DNA from: Prosthecobacter sp.
GTDB taxonomy: Bacteria > Verrucomicrobiota > Verrucomicrobiia > Verrucomicrobiales > Verrucomicrobiaceae
NCBI GenBank assembly: GCA_030833205.1
Contig: JAURHS010000008.1
Coordinates: 1-50,020 of the forward strand
Direction of reading: 5' to 3'
Length of the DNA: 50,020 nt
This document shows positions 1 through 50,020 of this stretch, one piece after another. The notes below the pieces were generated by a model. It was not told the origin of the DNA and ran no database searches. It saw nothing but the letters and a program-made list of their open reading frames with translations. Position numbers and translations under genes: made by a program. Each line of letters opens with the position of its first letter. The first letter of the stretch is position 1.

Positions 1-119
1 CGGTGGCGTATTTTGGTGCGGACTGGATGCGCAGCCTCAGCAATGTCACCCTGACCCGGGTGTTTGGCGCCGTGCTCTTCATCATGAGCCTGCGCATGTT
101 GCTTTGGGGCAAGGCCTGA
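1..119 (+). CDS. C-terminal fragment of a probable TauE/SafE (TSUP) family permease
   Basis: The reading frame is open from the left edge of the window (first full codon at 3) and ends with TGA at 117-119, leaving 38 residues. The fragment ends in a hydrophobic helix (residues like LTRVFGAVLFIMSLRMLLWG) preceded by a short polar loop. This resembles the last transmembrane segment of the TSUP family of sulfite/sulfonate exporters and related anion permeases. A complete member of the same family lies at 36950-37693, which gives a comparison within the window. With so little sequence the family call rests on a short helix only; any polytopic membrane protein with a similar C-terminal helix is possible. 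Confidence 0.4.
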   Translation, partial: VAYFGADWMRSLSNVTLTRVFGAVLFIMSLRMLLWGKA

Positions 120-204
120 GGCGGCAAGCTGCGCACAAGTGGCAAGGCCTGGTGGGGCGGTGAATCCTGATCGCTGAGGCCACAGCGCAGCAATGCCCAA
201 TCAA

Positions 205-228
205 GCGGTCTGCAATGCAGACAACCGC
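205..228 (-). terminator. Hairpin downstream of the giant Ig-repeat gene, possible terminator
   Basis: GTCTGCA (208-214) and TGCAGAC (216-222) form a perfect 7-bp stem around one base, and GCGG (205-208) can extend it to CCGC (225-228) across a two-base bulge. On the minus strand the stem is followed by TTGATTGG, a weak T-rich tract. It lies about 60 bases past the stop of the minus-strand gene ending at 288, where a terminator is expected. The loop is too tight to form exactly as drawn (one or two inner pairs would open) and the T-tract is poor, so the call is tentative. Apart from this hairpin, 120-287 shows nothing recognisable. Confidence 0.35.
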
Positions 229-287
229 AAGAGCGCTGCGCAGTACTGCCACAGACTCCACGAGGTCAGGGAGAGATGCCCCTGTGC

Positions 288-3200
288 CTACTCGATTTGG
301 ATGGGTCGGATCAGTTGGATGCCGCCTGTGTTGGATTTGCCTTGGATGGGGCTGTTGGCTCGGCTGAACTGGCCAGCGCCAATGTTGGTGTCCAGGGGCG
401 ATGCGGGCAGACGCAGCACTCCCTTGAAGGTGTTGGTAAACAGGCCCTGAGTCACGCTGCCGCTGAAAATGCCGGTGGCTGGCGCATAGGTCAGTCTCCA
501 GGTCAGGCCAATGTCGTCGAGGGGAGCAAAGCGGTTGGTGGCGCTGTCGAGTTTGATGGCGCGGTCAAAAAGATCTGCGCTCGCGCCGCTGGTGAGGTTG
601 TGATGCAAAAAGACCAGGGGGTTGGGATTCTCTGGTGAGATGCCCATGAGCAACCTCAGCGGCAGTGTTGTCAGATTTGGCGTCAGCCATGGGTCAATGG
701 AGAGCGCACAGTGCAGCGGGCCGTAGCCGTTGACATAGCTGCTGTCGGCGGCGTTTGCGCTCTTGCGCAGGGTCACTGTGCTGCGCGCGAGACGACGGCC
801 CTGAAGTGGCGGCAGGGCCGCAAGATTGGGCGAGAGCGTCATGGAGAACTGCCCTGCAAGTGACGAGTCCACCCGCTTGTGGTGCTGGACAAAGAGCCGG
901 TAGCCCGGGTCGGCGCTGATGTCGGCGGCCAGCGAAGCGGTGAAGCTGCTGCCGTCGCCCAAAGTGCCGGAGATTTTCATCCCGCCGTTGCGATCGACGC
1001 TGGCGTTGCCGTAACCGAAGCCGCCAGGGGCATCGTTGCCTGAGGGAGTGCTGCCGTCTGAGGCCATGACACCGGGCTCCAACAGCAGGGTGTGCTGGCC
1101 GGCGTGGGTGATGGTCCCTGCATTGGCCTCAAGCAGTCGCAAGCCGCTGAAGGCATGTTCCGCTGCTCCCTTGGCGATCACGCCCTCAATCCGTCCGCTG
1201 CGGCGCAGAGTCAGAGACTTGAGGTGCAGGGCACCTGGTGTGGGCGCACTGGCTGTCGCAGAGACGAAATCGCCGCTGCCGTCCAACTCAAGCCCACCGG
1301 CAAAGGAGAGGGCTGTTGTGCTGGGATTGAGGTGGCTGATCAGGCTGGCGGTGAAGGAGAGTCTCAGCGCGGGGGCTGCGAGGCTGCCTGTGTTCTTGAT
1401 GCTGGTGCAGGCAATCTTGATCAGGCCCAGGGGATGATGCGGCTCAGCGGAATCGAAAATCAGCGCCTCGTGGTTGCTGCCAAAACCCTCAACGGTGAGC
1501 GTTGCTGGCACGGCGATGGGCAGGTAGAAACGGCTGACCCCCTTGCTCAGTGTGATGGGGTAATTGCCGGCTGGTGAAAGCGGATTGGCTTTGCAGCTCG
1601 CCACTGGTGCCGTGGTCCATTGCGCGTCTGCCATCTCGACCTGATTTCCCAGGGCATTGTGCAAGGCGTAGTCGAAGGGTGGGTTGTCTTTCATGACCCT
1701 GCGCTGCTTGGGGTTGGCGACCACCCAGAGCGGCGCCTGCTTGATCACCAGACTGCCTTTCAGGTTGGGTTTGCCAGCGTCAGTTCCTCCCAGAGTGGCA
1801 ATGACCGGATAGGTCCCCGGCTCACTGACAGAGGGCATTGGTGCTCCGCCGGCGCTGTAAGTCAGGGTGGCATTGCCGCCCACAGAAAGCCCAACCACCT
1901 CCGCACTCTTGCTGCTGCCGTCGTAGAGGTGCGTCAGATTGATCAGCGTGGGCTTGGTCGCGGCGATCACATTGACCTTGAGAAAAACATACTTCGCGGA
2001 ATTGAAGCGGATGTCCCCCGCCTGAGAAGCTCGAAGGGTGACCAGACCGGCAGCAGCGCCAGGAGTCAGCAGGTAGCCGTCGGCGGCGTTGCCGCTCAGG
2101 TTGGCTGCGGTTCCTTCGCTGCGCTCCAACAAAACGGGCAGGCCGGCGCTGGAGTAGGCATGGATCTTGACTGGACTCTGGCCGATGTAGAGGGTGCTGG
2201 GGCCAACGATGCTCAGTGTTTGCGTCAGTGGCGCCTGATTGTGGCATTGGCCGCTGAGATGAAAAAGATACTGAGGCGTAGCGCTGTCATCGGTGCTCAA
2301 TACCCAATCCTGACGACGGAAGATCCCGGGATAAAGCGCGGGCTTGAACTCAAGAGTCACGGTGGCGCTGGCCGCCGGATCAAGGCTGGCTGGCAGGCCG
2401 CTGATGAGGAACTCCGACGAGGTGGACAGGTTGCTCAGTGCGATGGCGGTGCTGCCCTGATTGGTCAGGGTCAGAGTGCGCAGCAGGCTTTGCCCAGGCG
2501 AGGTGCCGCCAAAATACAACGAGTCCTCCAGGGATAGCATTTGATTGTCCTCGTCCCTGATCACCAGGTTGGGCTCGACGACCACAAGGCTGAAATCGCG
2601 GCTTGCGGTCTGGCTGGCGGCGTCCGTGATCTGCACGGTGAAGTTGTAGGTGTTCGCCGCTGCCGAGACGGTTCCGCTGATCAGGCCAGTGTTGGGGTTG
2701 AGACTGAGCCCCGCTGGCAGGCTGCTGCCCGGCGCAGTGGCATAGCCGTAAGGCGCGCTGCCGCCTGCCGCTTCGAGGTCGGCGGAGAAGGCGTGACCGC
2801 GCAGGGTGCTGCCCAAGTCTGCTGCGGTGCTCAGGCCAAGCACAGAAAGGGTGAAGGTCTTGCTGGCCATCAGCGGCGGTGTGGTGCTGGTCTCCACATT
2901 GACCACGAAGCTGTAGTTGCCAGGCTGGGTGGGCGTGCCGCTGAGCAAGCCAGAGCTGGAATTCAGGCTCAGGCCCTGTGGCAACGAACTGCCCGCGCCC
3001 AGATCCCAGTAGAGGCTGCCTGAGGTTCCCGAGGTCTGCAGGGTTTGGGAGTAAGGCTGATCGCCTTTGGCCAAGGGCAGGGCTGCGTTGGTGCTGATGA
3101 TCGGGTTGATGGTCAAACTGACGGTCTGGTTGGCAGTGGCGGAGGCATTGTCAGTGACGCGTACCGTGAAGCTGTAGATTCCCGCCGATGAGGGAGTGCC

Positions 3201-4124
3201 GTTGAGAGCCCCTGATGAATTCAAGGTCAGTCCAGAGGGCAAAACGCCTGCTGGTTGGCTCCAAGAATAGGGGGTGGTGCCGCCACTGGCACTGAAACCG
3301 TACGAATAGGCTGCGTTCACGGTGCCAGCCGTTGCCGTGGCCGCCGAGGTGATGCTCAGTGGTGGTGCCTGCACCGTGACCGTGGCAATATCCGAATCCG
3401 TGATGAACTCAATGGTCTCATAGGTGTAGATGACCTTCACCCGGTAGCGTTTGTTGGTTGAGAGGGTTGGCGTGGTGTAAGTGGAAGAGGTCGCAGTGGC
3501 GATCAGGTTCTCGGAGTTGTTGGGCTGGACCTCATACCATCTGTAACTCACGGCGCCTGCAGCGCTGGCCGTGACGCTCAGTCTTGCGGTCTCGCCCGAT
3601 GCGATGCTTTGCGACTGAGGCTGGGCACTGATGCTGGGCTTTGCGGCGGCAATCACCGTGAACGACCCGTTGGTGGAATAGCGCGCGCCGTCCCTCGCCG
3701 TGATGGTCACTGCCGTTTTTGTCTGGGCAGTGGCGGTTCCACTGAGGGTGGCCGTTTGCCAGTTGCCTGTCAGGGTCAGCCCCGACACCGAGGGGCTCAT
3801 GGTCCATGTCGGAGCGCCGTGAGAAGTGCCTGAGATGGCGAGACCCGCACTGGTGGAACTGCCCACCACGAATACGAGCTTACTGTCCTGCCGCGGTGCG
3901 GTCTGCACCACAGAGGTGGCCCCAGCCACACTATCGTAGGCGCCCAGCCCAACGGCGGTGGCCACCACAGCCTTTGCCGCCTCAAGGGCGCCGGCAGAGG
4001 CAGCGAGGTTGAGTTCGGGCACCAGTGCCTGTGCCGTGGCTCCGCCGCGCTGGAAGAGCATAAGCAGGGAGGTGGCGCGCTTGAGTTGGCGTTTGAGGCG
4101 GGTCAGCAGCGGTTGTGCGTTCAT
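288..4124 (-). CDS. Giant secreted or surface protein with Ig-like/He_PIG repeats and a choice-of-anchor-D-like domain
   Basis: From the ATG at 4124 the product has 1278 residues. An in-frame TTG at 4208 would overlap the upstream DUF4266 gene, so ATG is preferred. Residues 1-75 carry an N-terminus I recall from verrucomicrobial exoproteins (LLMLFQR, then VGLGAYDSVAGAT). Next come Ig/cadherin-like segments (about 80-160 and 163-253), three He_PIG putative-Ig repeats (about 257-340, 345-430, 435-515; each with LPxGLxLN and SGTxxxxGxYxFTV), a choice-of-anchor-D-like domain (about 519-626), an MBG-like repeat, and a C-terminal region with GFGYGNASV-type strands. No sortase motif, PEP-CTERM or other anchor is evident. 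The role is probably adhesion or cell-surface structure (inference). It lies 40 bases after the DUF4266 gene on the same strand, so it may be co-transcribed with the flavinylation cassette. Confidence 0.75.
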   Translation of the reverse strand: MNAQPLLTRLKRQLKRATSLLMLFQRGGATAQALVPELNLAASAGALEAAKAVVATAVGLGAYDSVAGATSVVQTAPRQDSKLVFVVGSSTSAGLAISGTSHGAPTWTMSPSVSGLTLTGNWQTATLSGTATAQTKTAVTITARDGARYSTNGSFTVIAAAKPSISAQPQSQSIASGETARLSVTASAAGAVSYRWYEVQPNNSENLIATATSSTYTTPTLSTNKRYRVKVIYTYETIEFITDSDIATVTVQAPPLSITSAATATAGTVNAAYSYGFSASGGTTPYSWSQPAGVLPSGLTLNSSGALNGTPSSAGIYSFTVRVTDNASATANQTVSLTINPIISTNAALPLAKGDQPYSQTLQTSGTSGSLYWDLGAGSSLPQGLSLNSSSGLLSGTPTQPGNYSFVVNVETSTTPPLMASKTFTLSVLGLSTAADLGSTLRGHAFSADLEAAGGSAPYGYATAPGSSLPAGLSLNPNTGLISGTVSAAANTYNFTVQITDAASQTASRDFSLVVVEPNLVIRDEDNQMLSLEDSLYFGGTSPGQSLLRTLTLTNQGSTAIALSNLSTSSEFLISGLPASLDPAASATVTLEFKPALYPGIFRRQDWVLSTDDSATPQYLFHLSGQCHNQAPLTQTLSIVGPSTLYIGQSPVKIHAYSSAGLPVLLERSEGTAANLSGNAADGYLLTPGAAAGLVTLRASQAGDIRFNSAKYVFLKVNVIAATKPTLINLTHLYDGSSKSAEVVGLSVGGNATLTYSAGGAPMPSVSEPGTYPVIATLGGTDAGKPNLKGSLVIKQAPLWVVANPKQRRVMKDNPPFDYALHNALGNQVEMADAQWTTAPVASCKANPLSPAGNYPITLSKGVSRFYLPIAVPATLTVEGFGSNHEALIFDSAEPHHPLGLIKIACTSIKNTGSLAAPALRLSFTASLISHLNPSTTALSFAGGLELDGSGDFVSATASAPTPGALHLKSLTLRRSGRIEGVIAKGAAEHAFSGLRLLEANAGTITHAGQHTLLLEPGVMASDGSTPSGNDAPGGFGYGNASVDRNGGMKISGTLGDGSSFTASLAADISADPGYRLFVQHHKRVDSSLAGQFSMTLSPNLAALPPLQGRRLARSTVTLRKSANAADSSYVNGYGPLHCALSIDPWLTPNLTTLPLRLLMGISPENPNPLVFLHHNLTSGASADLFDRAIKLDSATNRFAPLDDIGLTWRLTYAPATGIFSGSVTQGLFTNTFKGVLRLPASPLDTNIGAGQFSRANSPIQGKSNTGGIQLIRPIQIE

Positions 4125-4164
4125 GGAGTCGGGGACGGTTGGTTTGATGATGGAAAGTTCGCGC

Positions 4165-4395
4165 TTAGTTGCAGCCGCAGCCGCCTCCACCCACGCCGCC
4201 ACCGCCAAAGGTGGACTCGCGTGAGAAATAGCTGTGCTGCAGCATGGCCAGCAGCAGGGGCTCGCGATCTGGCAGCATCAGGCGATTGGCCAGGTGGCCG
4301 CGCTGGTATTGCTTGACGCGCACCAGCTTGGGGTTGCTGCAGCTGGAGAGCATCAGCACCGCAGAGGCAATGACGAAGACAAGGGCGGTTTTCAT
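4165..4395 (-). CDS. DUF4266-type small lipoprotein with Gly-rich CGCN C-terminus
   Basis: This 76-residue protein starts with a lipoprotein signal peptide: MKT, a hydrophobic core, then the lipobox LSSC with the lipidated Cys at residue 19. The mature part contains a Lys/Arg-rich segment (KQYQRGHLANRLM), a helix with HSYFSRES, and a C-terminal tail of glycines ending GGGGCGCN. This layout matches the DUF4266 family as I know it, which recurs beside ApbE and DUF3570 genes. The ATG overlaps the apbE stop by 4 bases (ATGA), indicating translational coupling. Family function is unknown; a role in an envelope redox process linked to flavin transfer is inference. The Cys-x-Cys at the end could bind metal or be modified. 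Confidence 0.8.
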   Translation of the reverse strand: MKTALVFVIASAVLMLSSCSNPKLVRVKQYQRGHLANRLMLPDREPLLLAMLQHSYFSRESTFGGGGVGGGGCGCN

Positions 4396-5369
4396 GCGGC
4401 GGCTTGAATCAGGTGTTGTTCGAATCGGGGAGTGAAATGCAGGCCGCTGTCGTCCTGCAGGCAGGCCTCGATGCCGGGTGTGGCTCGGGCGAAGTGCAGG
4501 CCCTCATCGCGGCCCAGCACCACCAAGGCAGTGGAGACAATGCCGGCCAGTAGGGCATTGGCAGCCAGCACAGTGACGGCATGCAGTGGCTTGGCGCAGG
4601 GCCAGCCGCTGCGCGGGTCGAGGATGTGGCCGTAGCGCTTGCCCTCGCATTCAAAGAAGCGGGTGTAGTTGCCCGAGGCACAAACGGCAATGCCACTGGC
4701 GGCGACACCCGCAACGCAGCGTTGGGGATCGCGGCCGTCCTGCAGGCCCACATGCCAGAAGGGTTGTCTGCCATTGCCGCCCAGGGCCATGATGTCGCGC
4801 CCCAGATCCACAAGGCAATCGCTGAGGCCGTGGCGCTTGGCGATTGCTGTCACCTGATCCACGGCGTACTCCTTGCCAAAGCCGCCAAAGTCCAATCCCA
4901 TGCCGGCCTTGGGTAAAAAGACAGCCCCGGGACGGCGCTTGATGAGGCTCCAATCGCAAAGGCTTTTGGCCTTCTCAATCTCTGCGGCGCTCGGCAGTTG
5001 CGCGTGCTGGCGTTGCCAGTCCCAGAGCAGGATCAGGGGCAGGGCAGTGGCATCCAAAATACCGCGGGTAAACTCGTGCATGGCGGCGGCGCGGTCGAGC
5101 ATGGCTTCCATCGCACGGTCCACCGCCACCCAGTCGCGGCCGGCCGCAGCGTTGATTTGGCTCAACATGGAGCTGGGACGAAAGCGTGAGAACTGCGCTT
5201 CAAACTGCTCCAGCCAGCCCAGAGCCTCGTTTAGAAACTGCAGGCTATTTTGCTCACTCAGCCCGCGCCATTGCAGGCTGCACTGCGTGCCCAAGGCCTT
5301 GAACTCCACACGGCAGACTCCGTTGGCATCGGGCTGGATGCGCAGGGGGGATGCTGTCGTTGCGCTCAT
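4392..5369 (-). CDS. apbE: FAD:protein FMN transferase (ApbE family), divergent metal site
   Basis: This 325-residue protein belongs to the family that transfers FMN from FAD to a Thr or Ser of extracytosolic proteins. Visible motifs are FSRFRPSSMLSQIN (60-73), LDATALPLILLWDW (105-118), GLDFGGFGKEYAVD (158-171), LVDLGRDIMALGG (186-198), ASGNYTRFFE (231-240) and GHILDPRSGWP (247-257). The usual ADALST motif, whose Asp and Thr bind Mg2+, reads AGIVST here: Gly276 replaces the Asp and Thr280 is kept. No signal peptide or lipobox is seen at the N-terminus (MSATTASPLRIQ), although ApbE is normally exported. The gene starts 3 bases after the DUF3570 stop and overlaps the DUF4266 start. The family call is secure; catalytic competence and location are open. 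Confidence 0.9.
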   Translation of the reverse strand: MSATTASPLRIQPDANGVCRVEFKALGTQCSLQWRGLSEQNSLQFLNEALGWLEQFEAQFSRFRPSSMLSQINAAAGRDWVAVDRAMEAMLDRAAAMHEFTRGILDATALPLILLWDWQRQHAQLPSAAEIEKAKSLCDWSLIKRRPGAVFLPKAGMGLDFGGFGKEYAVDQVTAIAKRHGLSDCLVDLGRDIMALGGNGRQPFWHVGLQDGRDPQRCVAGVAASGIAVCASGNYTRFFECEGKRYGHILDPRSGWPCAKPLHAVTVLAANALLAGIVSTALVVLGRDEGLHFARATPGIEACLQDDSGLHFTPRFEQHLIQAAA

Positions 5370-5372
5370 GGC

Positions 5373-6551
5373 TCAGAAGATGAGGTTGAGCCCGAGCGTC
5401 CACATGGTGGCGGTGGCATAGGCTGCGGCTGGAGCGGGATGCGAGCCGATGCCGTTCATGTCGTACTGCTCGAAGGCCAGTGAGAGCACGGCTCGCTTGC
5501 CCAGGTAGGCGCGGGCCTTGAGGCCCAGACTGAGAGTTGCCATGGAAGAAAGCCGGTAGTCGGCGCTGTAGACATCACCGGATCCGTCGGGGCTGATCCT
5601 GGGGTTTTCGATGCCCGCCTCATTGAGGCTGCGGTAGTAGAAGTCTGCGGCGGTTTGGGTGTAGAAACGAGCGTAGGGAGTAAGATCAAAGTGTTGGCCC
5701 AGGCCCTGCCGCCATTCCAGTTGGGTGGTCTGTGAGTAGACTCCGTTGCTATCTCCACCCAGGCGCAGGCTGAGGTCGGCAGCGCCGTTGAGCGAAGCAA
5801 CAAAGCGCGTCAACTGGGCTTGAATGACCGCCCTTGTCTTGTCGCGCGGGCGGTTTTCGCGGTAGAGCAGATCGACCGGAAAGGTGAATGCTCCTCCGTT
5901 GCCATCTGGGATGCTCATGAGGCGTCGCAGTTCAATCAGCTTGTATTGCTCGCTGAGAAATCCACGCGCGGCTCCGAGGGTCAAGTTGAGGCTGAGGATG
6001 GTGTCCCGGTCCAGCAGTTGTGAAAGGCCTGCAAACAGATCCAAGGTCTGTTTGCGCTGATAGCCCACGGTGCGCAGCAGCACATCGTCGTGCAGGAAAT
6101 TTAAACCGTACGACAGAGTGGTGTTTTCTTGGTTGAAGAGGGAGCGCCCACTCAGGGCGAGCCCCCGAGAGAGGTAGTCGCTTTCTCGACTCTGCGAGAG
6201 CTCCAGTTCGACACTGTGGTCGCCGATGCGCTGATTCAGGGCTGCGAGCACGCCGTTGCGCACATCGGTGATGTCAACCAGAAAGGGTTGGCGGCTACCC
6301 GGATTGGAGCCAAGAGGCGAGCTGCCACTGATCGCATCCCGCAGCACCTGATAGCGGAATGTCGTGTCCGCGTTGAGCTTCATCTCTGTGCGCAGGTACC
6401 AGGACTCGACGAACATGCGGCCGGCTGCCTCGTCATAGGTCTGGTAGCTGCTGTCGAAGCGAAAGCGCTCTGTCTCCCCTTGAAGGATGGCCGGCACACA
6501 GACCGGGGTAAGCCAGAGCAGGCTGGAGGGACGAAGGCTTTTCTGACTCAC
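5373..6551 (-). CDS. DUF3570-type outer-membrane beta-barrel protein
   Basis: The 392-residue product starts at a GTG at 6551 and has a plausible N-terminal signal peptide (hydrophobic LLWLTPVCVPAIL at about 11-23). The rest is rich in alternating hydrophobic and polar strands with many Tyr, Arg and Asp residues, and it ends in the aromatic residue Phe (LGLNLIF), a hallmark of outer-membrane barrels. Segments such as SSYQTYDEAAGRMFVESW near the N-terminus and FYTQTAADFYY near the C-terminus match DUF3570 as I know it. It is the first gene of the DUF3570-ApbE-DUF4266 cassette. Its function is not established; a barrel working with the flavinylation genes in the envelope is inference. The 119 bases upstream (6552-6670) separate it from the FAD oxidoreductase gene and hold no clear promoter. 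Confidence 0.78.
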   Translation of the reverse strand: MSQKSLRPSSLLWLTPVCVPAILQGETERFRFDSSYQTYDEAAGRMFVESWYLRTEMKLNADTTFRYQVLRDAISGSSPLGSNPGSRQPFLVDITDVRNGVLAALNQRIGDHSVELELSQSRESDYLSRGLALSGRSLFNQENTTLSYGLNFLHDDVLLRTVGYQRKQTLDLFAGLSQLLDRDTILSLNLTLGAARGFLSEQYKLIELRRLMSIPDGNGGAFTFPVDLLYRENRPRDKTRAVIQAQLTRFVASLNGAADLSLRLGGDSNGVYSQTTQLEWRQGLGQHFDLTPYARFYTQTAADFYYRSLNEAGIENPRISPDGSGDVYSADYRLSSMATLSLGLKARAYLGKRAVLSLAFEQYDMNGIGSHPAPAAAYATATMWTLGLNLIF

Positions 6552-6670
6552 GAGGGCGGATGCAACGATCTAAGGTTAATCCCTAAAACCTCAGCCGTAC
6601 AATGCCGATTTTGGCTTTCCTCGTGCCTTTCTGAGCTTGGGCCTGTGCTGCGGGGCCCAGCCTTTGGAAC

Positions 6671-8761
6671 TCAATCCAGGGGTAGCCATTGGGCCGCATC
6701 GGCCACCACGAATCCATTGGCCCCGGCATTGCTGAGCCGAACCTCCCCTCTTGCCTCGAATCGGAATTCGCCCAGATCCAATCCCTCGGGCCCGGGCTTG
6801 ATGCGTTGATTGACGCGCAGCCGGCCTTCGCCTCCGGCATGCCTGATGACGACCTCGGCATTGCTGGCGCGGTTGGCATTGGCCGGGAAGTGCAGCAGGA
6901 CACGGTAGCGCCCGGCCTTGGGCAGTGTGGCGGAAAAGCTCAGGCTCTTGGCGGGACTGGAGCTTTTGCCATCGTGGGCATAGCCCTCGCCGATGAAGTC
7001 TGAGGAGGCTTGGCTGCGGCTCCACTCGCCGCCCTCGCTCACGGCCTGCAGGTCATCGACCACGATGCCCTTGAGACTGGAGGCGGCGCGGCCCTTGTCG
7101 TGGGCGCGGCCCTCGTAGGCAAGTACCTGCCCGTCCTTGAGCAGGACGGCCTTGAGTTGTTCATAGGGCAGGTCCTGCAGGGCCAGGCCCTTGTCCATGG
7201 CCAGCACGGCGGCGGTGGCGGCGCTTTGGCCCAGGATCATGAAAACGGGCTCCATCCGAATGCTGCCGTAGGCGATGTGGCTGGCAGAGACGGCCACCGG
7301 CACGCTGAGATTGGTGACTTGCTTGCGCTTGGGCAGAATGCTGCCGTAGGCAATCGCGTAGGGGCCGCCTGTACTCACGCCGATGTCGCCCTCGTTTTGC
7401 ACGCTGCCCTCAGGGGTGATGTAGCGTTGCACATTGTGACTATCAATGGTGTAGCTGCCCATGCCGATGGAGTCCGGAGTTGGCTTGCGTTTGCGCAGCT
7501 CATTTTCGGTCATCACAAAACTGCCGATCATGCGTCTGGCCTCGCGGATGTAGAGCTGATGCGGCCAATGGCCGTTGTCCTTGAATTCATCCTTGGGCAG
7601 ACCCCATTGCTGCACCTCGTTGCGAAGGGCAGGCGGCACGCGCGGGTCATTGGCCACAAACCAGAGCAGGCCCTGCTGATAGCGACGGTGTTCGGCGATG
7701 ATCTCGCGGCGCCGCTCATAGGAGGCCTCCGGGTAGCCATCGTTGCCGCCGATGAAGTCGAAGCTGAAGGGGCCGTGGTTGTTGGTGTCGGTTTTGAGAT
7801 TGGGAATGGGGTCAAACTTTTCAAAGAACTCGTCCCAGCCGGCCTGAAGCACGCGCAGCAGCAGTTCGTAGCGTGCGGCATTGTATCCCTCGGGCTTGGG
7901 GAAGGGGATGCGATTGGATGCCGCATTGGTGAAGCAGGTGCGGAAGCAGTAGGCTTGAAGGCGCTTGTCGGCCTCGCCGACGCGGCCTGGGTCGGCACTG
8001 CTGATCTCCGGCAGCACCCCGCTTTTTGGATCACCGGGCAGGCGGTAGGGTGAGATCGGTTGCTTGAGCACTCCGAAGTGATGGCGGTGGTGCAGGATGC
8101 CGGTTTGCACGCCGTTGTGCTCCTCGCCGTAGGTGGCGTTGGATTCGCGGCCCACATGATAACTGACACCGGCGGCAGCCATCAAGTCGCCTTCATAGGT
8201 GGCATCAATGAACATGCTGCCCTCGTAGCGCTGACCCGAAAGGGTGGTGATGCCCAGGATGCGTCCATCCTTCTGGCTGACGCCGTCTTGGCGATTGAGC
8301 CATTCATCCCGGTGCAGCTCGATGCCCTGTTCCCGCACCCAATTCTCGAACACCTGCTCGGCGGCGTGCGGCTCAAAGATCCACATGGTGCGTTGCTCGC
8401 CGTCAATGGCTGCGGTGCCCTGTCCCTTGTTGCCGTAGGATTCGCGGCTTTGTTGGCGCCAAGCCTCGGGTTGCTGGTAGTGCTTCCAGATGCGGTGGTA
8501 AAATTCTCGTGACAGGCCGCCAATGACGGCCTTGTTGCCGGTGTCCGTGAAGCCAAGGCCGCCGCTGCTTAGCCCGCCGAGGTGGCGATCTGGAGAGACG
8601 ACGATCACGCTTTTGCCCATGCGCTTAGCCTGCACGGCGGCAGTGACAGCCGCGCTGGTGCCGCCGTAGATGATCAAATCGGCTCGCTTGGCCGAAGGTT
8701 GCTCGCCGAAGGCCTGAAGGCAAAGGCAACACAGGAAAAGGGCAGTTTGGCGATTGCGCAT
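6671..8761 (-). CDS. Secreted FAD-dependent oxidoreductase with golvesin-like C-terminal domain
   Basis: From ATG 8761 the protein has 696 residues; an upstream in-frame start at 8782 adds seven residues ahead of the signal peptide. The signal peptide is MRNRQTALFLCCLCLQAFG. The FAD-binding Rossmann motif follows (ADLIIYGGTSAAVTAAVQAK), then the HLGGLSSGGLGFTD segment typical of the FAD_oxidored family found in secreted catabolic loci. A matching FAD contact region near residues 510-535 reads GQSAATAAVLAMDKG. The last ~130 residues (EWSRSQASSDFIG onward) form a golvesin/xanthan-lyase-like beta domain, probably carbohydrate-binding. The substrate is unknown; related proteins lie in polysaccharide-use loci of Planctomycetes and Verrucomicrobiota. 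No partner enzymes are adjacent. Confidence 0.85.
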   Translation of the reverse strand: MRNRQTALFLCCLCLQAFGEQPSAKRADLIIYGGTSAAVTAAVQAKRMGKSVIVVSPDRHLGGLSSGGLGFTDTGNKAVIGGLSREFYHRIWKHYQQPEAWRQQSRESYGNKGQGTAAIDGEQRTMWIFEPHAAEQVFENWVREQGIELHRDEWLNRQDGVSQKDGRILGITTLSGQRYEGSMFIDATYEGDLMAAAGVSYHVGRESNATYGEEHNGVQTGILHHRHHFGVLKQPISPYRLPGDPKSGVLPEISSADPGRVGEADKRLQAYCFRTCFTNAASNRIPFPKPEGYNAARYELLLRVLQAGWDEFFEKFDPIPNLKTDTNNHGPFSFDFIGGNDGYPEASYERRREIIAEHRRYQQGLLWFVANDPRVPPALRNEVQQWGLPKDEFKDNGHWPHQLYIREARRMIGSFVMTENELRKRKPTPDSIGMGSYTIDSHNVQRYITPEGSVQNEGDIGVSTGGPYAIAYGSILPKRKQVTNLSVPVAVSASHIAYGSIRMEPVFMILGQSAATAAVLAMDKGLALQDLPYEQLKAVLLKDGQVLAYEGRAHDKGRAASSLKGIVVDDLQAVSEGGEWSRSQASSDFIGEGYAHDGKSSSPAKSLSFSATLPKAGRYRVLLHFPANANRASNAEVVIRHAGGEGRLRVNQRIKPGPEGLDLGEFRFEARGEVRLSNAGANGFVVADAAQWLPLD

Positions 8762-8792
8762 GAGGGGAGGACGGCCATTCAACGGGTTGGCG

Positions 8793-8810
8793 CTGCCTTT
8801 TTCAAGGCAG
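8793..8810. other. Hairpin in the divergent intergenic region
   Basis: CTGCCTT (8793-8799) and AAGGCAG (8804-8810) form a perfect 7-bp stem with a TTTC loop, in the 147-base gap between the divergent FAD oxidoreductase gene and the membrane protein gene at 8909. A second weaker inverted repeat, TTGGCG/CGCCAA, follows at 8817-8835. The first hairpin would lie in the leader of the minus-strand gene. It could be an operator, a leader structure or chance; nothing ties it to a known regulator. Confidence 0.3.
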
Positions 8811-8908
8811 TTTGTCTTGGCGTCGCGGGCGCCAACTGAGGCCTTGCAAATTGCCCTGCCCGTTTCATGTCTTGGGAGGGCGCCTCCTGCGCGGCCAGTC
8901 GCTGATTC

Positions 8909-9727
8909 ATGGACCTGCAGAAATTACTCTTCCTCGCGGCGGCGGTGGTGTTGGCCTTTGCCTGTCGCAGCTTCGAGCATCGCGTGGTGCGCAAGCTGGG
9001 TTTGGTGGCGATGATGCTGGCCTCTTACCTGCTGGGCTATTTTCTCACCGGCTCGCATTGGGCGGGGGGCTTTGCCGTGGCGCTGTGGTTTGTGATGCCC
9101 TGGGTGGAGATTGCCACCAGCGTGCGGCGCCTCCGCTTCCCCGTGGTGCGCGAACTCAAGGGCCGCCTGCCGCCCTCGCGCGACGGATTCCCGGAACTGG
9201 AGGATCTCACTGGCGAGATGATGGATCACGGGTTTGAAGCGATCGAGGATGCCGGTTGGAAGTGGGAGAGTGCCGATCACTTTCTGCGCCTGCTGTACCA
9301 TCCGAAGGCACGGGTGGAGGCGACCATCGGATTGGCGCGGCAGGATGGCTTTGGATTCTCGTATGTGAGCATCACTTCGAGAACCCCTGCGGGCACGGCC
9401 TTCACCACCACCAACTACCCTTTTGCCCCGACAATGCAGGAGTCGCCTCAACATCGCCTCAATCGTCATCCCGACGCCGAAAGCCTTGATGACCTGCTGC
9501 AATCCCACGAACAATTCCTGGGCCGTGCAGGGCTTGGAGACGCTGACTTCGCCAGCGTGGATCCAGAGTCACTCTCGGCGCGCCTGCAACGCGACATGGG
9601 TCAGCAGGTCGAGTACAATGTGCGCATGGGCATCATCCAACTCATGGGGGATGGGCACTTTCGCTACTCCTGGCGCGGCTGCTTCTTTTTGTGGCGGCAG
9701 GTGATCCGCGACATGCTGCGCCTCTAG
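8909..9727 (+). CDS. Membrane-anchored protein of unknown function
   Basis: The 272-residue product starts at ATG 8909. It begins with two or three closely spaced hydrophobic helices (about residues 4-19, 28-48 and 51-68, including AMMLASYLLGYFLTG-like sequence), then a soluble region of about 200 residues with mixed alpha/beta character and no cysteine-rich or catalytic motif I recognise. The C-terminal part (RMGIIQLMGDGHFRYSWRGC, then FFLWRQVIRDMLRL) is aromatic and basic and may return to the membrane surface. It is divergent from the FAD oxidoreductase and convergent with pfkA, so it appears monocistronic. I do not recognise a family. Confidence 0.65.
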   Translation: MDLQKLLFLAAAVVLAFACRSFEHRVVRKLGLVAMMLASYLLGYFLTGSHWAGGFAVALWFVMPWVEIATSVRRLRFPVVRELKGRLPPSRDGFPELEDLTGEMMDHGFEAIEDAGWKWESADHFLRLLYHPKARVEATIGLARQDGFGFSYVSITSRTPAGTAFTTTNYPFAPTMQESPQHRLNRHPDAESLDDLLQSHEQFLGRAGLGDADFASVDPESLSARLQRDMGQQVEYNVRMGIIQLMGDGHFRYSWRGCFFLWRQVIRDMLRL

Positions 9728-9764
9728 CAGCAGGCACAACAGCGAAGGACAGCCCCTGCAGAGC

Positions 9765-10910
9765 TCACCAATTGGCAAGGTCGTCGTGCAGGGTGTCCAT
9801 GGCGCGGGAGTGAACCGCACGCTCAGGCAGGTCCTCACATCCAAAGGGCACAATTTCCACCTTGTTGTAGCGCAGGGCGGTGATGCCGCTTTTGGCCTGT
9901 GGATCGAGCAGGGACTTCCAGGCTTCCTCGGCAAAGCGCGCCGCCAAAATGCAGTCCCCGGGAGTGGCATGGCCGCCGCGCTGCAAATGCCCAAGGACTG
10001 AGGGCCGCACCTCCAGATCCGGGAATGGAGCGCCCTCGCGGCCAAAGTAGCTCTGAAAGGCGTCGCGCAGCACATAGGCACCGTTGCGATTTTGTGCAGG
10101 CTCAAATTTCACGCCCTCGGCGATGAGCACGATGGCATGGCCGCGGCCGCGGGTCATGGCACCCTCGATGCGCTGGGCAAGCTCGCGCATGCGCGGCTCG
10201 GTCATGGGGCCGCTCTCGGGAGTGATCACCATTTCTGCGCCAGAGGCCAGAGCGGCCATGCGCGCCAAATCGCCGCTCTCGCGGCCCATGGTCTCGAGGA
10301 CCATCACGCGGCGATGACTGCGCGCTGTGTCAATGAAATGGTCCACGGCCCAGACCAGGGTGTGCACGGCGGTGTCCACGCCCAGGGACATCTCGGTGAA
10401 TTGCAAATCGTTGTCGATGGTGGCAGGCACACCAATGATGCGCAGGTTGCTTTCCTGGGCCAGCAGGCGGGCACCGCTGAGCGAGCCGTCGCCACCGCAG
10501 ACAATCAGGCCGCCGATCTGCAATTTCTCGAGCAGGTCAATGACTTCGCGGCGCACCTGTGGTTTGTGGAACTCCAGGCAGCGCGCGCTGCCCAAAATGG
10601 TGCCGCCCTTGCCCATGATGCCCGAGACGCTGGCGTGGTCCATTTGGATGATGCACTGCTGCGCATCAATGAGTCCGCGATTGCCGACCTGGCGCTCAAT
10701 GTCCTGACAGAGGCCGATGAGGGCCTCGCCGTCGCCGCCGACCTGCCGCGCAGCGCGCACCAGGCCGCGGTAGCCATCGCGAATGCCGTAGACGGGGCGG
10801 TGGTGGCGGTTGAGGCCAAGGCGCACCACGGCACGCAAAAAGGCATTCATGCCAGGGGCATCGCCGCCACTGCATAGGACGGCCACGGGTCGGGAGGGAG
10901 AGGGGGACAT
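9765..10910 (-). CDS. pfkA: 6-phosphofructokinase
   Basis: The 381-residue protein starts at ATG 10910 and phosphorylates fructose 6-phosphate in glycolysis. Visible motifs are VLCSGGDAPGMNAF at the N-terminus (nucleotide loop), VCGGDGSLSGA (the Gly after GGD favours ATP over pyrophosphate as donor), VPATIDNDL with the catalytic Asp, and LETMGRESGDLARMAALASG (substrate site). In E. coli PfkA the residue before TIDND is Gly; pyrophosphate-dependent enzymes have Lys. Here it is Ala, so an ATP-type enzyme is likely but donor choice is not certain. Length is slightly above the 320-residue E. coli enzyme and typical of bacterial group III/long forms. It is convergent with the membrane protein gene ending at 9727. 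Confidence 0.92.
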   Translation of the reverse strand: MSPSPSRPVAVLCSGGDAPGMNAFLRAVVRLGLNRHHRPVYGIRDGYRGLVRAARQVGGDGEALIGLCQDIERQVGNRGLIDAQQCIIQMDHASVSGIMGKGGTILGSARCLEFHKPQVRREVIDLLEKLQIGGLIVCGGDGSLSGARLLAQESNLRIIGVPATIDNDLQFTEMSLGVDTAVHTLVWAVDHFIDTARSHRRVMVLETMGRESGDLARMAALASGAEMVITPESGPMTEPRMRELAQRIEGAMTRGRGHAIVLIAEGVKFEPAQNRNGAYVLRDAFQSYFGREGAPFPDLEVRPSVLGHLQRGGHATPGDCILAARFAEEAWKSLLDPQAKSGITALRYNKVEIVPFGCEDLPERAVHSRAMDTLHDDLANW

Positions 10911-11009
10911 GGAGAAATGGGGCAGGCCCGGCAGTTGGCAGGCAACCAGCAGCGGGAGGTTCAGTCATAGCCAAGGACGGGGCGGAGGCAAGTGATCCTC
11001 AGGCCGGAA

Positions 11010-11040
11010 TGTCACAGAGCTCTGGATTGCTCCTGTGACA
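11010..11040. promoter_or_regulatory. Inverted repeat between pfkA and the NosR-like gene, possible operator
   Basis: TGTCACAG (11010-11017) and CTGTGACA (11033-11040) are perfect 8-bp inverted repeats separated by 15 bases, so their centres are 23 bases apart. They sit in the 206-base divergent gap between pfkA (start 10910) and the NosR-like gene (start 11117). A weak promoter-like pair, TTGCTC at 11027 and TATGCT at 11052 (19-base spacing), overlaps the right arm. A dimeric or tetrameric repressor or activator site is plausible, but no known regulator is implied by the sequence alone. Confidence 0.4.
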
Positions 11041-11116
11041 GCGCGCCGCTCTATGCTATGCAGGGGCAGGGCTCCTCGGTTTGCCAAGGGGCCTTGCCTC
11101 AGTCTCGCAACTCCGC

Positions 11117-12796
11117 ATGCCCAGTCCTCGGTTCAAGCCTTCTCTCGCCTCGCTGTGGCGGCTGGGGCTGCTCGTGCTTGTGTTGGGTTGGCTGGGGCAG
11201 GAGGTGCGCCGCCGCGATGTGCTGGCTCAGGGGCGGGAATTGACTCCGGAGCGCCTGCGCGATTTTTTGCCCCAGGCCCAGCGCCTTGCAGCGCCTGGCG
11301 ACGAGGCCCAGCGCTGGCAGGTGCTCGACGAGCATGGGCAACTGCTGGGTTACGCGGCGAGCGCCGCGCCCTTGAGCGATCGGATCATCGGCTACAGCGG
11401 GCCCTCGCGTTGTCTGCTGGTCTGGGATCGCCGCGGGGCCTTGCTTGGGGTGCGCCTGCTGCACAGCCACGACACGCCCGAGCATGTGGCTGAGGTGGTG
11501 GCCGATCGTGGATTTTTTGCGCAGTTCAAGGGCTGGGACGCGGCGGCCAATCCGCAGGGGCCGCAGGTGGTCAGCGGCGCGACGCTGACCAGTGCCGCCA
11601 TCGCCCAGGGCGTGTTGGCGCGGCTGGGCACGGCAGCGGGGTCTTCGCTGAAATTCCCCGAGCCCATCGGCCTGGCGGAGGTGCAGGCCCTGCGACCGGC
11701 GGCGCGGCGTCTGCGCCCCAGCACAACGCACAGCGCAGCCCTTGAGGTGCTCGATCAACAAGGCGCGCTGATCGCGCTGGCCATGCGCAGCGCACCGGCT
11801 GCCGATGCGGTGATTGGCTACAAGGGCCCCAGTGATTGCCTGCTGCTGCTCGATGCTCAAGGCCGCGAATTGCAGCAGGTGGCCCTGCGCCGCAGCTACG
11901 ACTCCAAGCGCTATGTGGGTTATGTCACCGGCGACCGCGACTTCTTAAAATCCCTGGCCGGCCGCAGTTTGCAGCAGTGGGCGAGTTTGGATTACAAGGC
12001 CGAGAAGATCGAGGGTGTTTCCGGGGCCACGGAGACCAGTTGGGCGCTGGCTGAGGGTATCAAGCGCCGTGCCGTTCAGGCGCTGGCCTCGCCGCCTGCG
12101 ACAGGTCTTGGGCTGCGCTGGCGCTGGCAGGACTGGGGGCATTTGCTGCTGATGGCCTCGGCGGCCTTGATGGCCCTGACCTCCCTGCGCGGGCGTCCCA
12201 TGCTGCGCCACCTGCACCATGCCTTGTTGGTGATTTATGGCGGTCTGGTCAGTGGCGAGTTGTTGAGTCAGGGCCTTCTCGGGGGCTGGGCCTCGCATGG
12301 TTTGCCCTGGTCCTCAGCGCCGGGGCTGGTGCTGTTGTTGGCGGTGGCTCTGTTGGCTCCGGTCTTCACGCCGGTGCAGCTTTACTGCCATCATCTCTGT
12401 CCGCACGGAGCCTTGCAGCAATGGCTGCTGCGGCGTCTGCCCTGGCAGTGGCAACTGCCGCCAAGGCTGCAACGCGCCCTGGAGCGCCTGCCCGGCCTGC
12501 TGCTTGGGTTGATGGCTCTGAGCCTGCTCCTGGGCTGGGGCTGGAACCTCAATGCCTTTGAGCCCTTCGATGCCTTTGTGCTGCGCTCTGCCGCGCCGGC
12601 AGCGTTGACTCTGGCCTTGCTGGGACTGTTGTGGAGTCTGGTTCAGCCCATGGCCTACTGCCGATTTGGTTGCCCCACGGGGGCCCTGTTGCGTTGGCTG
12701 CGTGCCGGCTCGGCTGGGGGGCGTCTGCCTTGGCGCGATGTGCTTGTGGCACTGTTGTTGGCATTGGCCTGGGGCCTGCGTCAGGCCTTGGGTTGA
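11117..12796 (+). CDS. NosR-like membrane flavoprotein with two FMN-binding domains and CxxxCP membrane domain
   Basis: From ATG 11117 (a TTG at 11081 is less likely) the protein has 559 residues. A signal anchor at about 10-28 leads to two tandem FMN-binding (pfam04205-type) domains, each with a GYxGPSxCLL strand (92-101, 234-243) and the ApbE acceptor motif SGAT: Thr156 in VVSGATLTS and Thr305 in GVSGATETS. Residues about 340-557 form a multi-helix membrane domain with CHHLCPHGAL (Cys424, Cys428) and CRFGCPTGAL (Cys515, Cys519), as in NosR/polyferredoxin-type proteins. The C-terminal CxxCxxCxxxCP ferredoxin modules of NosR are absent. It probably moves electrons between the membrane and an extracytosolic acceptor through covalent FMN (inference). 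The apbE gene 6 kb away could supply the FMN. Confidence 0.82.
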   Translation: MPSPRFKPSLASLWRLGLLVLVLGWLGQEVRRRDVLAQGRELTPERLRDFLPQAQRLAAPGDEAQRWQVLDEHGQLLGYAASAAPLSDRIIGYSGPSRCLLVWDRRGALLGVRLLHSHDTPEHVAEVVADRGFFAQFKGWDAAANPQGPQVVSGATLTSAAIAQGVLARLGTAAGSSLKFPEPIGLAEVQALRPAARRLRPSTTHSAALEVLDQQGALIALAMRSAPAADAVIGYKGPSDCLLLLDAQGRELQQVALRRSYDSKRYVGYVTGDRDFLKSLAGRSLQQWASLDYKAEKIEGVSGATETSWALAEGIKRRAVQALASPPATGLGLRWRWQDWGHLLLMASAALMALTSLRGRPMLRHLHHALLVIYGGLVSGELLSQGLLGGWASHGLPWSSAPGLVLLLAVALLAPVFTPVQLYCHHLCPHGALQQWLLRRLPWQWQLPPRLQRALERLPGLLLGLMALSLLLGWGWNLNAFEPFDAFVLRSAAPAALTLALLGLLWSLVQPMAYCRFGCPTGALLRWLRAGSAGGRLPWRDVLVALLLALAWGLRQALG

Positions 12797-13152
12797 GTGC
12801 GGCGTCGATGCAGCCCCCAGGCCGCAAACCACAGCGGAACAAACACCGCCAGGGCGTAGGGCCCGACGAACAAAAACACCAGGGCGGACTGCGGATCAGG
12901 GTGCAGCTTCGTGTCGCGCCACACCCAGGCAAACCAGAGCAGGTGCGCCAAGGCTGCCGTCCCCAAAAGCGTCTGCACCCCCAGGCTGCGCCAGCGCGCG
13001 GCGAGCACGGCATTGGCCAGCAGCGGACCAAAACAAAAAGGTAGGAACAACAGCGCCCCAAGCAAGCTGGTTTCGCGGCCCATGAACACACTGCCGCCCA
13101 AGGTGAGAATCAGGCTCAGCAGAGCCGCAGGGGAGCTGAGAAGCATGCGCAT
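12781..13152 (-). CDS. Small polytopic membrane protein of unknown function
   Basis: From ATG 13152 the protein has 123 residues; the longer frame from a GTG at 13200 would overlap rsuA, so the ATG two bases after the rsuA stop is preferred. It has about four hydrophobic segments (near residues 5-20, 28-50, 62-80 and 90-115) joined by short basic loops and ends in a basic tail (HRRRTQPKA). No family motif is recognised. It is probably co-transcribed with rsuA. Its 3' end overlaps the 3' end of the convergent NosR-like gene by 16 bases. Confidence 0.6.
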   Translation of the reverse strand: MRMLLSSPAALLSLILTLGGSVFMGRETSLLGALLFLPFCFGPLLANAVLAARWRSLGVQTLLGTAALAHLLWFAWVWRDTKLHPDPQSALVFLFVGPYALAVFVPLWFAAWGLHRRRTQPKA

Positions 13153-13154
13153 GT

Positions 13155-13862
13155 TCAGGCGATTCGTTGATGGCCTTCGGGCAGTGGCAGCAGTTGCCAC
13201 TGCCCCGTGGAGAGGTGCTCGATGCCGTGGCCGGCAAAGGACTCGCGGTGCAGTTGGGTCACGCGCAGTCCCTGCGCAGCAAACATGCGCCGCACCTGAT
13301 GATAGCGGCCTTCCTGGAGGGTGAGGCGCGCGCGCTGGGGTTGAAGAATCTCCAGCTTGGCCGGCAGGCAGGGCGTGGGCTCATTGCGCAATTGCAGTTG
13401 GCCGGAGGCGAAGATCTCGATCAACTCCGGCCGCAGATTGCCTTCCACCTCGGCCACATAGACCTTGTCGATCTGCGCCCGCGGCGAGGTGAGACGCTGC
13501 ACCAGCGAGCCGCAGTCAGTGATCAGCAGGGCGCCGCTGGTGTCCTTGTCGAGGCGGCCAATGCTGGTGACCACGGGGTTGCGCCGCCGCCATTGTGGGG
13601 GCAGCAAGTCGTAGATGCTGGGGCCCTCGTTGCTGCTGTGGGTGCAGCTGTAGCCCACGGGCTTGTGGAGCAGGGCCAGCAGGCCCAGAGGCGCCTCCAG
13701 GGCGCGGCCCTGCCACTGGACCTGTGTGACATCGCGAACCTGTTGCTCAGGCTTGGTGATCACTTCTCCGGCCAAGGTGGCCACACCGACCTCGATGAGC
13801 GAGGCCACCTGCCGCCGGTTGCCATAGCCCAGGGAGGCGAGGAGTTGATCGAGCCGGGGCAT
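13155..13862 (-). CDS. rsuA: 16S rRNA pseudouridine synthase, RsuA family
   Basis: From ATG 13862 the protein has 235 residues, the usual RsuA length; the frame extends further upstream but only antisense to the DUF1080 gene. An S4 RNA-binding domain (about 1-48, MPRLDQLLASLGYGNRRQV) precedes the catalytic domain with LHKPVGY (65-71) and GRLDKDTSGALLIT, in which Asp105 is the expected nucleophile. EGRYHQVRRMFAA and the LHRE segment near the C-terminus are also family hallmarks. RsuA converts U516 of 16S rRNA to pseudouridine. Paralogues RluB/E/F act on 23S rRNA or tRNA, so the exact target is inferred from length and best resemblance. Confidence 0.88.
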   Translation of the reverse strand: MPRLDQLLASLGYGNRRQVASLIEVGVATLAGEVITKPEQQVRDVTQVQWQGRALEAPLGLLALLHKPVGYSCTHSSNEGPSIYDLLPPQWRRRNPVVTSIGRLDKDTSGALLITDCGSLVQRLTSPRAQIDKVYVAEVEGNLRPELIEIFASGQLQLRNEPTPCLPAKLEILQPQRARLTLQEGRYHQVRRMFAAQGLRVTQLHRESFAGHGIEHLSTGQWQLLPLPEGHQRIA

Positions 13863-13928
13863 GGCGGGTGGAGGGTTTTTGCGCCAGTCCCCTGCAAAGC
13901 GCAAGCCCAAGCCGCCGTTTGGCTCTTC

Positions 13929-14636
13929 ATGACCCTGACCCGTTTTTCCCTTGCCCTGCTCCTGCTGGCCACTGCCCTGCCCGCCGCAGAACCCCCTGCA
14001 GGCTTCCGCGCCTTGTTCAATGGGCGTGATCTGGAAGGCTGGCACGGTCTCAATCCGCACAGTGTGGCCAAGCTGCAGGGCGAGAAAAAGGCGGCAGCTT
14101 TGGCGGCCATGCGCGCCGATTTTGCCAACCATTGGCGCGTGGAGAACGGCGAGTTGGTCAACGACGGCCACGGCCCCTATGCCACCACCAATGAAGACTT
14201 CGGCGACATCGAATTGCTCATCGAGTACAAGACCGTGCCCAAGGCCGACAGCGGCATCTACCTGCGCGGTTTGCCTCAGGTGCAGATCTGGGATCGCAAC
14301 CAAGTGTTTGATCCCAAGAAACCGGATCGCAAGCCGCACCTCGGCTCAGGAGGTCTCTTCAACAACACTCCGGGCAAGCCGGGGCGGGATCCTCTCGTGG
14401 TGGCCGATCGCGACTTCGGCCAATGGAACCAATTCCGCATCCGTCAAATCGGCGCGCGCACCTGGGTCTGGCTCAATGACCAACTGGTGGTCGATGGAGC
14501 GGTGATGGAAAACTACGAGAAGCGCGATCAGCCGCTGCCGGCGCGCGGCCCCATTTTGTTGCAGACCCACGGTGGTGAAATTCGCTGGCGCAACATCTTC
14601 ATCAAGACCCTCAAGGGCGATGAGGCCAAGCCCTGA
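13929..14636 (+). CDS. Secreted DUF1080 (3-keto-disaccharide hydrolase) family protein
   Basis: The start is taken at ATG 13929, where a signal peptide begins (MTLTRFSLALLLLATALPAAE), although the frame stays open far upstream across rsuA. The 235-residue product has the DUF1080 fold landmarks: FRALFNGRDLEGWHG at the mature N-terminus, DIELLIEYKT and KADSGIYLRGLPQVQIWD in the middle, GSGGLFNN, and a final RGPILLQTHGGEIRWRNIFIK strand. This concanavalin-like family is very common in Verrucomicrobiota and Planctomycetes, and some members cleave 3-keto-disaccharides or bind sugars. It is divergent from rsuA with a 66-base gap and convergent with the creatininase gene. Confidence 0.88.
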   Translation: MTLTRFSLALLLLATALPAAEPPAGFRALFNGRDLEGWHGLNPHSVAKLQGEKKAAALAAMRADFANHWRVENGELVNDGHGPYATTNEDFGDIELLIEYKTVPKADSGIYLRGLPQVQIWDRNQVFDPKKPDRKPHLGSGGLFNNTPGKPGRDPLVVADRDFGQWNQFRIRQIGARTWVWLNDQLVVDGAVMENYEKRDQPLPARGPILLQTHGGEIRWRNIFIKTLKGDEAKP

Positions 14637-14650
14637 ACCTCAAGGCGCGA

Positions 14651-15424
14651 TCAGGGCTCGTAGAGATCCTCGCGCGCGGTCTTGGCCAACTCGATCAAAT
14701 ACTGCGCAAAGCGCGCGCTGAGCCGCTCGAAGTAGGCGCGGCCTTTGTCCGCAGTGGCGGCGCGCGGGTCTCCCGTGCCGGTGTCCGGACTGATCCGGCT
14801 CCAGGGCCGTGGTGCCCAGGCCCAGCGTTCCCGCATGGCCTTGAGGGTGGGTTTTTTCTCCTGGCCCTCGCCCCATTGCGCGCGCGGCAACACCCACTGC
14901 GGATGCAGGTGCAGCATGAGACTGGTCTCGCGCTCGTCGGCGTGGTCGCCCAGGACCTCAAACAGATCCGCACCCGCATCGATCTGAAACCAGCTCACCG
15001 TGCTGAGATGGATTTGCGGATGGCGGGCCTGCAACTCGCGCAGCATCTGCTTGAAGCAGTTGCCGCCGTGGCCGTTGAAAAGCACCAGCTTGGGCAGGCC
15101 AACGCCCTGCAGGCAGGAGATCACATCGCTGAGCACCGCCAACTGCGTGCTGGGGTTCATGTGGATGCAGAAAGGGATGTCGAGCTGGCCGGCCTGCACG
15201 CCAAAGGGCACATTGGGAAGGATGGCCACCTTGGCGCCGCCCTCCCAGGCCTGACGCCCGGCCTCAGCGCAAAGGGCCTCATTTTGCAGGCTGTCGGTGG
15301 CGTAGGGCAGGTGGGTGTTGTGGGCCTCGGTGGCCCCCCAGGGCAACACGGCCACCTCATAGGGATTGTCGCGGATGTGCTTCCAGTTGGTTTCGGCGAT
15401 GATCCAGGGTCTGGGGGCTTGCAT
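14651..15424 (-). CDS. Creatininase-family amidohydrolase
   Basis: From ATG 15424 the protein has 257 residues; an upstream in-frame start at 15472 adds a stretch with no domain features. Family metal-binding motifs are visible: GATEAHNTHLPYATD (30-44, with Glu33, His35, His38 and Asp44), NGHGGN in the middle, and GDHADERETSLML near residue 170. The family includes creatinine amidohydrolase and enzymes of riboflavin/F420 and mycofactocin metabolism (ArfB, MftE); the sequence alone does not identify the substrate. The protein has no signal peptide, so it is cytoplasmic. It is divergent from the phosphoesterase gene with a 148-base gap. Confidence 0.85.
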   Translation of the reverse strand: MQAPRPWIIAETNWKHIRDNPYEVAVLPWGATEAHNTHLPYATDSLQNEALCAEAGRQAWEGGAKVAILPNVPFGVQAGQLDIPFCIHMNPSTQLAVLSDVISCLQGVGLPKLVLFNGHGGNCFKQMLRELQARHPQIHLSTVSWFQIDAGADLFEVLGDHADERETSLMLHLHPQWVLPRAQWGEGQEKKPTLKAMRERWAWAPRPWSRISPDTGTGDPRAATADKGRAYFERLSARFAQYLIELAKTAREDLYEP

Positions 15425-15572
15425 GCCGCATGTTGAACGCCCCTGAGCACCCTTGCCAAGTGGGAAACGCAAGGCTTCCGGACCCCAGGGCGTTGGCTAA
15501 ACGCTTGATTTTCCCCGCGCCTGCCCGAACATCCCCGCCCGTCGCCCCGATGGGACCTGCTGCATCCCCGTC

Positions 15573-16295
15573 ATGAAGTTTGCCATTTTTGGAGACATTC
15601 ACGCCAACCTGGAAGCCCTCCAGGCGGTGCTTTGGGATGCCCATGAGCAAGGTTGCAGCCACCATGTCTGTTTGGGTGACATCGTCGGTTACGCCGCCAA
15701 TCCCAGTGAGTGCCTGGAGCTGGTGCGCCAGCTCAACTGCCCCACAGTGCGCGGCAATCACGACGAGGGCGCCGCGGGTGAGAGCGCCCTGGAAGAACTC
15801 AACCCCCTGGCGCAATCCGCCCTGCTGTGGACGCGTGAGCAACTCAGCGCAGAACAACGCCAATGGCTGCGCGAACTCAAGCTGGTGCGTCAGGTGCGCG
15901 ACTTCACCATTGTGCATGCCACGCTGGATTCCCCCGGCAGCTGGGGCTATGTGACCAACCGCTTTGATGCGATGGCCAGCTTCAGCTATCAGTTCACCCA
16001 AGTCTGCTTTTACGGGCACACCCATGTGCCGCGAATTTTTGAAAAGCAGGAAAGCGTGCGCGCCGAGCGCGGCACCGAGGTCACCCTGCAACGCGGCGTG
16101 AAGTACTTCGTCAATGTCGGCTCCGTGGGCCAACCGCGCGATGGCGACTGGCGCGCCTCCTACGCCATCTACGACCTGCAGGCCCAGAGCATCATCATCC
16201 GCCGCGTCCGTTATGATGTCGAAGCTGCGCAGGCCAAGATCCTTGCCGCCGGCCTGCCCTCGCTGTTGGCCGAGCGCCTGCTGCTGGGCAAATAA
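15573..16295 (+). CDS. Calcineurin-like metallophosphoesterase (YfcE/DUF2156-like)
   Basis: The 240-residue protein starts at ATG 15573 and shows the five metal-binding blocks of the family: GDIHAN (7-12; Asp8, His10), LGDIVGYAANP, RGNHDEGA, VHATLD and YGHTHVPRIF, followed by VNVGSVGQPRDGDWRASYAIYD. This GNHD/GHTH pattern with the VGSVGQPRD signature matches the bacterial diadenosine tetraphosphatase/YfcE-like branch. The substrate is unknown (nucleotide polyphosphates or phosphodiesters). The GT9 gene follows after 8 bases, so the two are probably co-transcribed. Confidence 0.88.
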   Translation: MKFAIFGDIHANLEALQAVLWDAHEQGCSHHVCLGDIVGYAANPSECLELVRQLNCPTVRGNHDEGAAGESALEELNPLAQSALLWTREQLSAEQRQWLRELKLVRQVRDFTIVHATLDSPGSWGYVTNRFDAMASFSYQFTQVCFYGHTHVPRIFEKQESVRAERGTEVTLQRGVKYFVNVGSVGQPRDGDWRASYAIYDLQAQSIIIRRVRYDVEAAQAKILAAGLPSLLAERLLLGK

Positions 16296-16303
16296 GGCCT
16301 GCC

Positions 16304-17329
16304 ATGAACGGCGCGCCTGCTCCTGCTTTGGCCAACGGAGGCATGGCCGCGCTGGCCTTGGCCGACGAGGTGCTCATCGTCAAGCCCTCCTCCCTGGGCG
16401 ACATCATTCACGCCCTGCCTGCGGTGCATGCCCTGCACTTGGCCAAGCCAGGCCTGCGCCTGCGTTGGCTGGTCAATGAGGAGTGGGCCCCGCTGCTTGA
16501 GGCCCTGCCTTGGCTGGATGCGGTGCAGCGTTTTCCGCGCCGCCGATTTCGCGGGGTCTTGGGCCCGCTGCGCGCCATGCTCTGGGCAAGACGCCACCTG
16601 CCGTCGGCGGGAGGTCAGGTTTTGGCCTTGGATTTCCAAGGCTTGCTGCGCAGCGCCTTGCTGGCCCGCGCGGCCAACCCGGCCTGGGTCATGGGCCTTT
16701 CAGATTCGCGCGAGGGGGCGCGGCACCTGCACGATGAGGTGGTGAAGGTTGACTCAGGGGCGCATGCGCTGGAGCGCTGTTTGGCGATGGTTCAGGCCCT
16801 CGGCATTGAGGCGGCGTCGGACTCGACCATCTTTGAGGGGCTACAGGCGCCCTGGCCTGCGGGATGGCCGCAAAGTGATGAGCTGGTGGTCCTGCATCCC
16901 TGGTCGCGTGGCGCGGGCAAGTCGCTTGAGGACGGCGTGTTGCAGGCGCTTTGCGATGCGCTGGCACCGCGGCCTGTGGCCCTGGTGGGCATGCGCGCCG
17001 AGCCATGGCGTCCCAAGGGAGGGCATGTGACGGATTTCAGCGGCCGCACCAGTCTGCCGCAACTGGCCTTGGTTCTCAGGCAGGCCAAGTGGGTGATCAG
17101 CGTGGACAGCGGGCCCATGCACCTGGCTGCCGCGCTCAATCCCAACACCGTGGGCATTCACACCTGGAGCGATCCGCGTCGCGTGGGCCCGCACCGCGAG
17201 CAGTGCTGGGTGTGGAAGGCAGGCTGTCTGGATCATCGCAAGGCCCTGAGCGCGGCGCAATGCGCCACGGAGTCGGCCTTTGCGGAGGCGGACGCCCGCC
17301 GTCTCGGGGCCTGGATCCTGAGTCGCTGA
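16304..17329 (+). CDS. Glycosyltransferase family 9 (LPS heptosyltransferase-like)
   Basis: The 341-residue protein starts at ATG 16304. The N-terminal VLIVKPSSLGDIIHALPAVHAL motif and RLRWLVNEEWAPLLEALPWLD are the first GT9 blocks. The second Rossmann half carries VVLHPWSRGAGKSL, and WVISVDSGPMHLAAALNPNTVGIHTWSDPRRVGP is the sugar-nucleotide site. GT9 members such as WaaC, WaaF and WaaQ add heptose to the inner core of lipopolysaccharide on the cytoplasmic face of the inner membrane. Which step is catalysed cannot be read from the sequence, and no other LPS genes are adjacent. Confidence 0.88.
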   Translation: MNGAPAPALANGGMAALALADEVLIVKPSSLGDIIHALPAVHALHLAKPGLRLRWLVNEEWAPLLEALPWLDAVQRFPRRRFRGVLGPLRAMLWARRHLPSAGGQVLALDFQGLLRSALLARAANPAWVMGLSDSREGARHLHDEVVKVDSGAHALERCLAMVQALGIEAASDSTIFEGLQAPWPAGWPQSDELVVLHPWSRGAGKSLEDGVLQALCDALAPRPVALVGMRAEPWRPKGGHVTDFSGRTSLPQLALVLRQAKWVISVDSGPMHLAAALNPNTVGIHTWSDPRRVGPHREQCWVWKAGCLDHRKALSAAQCATESAFAEADARRLGAWILSR

Positions 17330-17333
17330 GGAT

Positions 17334-20153
17334 TCAAGCCTCCGGCGATGGCGAGTCTTGTGGTGCCGCGCTCAGCGGCTTGGCCAGCAGGGCCTGTTCC
17401 AGACGCTGCCTGAGCAGGTCGAGTTGTGCGGGATCGCGAAGTTTGCCGCCGTCCTGACCTTGGATGTAAATGGCGTCAATGGCCATCCCCTTGTCCGTGC
17501 AGATGCGGGCGTGGGCCACGCTCAAATCGAGCTGGCCAATCGCCACCATGACCTCGTGCAGAAGGCCGAGGCGGTCGATGACCTGCAGTTCGGCCACGGT
17601 GTGATCGGGCGAGACCTCGTTGTTGATGAAGATGCGTTGGGGGATTTCGCCGGCCGCTTCGCCGAAGTCGGGCAGGCGCTGGCGCAGGGCGGCAATGGCC
17701 TCGCGAAAATCGAATTGGCTTTGCAGCAGGGCCTCGCGCAAGGCCTGCTCGACGCGGGCCTTGGCGCTCTTGCTGGTGATGGCGGCGAAGTTGGTGTTGC
17801 AGACCCGCAGCACATCGAGCACGAGATGATCGGCGCGCTGGAAAAAGTCAGCGCTCAAAATATTGATGCCCTGCGCCGCCAACGCTCCGGAGAGGCGCGC
17901 CAGCAGCAGGTGACGATCCCAGCCCACGACTGTCAGCTCGCTGTAGCCCACGGCAGGAAAGTCCTGCCAGCGCACCACAGGCAACAGGCCGCTGTCGCCG
18001 TCGCCCTGGCGCAATTGCTCGAAGAACTCGCGCATCTGGCGCACATGGGCGGCGATGGCTGCGGCTTCGCGGAAGTTGAAGTAACTGCGCGGCATGTGCT
18101 GGAAGTGCGCGGCGGTTTCAGCCTGGTAATCCGCACTCAGCGCGGCCTGCACGGCTTGCTGCAGTTCCTCAAGCGGGGCGCTGGCGCGGCGCATGAAGTC
18201 GGCTGGCGCATCGAGGTAGGCCAGCGTGCTGTGGTAGAGGCCGAGGATGCTGGCCTCCTTGTAGCCGGTCCAACTGCCTTCGCTGGTGCCGCGCGAGTCG
18301 GCATGGGTCATGACCAGCAGGGCATCGAGATACTCCTTGCTTTTGACGATGCGCGCCACCTCGCCGATGACCAGCGGATCCTCGAGATTGGAGGTGGTGG
18401 CCGTTCGGTACAGCAGCAGGTGATTGTCCACCAGGAACAACAGCAGGCGCCGCCGCTCGCCCTTGATCATCAGACGGCGGCAGACGGCGTCGGCCAGCAG
18501 CGTGCTTTGTGCGTCGTGGGCGCGGGTGTTGGCGGCGCGGCCCGTGTCATGCATCAGCAGCGCCAGATAGAGAATCTCGGGTTGTTGGATTTGTTGGAAC
18601 AGGCGCCGATAAAGCTCGTGGCCGCTGCCGGGCTCGAGGAGTTGATCGAGCATGTCCAGCGTGCGCAGGGTGTGCTCATCGGCGGTGTAGCGGTGGAAAA
18701 ACTCGTGCTGCACCAGGCAGGTCAGGGCGCCAAATTCCGGCAGGTAGCGGCCCAGCAGCCCCACGCGGTGCATCTGCCGCAGCACCCGGGCCACTTCGCC
18801 TCGGTGGCTGAGGATTTCCAAAAACACCTCGCGCACATCGCGCTGATAACGCAGGCCCGCATTGACCAGTCGGAAGCTGCCCTGCATGAGTTGAAAGAGC
18901 TGCGGACTCATGCGCAGGTGGCGCTGCTGGGTCAGCAGGAAGGTGCGCATCAGGCGTGCTGGATCCTGGCGGTAGATGTTCTTGTCCTCGGCAAAGAGGC
19001 GCTCGTTGCGGATGATGAAGCCGTCGGTTTTTTCGCTGCGGCCCGAGGGACGGCGGCGGATCATGAAGCTCAGCAGGCCGCGTCGTTTTCCGCTGTCCTC
19101 TTCCTGGGTGGCCAGATTGAGGCTGTCCATCACCTCACTGCTGCGCTGCAAAATGTCCCGCGTTGCGGTGTAGTAATCGCGCATGAAGGCCTCGATGCGG
19201 CGCAGGATGCGCTTGTGACGGTAGCCCAGGTTGGTGGCCACCACGCCCTGCAGGCGCAGGGTGAGCAGATCGCCGGCGCGGCGCTCGCTGTAGTGCATTT
19301 CATTGCGCGTGCGCAGGATGAAGTTGTAGGCCGCGGAGAGTTCGCGCCAGGCCAGTGGCGACATGAAGCCCTTGGCCACCAGGTCGCGCGGGTTGAGGGT
19401 GCCCAGACGGGCAAAGGTCACCCAGATCAGGTTTTGGTAGTCGCGCAGACTGCCGCAGCCGTTTTTGACATGGGGCTCCTGCACGCAGTGAGTGTTGCCA
19501 AATTTGTGATGGCGCTGGGCGAGGTCATCAAGGCGCTGGCGCAGGAATTCTGCGGTGCGGTTTTTCATGCACTCCGGCCCGAAGCGGCGCTGGAATTCCT
19601 CAAAGGGCGCACCGTCGCCGCAGATCAGCCGCGCCTCCATCAGCGCGGTCTTGGTCATCATGTCCTCGTTGGCCTGGCGCAGGCAGTCGCCCACCGAGCG
19701 CGTGGCCTGCCCGACCTTGAGTTTGAGGTCATAAAAAAAGAGCAGGAATTCCGAGATCACCTTGGCGGCCTCGGTAGGCACCTGGGTGCCGTTGCCTGCC
19801 AGCATGAAGGTGAAGTCCACATCGCTGTGCGGCGCCATCACCCGCCTGCCGTAACCTCCATGGGCCACCACGCTGACAGCACGCGCGGGGTGATCCTTGT
19901 CGGCGGGAAGATGGGCCAGGCACTCGCGCCACAACTGCCTTGAGAGCAGGTCCACCACATCACTGTGCATGCGGCAGACCTCTGCTCCGTCCACGCCGGC
20001 GCGATGGCGCTGCTTGATGCGTGTGGCCTTGAGCTTGAGAAAACGCTTCGCCAGCTTGAGGGTCTCGTTGCGGCTGCGCGGCAGGGCGTCAGCCGGGCCA
20101 AAGAGGCGTTTGCCGATGGCCTCAAGGTGGCGCAGGTATTCCTTCTCAGTCAT
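17334..20153 (-). CDS. glnD: [Protein-PII] uridylyltransferase / uridylyl-removing enzyme GlnD
   Basis: The 939-residue protein starts at ATG 20153. It has the GlnD domain order: nucleotidyltransferase (GGYGRRVMAPHSDVDF at 99-114, with Asp111 and Asp113 as metal ligands), a linker, an HD domain (HEFFHRYTADEHT, then MHDTGRAAN with His535 and Asp536), and two C-terminal ACT domains (about 740-820 and 855-930; LTVVGWDRHLLLARLSGALA and LQVIDRLGLLHEVMVAIGQL). GlnD uridylylates PII under nitrogen limitation and removes UMP when glutamine binds the ACT domains. It is the second gene of an apt-glnD unit with a 2-base gap. No glnB or amtB is present. The NtrC-like regulator 1.5 kb upstream fits a nitrogen theme but is not proof of one. 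Confidence 0.95.
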   Translation of the reverse strand: MTEKEYLRHLEAIGKRLFGPADALPRSRNETLKLAKRFLKLKATRIKQRHRAGVDGAEVCRMHSDVVDLLSRQLWRECLAHLPADKDHPARAVSVVAHGGYGRRVMAPHSDVDFTFMLAGNGTQVPTEAAKVISEFLLFFYDLKLKVGQATRSVGDCLRQANEDMMTKTALMEARLICGDGAPFEEFQRRFGPECMKNRTAEFLRQRLDDLAQRHHKFGNTHCVQEPHVKNGCGSLRDYQNLIWVTFARLGTLNPRDLVAKGFMSPLAWRELSAAYNFILRTRNEMHYSERRAGDLLTLRLQGVVATNLGYRHKRILRRIEAFMRDYYTATRDILQRSSEVMDSLNLATQEEDSGKRRGLLSFMIRRRPSGRSEKTDGFIIRNERLFAEDKNIYRQDPARLMRTFLLTQQRHLRMSPQLFQLMQGSFRLVNAGLRYQRDVREVFLEILSHRGEVARVLRQMHRVGLLGRYLPEFGALTCLVQHEFFHRYTADEHTLRTLDMLDQLLEPGSGHELYRRLFQQIQQPEILYLALLMHDTGRAANTRAHDAQSTLLADAVCRRLMIKGERRRLLLFLVDNHLLLYRTATTSNLEDPLVIGEVARIVKSKEYLDALLVMTHADSRGTSEGSWTGYKEASILGLYHSTLAYLDAPADFMRRASAPLEELQQAVQAALSADYQAETAAHFQHMPRSYFNFREAAAIAAHVRQMREFFEQLRQGDGDSGLLPVVRWQDFPAVGYSELTVVGWDRHLLLARLSGALAAQGINILSADFFQRADHLVLDVLRVCNTNFAAITSKSAKARVEQALREALLQSQFDFREAIAALRQRLPDFGEAAGEIPQRIFINNEVSPDHTVAELQVIDRLGLLHEVMVAIGQLDLSVAHARICTDKGMAIDAIYIQGQDGGKLRDPAQLDLLRQRLEQALLAKPLSAAPQDSPSPEA

Positions 20154-20155
20154 GA

Positions 20156-20689
20156 TCAGTAGCGCAGCGGGCAGTGAACGATCGGGCTCTGGGCCAAGCG
20201 CTGTCGGCCCTCGAGAAAGGTCAGTTCAATCAGGAAGCTCGAGCCCACCAGCGTGGCACCGGACTGGTCAATGAGTTGCAGCGCCGCAGCGGCCGTGCCG
20301 CCGGTGGCCAGCAGGTCATCGGCCAACAGGACCTGCTCGCCGGGGCGCAGGGCGTCCTCGTGCATCTCGACACTGGCAGTGCCGTATTCCAGGGAGTAGT
20401 CCACGCCTCGGGTGCGCCAGGGCAGCTTGCCTTTTTTGCGAATCGGCACAAAGCCCGCACCGATTCGTTGGGCGATCATCGAACCAAAGATGAAGCCGCG
20501 CGCATCAATGCCCACCACCTTGTCGATGCGCCTCTGCGCAAAGGGCTCGAGCATCGCGCTGATGGCCTGCGCTGTGAGGGCTGCGTCCGCCAGCAGGGGC
20601 GTGATGTCCTTGAACAAAATCCCGGGCTTGGGAAAGTCGGGCACATCGCGGATGGCGGCGTGCAGTGCGCTCAAATCAGTGGCGGCCAT
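20156..20689 (-). CDS. apt: Adenine phosphoribosyltransferase
   Basis: From ATG 20689 the protein has 177 residues, the normal length; an upstream TTG at 20743 is less likely. It converts adenine and PRPP to AMP in purine salvage in the cytoplasm. Family features are IRDVPDFPKPGILFKDITPLL at the N-terminus, VVGIDARGFIFGSMIA, FVPIRKKGKLPW, LEYGTASVEMHEDAL, and the PRPP loop VLLADDLLATGGTA. The stop is 2 bases before the glnD start, an arrangement suggesting one transcript. Purine salvage and nitrogen sensing have no obvious mechanistic link here. Confidence 0.95.
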   Translation of the reverse strand: MAATDLSALHAAIRDVPDFPKPGILFKDITPLLADAALTAQAISAMLEPFAQRRIDKVVGIDARGFIFGSMIAQRIGAGFVPIRKKGKLPWRTRGVDYSLEYGTASVEMHEDALRPGEQVLLADDLLATGGTAAAALQLIDQSGATLVGSSFLIELTFLEGRQRLAQSPIVHCPLRY

Positions 20690-20757
20690 GATGGCTGCAG
20701 TCTGGAAGCGCGTGGCTTGAGCGCAAGGAAAGGATGCGGACAATTTTGCCCCGCGGC

Positions 20758-21657
20758 TCAGGACACCGGCGTGATCAGCGCCTCGCCGCGCAGATGGGCG
20801 CGCACATTGGCCAACACCAGATCGGCCATGGCCTGTCTGGTTTCGTGGGTGGCGCTGCCGACATGCGGCAGCAGCACGCAGCGTGGGCAGTCCAGAAGGG
20901 CCTGTGGGATTTGCGGTTCCTGCTCGTAGACATCGAGGCCGGCAGCGCGAATGCGGCCGTCCTGCAGGGCGCGGACCAGCGCATTGCTGTCAACCACGCT
21001 GCCGCGGGCGATGTTGATCAGCGTGCCCTGGGGGCCCAAGGCGGCAAGCACCTCGGCGTTGACGAGATGCAGGGTCTCAGGGCCGCCAGGGCAGGCGGCG
21101 ATGAGGAAATCACTTTGTCGGGCCAACTCCCTGAGACTTGAGCACCAGGGCCAGGGCAAGTCGGGTTGCGCGCGGCGGCCATGGTACGCGATGGTCATGC
21201 CATGAGCCTGCAGGCGCTGGGCAATCGCCTTGCCAATGCGGCCCATGCCCAGAATGCCTGCGGTTTTGCCGCGCAGCGCATGAGCCAGCGGCAGGGACCC
21301 TGCCAGCCAGCGTCCGGCGCGGGTGAATCGCTCGGCCTCACCGAGGTTGCGGCTGGTCATCAACACCAGCGCAGTGGCGATGTCAGCCACATCATCGGTG
21401 AGCACATCCGGGGTGTTGGTGACGGCGATTTGACGCTTGCGGCAGTATTCAAGGGGCACGCCGTCGAAGCCCACGCCAAACACGCTGATGAGCCGCAGGG
21501 CGGGCAGGGCATCCAGCCATGTCGTTGAGAGGGAAAGGCCGCCAGGCACCACCACCACCTCACAGCTGGCTTCGGGGCTGCGGTGCGCCTTGCCGAGTTG
21601 CTGCAGCGGTCCGGTGAGAAAGTCAGGCAGGACGGGGTGGAGAAAGAGATCGGACAT
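20758..21657 (-). CDS. D-isomer-specific 2-hydroxyacid dehydrogenase (hydroxypyruvate/glyoxylate reductase-like)
   Basis: The 299-residue protein starts at ATG 21657. The NAD(P)-binding motif GILGMGRIGKAIAQRLQAHG lies in the middle. The catalytic triad is seen as Arg in NIARGSVVD, Glu in LDVYEQEP and His in LPHVGSATHETR. The substrate-binding half contains ISVFGVGFDGVPLEYC and NTPDVLTDDVADIATALVL. The arrangement best matches GhrB/GyaR-type reductases acting on hydroxypyruvate, glyoxylate or 2-ketogluconate; SerA is unlikely as the ACT regulatory domain is missing. It follows the sigma-54 regulator gene by 11 bases on the same strand, so the regulator, its kinase and this enzyme could form one operon. 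Confidence 0.88.
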   Translation of the reverse strand: MSDLFLHPVLPDFLTGPLQQLGKAHRSPEASCEVVVVPGGLSLSTTWLDALPALRLISVFGVGFDGVPLEYCRKRQIAVTNTPDVLTDDVADIATALVLMTSRNLGEAERFTRAGRWLAGSLPLAHALRGKTAGILGMGRIGKAIAQRLQAHGMTIAYHGRRAQPDLPWPWCSSLRELARQSDFLIAACPGGPETLHLVNAEVLAALGPQGTLINIARGSVVDSNALVRALQDGRIRAAGLDVYEQEPQIPQALLDCPRCVLLPHVGSATHETRQAMADLVLANVRAHLRGEALITPVS

Positions 21658-21668
21658 GATGGAAGGGC

Positions 21669-23123
21669 TTAGGGATTGGGGCCGCGGCGGCGATGGCGGC
21701 GCACCATGCCCATCTGCTTGAGTTTGCGCTGCAGGCTGCGGCGGCTCATGTTGAGCATCTCTGCGGCTTCGCTGCGGTTGTTGCCGCAGCGCTCCAGGGC
21801 CTCGACGATGAGTTGCTTTTCCATGGCATGCACATCCAGCGGCGAGCCTTCAGCGGCATGTTTTGAACCAGGGCTCGCGGGTGCGGATGGGGCGCCACTG
21901 CCGCCCGCGCCACCGCCGGCCACGGGGCTGCGCCAACCCAGGCCGCCGGGTCTTGAGAGGTAGGCCGGCAGATGCTTGGCCATCACGCGTCCGGTGTTGC
22001 TCATCACCACGCCATGCTCAATGGCCGCGCGCAGTTCGCGCACATTGCCGGGCCAGTCATGACTCATGAGCAGGGGCAGGGCATCCTCGCCCAGTGGCTT
22101 GAAGGCCTTTTGATTGGCCTGCGCCAACTCCTTGAGGAAGTGCTCGGCCAGCACGGGAATGTCGCCCTTGCGGCTGCGCAGTGGTGGCATGGCAATGGTC
22201 ACCACGCGCAGGCGCCAGTAGAGGTCCTCGCGGAATTTGCCTTCGCGCACCATCGCGGCCAGATCGCGGTTGGTGGCCGCAATCACGCGCACATCGACCT
22301 TGATGGGCTTGGCACCGCCAACGCGCTCAATGGTTTGCTCGCCCAGGGCGCGCAACAATTTGACCTGCGTGTTGGCGTCAATCTCGCCGATCTCATCCAA
22401 AAACAGGGTGCCGCCATCTGCCAGCTCAAAGCGGCCAATGCGTTTTTCCTGTGCGCCGGTGAAGGCGCCTTTTTCATGGCCGAAGAGCTCGCTCTCCAGA
22501 ATTTGCGGTGAAAGTGCGGCGCAGTGCACCGTGATGAGCTTGGCCTTGGGCCGGTTGCTGAGGTGGTGAATGGCGCGGGCCACCAGTTCCTTGCCGGTTC
22601 CGCTCTCGCCCTCGATGAGCACCGTGGCGCGGGTGGGCGCGACCTGCTCAATGGTCTGCAGAATCGGGCGCAGGCTGTCGTCGCGGCCCAAAATGCCCTG
22701 CACGCTGAACTTCTCCTCAACCTGCTGGCGCAGGCTGTGATTTTCCTGCTCGAGGCGGCGGCTGCGCAGGGCGCGTTTGATGAGCAACTCCACCTCATCG
22801 AGGTTCAGCGGCTTGGTGACAAAATGATAGGCGCCGCGGCGCATGGCCTCCACGGCGGTTTCCACGCTGCCGTAGGCGGTCATCATGATGCAGACCGGCG
22901 GCTTGGGCAGGGCCATGGCCTGCTCCAGGAGTTTCATGCCATCATCGCCGCCGAGGCGCAGATCGGTGAGCATCACATCAATGCCGTCGTGGCGAAGATG
23001 CTCCAAGGCCTCCGTGGCATTGGAGGCCACAAAGCAGTCGAACTCGTCCTCCAGCGATTGACGCAGCCCCTCGCGGGTGTGGCGTTCGTCGTCGACGATG
23101 AGCAGGGTGGCCAGGTCATTCAT
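21669..23123 (-). CDS. Sigma-54-dependent response regulator, NtrC family
   Basis: From ATG 23123 the protein has 484 residues; the frame extends upstream only into the kinase gene. It has a receiver domain (1-120, LLIVDDER with the acidic pair, phospho-acceptor Asp54 in LTDLRLGG, Lys in FVTKPLN), an AAA+ domain with Walker A GESGTGKE, the sigma-54 contact motif GAFTGA, Walker B GGTLFLDEIGEI and the RFDLYWRL-like sensor region, then a Gly/Ala/Ser-rich linker and a Fis-type HTH (CGNNRSEAAEMLNMSRRSLQRKLK). It activates sigma-54 promoters upon phosphorylation. The ATG lies within the last 8 bases of the kinase gene, so the pair is translationally coupled. Target genes are unknown. Confidence 0.93.
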   Translation of the reverse strand: MNDLATLLIVDDERHTREGLRQSLEDEFDCFVASNATEALEHLRHDGIDVMLTDLRLGGDDGMKLLEQAMALPKPPVCIMMTAYGSVETAVEAMRRGAYHFVTKPLNLDEVELLIKRALRSRRLEQENHSLRQQVEEKFSVQGILGRDDSLRPILQTIEQVAPTRATVLIEGESGTGKELVARAIHHLSNRPKAKLITVHCAALSPQILESELFGHEKGAFTGAQEKRIGRFELADGGTLFLDEIGEIDANTQVKLLRALGEQTIERVGGAKPIKVDVRVIAATNRDLAAMVREGKFREDLYWRLRVVTIAMPPLRSRKGDIPVLAEHFLKELAQANQKAFKPLGEDALPLLMSHDWPGNVRELRAAIEHGVVMSNTGRVMAKHLPAYLSRPGGLGWRSPVAGGGAGGSGAPSAPASPGSKHAAEGSPLDVHAMEKQLIVEALERCGNNRSEAAEMLNMSRRSLQRKLKQMGMVRRHRRRGPNP

Positions 23124-24297
23124 GGTCGGTGGCGGTTGCGGAGGGATCGGACTCGGGCGGCGGGCCCTCACCCAGAAGGCGGATGCGGCGCTCGTGCAGC
23201 GGCAGCCAGAGACTGACGCGGGTGCCCTTGCCCACGCTGGACTCGATGTCGATTTCACCGCCGTGCTCGCGGACGATGCGGCGTACGATCAGCAGGCCCA
23301 GTCCGGTGCCCGTGGCGCGGGTGGTGGAGAAGGGCTGAAACAGGCGTCCCATTTGTTCGGCACTGATGCCGCGTCCGCTGTCCTCAAAACAGAGCCGCAC
23401 TTCAAAGTCGTTGAAGTGCCCCTCGATGCGCAGCCTGCCGCCATCGGGCATCGCCTGTGCAGCATTGCGGATCAGGTTGTAGATGGCCTGCTTGATCTGA
23501 TCGGCGTCCAGCAGCAGCGAGGGCAGGTCGGCGCGCAGCTCGAGCTTCACTTCGATGCGGTGTTGCTCGAGTTCCGGGGCCAGCAGGCGCAGCGACTCGC
23601 GCAGCAACTCGCCGAGATCACAGCGCTGCAATTGTGGCTTGGTGGGCCGGATGGCCGCCAGGAATTGGCTGATGATGCCATCCATGCGCTTGATCTCGCC
23701 AGTGGCCACCTCGAGGTGCTCCTGCAGGCTTTCACCGCCCTTGCCCAGACGCTTGAGTCGGCGCTGCAGCAATTGCAGGTGAATGGTCAATGAGTTGAGT
23801 GGGTTGCCCAGTTCATGGGCCACTCCGGCGGCCAGCAGGGTGAAGGCGCTGAGGCGCTCGCTCTCGATCTGCTCCTGAGTGCGGCGACGGTTTTCAGTGA
23901 CATCGCGGATCAGCATCACAAAGCCCTGCTCACGGCTCTCATCGATGCTGGCGATGTAAAAATTCAGGAAGCGGTTTTCAGGATAGAAGACCTCGAGGTC
24001 GCGGCTGACCACGGCCCCGGATTTCAGCAGGTCATTCCAGTCCAACCCCCGCATGCCCTCGGTGAGTTTGCGTCCCAGGACCTGATCGGCCTGCACTCCA
24101 AAAAAACGGCAGGCGGATTCATTGACATAGGTCACCACGCCTTGAGTATCGAGCAGGATCAACCCTTCCTGCAGGGCCTGAAAGACTCGTTCCAGAAAGC
24201 CTTTTTCACGCAGCAAATCCAGCATGACCGCCTGAACCTCAGCCGGTTCAAGGCGATCCATGCGCTTGAGCAGTTTGTCGACGAAAGCGGATCGCAT
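23116..24297 (-). CDS. PAS-domain sensor histidine kinase, partner of the sigma-54 regulator
   Basis: The 393-residue protein starts at ATG 24297. There is no transmembrane segment, so it is a cytosolic sensor. A helical N-terminus leads to a PAS domain (about 32-130, LQEGLILLDTQGVVTYVNESACRFFG), a HisKA domain with phospho-acceptor His161 in VAHELGNPLNSLTIHLQLL, and an HATPase domain with NLIRNAAQAMPDGG (N box), EDSGRGIS (G1), FQPFSTTRATGTGLGL (F/G2). The ELGNPL phospho-box and lack of membrane helices resemble NtrB-like kinases. It is followed by the NtrC-type regulator with an 8-base overlap. The signal detected is unknown. Confidence 0.92.
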   Translation of the reverse strand: MRSAFVDKLLKRMDRLEPAEVQAVMLDLLREKGFLERVFQALQEGLILLDTQGVVTYVNESACRFFGVQADQVLGRKLTEGMRGLDWNDLLKSGAVVSRDLEVFYPENRFLNFYIASIDESREQGFVMLIRDVTENRRRTQEQIESERLSAFTLLAAGVAHELGNPLNSLTIHLQLLQRRLKRLGKGGESLQEHLEVATGEIKRMDGIISQFLAAIRPTKPQLQRCDLGELLRESLRLLAPELEQHRIEVKLELRADLPSLLLDADQIKQAIYNLIRNAAQAMPDGGRLRIEGHFNDFEVRLCFEDSGRGISAEQMGRLFQPFSTTRATGTGLGLLIVRRIVREHGGEIDIESSVGKGTRVSLWLPLHERRIRLLGEGPPPESDPSATATDHE

Positions 24298-24486
24298 GGG
24301 CCTGACGGTGATTACGCCGCGAAGCTCATCTTGGGGCGGATTTCTGCGGTGTCAATCTGGCACCTCGGGCATGGCGGGTGGGCCTGCGGATGCGCCAGCT
24401 TGGCAAAAGCAAGAAGGGGTGGACAGGGACGGGGCCTCGCTGCAAAATCCCCAGCGCTGCGCGTATCGCCAGCCTGTGATTCTCTC

Positions 24487-25104
24487 ATGCCACGACCGCA
24501 CCTTTGCCTCCTTGCGCTGCTCAGCCTCTGCCTGAGTTCCTGTGCAATTGTGCAGGACTTCATTCAGGCCCAGTCCGGCGCCCCAGTACCCTACCTCGAG
24601 GCCTTCCCGCCTGAGCGTGTGCCGCATTCCGCGTTGTACAATCAGGACCTGGTCTCTCATTGGGACGGCGACGGCATGGCTGGTGAGCCCAGCATCATCA
24701 TCGATTTGAGCGACCAAAAGGCCTACTTCTACAAAGGCGGAAGGCTCGCCGGGGTATCGGCCATCTCCTCCGGCGATGAAAAGCACGGCACCAAGACGGG
24801 TCGCTTTAAAATCATCGAGAAGGACCGCTGGCACAAGTCCAATCTGTACGGCGACTTCGTCGATGGCAGCGGGCGCGTGGTGGTGGCCAACATCGACATC
24901 TCCAAGGATCGTCCCCCGGCGGGCACGCGCTTTGAAGGTTCCAAGATGCATCACTTCATGCGCTTCAGCGGAGCCACGGGCATGCACGAGGGCTTCCTGC
25001 CCGGCTATCCCGCCAGCCATGGATGCGTGCGCATGCCGGCGCGCATGGCAGAGATTTTCTACCATCATGTCGGCCCCGGCACACCGGTAACCGTGCGGCC
25101 CTGA
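24487..25104 (+). CDS. L,D-transpeptidase (YkuD) lipoprotein
   Basis: The start is ATG 24487, which opens a lipoprotein signal peptide with lipobox LSSC (MPRPHLCLLALLSLCLSSC). The 205-residue product carries the YkuD domain from about residue 75 (IIIDLSDQKAYFYKGGRL) with the catalytic region HEGFLPGYPASHGCVRMP, in which His178 and Cys180 form the SHGC active site. Such enzymes make 3-3 cross-links in peptidoglycan or attach proteins to it from the periplasm. An in-frame extension upstream of the ATG (to 23815) overlaps the divergent kinase gene and is an open-frame artefact. The 189-base divergent gap (24298-24486) shows no strong promoter. Confidence 0.9.
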   Translation: MPRPHLCLLALLSLCLSSCAIVQDFIQAQSGAPVPYLEAFPPERVPHSALYNQDLVSHWDGDGMAGEPSIIIDLSDQKAYFYKGGRLAGVSAISSGDEKHGTKTGRFKIIEKDRWHKSNLYGDFVDGSGRVVVANIDISKDRPPAGTRFEGSKMHHFMRFSGATGMHEGFLPGYPASHGCVRMPARMAEIFYHHVGPGTPVTVRP

Positions 25105-25161
25105 TGACGCGGGTGTTGCCGTCCGTGGAAGAACCCTGCGCCCGATGAGCGTTTAGTCGGG

Positions 25162-26583
25162 ATGACCCCGCGACTGATCCTCACCGTTCTGGCCTTGTTG
25201 GTTTCGCTGCAACCCTTGAAGGCGGCCTTGCGCGCCGGGGCGGCCACCAGCAACATCACCCCGGAGCTTGGAGGCGAGGTGGTGGGCGGATTTGCGCCCT
25301 TCCCCTGCACCCACATTCACGATGAGCTGCATGCCCGTGCCCTGGTGCTTGACGACGGCAAAACCAAATTGGCCCTCGTGGTCTGTGATCTGTTGGGGAT
25401 GCATCGCAGTGTCTCGCTGCAGGCTCGGCAATGGATCGAGAAGGAGGCCGGCATTCCCGCTGCAAATGTACTCATCTCCTGCACTCACACTCACAGCGCC
25501 ACCAATGCCCTGGGCGGGCCTGTGCGGCATTACAGCAGCGATGTTGAGTTGACCGACTACCAGCGCTTTGTGGCCCGACGCATCGCTGATGCCGTGCGCC
25601 GCGCGGCCAACCTGTTGCGCCCGGCGCAGATCGCCTTCGGTAGCCTGCAGGCTCCAGAGCATGTTCACATTCGGCGCTGGTTCCTCAAGGAGGGCGCCAT
25701 GCCACCCAATCCCTTTGGCAAGATTGACCGCGTGAAAATGAACCCAGGGGCGGGCAACCCCGCCTTGATTGAGCCCGCGGGCAAGCCCGATCCCACCGTC
25801 AGCGTGATTGCACTGCGCGAGCCCAATGGCCGACTCATCAGCACTTACTGCGCTTACTCGCTGCATTATGTCGGTGGGGTGGGCGAGGGCCACATCTCCG
25901 CGGATTACTACGGCTACTTCTGCCGGGCGCTGGAGCGTCAACTCGCCAAGGCCGATCCCGAGGCCCCCTTTGTGGCGATGATGGCCAATGGCACCAGCGG
26001 CGACGCCAACAACATCAACTTCCGTCAGCCCGGGCCGCGTCGCCCCGCCTATGAGCAGATGCGTCTGGTGGCAGAGGACCTGGCGGCGAAAGTCCAGAGC
26101 CTCATGCCCTCACTGCAGTGGAAGGATGAGGCGGCCTTGGCCGCCTCCTACCGCGAATTGCCCATCGCTTGGCGCCGCATTGAACCCGAGTTGCTGGCCT
26201 GGGCCAAGCAGACTGAGCAGAAGGCCCCGCGCATTCAAGGCAAAGTGGATCTGGGCGTGGCCTATGCCGGGCGTGTTCAGCGTCTGGCCCAGGCCAGTCC
26301 GCAGACCAAGTTCCCCGCGCAATTGCTGCGCCTAGGCGACATTGCCATCGGCAGCTCGCCCTGCGAGACCTTTGCCGAGACGGGCGTGGCCTTCCGCCAG
26401 CAAAGCCCGATTGCCCACAGCTTCATGGTGGAGCTGGCGCACGGCTACTACGGCTACATGCCGCATCCACGGCACTTTGAACTCGGCGGCTATGAGACTT
26501 GGCCAGGCACCAACAATCTTGAGCCGCAGGCCTCGGAGATCATGCTCAAGGCCTTGCTGGAGATGGCCGCAGACTTGAAATAA
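25162..26583 (+). CDS. Secreted neutral/alkaline ceramidase-like protein
   Basis: The 473-residue protein starts at ATG 25162 with a signal peptide (MTPRLILTVLALLVSLQPLKA). It then reads LRAGAATSNITPELG, the N-terminal block of the neutral/alkaline non-lysosomal ceramidase family, followed by VVCDLLGMHR, LISCTHTHSATN (probable zinc-binding His pair), SLHYVGG, HISADYYGYFCR and MMANGTSGDANNIN. These match the family's amidase domain; the C-terminal Ig-like domain of eukaryotic and Pseudomonas ceramidases is absent, as usual in Planctomycetes/Verrucomicrobia paralogues. True ceramide hydrolysis is not established for this short branch, so the substrate is left open. It lies 57 bases after the L,D-transpeptidase gene. 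Confidence 0.85.
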   Translation: MTPRLILTVLALLVSLQPLKAALRAGAATSNITPELGGEVVGGFAPFPCTHIHDELHARALVLDDGKTKLALVVCDLLGMHRSVSLQARQWIEKEAGIPAANVLISCTHTHSATNALGGPVRHYSSDVELTDYQRFVARRIADAVRRAANLLRPAQIAFGSLQAPEHVHIRRWFLKEGAMPPNPFGKIDRVKMNPGAGNPALIEPAGKPDPTVSVIALREPNGRLISTYCAYSLHYVGGVGEGHISADYYGYFCRALERQLAKADPEAPFVAMMANGTSGDANNINFRQPGPRRPAYEQMRLVAEDLAAKVQSLMPSLQWKDEAALAASYRELPIAWRRIEPELLAWAKQTEQKAPRIQGKVDLGVAYAGRVQRLAQASPQTKFPAQLLRLGDIAIGSSPCETFAETGVAFRQQSPIAHSFMVELAHGYYGYMPHPRHFELGGYETWPGTNNLEPQASEIMLKALLEMAADLK

Positions 26584-26615
26584 GCGGGCATCGGGTACCC
26601 CTGCGGTCAGGGCGC

Positions 26616-26633
26616 TTGTGAAATTTTTCACAA
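26616..26633. promoter_or_regulatory. CRP/FNR-family-type palindrome upstream of nuoD
   Basis: TTGTGAAA (26616-26623), TT, TTTCACAA (26626-26633) is a perfect 18-base palindrome. It contains TGTGA-N6-TCACA, the consensus core of E. coli CRP sites. It lies 58 bases ahead of the nuoD ATG, just upstream of a promoter-like pair. A cAMP- or redox-responsive CRP/FNR-family activator is the natural candidate. The site is seen directly; the identity of the regulator is inference because no crp gene is in the window. Confidence 0.6.
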
Positions 26634-26640
26634 ATTCACC

Positions 26641-26668
26641 TTGCCGCCCTTGGGGGGCGTAGAATACT
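26641..26668 (+). promoter_or_regulatory. Possible sigma-70 promoter of nuoDE
   Basis: TTGCCG (26641-26646) and AATACT (26663-26668) are separated by 16 bases, each matching the consensus at four of six positions. TAGAAT at 26660 is an alternative -10. A start near 26675 would give a leader of about 16 bases and place the CRP-type palindrome centred near -50. The matches are modest, so confidence is limited. Confidence 0.4.
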
Positions 26669-26690
26669 GGCCCTCCACGCCTCCTGCTCA

Positions 26691-27950
26691 ATGCCTACCG
26701 TCACGCGCGAATATCAAGCCCCCGACACGGCTGCCCAGGCAGCAGCGAAGGCTCAGGCCCTGGAGCAGACCACCACGGATCTCGTGGGTGAGAAGCTGGT
26801 GCTCAACATGGGTCCTTCCCACCCGGCAACCCACGGGGTGCTGCGTCTGGTCCTTGAGCTCGACGGTGAGGTCATCACCAAGGCTGATCCGGATGTGGGC
26901 TACCTGCATCGCGGCGACGAGAAGATCGCCGAGAACATGCACTACAACCAGTTCGTGCCCTACACGGACCGCTTGGATTATCTTGCCCCGTTGGCCAACA
27001 ATGTGGCCTACGCCATGGCCTGTGAGAAGCTCATGGGCTGGGAGTTGCCCGAGCGCGGTCGCGCCATCCGCGTGATTTGCTGCGAGTTGGCCCGCATCTC
27101 AGCCCACATGCTCGGGGTTGGGGTGTTTGCCATGGATGTCGGCGCGATGACGGTGTTCCTCTACACCTTCACCGAGCGTGAAAAAATCTACAACCTCTGC
27201 GAGCAACTCACCGGCGCGCGCTTCACCACCAGCTACACTCGCGTCGGTGGGCAGGTCCGCGACCTTCCCGACGGCTTTGTGGAGAATGTGCGCCGCTTCC
27301 TCAATGAGCTTGAGCCCGTCATTGACGAGGTTGACAAGCTGCTGACGCGCAACGCCATCTTCATTGCCCGCACCCAGGACTTGGGCGTCATCAGCGCCAA
27401 GGAAGCCGTGGAGTGGGGCATCACCGGCCCCAATCTGCGCGGAAGCGGTGTGCGCCACGACCTGCGCAAGGCCAATCCCTACCTCGACTACGAGCGCTAC
27501 GAGTTCGATGTGCCGGTGGGCAGCAAGGGCGATTGCTACGACCGCTACCTGGTGCGCATGGAAGAGATGCGCCAGAGCGTGCGGATTCTGCGCCAGGTTC
27601 TCGACCAACTGCCTGGCGGCCCCATTCAAGTCGCCGAAGCCAAGGGCCTGCTGCCCCATAAGGAAAAGGTGCTCATGAAGATGGAGGAATTGATCCACCA
27701 CTTCATCATCGCCACCCAAGGAATCGACGCCCCTGCCGGTGAAGTTTACTTCGGCGCCGAGAACCCCAAGGGCGAGCTCGGCTTTTACATTCACAGCAAG
27801 GGCGGCGGCGTCCCCTACCGCCTCAAAATCCGCAGCCCCTCCTTCATCAACCTGAGCATCCTGCCCAAGATGCTGCCCGGGCATCTGCTCAGCGATGTGC
27901 CCTCCGTCCTCGGCAGTCTGGATTTCGTCATGGGCGAGTGCGACCGTTGA
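26691..27950 (+). CDS. nuoD: NADH-quinone oxidoreductase subunit D
   Basis: The 419-residue protein is the 49-kDa-type subunit of complex I in the peripheral arm near the quinone site. It shows LVLNMGPSHPATHGVLRLVLELDGE, DVGYLHRGDEKIAENMHYNQFVPYTDRLDYL, CELARISAHML, RVGGQVRDLP, GPNLRGSGVRHDLRK and, at the C-terminus, PSFINLSILPKMLPGHLLSDV ending in MGECDR, all highly conserved. The start is ATG 26691; the first ~30 residues are an Ala/Gln-rich extension. Unusually, no nuoC lies upstream: the ceramidase gene precedes. nuoE follows after 33 bases. Codon choice is strongly C/G-ending, as expected for a well-expressed gene. Confidence 0.97.
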   Translation: MPTVTREYQAPDTAAQAAAKAQALEQTTTDLVGEKLVLNMGPSHPATHGVLRLVLELDGEVITKADPDVGYLHRGDEKIAENMHYNQFVPYTDRLDYLAPLANNVAYAMACEKLMGWELPERGRAIRVICCELARISAHMLGVGVFAMDVGAMTVFLYTFTEREKIYNLCEQLTGARFTTSYTRVGGQVRDLPDGFVENVRRFLNELEPVIDEVDKLLTRNAIFIARTQDLGVISAKEAVEWGITGPNLRGSGVRHDLRKANPYLDYERYEFDVPVGSKGDCYDRYLVRMEEMRQSVRILRQVLDQLPGGPIQVAEAKGLLPHKEKVLMKMEELIHHFIIATQGIDAPAGEVYFGAENPKGELGFYIHSKGGGVPYRLKIRSPSFINLSILPKMLPGHLLSDVPSVLGSLDFVMGECDR

Positions 27951-27983
27951 TTGCGCCCTGACCCTTCCGCCCAAGCCCACCCC

Positions 27984-28484
27984 ATGTCCCTGGCCCTCCC
28001 CGCTGAATTGGAACAGAAGATCGACGAGGTCATCACGCATTACCCCGTCTCCAAGCGCAGCGCCGTGCTGCCACTGCTGCACCTGCTTCAGCATCACTTC
28101 CGCTTCATCGGCCCAGAGGCCGTGCAATGGGTGGCTGACAAACTCGGCCTCGAGCCGGTGCAGGTTCTTGAGGTGGTCACCTTCTACCCTGGTTTCCGGC
28201 AGAGCGCCCCAGGTCGCTTCCACATCCGCGTCTGCCGCACGCTGTCCTGTGCGATGGCCGGCAGCTATGAGTTGATGGAAGCCCTTTGCCGCGCGGCCAA
28301 CATTGACCGCAGCCACAGCGATCATCATCACCCGATTGCGGTCAGCCCCGATGGGCGCTACAGCATCGAGTTTGCCGAGTGCCTTGCCAGTTGTGGCACG
28401 GGCCCGGTCTGCATGGTCGAGGACGACTTCCACGAAAAGGTGGATCCCGCCAAGGCTGCCGAGCTGCTGTCTCGTTACGGTTGA
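27984..28484 (+). CDS. nuoE: NADH-quinone oxidoreductase subunit E (24-kDa, 2Fe-2S)
   Basis: From ATG 27984 the protein has 166 residues; the frame is open back to the nuoD stop, but the ATG gives the normal family start. It carries the four ligands of the N1a 2Fe-2S cluster as Cys84-x4-Cys89 (CRTLSCAMAG) and Cys133-x3-Cys137 (CLASCGTGPVC), after the VTFYPGF motif typical of NuoE. A short His-rich insert (SHSDHHHP, 110-117) between the ligand pairs is uncommon. Complex I needs NuoF beside NuoE for NADH oxidation; no nuoF follows, and a terminator lies 92 bases downstream. Confidence 0.95.
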   Translation: MSLALPAELEQKIDEVITHYPVSKRSAVLPLLHLLQHHFRFIGPEAVQWVADKLGLEPVQVLEVVTFYPGFRQSAPGRFHIRVCRTLSCAMAGSYELMEALCRAANIDRSHSDHHHPIAVSPDGRYSIEFAECLASCGTGPVCMVEDDFHEKVDPAKAAELLSRYG

Positions 28485-28575
28485 GACAGTGAACGAATCA
28501 GGCTGGCAACCTGCGCCCCTGAGTCTCGTGTCAGCCTGGCCCTCGAGGCTGTCCAGCCGCTGGCAAGATCGCAAT

Positions 28576-28606
28576 CGCTGCGGCCCATGGAGAGCCGCAG
28601 CGTTTT
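28576..28606. terminator. Rho-independent terminator between nuoE and the pseudopilin gene
   Basis: CGCTGCGGC (28576-28584) and GCCGCAGCG (28594-28602) form a perfect 9-bp GC-rich stem with a 9-base loop, followed by TTTT (28603-28606). It lies between the convergent nuoE (stop 28484) and the pseudopilin gene (stop 28620). The T-tract favours the plus direction, ending nuoDE transcription. It confirms that nuoDE is not continuous with further nuo genes here. Confidence 0.8.
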
Positions 28607-28619
28607 GCATCGGGTTGAA

Positions 28620-29261
28620 TCAGCGCCAGGAGACGATGTCGTCCTTGGTGTTGGCGATTTTGTCCGGGCCGTAGCTTTGCACTCCAATGGTGCGCGGCAG
28701 GAACTGCGGCGCACGGGCCGACACCCTCTGATCGGAGTTCTTTGCGTCGGGGTTCGTGATTTGGTTGTCGAGATTGCTGTCAATGATGATGGAGTAGGGC
28801 ATGCCCCAGATGTCCACCAGACGCATGTTACCGGTGGCACCGCCGCTGAGGATCACTCCAAAGCTCTGGCCATTTTTGGCGATCGCGAGGTCAATAAACT
28901 TGATCCAGCGGGAGTTGAAGGACTTGGCCTCGGCATTGCTGTTGGGATCGCCCATGGCCATTAGCACTGCAATGAGCGGCGTTTGATCATTGGTCAGGAT
29001 GGGTTGGATATCGCTGCCCCCGCTGTTGTTGCTGATGGTGATGGGCATGCGGTTGTACTCGGCGCGGAAGTTGCTGATGGCCACCTCCAGGTCCTTCATC
29101 ACTGCCTTGGTGCGAAGCTCGTTTGCGCGGCGCATCACCGAATTGGTCACGGGCACGGCCAATGAAGCAAGAATTGCAATGATGACCACCACCACAAGCA
29201 ACTCAACCAGAGTGAAGGCTTGTTGGAAGCTGCGGAAGGCGCGGGAGCTTTGGACTTTCAT
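28620..29261 (-). CDS. GspG-like type II secretion pseudopilin (prepilin N-terminal methylation protein)
   Basis: The 213-residue protein starts at ATG 29261. A short basic leader (MKVQSSRAFRSFQQA) precedes FTLVELLVVVVIIAILASLAVP, the class III pilin helix, with Glu at +5. The residue before the cleavage site is Ala instead of the usual Gly, a variant I recall in this phylum. A GspG-like C-terminus is seen: SYGPDKIANTKDDIVSW resembles the calcium-binding loop of the major pseudopilin, and DIWGMPYSIIID the conserved WGxPY element. Function: assembly of a periplasmic pseudopilus or DNA-uptake fibre. No gsp genes are next to it, so it is a stand-alone pseudopilin, as is usual in Verrucomicrobiota. 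Confidence 0.85.
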   Translation of the reverse strand: MKVQSSRAFRSFQQAFTLVELLVVVVIIAILASLAVPVTNSVMRRANELRTKAVMKDLEVAISNFRAEYNRMPITISNNSGGSDIQPILTNDQTPLIAVLMAMGDPNSNAEAKSFNSRWIKFIDLAIAKNGQSFGVILSGGATGNMRLVDIWGMPYSIIIDSNLDNQITNPDAKNSDQRVSARAPQFLPRTIGVQSYGPDKIANTKDDIVSWR

Positions 29262-29383
29262 GATGTCGGGAAGGATGGGTTGGAGGCGATGAAGAGGAAG
29301 CGTGATGATGGTTAAATCACAATCGAGGCGCCGCCGTCAAGACTGCTGAAAAAATGGCGCGCGGGAAGGGGGGCAACTTTCTG

Positions 29384-29411
29384 TTGTCAAGTTGTGCTTG
29401 CATCTTATACT
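29384..29411 (+). promoter_or_regulatory. Sigma-70-type promoter of ppdK
   Basis: TTGTCA (29384-29389) and TATACT (29406-29411) are near-consensus -35 and -10 elements with 16-base spacing. A start near 29418 would give a leader of about 60 bases, T- and C-rich and then A/C-rich, before ATG 29480. This shows that an in-frame ATG at 29354, upstream of the promoter, is not the ppdK start. It is the best sigma-70 match I found in the window and fits a highly expressed gene. Confidence 0.7.
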
Positions 29412-29479
29412 GCTTTCTTCATTATTCCTTTTTAACCAACACCCAACCCCTCATCCACGCCGATAGCGTCCCTAATTTT

Positions 29480-32449
29480 ATGGCAAAAGCAGCGAGCAAA
29501 AGCAGCAAGGCAGTCAAGTATGTTTACTCCTTCGGAGCCGGCAAGGCAGACGGCGACGGGTCCATGAAGTCCCTGCTTGGCGGCAAGGGCGCCAACCTCG
29601 CTGAAATGAGCCGCATTGGCCTGCCAGTGCCTCCGGGGTTCACCATCACCACAGAAGTCTGCACCTACTACTACGCCAACAAGCGCAGCTATCCCTCGGT
29701 GCTGCAGTCGCAGATGGAAGCCGGCGTGGCCGCCATGGAAAAGATCATGGGTTGCAAGTTTGGTGATGCCAAGGGCATGCCGCTGCTGGTTGCCGTGCGC
29801 TCCGGCGCCCGTGACTCCATGCCTGGCATGATGGATACCATCCTCAATCTTGGCCTCAACGACCAGACCGTGCTGGCCTTGTCCAATGCCACTGGCAACG
29901 AGCGTTTCGCTTGGGATTGCTACCGCCGCTTCATTCAGATGTATGGCGATGTTGTGCTTGGCGTGCAGAAGCGCGAGGGCGAAGACCATGAGCCCTTTGA
30001 GACCGTCATTGAGTCCTTCAAGCACGAGACCTATCATCGCGACATCATCGACAGTGAACTCACTGCAGCGGACCAAAAGGAACTGGTCAAGCGCTTCAAG
30101 GCACTGGTCAAGGAGCGCACCGGCAAGGTGTTCCCCAACGACCCCTGGGACCAGCTTCGTGGCGCCGCCGGCGCAGTGTTTGGTTCCTGGATGAATGACC
30201 GCGCCATCGTCTATCGCCGCAAGTACAACATTCCCCATGAGTGGGGCACTGCCGTCAATGTGCAGGCCATGGTCTACGGCAACACAGGCACCGACTCCGG
30301 TTCTGGCGTGGCCTTCACCCGCAACCCTGCCAATGGCGTCAATGAGTTCTACGGCGAATTCCTCATCAACGCCCAGGGCGAAGATGTGGTGGCTGGCGTG
30401 CGCACCCCTGAGCCTGTGGCCCAACTCCAGAAGGAGATGCCCAAGGCCTACGCCGAGCTCATGAAGGTCCGTGCCATCCTCGAGAAGCACTTCAAGGATG
30501 TTCAGGATGTTGAGTTCACCATCCAGCAGGGCAAATTGTTCATGCTGCAGACCCGCAACGGCAAGCGCACCGCCGCCGCCGCCCTGAAGTTCTCCATGGA
30601 CATGGTCAAGGAGAAGCTCATTGATTGGGAAACCGCCATCCTGCGCAACCCCGCCGATCAGCTCGACCAACTCCTCGCCCCCATCTTTGATCTGGCGGAA
30701 GTCCGCAAGGCCAAGGAACTCGGCAAGGGCCTGCCCGCTGGTCCTGGCGCTGCCTCCGGCATCATTTACCTCAACGCCGACCGCGCCGCCGCCGCCGCGG
30801 AGCGAGGCGAGAAGGTGCTCTTGGTCCGCAATGAGACCAGCCCAGAAGATCTGCGCGGAATGATCGCCGCTGAGGGCATTCTTACCGCCAAGGGCGGCGT
30901 CTCCTCACACGCTGCTCTGGTGGCCCGTCAAATGGGCAAGGTCTGCATCTGCGGCGCAAGCGCCGTGGAAATCGACTACGAAAAGAAGACCGCCACCATC
31001 AGCGGCCAGGTCTTCCGCGAGGGCAAGGACCACCTTTCCATCGACGGCACCGCCGGCACCATTTATGGCGGCCAGCTCAAGACCGCCCCCTCGGAGATCA
31101 TCACCGGTCTGCTGCACGGCGACCGCGCCGCTCAAGCGACCGAGAAGTTCAAGGCCTTCCGCCAGCTCATGGACTGGTGTGGCAAGGTCACCCGCATGCA
31201 GGTGCGCACCAATGCCGACAACCCCGAGCAAACCCAGAACGCCATCGCCTTTGGCGCCCAGGGCATCGGTTTGACCCGCACAGAGCACATGTTCTTTGAG
31301 GGTGACCGCATCGACGCCATGCGCGAAATGATCCTCGCCGACAACCTCAAGGACCGTGAAAAGGCCCTTGCCAAGCTGCTGCCTTACCAGCGCGCTGACT
31401 TCACTGGTATCTTCAAGGCGCTCAAGGGATTGCCTGCCACGATCCGTCTGCTTGACCCACCTCTTCATGAGTTCGTTCCCCATGAGACCTCGGCTCAGGC
31501 GGACTTGGCCAAGAAGATGGGCGTGACCGTCGACAAGGTGAAGGCTCGCGTTGCCGCCTTGCATGAGTTCAATCCCATGCTCGGCCATCGTGGTTGCCGC
31601 CTTGGCATCGCTTATCCCGAGATCACCGCCATGCAGGCTCGTGCCATCTTTGAAGCGGCTGCTGATGTCGCCAAGAAGGGCATCAAGGTGAAGCCCGAGG
31701 TGATGATCCCGCTGGTCGGCTTCAAAAAAGAGCTAGACCTTCAGGTGGAAATCGTTCACAACACCGCGAAGGCAGTTATGGCCGAGAAGAAAATCAAGCT
31801 CGACTACATGGTCGGCACCATGATTGAGGTGCCCCGTGGAGCACTCACCGCTGACGAAATCGCTCAGTCGGCGGAGTTCTTCTCCTTCGGCACCAACGAC
31901 CTCACGCAGACCGCTCTCGGCATCAGCCGCGACGACATGGGCAGCTTCCTGATGCCCTACACGGAGAACGAGATCTTCAAGAAGAACCCCTTTGCCACGC
32001 TCGACACCACGGGCGTCGGTCAACTCATCCGCATGGCCATCGAGAAAGGCCGCCGCACCCGCCCCGACATCAAGTTGGGCATCTGCGGCGAGCACGGTGG
32101 TGATCCTGACTCCGTGAAGTTCTGCCATCAGGTGGGGCTGAGCTATGTCAGCTGCAGTCCTTTCCGAGTCCCCGTTGCACGACTTGCCGCTGCGCAGGCC
32201 GCCATCGAGGAAAAGCGCGCCGCTGCAAAGGCCGCTGGAAACAATGTCCGTGGTGGCGGTTCCGCCGCCTCCTCGGCAAAACAAAAAAACAAAGCAACCA
32301 ACAACAACACAAACACCATGGCTAAGAAAGCTGCAAAGAAAGCCGCCAAGAAGGCCCCCGCGAAGAAAGCCGCCAAGAAGGCCGCCGCCCCTAAGAAGGC
32401 CGCTCCGAAGAAGGCCGCCAAGAAGGCCGCCAAGAAGGCCAAGAAGTAA
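29480..32449 (+). CDS. ppdK: Pyruvate, phosphate dikinase with histone-H1-like C-terminal extension
   Basis: From ATG 29480 the frame encodes 989 residues; the usual enzyme has about 870-930. PPDK interconverts pyruvate + ATP + Pi and PEP + AMP + PPi. The N-terminal ATP-grasp part shows [43 protein letters not shown]. The swivel domain has catalytic His477 in [12 protein letters not shown], with Ser475 in place of the Thr that is phosphorylated in plant PPDK. The TIM barrel has GLTRTEHMF and ends with catalytic Cys869 in [12 protein letters not shown], then [20 protein letters not shown], where homologues normally end (about residue 908). The frame continues through a Gly/Ser/Asn linker into a 43-residue Lys/Ala-rich tail. 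Whether this is a fusion or a second gene is discussed separately. Confidence 0.95.
32318..32449 (+). CDS. Possible separate histone-H1-like Lys/Ala-rich protein in frame with the ppdK tail
   Basis: ATG 32318 opens a 43-residue sequence made almost only of Lys, Ala and Pro ([14 protein letters not shown], then AKKAAKK-type repeats, ending KKAKK). This composition is typical of bacterial histone-H1-like (Hc1/AlgP-tail) DNA-binding proteins. It lies in the same frame as ppdK, residue 947 of that frame. The 42 bases before the ATG are A/C-rich with almost no G or T, and a GGCGG-TT-CCGCC hairpin (32255-32266) precedes them; both look like a leader more than coding DNA. It may be translated separately, as part of PPDK, or both ways. 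A shared terminator follows. Confidence 0.4.
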
Positions 32450-32506
32450 GTCTTGACCACGGCGATCCTGTCGCCGCCTGAAAACGGCAATGACATCGCC
32501 TCAAAG

Positions 32507-32538
32507 CCCTGTGGGGAGCAATCCCCACAGGGTTTTTT
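32507..32538 (+). terminator. Rho-independent terminator after ppdK
   Basis: CCCTGTGGGGA (32507-32517) and TCCCCACAGGG (32522-32532) pair as a perfect 11-bp stem with a GCAA loop, followed by TTTTTT (32533-32538). It lies 57 bases after the ppdK/histone-tail stop codon and is a textbook terminator for that transcript. The remaining 143 bases to the ABC ATPase start hold no clear promoter. Confidence 0.93.
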
Positions 32539-32681
32539 CTGCCCCACGAGATGCGCATCCTCCCTCCTGCTGTGCGAGGTGGAAACGCGCAGTGTGAGGC
32601 AACCACCTGAGCAGGTGGATGAAGGTGCCTCTGCGTGGAGGACGCGATTGCCAAGCCACGCGGTTCTGCTTGAATGAGGTC

Positions 32682-33581
32682 ATGGCAGTTGTGGAGGTTG
32701 AATCCGTCACCAAGCGTTGGTCCACCGGACGCTTGGCCTTGGATGCAGTGAGCCTGCAACTGCGGCAGGGCGAGATTCTCGGTCTGTTGGGCCACAACGG
32801 AGCCGGCAAGAGCACGCTCATGGGCATCCTGTTGGGCATGGTGAGGCCAGATGCCGGCTCGGTTCGCGTCGCAGGACATTGCATTGAACGCGACAAGGTG
32901 GCAGCACTGGGTCGGGTTGGGGCGATCTACGAAGCGCCAGCCTTTTATGACTATCTCACCGGCATGCAGAATCTGCGGGCTCTGACGGCGCTCTCCGGCT
33001 GGTGGAAGCCCCGGGAAGTGGAACGCGTCGTGGCCATGGTTGGCTTGAGCCAGCGAGTGCATCACCGCGTGGGAACCTACAGCCATGGCATGCGGCAGCG
33101 CCTTGCCTTGGCACAGGCCCTTCTGCCGATGCCCAAGTGCCTGTTGCTGGATGAGCCCACCGATGGACTCGATCCTGAAGGCATTGTGGAATGGCGCGAG
33201 TTGCTGTTGCGTCTGCGGGCCGAGCATGGCTTGAGCATTTTACTCAACTCCCACCTGCTCTCGGAGGTGGCGCAACTTTGCGATCGCTGTGTCATTTTGA
33301 GACAAGGCTCCAAGGTTTACGAAGGCGAGGTTCGTCTGCGTCAGCGGAAGGATCACGCCCCGGCCTATGTCCTTCGGGGGCCTGATGTCATCCTCATCAG
33401 GCAGGTTTGTCATCAGGCGGCATGTTCCTGGGATGAAACCAGTGGGGTCGTCAACCTGCCCGAACACCTCAGTGGAGCGGATCTGCTGCGCCGATTGGTG
33501 GAGGCCGGTGCGCGCATCGAGCACTGGGTCGTGCACCAGGCTTCCTTGGAGGAATTGTATCTGAGCCTGAGCAAGTCATGA
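32682..33581 (+). CDS. ABC transporter ATP-binding protein
   Basis: From ATG 32682 the protein has 299 residues; an earlier in-frame start at 32619 adds residues ahead of the ABC fold. Motifs in order: Walker A GHNGAGKST (37-45), Q-loop region, signature YSHGMRQRLALAQAL, Walker B CLLLDEPTDGLDP and the H-loop in LLNSHLLSEV. It belongs to the single-domain ABC-2-type exporter ATPases (CcmA/NatA-like, with a C-terminal accessory region of about 80 residues). The permease gene overlaps by 4 bases (ATGA), so the two make one transporter. The substrate is unknown. Confidence 0.93.
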   Translation: MAVVEVESVTKRWSTGRLALDAVSLQLRQGEILGLLGHNGAGKSTLMGILLGMVRPDAGSVRVAGHCIERDKVAALGRVGAIYEAPAFYDYLTGMQNLRALTALSGWWKPREVERVVAMVGLSQRVHHRVGTYSHGMRQRLALAQALLPMPKCLLLDEPTDGLDPEGIVEWRELLLRLRAEHGLSILLNSHLLSEVAQLCDRCVILRQGSKVYEGEVRLRQRKDHAPAYVLRGPDVILIRQVCHQAACSWDETSGVVNLPEHLSGADLLRRLVEAGARIEHWVVHQASLEELYLSLSKS

Positions 33582-34426
33582 CTGTTTTCTTCCGCCAGTG
33601 GAGCGCTGAAATGCGCAAGTTGTTGGCGCGCAAGCGCACCCTCATGGGTTTTGTGGCCTTCCTGTTGTTGGAAGCCGCAATCCTGGTGCTCTTCAAGTTC
33701 ATGGGCGGGGAAAAGCGCCTGGCCTGGTTTATCGAGCGCCAGGGACAGCAGTTTGGCCACTACGACTCCGCATTGACACTGGCGATGATCGTGATCGGGC
33801 TGTCCATTCTTTTGCTCGGCAGCATCTATTTGGCCCTGGTGGGCGGGGACATGGTGGCCAAGGAAAGTGAGGATGGGCACTACCGACTGCTGCTGATCCG
33901 TCCCATCAGCCGTCTTCGCTTGCTTGCAGTCAAATACCTGAGCCTAGCCGCCTACACGGTGTTGCTGGTGCAGTTCATCTGCTGGAGTTCACTGGTGCTT
34001 GGCCTATTGCTGAAGGGTTGGGGCGGAGGGTTCTTTGTCTTCATGCGCGATCCGCCGCTGATGGAGTTTCATGATTGGAACGCGGGGCTGTGGCGCTTTG
34101 CACTCAGCACCCTGACTTCCTCACTCGCGCTGCTGACCCTAAGCTCGTTGGCCTTTTTCTTTTCCTGTCTGCCCATCAAGCCCGCGGCGGCGAGTGTTGC
34201 CGCGCTGACTTACTTCCTCATTGACCGCATCTTGATGGAGAGCTCGTTCATGGAAAACCATGACGACTTTCTTTTAAGCAAGCACATTGTCTCCTGGGCC
34301 TTTGTCCTTCGCGATCCCGTCCCCTGGGCTTGGATTGGTCGGGGTTTGGTGACCTTGATGGCCGTCAATGCCAGTCTCTTTGTCTTGGGCCATGCCGTGT
34401 TTGCCAACCGCGATTTGAAATCATGA
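33578..34426 (+). CDS. ABC-2-type transporter permease
   Basis: The 282-residue protein starts at ATG 33578 inside the stop region of the ATPase gene. It has about six hydrophobic segments (near residues 20-38, 60-88, 112-148, 165-185, 187-212, 250-276), with KESEDGHYRLLLIRPISRLRLLAVKYL after helix 2, the coupling-helix-type segment of NatB/ABC-2 permeases. It pairs with the upstream ATPase as an exporter or membrane-stress system. The stop overlaps the panC start by 4 bases. Confidence 0.88.
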   Translation: MTVFFRQWSAEMRKLLARKRTLMGFVAFLLLEAAILVLFKFMGGEKRLAWFIERQGQQFGHYDSALTLAMIVIGLSILLLGSIYLALVGGDMVAKESEDGHYRLLLIRPISRLRLLAVKYLSLAAYTVLLVQFICWSSLVLGLLLKGWGGGFFVFMRDPPLMEFHDWNAGLWRFALSTLTSSLALLTLSSLAFFFSCLPIKPAAASVAALTYFLIDRILMESSFMENHDDFLLSKHIVSWAFVLRDPVPWAWIGRGLVTLMAVNASLFVLGHAVFANRDLKS

Positions 34427-35268
34427 TCCAGCTCGATTCTCCTGAAGCCCTTCGGCATTGGCGTCACCAAGGCCCGGCCGCATGTTTTGTGCCCACAATG
34501 GGGGCCTTGCATGAGGGCCATGCGGCCCTGGTGCGAGCCGCAAGGCAGCACGCGGGTCCATCAGGGCGGGTGTTGGTGAGTGTGTTTGTCAATCCGCTGC
34601 AGTTTGCCCCGGGCGAGGACCTCGATCGCTACCCGCGCACGCTGGTGCAGGACTTGGCCCTTTGCGAAGCCTGCGGCGCAGATGCGGTGTATGCTCCGCT
34701 GACAACGGACTTTTACGCCGCAGACCGCAGCATCAGCATCAGCGAGTCCTCGCTTTCCAAGGGGCTTTGCGGGGCGAGCCGCCCCGGGCATTTTGATGGA
34801 GTCTGCACCGTGGTGGCCAAGCTCTTCAACCAAAGTGCCTGTGCTGATGCCTTCTTCGGCAAAAAGGATTATCAGCAATTGGCCATCATCAGGCGCATGG
34901 TGCGAGACCTTGACCTGCCGGTGCGCATCCACGCCCTGGACACGGTGCGCGAGGCTGATGGCTTGGCCATGAGCTCGCGCAACCGGTATCTCAGTGTCTC
35001 AGAGCGGGAGCAGGCCCCGGCCATTTATCAAGGCCTGCAGCGGGTGCAGGCTTTGTGGCGCGGCGGGCAGAACTCTGCCACACCGCTGCTGGAGGCGCTC
35101 AAGGCCCATTTGCTGGCCGAAGCGCCCTTGGGCAGTCTGGATTATGCGGTGCTGGTCAACCGCGACACTCTGCAGCCCGATGAGATTGCCGACAGCCACA
35201 GCCTGTTGGCGCTGGCTCTGCGCTTTGGCGGGGCAAGGTTGATCGATAATCTCGAGCTGCAGCCCTGA
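34423..35268 (+). CDS. panC: Pantoate--beta-alanine ligase
   Basis: From ATG 34423 the protein has 281 residues. It condenses pantoate with beta-alanine using ATP to make pantothenate, the CoA precursor, in the cytoplasm. Motifs: FVPTMGALHEGH with the HxGH pair His30 and His33, VSVFVNPLQFAPGEDLDRYPRT, RPGHFDGVCTVVAKLFN, FFGKKDYQQLAIIRRMV, and the KMSKS-like MSSRNRYLS. It overlaps the ABC permease by 4 bases (ATGA), an odd coupling since the transporter has no known role in pantothenate synthesis. panB and panD are not in the window. Confidence 0.95.
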   Translation: MIQLDSPEALRHWRHQGPAACFVPTMGALHEGHAALVRAARQHAGPSGRVLVSVFVNPLQFAPGEDLDRYPRTLVQDLALCEACGADAVYAPLTTDFYAADRSISISESSLSKGLCGASRPGHFDGVCTVVAKLFNQSACADAFFGKKDYQQLAIIRRMVRDLDLPVRIHALDTVREADGLAMSSRNRYLSVSEREQAPAIYQGLQRVQALWRGGQNSATPLLEALKAHLLAEAPLGSLDYAVLVNRDTLQPDEIADSHSLLALALRFGGARLIDNLELQP

Positions 35269-35357
35269 GTCAGGCGGGTCTGTTGGCGCCTTGGTTTAGA
35301 CATCTCTCCTTGCGGGAGGGGCAGGTTTGCTGCCAATAGTGGCGCACTCTCCCCGCC

Positions 35358-36944
35358 GTGAAGCCCTTTTACATCACCACCGCCATTGATTACACCAATG
35401 CGCCTCCGCACATTGGCCACGCCTACGAAAAGGTGCTGGCTGATGTCATGGCGCGTTTCCAACGCGCGCAGGGGCGTGAGGTGTACTTCCTGACCGGCGT
35501 CGATCAGCACGGTCAGAAGGTTCAGAAAAGCGCTGAGCAGGCCGGCCAAAGCCCCGAGGACTTTGTAGCCGGGGTGACCTCTCATTTCACGGCGCTCTGG
35601 CAGCAACTCGAGGTGCGCCCCGATGGCTGGGCCGCCACCACGGACGAGCGTCACAAGCGCGTGGTGCAGGCCATGCTGCAGCGCCTGCATGATGACGGCC
35701 AACTCTACAAGAAAAGTTACCGTGGTTTTTATTCCCTGCGCCAAGAGCAGTTCCTGACCGACCGCGAGCGCGATGAAAACGGCGAATTTGGCCCGCAGTG
35801 GGGCGAGGTCGTGGAGTTTGAGGAGGAGAACTGGTACTTCCGGCTGGGGCAGCATGTGGCCTGGTTGCGCGAGTTTATTCGCAGTCACCCGGACTTCATT
35901 TTCCCGGCGCACCGCGCCGCCGAGGTGCTGCACGCCCTGGAGGGGCCCGAGCAGGACCTGTGCATTTCTCGTCCCATTGAGCGTCTGAGTTGGGGCATCC
36001 CGCTGCCCTTTGATCCGCGCTTCGTCAATTATGTGTGGTTTGATGCGCTGAGCAATTATCTCAGCTTTGCCGGCTATCTGGGTCAGGAGTGCGGCAATGC
36101 GGATTTGCCGGCCTTTGAGCCCTTGTGGCCAGCCGATGCGCAGATCATTGGCAAGGACATTCTGGTTCCCGCCCATGCCGTGTACTGGCCCATCATGCTC
36201 CATGCCCTGGGCTTCAGCGATGAGCAGATGCCGCGTCTGGTGGTGCACGGTTGGTGGAATGTGCGCGGGGCCAAGATGAGCAAGAGCCTGGGCAATGTGA
36301 TTGACCCGAAGCTCTTGGCGGCCACCTTCTCCGGGGATGGTCTGCGCTATTACCTCATGCGCGACATCGCCACCGGCTATGACAGCGACTTCAGCGATGA
36401 GCGCCTGCTGATGAGTTACAACAAGGAGTTGGCCGGTGGTCTTGGCAATCTGCTCAACCGCAGCCTCAACATGGCGCACCAGTATCTCGGCGGCGTGGTG
36501 GATTGGAGCGATCACGACGATGAACACAATCAGGCTTTGCGTCGCACGGTGGCTGAGGCCCTGCCGGCCTACCTCAAGGCCATGAACGGTTGGGGCATTG
36601 ACGAGGGCATTGCAGCGGCCTGGAGCGTGGTGACCGCCGCCAACGCCTTCGTGGACGCCACCAAGCCCTTCATGTTGGCCAAGGACCCGGCGCAGGGGGC
36701 GCGTCTGCGCAGCGTGTTGGCGCATCTGGCTGAGGCGCTCTGGCATGTCAGTGCCCTGCTGGATCCTGTGATGCCCACCGCCATGGCCAAGGTGCGCGAG
36801 CAGTTGGCCCTGCCTCTGCCCGATGGGTTCCGGATTGATCAGTTGGCTTGGGGTGTGTTGCCGCAGGGGCATCAGTTGGCCAAGCCCACGCCCGTGTTTC
36901 CGCGCATTGATCCGGCCAGCCTGGCGCCTCCTGCCTCAGCCTGA
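35358..36944 (+). CDS. metG: Methionyl-tRNA synthetase, form without zinc cysteines
   Basis: The 528-residue enzyme starts at GTG 35358 and charges tRNA-Met. It has the class I signatures PHIGHAY (His18, His21) near the N-terminus and KMSKS at 306-310, plus the anticodon-binding helix bundle (NKELAGGLGNLLNRSLNM). The connective peptide reads YRGFYSLRQEQFLTDRE, where zinc-binding MetRS forms have CxxC pairs, so this is a metal-free form. No C-terminal EMAP-like tRNA-binding domain is present; the protein ends shortly after the anticodon domain. The TauE/SafE gene follows after 5 bases. Confidence 0.95.
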   Translation: MKPFYITTAIDYTNAPPHIGHAYEKVLADVMARFQRAQGREVYFLTGVDQHGQKVQKSAEQAGQSPEDFVAGVTSHFTALWQQLEVRPDGWAATTDERHKRVVQAMLQRLHDDGQLYKKSYRGFYSLRQEQFLTDRERDENGEFGPQWGEVVEFEEENWYFRLGQHVAWLREFIRSHPDFIFPAHRAAEVLHALEGPEQDLCISRPIERLSWGIPLPFDPRFVNYVWFDALSNYLSFAGYLGQECGNADLPAFEPLWPADAQIIGKDILVPAHAVYWPIMLHALGFSDEQMPRLVVHGWWNVRGAKMSKSLGNVIDPKLLAATFSGDGLRYYLMRDIATGYDSDFSDERLLMSYNKELAGGLGNLLNRSLNMAHQYLGGVVDWSDHDDEHNQALRRTVAEALPAYLKAMNGWGIDEGIAAAWSVVTAANAFVDATKPFMLAKDPAQGARLRSVLAHLAEALWHVSALLDPVMPTAMAKVREQLALPLPDGFRIDQLAWGVLPQGHQLAKPTPVFPRIDPASLAPPASA

Positions 36945-36949
36945 ATTCA

Positions 36950-37693
36950 ATGTCCTGGGAGCAACTTCTGCTACTTGGGTTGACCGGCCTTGCGGCGGGA
37001 TGGATTGACGCCATTGCCGGCGGTGGTGGCTTGCTTACGGTGCCGGTGTTGCTTGGGCTTGGTCTGCCCCCGGCGACTGCCTTTGGCACCAACAAGATGC
37101 AGTCCAGTGTGGGCACGGCAGTGGCAGTCTGGCGCTACGCCCTTGCGGGTTGGCTCAGGGGTCAGCCGCTGGCGCTGTTGATTGCGGTGGTTGCCCTGGC
37201 CTCTGCCCTTGGGGCTTGGGCGGTGACGGTTCTCGATCCGCACTGGCTGCGCCGGTTGGTGCCCTGGCTGCTGATGCTGGTGGCCCTGCAGATGGCCCTG
37301 AGCCCGGGGTTGGGCCGTGAGCCATCCAAGCAGCGTTTGCGCTGGCCGCTGTTTGTGGCCTTGGCCGGCTTGGGCCTGGGCTTTTACGATGGGTTCTTCG
37401 GCCCTGGCACGGGAGCCTTCTGGGCCATGGCTTGGATGATGGGGCGAGGCAAGACCATGGAGCAGGCCACGGCCTTGACCAAGGTGGTCAACCTCACCAG
37501 CAATCTCGGCTCGCTGCTGATCTTCATCGCTGCAGGCCAAGTGCTCTGGTCAGCCGCTGCGGTGATGATTGTCGGGCAGATTGGTGGCGCGGCCTTGGGC
37601 GCGGGTTTTGCCCTGCGCCATGGCAGACGCTGGATTCGTCCACTGCTCCTGCTGGTGGTGCTGGCCCTGGTGCTGCGCCTGCTCTGGTCCTAG
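36950..37693 (+). CDS. TauE/SafE (TSUP) family membrane transporter
   Basis: The 247-residue protein starts at ATG 36950 and has about seven or eight hydrophobic helices. The family hallmark N-terminal helix with GLAAGWIDAIAGGGGLLTVPVLL and the loop ATAFGTNKMQSSVGT are present, as is the repeat in the second half, GFYDGFFGPGTGAFWAMAWMMG followed by ATALTKVVNLTSNLGSLLIF. TSUP proteins export sulfite, sulfoacetate or similar anions, or take up such compounds; substrate is unknown. It lies 5 bases after metG and is probably co-transcribed. Confidence 0.92.
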   Translation: MSWEQLLLLGLTGLAAGWIDAIAGGGGLLTVPVLLGLGLPPATAFGTNKMQSSVGTAVAVWRYALAGWLRGQPLALLIAVVALASALGAWAVTVLDPHWLRRLVPWLLMLVALQMALSPGLGREPSKQRLRWPLFVALAGLGLGFYDGFFGPGTGAFWAMAWMMGRGKTMEQATALTKVVNLTSNLGSLLIFIAAGQVLWSAAAVMIVGQIGGAALGAGFALRHGRRWIRPLLLLVVLALVLRLLWS

Positions 37694-37710
37694 GCCGGGT
37701 CCGATCCTGC

Positions 37711-37739
37711 TTGCACCCTGCCGCCTTGGGCGGTATCCT
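37711..37739 (+). promoter_or_regulatory. Promoter of the heavy-metal efflux operon with dyad in the spacer
   Basis: TTGCAC (37711-37716) and TATCCT (37734-37739) have the ideal 17-base spacing, and the spacer contains the short dyad CCGCC-TTG-GGCGG (37721-37733). A start near 37746 would give a leader of about 36 bases to ATG 37782. The dyad could be a repressor operator. The spacing does not fit a MerR-type promoter, which has 19-20 bases. Function is inferred from position only. Confidence 0.5.
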
Positions 37740-37781
37740 TGAAATTCCGCGCCTTGCCGCAGCGTTTTCAACGCCTCTGCC

Positions 37782-38282
37782 ATGTCTTCCCAAGCCCATT
37801 TGCTTAGCACCGCGCGCGCACCGCGGCGTCTGCGGGGTTGGTCCTGGGCCTTGTTGCTGGTGTGGCTGTGTTCCTCCCAAGTTGCCGGGCCGCTGCTTTG
37901 GCAGGGCGCGCTGAGTCTTCTTGGCGAGCATCAACTCGAGGCCTGCGGCTCGAAGAATGGTGAGATGCGCATGGTGCTTGGGCATGCCAAGCATGCGTCC
38001 GGCCGCACGGAGCATGGTCCCTCGCAGGTGCAGGCCTCCTCCAGCGATGCGCAGGAGGACCATGTGATTTGTCTCAAGGCCATTGAAGATCGCGGCGGCG
38101 AAGCCCGTCGCTTGGTCAGCTTAGGCCAGCAGGCTCAGTGGCTGCCGCTGGCCTGGGGAGCATCGGTGGAATTCAGACGGCCAATGGATGTCGCTGCAGG
38201 CTCCAGGCTTGTGTCCGGCTTCAGGCCCGGTAGCGGGCCGCCCAAGGCCAGTTCCCTGCCCACAGCTGTCAGGCAGTGTTGA
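37782..38282 (+). CDS. Small membrane-anchored or exported protein of unknown function ahead of the metal-efflux genes
   Basis: The 166-residue protein starts at ATG 37782. A basic N-terminus (STARAPRRLRGW) precedes one hydrophobic helix (about 21-46, WALLLVWLCSSQVAGPLLW), then a soluble part with HQLEACGSKNG, a His cluster (HAKHASGRTEHG) and a lone Cys near the end (RQC). It is the first gene on the strand leading into the TolC-like and RND genes, 130 bases ahead. The position and the His residues suggest a periplasmic metal-related accessory protein, like the small His-containing proteins often seen in efflux operons. I do not recognise a family; this is inference. Confidence 0.6.
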   Translation: MSSQAHLLSTARAPRRLRGWSWALLLVWLCSSQVAGPLLWQGALSLLGEHQLEACGSKNGEMRMVLGHAKHASGRTEHGPSQVQASSSDAQEDHVICLKAIEDRGGEARRLVSLGQQAQWLPLAWGASVEFRRPMDVAAGSRLVSGFRPGSGPPKASSLPTAVRQC

Positions 38283-38289
38283 GCCCACC

Positions 38290-38307
38290 CGCGCCTGATC
38301 AGGCGCG
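38290..38307. repeat. Perfect 18-base palindrome between the small protein and the TolC-like gene
   Basis: CGCGCCTGA (38290-38298) and TCAGGCGCG (38299-38307) form a perfect 18-base palindrome right after the stop at 38282. A second, smaller hairpin CGCATC-CTC-GATGCG follows at 38325-38339. No T-tract follows the first, so it is a poor terminator; it may be an operator, an attenuator-like structure or an RNA-stability element tuning expression of the pump genes relative to the first gene. Confidence 0.45.
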
Positions 38308-38412
38308 TTCCAGCCTCTGACCGGCGCATCCTCGATGCGTCATGCCCATGTTGGCGTTTGCGGTCTTGTTGTCCTTTTTCCCCCATCCGGTACCTCCTCC
38401 CTCCTTTTTCTC

Positions 38413-39648
38413 ATGAAACTCTCTGTTGTCTTTTTTGTCAGCACCATGGCAGCCGCCACCGCCGAACCCGTCAGCATTGATTCGCTGGTGGCCAAGGCCC
38501 GCGCCACTCACCCCGAACTGCGTTTTTACGAGGCCCAAGTCGATGCTGCCAAGGGCGGCTTGACCAAGGCCGGCGAGATCAAAAACCCCGAGCTGATGAC
38601 CGGTGTGGGCAATTGGCGGGTGCGCGATCTGAGTACGGGCGGGCTGAGCAATGGGCCCACTTGGGCGGTGCAGCTCACCCAGCAGGTGGAGTGGGCGGGG
38701 CGCCTCTCCCTGCGCAAGGCGATTGCACAAAAGGAGATTGAGCTGGCGCAACTGGGCTTGGAGCAATTCCGCCTGACCTTGAGTGGTCGTGTGCGCCTGC
38801 TGGCCTGGCGCCTGTTGGCTGCGCAGGAGCAGTATCGGGTGACCCACGAAGTCTCCAAGCGCTTCAGTGAGTTGGCCAAGGTTCTGCTGCAACGCGATCC
38901 CGCCGGAGCGGCGCCGCGTCTTGAGGCGCGCATCATTGAGGCCAGTGCCCTGACGCTGGGCGCTGAGGTCACGGCAGCGCGCAATGAGATGGAAAGCGCG
39001 CGCTTTGAGCTCAATCAAATCCTCGGTGAGCGCCCCGAGCATGCCCTGCAGGTCAAGCCACAGACCGGCATGCTCAAGGCTCTGCCTGCCCTGGAGCAGC
39101 TGTTGGCTGAGGCGCGCAACCGCAACTTCGATCTGCGCGCGCGCATGGCTGAGGTGCAGCAGCAGGGCTTTGCCGTGGCCCTGGCCAAGAACGAGCGCTG
39201 GCCCTCGATCAGCGTCAGCTCCTACCTTCAGCGTCAGACCAACAACACCCGCGAAACCCAGGTTGGCATTGGGCTGTCCCTGCCCCTGCCGTTGTGGAAT
39301 CGCAACGAGGGCGCCATTGAAGGGGCGCGTGCCAAGCAGGTGCAGGCCGAGGTCATGCTCACGGCGGAGTTGCGTCATTTGGAGCGTGAGGTGGCTGCGG
39401 AGGCCAGTCATTACCGGCTGCATGTCGAGGAGCTTGCCAAATGGCCCGCCGACACGCTGCAGGACTTCTCCAAGGCCGCGGCCGAAGCCGATGAGCATTA
39501 CCGTCTGGGCGCCTTGCCCCTGTCCACCTACACCGAGTTGCAGCGTCAGTATGTGGAGAGTGTGAAGGCCGTGCTGGCCTCGCAGGTGGCCGCCGTGGAG
39601 GCCCGCATGGGCCTTGAGCAACTCACGGGCGTGAAGCTGGCTGACTGA
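38413..39648 (+). CDS. TolC-family outer-membrane efflux protein (CzcC/CusC-like)
   Basis: From ATG 38413 the protein has 411 residues with signal peptide MKLSVVFFVSTMAAATA. The mature protein follows the TolC pattern: an N-terminal SIDSLVAKARATHPELRFYEAQVDAAKG helix, two repeats of long helices with strand segments (NPELMTGVGNW and PLPLWNRNEG), and coiled-coil stretches rich in Ala, Glu and Arg. It forms a trimeric outer-membrane channel for the RND pump encoded 20 bases downstream. No lipobox Cys is present, unlike CusC. Confidence 0.88.
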   Translation: MKLSVVFFVSTMAAATAEPVSIDSLVAKARATHPELRFYEAQVDAAKGGLTKAGEIKNPELMTGVGNWRVRDLSTGGLSNGPTWAVQLTQQVEWAGRLSLRKAIAQKEIELAQLGLEQFRLTLSGRVRLLAWRLLAAQEQYRVTHEVSKRFSELAKVLLQRDPAGAAPRLEARIIEASALTLGAEVTAARNEMESARFELNQILGERPEHALQVKPQTGMLKALPALEQLLAEARNRNFDLRARMAEVQQQGFAVALAKNERWPSISVSSYLQRQTNNTRETQVGIGLSLPLPLWNRNEGAIEGARAKQVQAEVMLTAELRHLEREVAAEASHYRLHVEELAKWPADTLQDFSKAAAEADEHYRLGALPLSTYTELQRQYVESVKAVLASQVAAVEARMGLEQLTGVKLAD

Positions 39649-39668
39649 TCCCCAACACTCACCTTCTC

Positions 39669-42600
39669 ATGCTCAACGCCCTGTTGGAGTTTTCGGTGCG
39701 GCAACGCGCCCTCGTGGTTCTTGGCGCCATCCTGCTGCTGGCAGGCGGCGCCTACAGTCTCATGCACCTGCCCATTGATGCGGTGCCTGACCTCACCGGT
39801 CCGCAGGTGCAGGTCAATGTCAGTGTGCCGGCTCTGGCTCCGGAGGAATCCGAGCGCGCCGTCACCCGCCCGATCGAAATGGCTCTGGCCGGCATGCCCG
39901 GGGTGCGCGACTCGCGCTCGATCACCAAGTTTGGCCTGGCCCAGGTGACCGTGGAGTTTGAGGACGACACGGACATCTTCCGTGCCCGTCAATTGGTGAC
40001 CGAACGCCTCACGGCAGTGATGCAGGACCTGCCGCAGGGCTGCCAGCTTTCCTTGGCGCCCATCAGCACGGGCCTGGGTGAAATCTTTTATTACACCCTG
40101 CACTGGAAGAAGGACGCGCCTCAGCGGCCCAAGGATGAGCAGGAAGGCCTGATGCGCCTGTGGGAGACCCATGAGTATGTCGTCAAACCCATGCTGCGCA
40201 CCGTGCAGGGCGTGGCCGAGATCAACAGCAACGGCGGCCACCAGCGGCAATTGGTGGTGGAGCCGGATCTGGTCAAACTCAAGGCCGCCAATCTGACGGT
40301 CAGCGAGCTGGCAGAGATCATCGGCGGGAATGTGGAAAACAGCGGCGGCGGCGCCATTGATCAGGGCGATGAAATCCTCACGGTGCGCAGTGTGGGGCGG
40401 GTGGCAACGCTGGCTGAAATCGAGCAGTTGCCCATCAAGTTTGGTGCTGCCGTCAAGCCGCTGCGGGTGATGGATGTGGCGCAGGTCAGGTGGGGCAGTG
40501 CCTATCGCGCAGGTGCCGCCACCATGGACGGCGATGAGGTGGTGTTGGGCACGGTGATGATGCTCATGGGCCAGAACGCCCGCGTGGTCTGTCACCGCGT
40601 GGCGCCGCGTTTGCAGGAGGTGCGCGAAAAGCTGCCCGAGGGCATGGATGTGACCATTGTCTATGAGCGCTCCGATCTGGTGGAAGCCACGGTTCAGACG
40701 GTGGAGAAGAACCTGCTTGAAGGCGCGGTGCTTGTCGTGGTGGTGCTGCTGTTGTTGTTGGGCAATTGGCGCGCCGCCTTGATTGTGGCGCTGGCCATCC
40801 CCCTGTCCTTTTTGTTTGCCATCAGCGGCATGGTGCAGGGCGGCTGGTCGGGCAATTTGATGAGTCTTGGCGCGGTGGACTTCGGCCTGATCATTGATGG
40901 CGCGGTGGTGATGGTGGAAAACATCGTGCGCCGCCTCGGTCTGCGGCAGCACCATCTCGGCCGCAGGCTCACTCCCCGCGAACGCAGCCAGGAGGTGCTT
41001 GCCGCCAGTCGTCAGGTGGCCAGCCCCATGTTCTTCGGGGTGCTGATCATCACCATCGTGTACCTGCCCATCCTCACGCTCACCGGCATTGAGGGCAAGA
41101 TGTTCCGGCCGATGGCCGTGACGGTGATCTTTGCGCTCTGCGGCGCCTTGATTCTTTCCCTGACCCTGATGCCTGCCCTCTGCTCATTTCTGTTGGGGGG
41201 CAACATCGCGGAGAAGGAAAACTTCCTGATTGCCGGCCTCAACCGAGTCTTTCAACCGCTGCTGCGTCTGGCCCTGCGCCTGCGTCTGCTGGTGGCCTTG
41301 GCGGCGGTGGGTTTCTTCGCCTTCTGCCTGATGCGCTTTGCCCATCTCGGGGCGGAATTTGTGCCCAAACTCGATGAGGGCAGCATTGCCGCCATGGTCT
41401 ACCGCAAGGTGGGCATGAACCTGCGCGAGTCGCTGCATCAGGATCTGGAGTTGGGGCGCAAAATCCGCGACAAATTCCCCATGGTGACCAGCTTCTTCTC
41501 GCGCAGCGGCACCAGCGAGGTGGCCACGGACCCGATGCCGCCGAATGAAACCGACATCTACATCTTCTACAAGCCCCTGAATCAATGGCCGAAGGGCGAG
41601 GGTCTGCCGACCACCAAGCAGGAGCTGATTGAGGCCATCGAGAAGGAAGCCAACGCCGAACACGAGGGGCAGACGCTGGAGTTTGGCCAACCCATTGAGA
41701 CGCGTTTCAATGAGATGATGGAAGGCACCAAGGCGGAGCTTGCGGTGCGCATTTACGGCAACGACTTCGACATCCTTGAGAAGCTCGCCACGCAGGTGCG
41801 CGACATCATTGGCAAGGTGCCCGGTGGCCAGGCTGAATTCGAGACCGATGGCCGCCCCGGCAGCATGGTGCTTGAAGTCAAACGCGACATGCTGGTGCAA
41901 TACAATCTGCCGCTGGCCGAGGTGAATCGGGCGGTGTCCGCAGGCCTCGGCGGCCAGGTGTCCGGTCAGGTGGTGGAAGGCAATCGTCGCCGCGACATTG
42001 TGGTGCGTCTGGCGCAGGAGCAGCGCGGCAAGCGCGAGGCCATCGAGGCTCTGCCGCTGCGCGTGGGTGAGTTTGGCATGATGGACCTGGGCAGGGTGGT
42101 CAACATCCGACAGGAACGGGCCGTGGACCCCATCCGTCACAGTCGCACCCAGCGTCGCGCGGCGCTGATGGTCAGTGTCAAGGGCCGCGACATGGAGGGC
42201 TTTGTGCACGAGGCCATGGCGCGCATCAAGGCTGAGGTCAAATTCCCGGAGGGCTATGACTTTGAGTTCGGCGGCACCTTCGAGAATCTGCAGGAGGCCA
42301 GGGCCCGTCTGGCCATTGTGGTGCCCACGGCGCTGCTGATGATTCTCATGCTGATCTTCTTTGCCTTTGGCAGTCTGCGCCAGACCTTGCTGGTGGCCAC
42401 CGGTATTCCGATGGCCCTGACTGGGGGCATCCTTGCCCTGGAGTTGCGCGGCATGCCCTTCAGCATCACGGCAGCGGTGGGCTTCATCGCGCTCAGCGGT
42501 GTGGCGGTGCTCAATGGCTTGGTGCTGGTCAATTACTTCAATGAGCTGCGCGAAGAGGGCATGGCCCTGCGCGATGCGGTCTTAAACGGTGTGGCCACGC

Positions 42601-42824
42601 GACTGCGTCCGGTGATGATGACGGCGCTGGTGGCCGCGCTGGGTTTTGTGCCCATGGCACTGGCGCACGGCGCTGGCGCTGAGGTGCAACGCCCTCTGGC
42701 CACCGTGGTCATCGGTGGCATCATCAGCTCGACGCTGCTGACCCTGCTGTTGTTGCCCATGCTGTATCATTGGATTGAGGGCAGGGCAGGGCCACCCAAG
42801 ATCCAGCCGCAGGTGGAGGCCTGA
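39669..42824 (+). CDS. czcA: Heavy-metal efflux RND pump inner-membrane protein (CzcA/CusA type)
   Basis: The 1051-residue protein starts at ATG 39669 and is an inner-membrane proton/metal antiporter trimer. It has the RND layout of 12 membrane helices and two large periplasmic loops; helix 4 carries DFGLIIDGAVVMVEN with Asp404, Asp410 and Glu417, the heavy-metal subfamily motif. Periplasmic features resemble CzcA/CnrA: TDPMPPNETDIYI, and PIETRFNEMMEGTKAELAVRIYG, in place of the Met sites at equivalent CusA positions. Divalent Zn/Co/Ni/Cd efflux is therefore favoured over Cu/Ag (inference). The TolC-like partner is upstream; no membrane-fusion (CzcB) gene is adjacent. Confidence 0.93.
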   Translation: MLNALLEFSVRQRALVVLGAILLLAGGAYSLMHLPIDAVPDLTGPQVQVNVSVPALAPEESERAVTRPIEMALAGMPGVRDSRSITKFGLAQVTVEFEDDTDIFRARQLVTERLTAVMQDLPQGCQLSLAPISTGLGEIFYYTLHWKKDAPQRPKDEQEGLMRLWETHEYVVKPMLRTVQGVAEINSNGGHQRQLVVEPDLVKLKAANLTVSELAEIIGGNVENSGGGAIDQGDEILTVRSVGRVATLAEIEQLPIKFGAAVKPLRVMDVAQVRWGSAYRAGAATMDGDEVVLGTVMMLMGQNARVVCHRVAPRLQEVREKLPEGMDVTIVYERSDLVEATVQTVEKNLLEGAVLVVVVLLLLLGNWRAALIVALAIPLSFLFAISGMVQGGWSGNLMSLGAVDFGLIIDGAVVMVENIVRRLGLRQHHLGRRLTPRERSQEVLAASRQVASPMFFGVLIITIVYLPILTLTGIEGKMFRPMAVTVIFALCGALILSLTLMPALCSFLLGGNIAEKENFLIAGLNRVFQPLLRLALRLRLLVALAAVGFFAFCLMRFAHLGAEFVPKLDEGSIAAMVYRKVGMNLRESLHQDLELGRKIRDKFPMVTSFFSRSGTSEVATDPMPPNETDIYIFYKPLNQWPKGEGLPTTKQELIEAIEKEANAEHEGQTLEFGQPIETRFNEMMEGTKAELAVRIYGNDFDILEKLATQVRDIIGKVPGGQAEFETDGRPGSMVLEVKRDMLVQYNLPLAEVNRAVSAGLGGQVSGQVVEGNRRRDIVVRLAQEQRGKREAIEALPLRVGEFGMMDLGRVVNIRQERAVDPIRHSRTQRRAALMVSVKGRDMEGFVHEAMARIKAEVKFPEGYDFEFGGTFENLQEARARLAIVVPTALLMILMLIFFAFGSLRQTLLVATGIPMALTGGILALELRGMPFSITAAVGFIALSGVAVLNGLVLVNYFNELREEGMALRDAVLNGVATRLRPVMMTALVAALGFVPMALAHGAGAEVQRPLATVVIGGIISSTLLTLLLLPMLYHWIEGRAGPPKIQPQVEA

Positions 42825-42868
42825 TTTTACCATTGTCGGCAGCTTCTGGCGCTTGCAGTATCGCCGCC

Positions 42869-44218
42869 ATGAGCCAAGCCAATCTTCTGCCGCTGCGCCG
42901 CCGTCTGGTGATGCGCCTGCTGCTTGCTGCGGCGGGCTTGGTGCTGGTCTTGGGCCTGGGATTGACGCGCTGGGTGGATGCCCAGCAGCGTCGCCAGCAG
43001 GAGGAATTGTTTTTGCAGTTGGCGCGTGCTGATGCGCAGTTTGTGCGCGGCTTGAAGCTGCCGCTGAGCGCCAAGCTTGCTGCGGACCTGGGCTCGCTGC
43101 TGGGCATGCAGGTGCATTTTCGCTTTGCCGATGGCAGGCTGGAACCGGCCCTGCAGGAAGTTGAGCGGCAGCGGGTCTTGCTGGCGCTTGTGGAAGGCCG
43201 TGTCCACGCACTTGATCAGGGCTGGCAGGCGGTGGCCGAGCCGGTGAGCGCTCAGGCGCAGCTGATTTTGTTGCGCCGCGTCGAGCCGTTGACCATGTCG
43301 CTTGCCAATCGCGATTCGCGTTGGGTTTGGCCGGCCTTGTTGGTGGTGGGCAGTTTGTTTGCCCTGTTGCTGGCCCGTCTCCTGGTACGGCCCATTGAGG
43401 TGCTCACTGAAGAGTGGAATGCGGCCTTGGATCAACCGGGCAAGCCCCTTGCGGGCATGCAGCGCGATGATGAAATTGGAGTCTTGGCGCGGGCCTTGGT
43501 GCAGGGTCGTGACGCCTGGCATGCCGAGCGTGAGCAGCGTCTCAGTGCCGAGCGTCTGGCGTTGCTGGGCAGGATGGCAACTGCCCTGGCGCATGAGATC
43601 AAGAATCCGCTGGCAGCGATTCAACTGCATGCCCAGTTGGTGGATGTGGAGCGCTTGGATGGCGAATCGCGGCAGAGCCTTGAGTTGATGCAACGAGAGG
43701 CCACGGAGATTGAGGGCTTGGTCAATCAGTGGTTGTTTCTGGCCAGGCCTGCGCCGCCACAGCAGCACCCGTTGGATTTGGTGGAGTTGTTGCATGCGGC
43801 CATGGAGACGGTGCGTGCCCAGGCTCAACATGCCCAGGTTGAGGTGCGCATGGCGCCGCCGCCGCAGGCGCCCTGCATGGTTTGTGGGGATCGAAGGCGT
43901 CTGCTGCAGGCACTGCGCAATGTGTTGCTCAATGCCATCGAGGCGATGCCGGGCGGCGGCAGGCTGCAGGCCTCGCTGCAGGTGACCGCGGATCAGGTGA
44001 TCCTTGCCATTGAGGATGATGGTCCGGGCTTCAGCCAGGAGGCCATGGCTCGCGCCAGCGAGCTGTTCTTCTCCCAAAAGGAGGGCGGCATGGGTGTCGG
44101 CCTCTGTGTGGTGCAGGAGGTGCTGCAGGCCCACGGCGGCAGGTTGGTGATTGGCGCGGCGCGGCAGGCGGGGGGCGCGCGCGTGGAATTGCAATGGCCC
44201 TCAGCGCCTGAGTGCTGA
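42869..44218 (+). CDS. Membrane sensor histidine kinase downstream of the metal pump
   Basis: From ATG 42869 the protein has 449 residues; a TTG at 42833 is less likely. Two membrane helices (about 14-34 and 151-171) flank a periplasmic sensor of about 115 residues. After a HAMP-like region come the HisKA domain with His242 in ALAHEIKNPLAAIQLHAQL, and HATPase motifs LLNAIEAMPGGG, EDDGPGFS and the GGMGVGLCVVQEV ATP lid. It starts 44 bases after the RND gene, so is likely in the efflux operon and may sense metal or envelope stress. No response regulator gene follows; the next gene is convergent. Confidence 0.9.
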   Translation: MSQANLLPLRRRLVMRLLLAAAGLVLVLGLGLTRWVDAQQRRQQEELFLQLARADAQFVRGLKLPLSAKLAADLGSLLGMQVHFRFADGRLEPALQEVERQRVLLALVEGRVHALDQGWQAVAEPVSAQAQLILLRRVEPLTMSLANRDSRWVWPALLVVGSLFALLLARLLVRPIEVLTEEWNAALDQPGKPLAGMQRDDEIGVLARALVQGRDAWHAEREQRLSAERLALLGRMATALAHEIKNPLAAIQLHAQLVDVERLDGESRQSLELMQREATEIEGLVNQWLFLARPAPPQQHPLDLVELLHAAMETVRAQAQHAQVEVRMAPPPQAPCMVCGDRRRLLQALRNVLLNAIEAMPGGGRLQASLQVTADQVILAIEDDGPGFSQEAMARASELFFSQKEGGMGVGLCVVQEVLQAHGGRLVIGAARQAGGARVELQWPSAPEC

Positions 44219-44232
44219 GTCGGGCATCGGCT

Positions 44233-46473
44233 TCAAGGCAGGGCGATGCTGCCCTTGCGCGGCAGGGCCTGCACCTGGGCCTTGGCCGCTGAGGAAAGCG
44301 GGATGCCCCAGAACTCGAAAAACTCGCTGAGGTTTTCGCCAACGATTTTGCTGTAGCGGGTGAGCAGTTGATCGCGGGCTTCCGCGTCATTGCGTGGCGG
44401 CTCACCAAAGCTGCCGTCGGCAAAGCTGTGCAGGTAGGCGCGCCAGCTCTGCCAGCCAAAGGCCTGAATCAATTGGATGTACATGTGCAGGGCGGTGAAG
44501 GGGTCGCTTTGCCACAGTGCCCATTTGTCCTTGGCTTGGCGCATGCGTTGCAGGTTTTCGCGTCTGGCCTCTGCGCTGATGGCGGGATGGCCCATGAGCC
44601 AGTCCTTGCCCAACACGGCTTCATAACAGTACATGCCCAGGACATTGTTGGTCACCTCGCCAGCGCCTTGAAAGGTGAAGCTGGGGCGCTGGTGATTGTG
44701 GCCGATCTCGTGGTAAAAGCCCCAGCCCGGGAATTTGATGCGGCTGAAGGTGACCATCTCAGGGGCGGCACTGGTCGGGATCATGATTGGATAGCCGCTG
44801 TGCATGTAACCGGCGCTGATCTGCACATCGGCGACGATGCGCTCGGGGCGGCGGCGCTCGGCGCCTTGATTGGCGATGTCGTCCTGCGCGGCAACCACGC
44901 GGTCCCAGAACTCCATGAGTTGGGTGGGGTTGGTGATGCGCGCGGCCACGCTGCTGGGGCAGGAAAGGATGAGGCGCGGGCAGGCCAGTTCCGCCCAGGG
45001 GCCGGGTTGATGGCGCAGGGTTTTGAGCCATTGCTCGTCGCTGTGTTGGCCCAACACAAAGCGTGGGCTGGGGATGCCGCCGCGCAGGGTGACCTTGATC
45101 GCCGAGGGCGGCCCGGCAAAGCGCTCTGGCACTTCCACATAGATCAAACCTCCGAAGGCGCTGGAGAGACGGGTGCGGCTTGAGCGAACCGGGGTGCCCA
45201 CCGTGATGTCTGGTGCGCGCTGCCACTCCTTGAGGTGATAGAGCTTGTCACTGTGGCAGCCAATGCGCAGGGCAAAGCCTTGGTCTACGACGGCCTGCGG
45301 CACCTCCAGTTCAATGCTCTCTCCGGCCGCAGCATACAGGCCCGTGCTGCACCAGCCTGGGATGCGGGGATCAAGATCAATGGCCTGCTCCACACGGGGC
45401 ACATTCCTGGCCACTGCGCCGGGGAAGTTGACATGGGCGGGATGCGCCGGGCGCGGGCGCTCCTCGCTGGCGGGCAAACGCAGCAGGCGGCATTGCATCT
45501 GCAACTGCAGGCGGGCCTGCAGATCCTGGGGCAGGCGCAGGGGTTTTTCGGCGCTGGGCAGGCGGTTGCGCGCGCTGGAGGCATCGCGGTTGAGCACCAG
45601 CTCCAGGGCGTGGCGGAAGGGGCTGGCGGCACTGCCCTGTGCGCCCAGGGCCAGTTCAATGCTGGCGCTGGCCTGCTCGGCGGCGAGGTCCATTTCTACC
45701 GGGTTGCCAGTGGGCTTGGCCACCCATTGCAGGGCGGTGGCGGCATGGATCAGGGCGCTTGGTGCCGGATTGCCCTCAAAGCTTTTGACGGCTTCAAAGC
45801 CGCCTTCCTCCGTGAAGGCCAGTCCTGCCTCCATCAGGGCGAGATTCAGCGCGTGATCCGTGGCGAGGTTGCGCCCAGCGCTGGTTTGCGGGTACGCCCA
45901 GCCGGTCATGCCAGCGATGAGGCCGCCGCCGCGTTGCACAAACTCGGCGATGGCCTTGGCCGCTTCGGGTTGATCCACGCCTTGGGCATTGAGGATGAGC
46001 ACATCGACTTGGCGCAGTGTGTCGCTGCTCAAGGCCTCGATTTTTTCCAAGCGCAGCTTGGGCTGCAGGAGTTCAAGCGCCTTGGGCGAGATGCCAAAGT
46101 AGCCGATGCGCCGCGAGCCCTTGCTGTTGCCTGCGCACCAGAGGATGGCGTTGCGCATCAGGGTGAGGTGATCGCCCCCGGCCTGCCCATCGAGCAAACT
46201 GTTGTGACCGGTAAGCAGCACGCGGCCCTTGCCCCAGAGGCTGCTGGCCACCACAGCGCGCTGCACGCCGCGCGCATCGGCAGCGGCGAGGATGGCCTGG
46301 GCCTGAGGGCCCCAGAGGGCGATGGCTCCGGGGGCGCCGGGTTTGGGCAGACTGCCCACGCCCTGCAGCAAGGCCGGGCGTGCCTGGTTGGTCTTTTCCA
46401 AGCCTTGGGCATGGCTGGTTGGAGAGGAGATCAGGGGCAGCAGGGCAAGCAGGACGGCGGGACGGATGAGCAT
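44233..46473 (-). CDS. Secreted M60-type (enhancin-like) zinc metallopeptidase
   Basis: The 746-residue protein starts at ATG 46473 with a signal peptide (MLIRPAVLLALLPLISSPTSHAQ). Residues about 40-230 look like a glutamine-amidotransferase-like fold (VVASSLWGKGRVLLTGHNSL, then VDVLILNAQGVDQPEAA). A beta-rich region (about 370-480; GWCSTGLYAAAGESIELEV) resembles the non-catalytic part of M60 proteins. The catalytic motif is HEIGHNHQ (His588, Glu589, His592) with the distal Glu606 in GAGEVTNN, matching M60 HExxH-x(8-28)-E. M60-type enzymes cleave mucin-like glycoproteins in pathogens and gut bacteria; in a free-living verrucomicrobium they may act on polysaccharide-linked or algal glycoproteins (inference). 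It is convergent with the histidine kinase gene, 14 bases away. Confidence 0.85.
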   Translation of the reverse strand: MLIRPAVLLALLPLISSPTSHAQGLEKTNQARPALLQGVGSLPKPGAPGAIALWGPQAQAILAAADARGVQRAVVASSLWGKGRVLLTGHNSLLDGQAGGDHLTLMRNAILWCAGNSKGSRRIGYFGISPKALELLQPKLRLEKIEALSSDTLRQVDVLILNAQGVDQPEAAKAIAEFVQRGGGLIAGMTGWAYPQTSAGRNLATDHALNLALMEAGLAFTEEGGFEAVKSFEGNPAPSALIHAATALQWVAKPTGNPVEMDLAAEQASASIELALGAQGSAASPFRHALELVLNRDASSARNRLPSAEKPLRLPQDLQARLQLQMQCRLLRLPASEERPRPAHPAHVNFPGAVARNVPRVEQAIDLDPRIPGWCSTGLYAAAGESIELEVPQAVVDQGFALRIGCHSDKLYHLKEWQRAPDITVGTPVRSSRTRLSSAFGGLIYVEVPERFAGPPSAIKVTLRGGIPSPRFVLGQHSDEQWLKTLRHQPGPWAELACPRLILSCPSSVAARITNPTQLMEFWDRVVAAQDDIANQGAERRRPERIVADVQISAGYMHSGYPIMIPTSAAPEMVTFSRIKFPGWGFYHEIGHNHQRPSFTFQGAGEVTNNVLGMYCYEAVLGKDWLMGHPAISAEARRENLQRMRQAKDKWALWQSDPFTALHMYIQLIQAFGWQSWRAYLHSFADGSFGEPPRNDAEARDQLLTRYSKIVGENLSEFFEFWGIPLSSAAKAQVQALPRKGSIALP

Positions 46474-46631
46474 CGGCGCAGAGCTTGAACGCCGGCCGAG
46501 GATTTGACCAGCCCGCAGTGAGGGCGGCGTGTCGGTTGAGGTGTAGGCTGAGGGCGCGGATTTGCACTTGGACGCAAGAATTGGGTTGCGCCCTACGATT
46601 GCAGGCCTGTTGCATTGGCAACTCCACCTTC

Positions 46632-47918
46632 ATGAAATCCCCCGTCCTGTTTCTTCTCTGTGCTGTCTCAGCTTTTGCGGCTCCTGATTGGGGGCGCTTT
46701 CGTGGTCCCAACGGCAGCGGCGTGGCGCAGACCACGGGCCTGCCCAGCACGGTGGACGCAGCCAGCACCTTGTGGAAGGTGCCGCTCGGCAAGGGCTGGT
46801 CCTCGCCGGTGATCTGGGGCGAGATGGTGCTGGTGACGGCGGAGACCGCTGCCAACAAGCGCGCGGTGATTGCCTTGAGCGTCAACGATGGCAGTGAGCT
46901 GTGGCGCCACGAGGAAACCTTTGAGCCGCACAATCTGCACCGCACCTACAACAGCTTCGCCAGCAGTTCGCCCTTTGTTGATGCGCAGCGCATCTACATC
47001 AATTGGAGCAGCGGCCCGATGATTCAGGCCCTGGCCTTGGACCACCAAGGCAAGCTGTTGTGGCGCAATGACAAGGTCACCGGCTATGTGCATGAGCATG
47101 GCACCGGCGTCTCGGCCCTGGTGGTGGACGGCGTGATGATCGTGCGCAGCGAGTTCGACTACGAGAAAAACGGCAAGGACCTCACCACCTCGGCCGATCA
47201 GAAGCAGTGGAAGAGTTGCATCGTTGGTCTGGACGCCTCAAGCGGCAAGGAGGTCTGGCGCCATGAAATGCCCAACTGCCTCAACACCTTCTCCACGCCC
47301 GTGGTGCGCGAGGTGCCCGGCGGTGGCCGCGAGGTGATCTGCGCCAACACCGGCAGCGGCGTGATGGGACTGGATGTGAAGACCGGCAAGCTCAACTGGC
47401 AGCACAATCCCGGCTACAGCCAGCGCAGTCTGGGCAGCGGCGTGCTCAGCGACAACTTCTACTTCTGCACCTTTGGCACCGGCGGCGGGGTCAAGGAGAT
47501 TGCGGCTCTGGATCTGACCGGAGCCAAGCCCAAGCCGGTGAGCTTCGATATCCCCAAGGGCCTGCCCTATGTGCCTTCGCCCCTGGTGATCGGCGACAAG
47601 ATGTACCTGCTTGGCGATGGCGGCATTCTGCGCTGCGTGGAGTTCAAGACCGGCAAGGTCATCTACGAGGAGCGCGTCGAGGGCAGTGCGGGCAGCGCCA
47701 AGTTCTTCAGCAGCCCGGTGGCTGGTGACGGCAAGATTTACTGCGCCAGCCAGCAGGGTGATCTCATCATCGTCAAGGCCGGCCCGAAGTACGAGCGTCT
47801 CAGTGCCAGCAAGCTCGATGGCCCGGTCAACAGTGTGCCTGCCATTGGCGAGAAGAAACTCTTCGTGCGCACCGCAGGCAGCCTCTACTGCCTGGGCTCC
47901 AAGACGCCCCTGCCTTAA
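46632..47918 (+). CDS. Secreted PQQ-like beta-propeller protein
   Basis: The start is ATG 46632, which opens a signal peptide (MKSPVLFLLCAVSAFAA); the frame extends upstream but without coding features. The 428-residue protein reads PDWGRFRGPNGSGVAQ at the mature N-terminus, then repeated blades (SVNDGSELWRHEE, LDASSGKEVWRHEM, LDVKTGKLNWQHN), the tryptophan-docking pattern of PQQ-type eight-bladed propellers. These WRGP-type proteins are abundant in Planctomycetes and Verrucomicrobiota; the catalytic residues of PQQ dehydrogenases are not seen, so binding or scaffold roles similar to BamB are also possible. It is divergent from the M60 gene with a 158-base gap and its last 3 bases overlap the convergent methyltransferase gene. 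Confidence 0.9.
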   Translation: MKSPVLFLLCAVSAFAAPDWGRFRGPNGSGVAQTTGLPSTVDAASTLWKVPLGKGWSSPVIWGEMVLVTAETAANKRAVIALSVNDGSELWRHEETFEPHNLHRTYNSFASSSPFVDAQRIYINWSSGPMIQALALDHQGKLLWRNDKVTGYVHEHGTGVSALVVDGVMIVRSEFDYEKNGKDLTTSADQKQWKSCIVGLDASSGKEVWRHEMPNCLNTFSTPVVREVPGGGREVICANTGSGVMGLDVKTGKLNWQHNPGYSQRSLGSGVLSDNFYFCTFGTGGGVKEIAALDLTGAKPKPVSFDIPKGLPYVPSPLVIGDKMYLLGDGGILRCVEFKTGKVIYEERVEGSAGSAKFFSSPVAGDGKIYCASQQGDLIIVKAGPKYERLSASKLDGPVNSVPAIGEKKLFVRTAGSLYCLGSKTPLP

Positions 47919-48616
47919 ACGCTGGGCGCGGTGGCGGCAGGCTGCTTCCAAATCACCCAGCACTCTGGTGGATCGGCCAGGCGATTGATGGGTCGCAAAA
48001 GCTGCACCTCAAAGCGACGCGGGTCGAGTTGTCTGGCCCATTCGTTGATGCGGGCCTGCTCCAGCTTGCCCTGCGCATGTCCGGGGTAAACGGCCAGCGT
48101 CAGCAGGCCGCGTGGGCGCAGCAGGCGCAGCGCGGCTTCAAGGGCGGGCAGGGTATCAGCCTCCTGGGTGGTGACGCTTTTGTCTGAGCCGGGCAGGTAG
48201 CCCAGATTGAACATGATCACGGCAATCTGGCCGTGCCATTGGGGATCAATGAGGATCTCCAAGTCGCGGTGATTGCCCTCGAGGACTTGGAGTTGCGGCG
48301 CCAAACCACCAAGGCCTTGCAGGCGCAGGTTGGTGGCTGCCACGGCGGCAGGCTGGACATCCACGGCCCAAAGTCTGCCCTGCGGGCCGAGGATTTGGGC
48401 CAGCATCAGGCTGTCGTGGCCATTGCCGCAGGTGGCATCAATGGCAGCCTCGCCGTCTTGCAGGCGATCGGCGATGAGCAGATGCGCCCAGCGCACGGCT
48501 GAGGGCAGGCCACCGCTGGCTGAGGCCAGTTGGGGAGAGCGGGAATTCACAGTGGCCTTGATGCCGCGGTTGAACGGCTCAGGCAAGGATCTTGTGTGCG
48601 ACCTGACCGTGCACAT
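47915..48616 (-). CDS. mnmM: tRNA (mnm5s2U34)-methyltransferase, MnmM/YtqB family
   Basis: The product is 233 residues from ATG 48616; a GTG at 48550 gives 211 residues and avoids a 38-base overlap with the upstream DUF1501 gene, so the shorter form is equally plausible. The family is recognised from AIDATCGNGHDSLMLA (SAM motif I), LWAVDVQPAAVAATNLRL, MFNLGYLPGSDKSVTT (the YtqB hallmark), LTLAVYPGHAQGKLE and a DPPECWVIWK terminus. YtqB/MnmM methylates the 5-aminomethyl group of the wobble uridine in tRNAs for Lys, Glu and Gln in bacteria lacking the MnmC methylase. A rRNA methyltransferase annotation would be older and less specific. Confidence 0.8.
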   Translation of the reverse strand: MCTVRSHTRSLPEPFNRGIKATVNSRSPQLASASGGLPSAVRWAHLLIADRLQDGEAAIDATCGNGHDSLMLAQILGPQGRLWAVDVQPAAVAATNLRLQGLGGLAPQLQVLEGNHRDLEILIDPQWHGQIAVIMFNLGYLPGSDKSVTTQEADTLPALEAALRLLRPRGLLTLAVYPGHAQGKLEQARINEWARQLDPRRFEVQLLRPINRLADPPECWVIWKQPAATAPSV

Positions 48617-49991
48617 CGGTGAGGCGGAAGTCGCGTCCGGCGTGGCGGAAGGTCAGGCGCTCATGGTCCAAGCCAAGAAGGTGCAGCACGGTGGCGTGCC
48701 AATCGTGGATGGGCATCTTGTCCTCGACTGCCTCATAGCCGTAGTCGTCGGTGCGGCCGTAGCGCAGGCCGCCCTTCACGCCGCCGCCAGCCATCCACAT
48801 GCTGAAGCCCTTGTGGTTGTGATCGCGGCCATCGTCGCCCTGACTGTGCGGGGTGCGACCAAACTCACCGCCCCAAATGACCAAGGTGTCCTTGAGTAGG
48901 CCATGGGTTTTCAGATCCTTGAGCAATGCCGCGATGGGTTGATCAATCTGGCGGCAGTTGCGCTCGAGTTGTGCCTTCAGGTTGAAGTGCTGGTCCCAGT
49001 TGCCGTGGGTGATTTCCACAAAGCGCACGCCTGCCTGCACCAGTTTGCGTGCCATCAGGCACTGACGGCCAAAGGTGTCGGTCTCGGGTTCATCCAGGCC
49101 ATAGAGCTTGCGTGTGGCCTCAGGCTCTGCGTTGAGGTCGAGCAGGCGCGGCACCTCAGCCTGCATGCGAAAGGCCAGCTCATAGGATTCGATGGCGGCC
49201 TCCAACTCCGCGTTGTGGCCGCCGTTTTGTTGCAGGGTTTGTCGGTTGATGGCTTGGATGAAATCGAGCTGGGCGCGTTGGGCGGCACTTTGCAGCCGCG
49301 GGTTCTTGATGTTGGGCAGGGAAGTGGGGCGCTGCTTGATGCCCAGGCGCTGGGCGATCTGGGCCAGGCCGGGAATGTTGGTGCCGCCGAGTTTGGTGGC
49401 CTGATAAATGGCGGGCAAAAAGGCGCTGCCGTAACTGCGGGCCGCTGCAGGCGGCGGGTTGATGGTGATGAAGCCGGGAAGGTTTTCATTCTCGCTGCCC
49501 AGACCATACAGCACCCAGGAGCCCATGGAGGGGCGCACGAATTGCGCCGAGCCCGTGTGCAGTTGCGTGAAGGCCTGCGGGTGCGCGGGCACATCGGTGC
49601 ACATCGAGTGGATCATGCAGAGCTCATCGGCATGGCCGGCAAGCTGCGGCAGCAATTCGCTGATCGGCAGGCCACTTTGGCCATGAGCCTTGAAGGACCA
49701 GGGCGAGGCCATGAGCTTGGCCTGACCACCGCGCCCAGCGGCTGGGGGCGCGCTCTTGCCGCTGTCCTGCGTCAGCTTTGGCTTGGGGTCGAACAGGTCC
49801 ACATGGGAGGGGGCACCTTGCATGCACAGGAAAATGACGCGCTTGGCTCGCGCCGGCAGCATGGGGGCCTTGGGCCTCAGGGGGCCGTCAGGGGAGGTCG
49901 CCCTCGCGGCGGATTGGGTCAGTGCAGCAAGAGCCAGCATACCAAGGCCTTGGCCGGATTGCTGCAGGAGGTGACGACGGGAAAAGTCCAT
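48579..49991 (-). CDS. Tat-exported DUF1501 (sulfatase-like) protein
   Basis: The 470-residue protein starts at ATG 49991 with a twin-arginine signal, SRRHLLQQSGQGLGMLAL (Arg5-Arg6). The DUF1501 body shows KRVIFLCMQGAPSHVDLFDPKP near the N-terminus, ELLPQLAGHADELCMIHSM, RFVEITHGNWDQHFN, and LVIWGGEFGRTPHSQ followed by GRDHNHKGFSMWMAGGGVKGG. These resemble the metal-site landmarks of the alkaline-phosphatase/sulfatase superfamily, but no formylglycine site is seen. In Planctomycetes and Verrucomicrobiota the gene normally lies after a DUF1549/DUF1553 cytochrome-c-type gene, which would be just beyond the right edge of the window. Molecular function is not established. The last 29 bases (49992-50020) hold nothing recognisable. 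Confidence 0.92.
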   Translation of the reverse strand: MDFSRRHLLQQSGQGLGMLALAALTQSAARATSPDGPLRPKAPMLPARAKRVIFLCMQGAPSHVDLFDPKPKLTQDSGKSAPPAAGRGGQAKLMASPWSFKAHGQSGLPISELLPQLAGHADELCMIHSMCTDVPAHPQAFTQLHTGSAQFVRPSMGSWVLYGLGSENENLPGFITINPPPAAARSYGSAFLPAIYQATKLGGTNIPGLAQIAQRLGIKQRPTSLPNIKNPRLQSAAQRAQLDFIQAINRQTLQQNGGHNAELEAAIESYELAFRMQAEVPRLLDLNAEPEATRKLYGLDEPETDTFGRQCLMARKLVQAGVRFVEITHGNWDQHFNLKAQLERNCRQIDQPIAALLKDLKTHGLLKDTLVIWGGEFGRTPHSQGDDGRDHNHKGFSMWMAGGGVKGGLRYGRTDDYGYEAVEDKMPIHDWHATVLHLLGLDHERLTFRHAGRDFRLTDVHGQVAHKILA

Positions 49992-50020
49992 GGCGGGGTC
50001 AGCGATTTCAACCCGGCCCC

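Follow-up and report, generated by a model that had tools for sequence, protein, structure and literature searches.

A variant DUF3570-ApbE-DUF4266 flavinylation cassette of Verrucomicrobiota with an Ig-repeat protein as candidate additional substrate

Genes for ApbE, the FAD:protein FMN transferase, recur next to DUF3570 and DUF4266 genes, which raises the question of which proteins the ApbE of such a locus modifies. We addressed it in a window of 50,020 nucleotides from Prosthecobacter sp., which is a whole contig of a draft genome that is 88% complete. The original prediction had described three tightly packed genes with a 3-base gap and an ATGA overlap; we recovered the same coordinates, and each product matched a Pfam family with an E-value far beyond chance. 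All on the minus strand, they encode a DUF3570 outer-membrane beta-barrel of 392 aa (5373-6551; PF12094, E 6e-52), an ApbE of 325 aa (4392-5369; PF02424, E 1.6e-67, 228 bits against a cut-off of 25.6) and a DUF4266 lipoprotein of 76 aa (4165-4395; PF14086, E 8.2e-17). The gap between DUF3570 and apbE spans positions 5370-5372, and the stop codon of apbE overlaps the ATG of the DUF4266 gene as ATGA. That these genes form a recurring cassette had also been predicted, and the association is already in print: Meheust 2021 (PMC8238504) describes clusters that combine ApbE with DUF3570, DUF4266 and a thioredoxin-like protein, and often with DsbD as well, and here the DUF3570, ApbE and DUF4266 genes are likewise adjacent. 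The relatives carrying cassette genes, whose loci were fetched by a DUF4266 scan of genome contigs, are Verrucomicrobiota of the Opitutaceae/Pedosphaera kind; a search of viral contigs retrieved no relatives of the cassette. Directly upstream, also on the minus strand, positions 6671-8782 encode a FAD-dependent oxidoreductase with a Golvesin C-terminal domain.

The assignment of DUF3570 to the outer membrane held up well, since the AlphaFold model is all-beta with a mean pLDDT of 93.9 and its Foldseek matches are outer-membrane barrels. The original prediction also stated that neither small protein has an SGAT acceptor motif. Literal SGAT is indeed absent from both, but the barrel carries the sequence D72-A-I-S-G-S-S78-P (motif at 6318-6338, minus strand), aligned with DAISGATP in its relatives. 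The consensus of this motif in about 70 relatives is D-x-I-[SATV]-G-A-[ST]-P, and the window's deviation from the standard, Ser in place of Ala, is also present in a locus of the same genus (DAITGSS in L043) and in L040 and L065. In co-expression experiments, the DUF3570 of Chlorobium (C. luteolum) was flavinylated by its cognate ApbE at two [S/T]GA[S/T] sites (Meheust 2021, PMC8238504). A pair of such motifs is lacking in the window barrel, where we found the single aligned site DAISGSS. Because experiment has shown that ApbE modifies a DUF3570, the barrel is expected to be the first-candidate substrate here too, by analogy, with Ser78 as the predicted FMN site, and no exotic site is needed. 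This bears on the earlier proposal that either the lipoprotein or the barrel takes up FMN at a non-standard site. The proposal draws on the lack of literal SGAT in both proteins, whereas the barrel has its aligned, near-standard site and nothing resembling an acceptor motif is present in the tail of DUF4266; we regard it as the least probable of the readings considered here. In the AlphaFold model, if strand parity is counted back from a periplasmic C-terminus, the motif would lie where an outward strand reaches the outer side, so that the barrel flavin may be placed at the cell surface.

A flavoprotein partner encoded elsewhere was the other option originally put forward. An extra partner does appear likely, although the best candidate is not distant: it is the next gene downstream (288-4124, minus strand), which encodes an Ig/He_PIG-repeat protein (He_PIG, E 7.9e-40) with a probable start at ATG 4124, 40 bases past the DUF4266 stop. 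An examination of DUF4266 neighbourhoods for a conserved extra partner, as had been suggested, identified this fourth gene: a homologous Ig-type N-terminus adjoins the cassette in most of the Verrucomicrobiota loci fetched with DUF4266, although the other partner sought, a thioredoxin-like gene, is missing from the window operon. The shared N-terminal module has some 60 residues and matched no family model in Pfam or NCBIfam. It combines a helix bearing LLQxxPxxR with a further helix and then the motif Gxx[DHN]x[VLM][SATV]GA[ST], which in the window reads D64-S-V-A-G-A-T70 (3915-3935, minus strand). No consistent motif-bearing neighbour of another kind was found in the DUF4266 loci without the Ig gene, nor in the gammaproteobacterial loci.

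The last residue of this motif is Thr in 55 and Ser in 22 of 77 aligned copies, with no exception. It is preceded by Ala in 75 copies and, before that, by Gly in 69; Asp, His or Asn occupies position -6 in 74/77, and Gly position -9, again in 74/77. These frequencies do not depend on the motif having been used as bait: a profile built without it retrieved 65 copies of the module, all with the motif (65/65), and so did a second set also found without the motif (22/22). The second set includes the four copies checked among those located apart from the operon (4/4). The minimal ApbE motif D-x-x-[S/T]-G-A-[S/T] has seven residues and is sufficient for flavinylation; changing its Asp to Ala has a minor effect, while loss of the acceptor abolishes transfer (review PMC12052999). 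The window motif, DSVAGAT, fits this pattern except at the fourth position, which is Ala and not Ser or Thr. Several relatives of the Ig protein have DAVSGAT or DAVSGAS, and in others the fourth position may be Ala or Val, a drift like that among S, A and V in the barrel motif.

The distribution of the module was evaluated in 388 genomes of the phylum. DUF4266 occurs in 42 of them and the Ig module in 25, all of which are DUF4266-positive (25/42 against 0/346 of the DUF4266-negative genomes; Fisher 1.7e-28). When counted by genus, the module is found in 17 of 30 cassette-bearing genera and in none of 168 others (Fisher 7.8e-17), although shared ancestry inflates both statistics. None of the cassette-free genomes from the same genus, family and order, which include G139, G071 and G302 among many, has the module. 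A covariation between the barrel and Ig motifs (Fisher 2e-8) was discarded as independent evidence, because it vanishes in within-cluster permutation at at least 50% identity and is therefore an effect between lineages.

These data bear on a different explanation of the Ig motif, in which it closes a long signal peptide and is cut by signal peptidase I between [SATV]-G-A and T/S; the barrel alone would then be flavinylated, and the Ig protein would be a surface partner or an adhesin. The motif does follow directly after a hydrophobic helix, and its positions -3 (S/A/V/T) and -1 (Ala in nearly all copies) obey the -3/-1 rule. Cleavage, however, requires neither the Ser/Thr at +1 nor the Gly at -2, the Asp/His/Asn at -6 or the Gly at -9. 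Furthermore, ordinary signal peptides are not restricted to genomes with one cassette, and the S/A/V drift is matched in the barrel motif, which is not a cleavage site. Around the motif, the AlphaFold model of the Ig N-terminus has too low a confidence (pLDDT of about 50) to separate an acceptor from a cleavage site. Because these four constraints go beyond what cleavage needs, we favour, with some reserve, the reading of the motif as an acceptor. A cleavage site is the main rival reading, if an unlikely one, and the Ig protein probably also receives flavin.

The cassette varies among the loci examined. For instance, one of them (L178, G452:C4) has a short version consisting of the barrel, apbE and the Ig protein, with neither thioredoxin nor DUF4266 detected. 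Some motif-bearing cassettes lack an adjoining apbE (L036, L069, L099 and L104), a point against the overall reading given below; two of these, L036 and L104, are one contig present in two collections, and contain tandem barrel-thioredoxin-DUF4266-Ig cassettes with no apbE between.

Another candidate substrate is encoded in the window itself, at 11081-12796 on the plus strand: a membrane protein of the NosR/NapH kind, in which an FMN_bind domain is accompanied by a second SGAT-bearing repeat and a 4Fe-4S motif. If the cassette ApbE served this protein, the barrel and the Ig protein would be unmodified. No other FMN_bind protein was found in the draft genome, and this one has SGAT sites; nevertheless, its proximity to the cassette is not conserved in the same genus, where the FMN_bind gene and the cassette are on different contigs in two genomes, and the window genome has three other, canonical ApbEs. 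We thus consider it very unlikely that this protein is the target of the cassette enzyme.

The cassette ApbE belongs to a separate branch of the family. Only one open codon precedes its ATG, and a signal peptide is absent from the ApbE of some 75 cassette loci, as judged from reading frame and hydropathy. The catalytic Ser233 and His249 are present and, together with Lys167 and Thr281, are kept in the ApbE alignment. Nevertheless, the Asp that binds Mg in canonical enzymes (D301 of FmnB, where it contacts both Mg ions, and D285 of V. cholerae ApbE) is replaced by Gly277 (codon at 4539-4541, minus strand), and the Gly that follows the conserved Lys in canonical ApbEs is replaced by Glu168 (4866-4868, minus strand). 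Among 125 aligned ApbEs from Verrucomicrobiota and Gammaproteobacteria with both positions present, the swap is perfect, with 110 Glu/Gly, 15 Gly/Asp and no mixed case. Included in the Gly/Asp set are the three further ApbEs that this genome encodes and those ApbEs of divergent cassettes that have a signal peptide; ApbEs of this canonical class mostly have an N-terminal hydrophobic segment.

Loss of Mg-binding residues greatly reduces or abolishes the activity of FmnB, and the branch could be inactive if Glu168 fails to compensate. Conservation of the compensating change across the alignment argues instead that the enzyme works and that its metal ligand has moved. From its place four residues after the Mg1-binding Ala of FmnB, we infer that Glu168 is near the metal. 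It might also be proposed that the chemistry itself has changed, with a different metal, nucleotide or adduct, and that the targets carry a group other than FMN, given that no member of the branch retains the Asp which in FmnB binds the two Mg ions. This appears improbable in view of the retained active-site Ser, His, Lys and Thr, the position of the compensating Glu and the flavinylation of the DUF3570 of another cassette (Meheust 2021).

Enzyme class and barrel type are also associated in gammaproteobacterial cassettes, in which barrels with one motif occur with the Glu/Gly enzyme and barrels with tandem motifs with canonical signal-peptide ApbEs. Six loci (L231, L233, L237, L243, L245 and L246) contain a tandem-motif DUF3570 (D-x-[IV]-S-[SG]-A-S-I-D-V-V-T-S...) beside signal-peptide ApbEs of the Gly/Asp class, and this combination is a second kind of DUF3570 system. 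Plasmid pTHAF191d_b of Vibrio sp. THAF191d (L201), a secondary replicon of 1.8 Mb that is unannotated in the collection, bears a one-motif DUF3570 cassette with a Glu/Gly ApbE, and in gammaproteobacterial locus L241 a thioredoxin-DUF4266-barrel block, duplicated in tandem, precedes a gene of DsbD size and a Glu/Gly ApbE.

The remaining product, DUF4266, has a lipobox-like LSSC and a C-terminal end GGGGVGGGGCGCN. Its Gly-rich tail ends in CGCN, and the terminal CXC (...GGGGCGCN), a feature of DUF4266 remarked on in Meheust 2021 (PMC8238504), is invariant in relatives. The operon lacks the thioredoxin-like gene of the described clusters, and a search of the genome, at 88% completeness, gave no orthologue; the partner is present in both same-genus genomes with the cassette (G119 and G124). 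DsbD, which is a typical but not constant feature, is not co-localised with the cassette, and a single DsbD_TM gene lies on another contig (C19).

Taken together, our results suggest that the operon could be a four-part variant flavinylation module of the outer membrane. In this module, Glu168 would stand in for the missing Mg-binding Asp, and ApbE would move FMN from FAD onto Ser78 of the barrel and Thr70 of the Ig protein. Loading would most likely precede export and act on precursors that are still unfolded, because a linear motif of seven residues is enough and a cytosolic location is predicted for the enzyme. The barrel would then fold with FMN at its outer rim, and DUF4266, with a flexible Gly-rich tail ending in CXC, would be the likely thiol carrier reducing the flavin, in line with Meheust 2021; the thioredoxin that may feed DUF4266 in other cassettes is missing here, and electrons would presumably flow in this direction. 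Of its elements, gene content, conservation of the motifs, co-occurrence, the residue swap in ApbE and the fold of the barrel are computed results, and FMN transfer by a cognate ApbE is an experimental result for another DUF3570. We give this reading as a whole an even chance of being correct. A broader proposal, for which the chances are somewhat below even, is that a separate transferase branch, with a carboxylate moved between loops, loads FMN in the cytosol on unfolded outer-membrane and Ig-repeat proteins, and that the latter constitute a new flavinylated surface class defined by its N-terminal module. The purpose of the widespread DUF3570 systems could be approached in this way, as a further substrate, strictly linked to the cassette and part of a surface protein with many Ig repeats, would provide a handle on the role of the flavin. 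Likewise, the combination of a cytosolic-type ApbE with exported targets poses the question of whether flavinylation can precede export, and the fixed Glu/Gly versus Gly/Asp swap offers a clean way to ask whether a metal ligand can relocate in an enzyme whose Mg site had been regarded as indispensable.

Among known systems, the canonical ApbE/FmnB enzymes (PDB 4ifu, 4xdt and 7esa) share with the window ApbE the sequence family and the catalytic Ser and His, Lys and Thr, but the window enzyme has Gly for the Mg-binding Asp and Glu for the neighbouring Gly, and is not a lipoprotein. The cytosolic ApbE of Klebsiella pneumoniae also has no signal peptide, although it modifies a soluble fumarate reductase of the cytosol (PMC12052999), whereas the candidate substrates in the window are exported. 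Literature searches found no paper on DUF4266 besides Meheust 2021, and none that joins flavinylation to Ig-like proteins, in a comparison that covers the article text of Meheust 2021. Within the sources searched, the acceptor-like site of the barrel, the Ig-repeat fourth gene and the residue swap in an ApbE without signal peptide are new. The clusters described in Meheust 2021 (PMC8238504) are the closest system: like the window, they have adjacent DUF3570, ApbE and DUF4266 with a C-terminal CXC, and relatives of the window cassette also share with them the thioredoxin and sometimes DsbD. Unlike these clusters, the window has no adjoining thioredoxin or DsbD, its barrel has a single, variant acceptor site where they have two [S/T]GA[S/T] sites, its ApbE lacks a signal peptide and has a swapped Mg-site carboxylate, and an additional Ig-repeat gene brings its own acceptor-like motif. 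The window cassette is, in all, a variant of a described flavinylation system.
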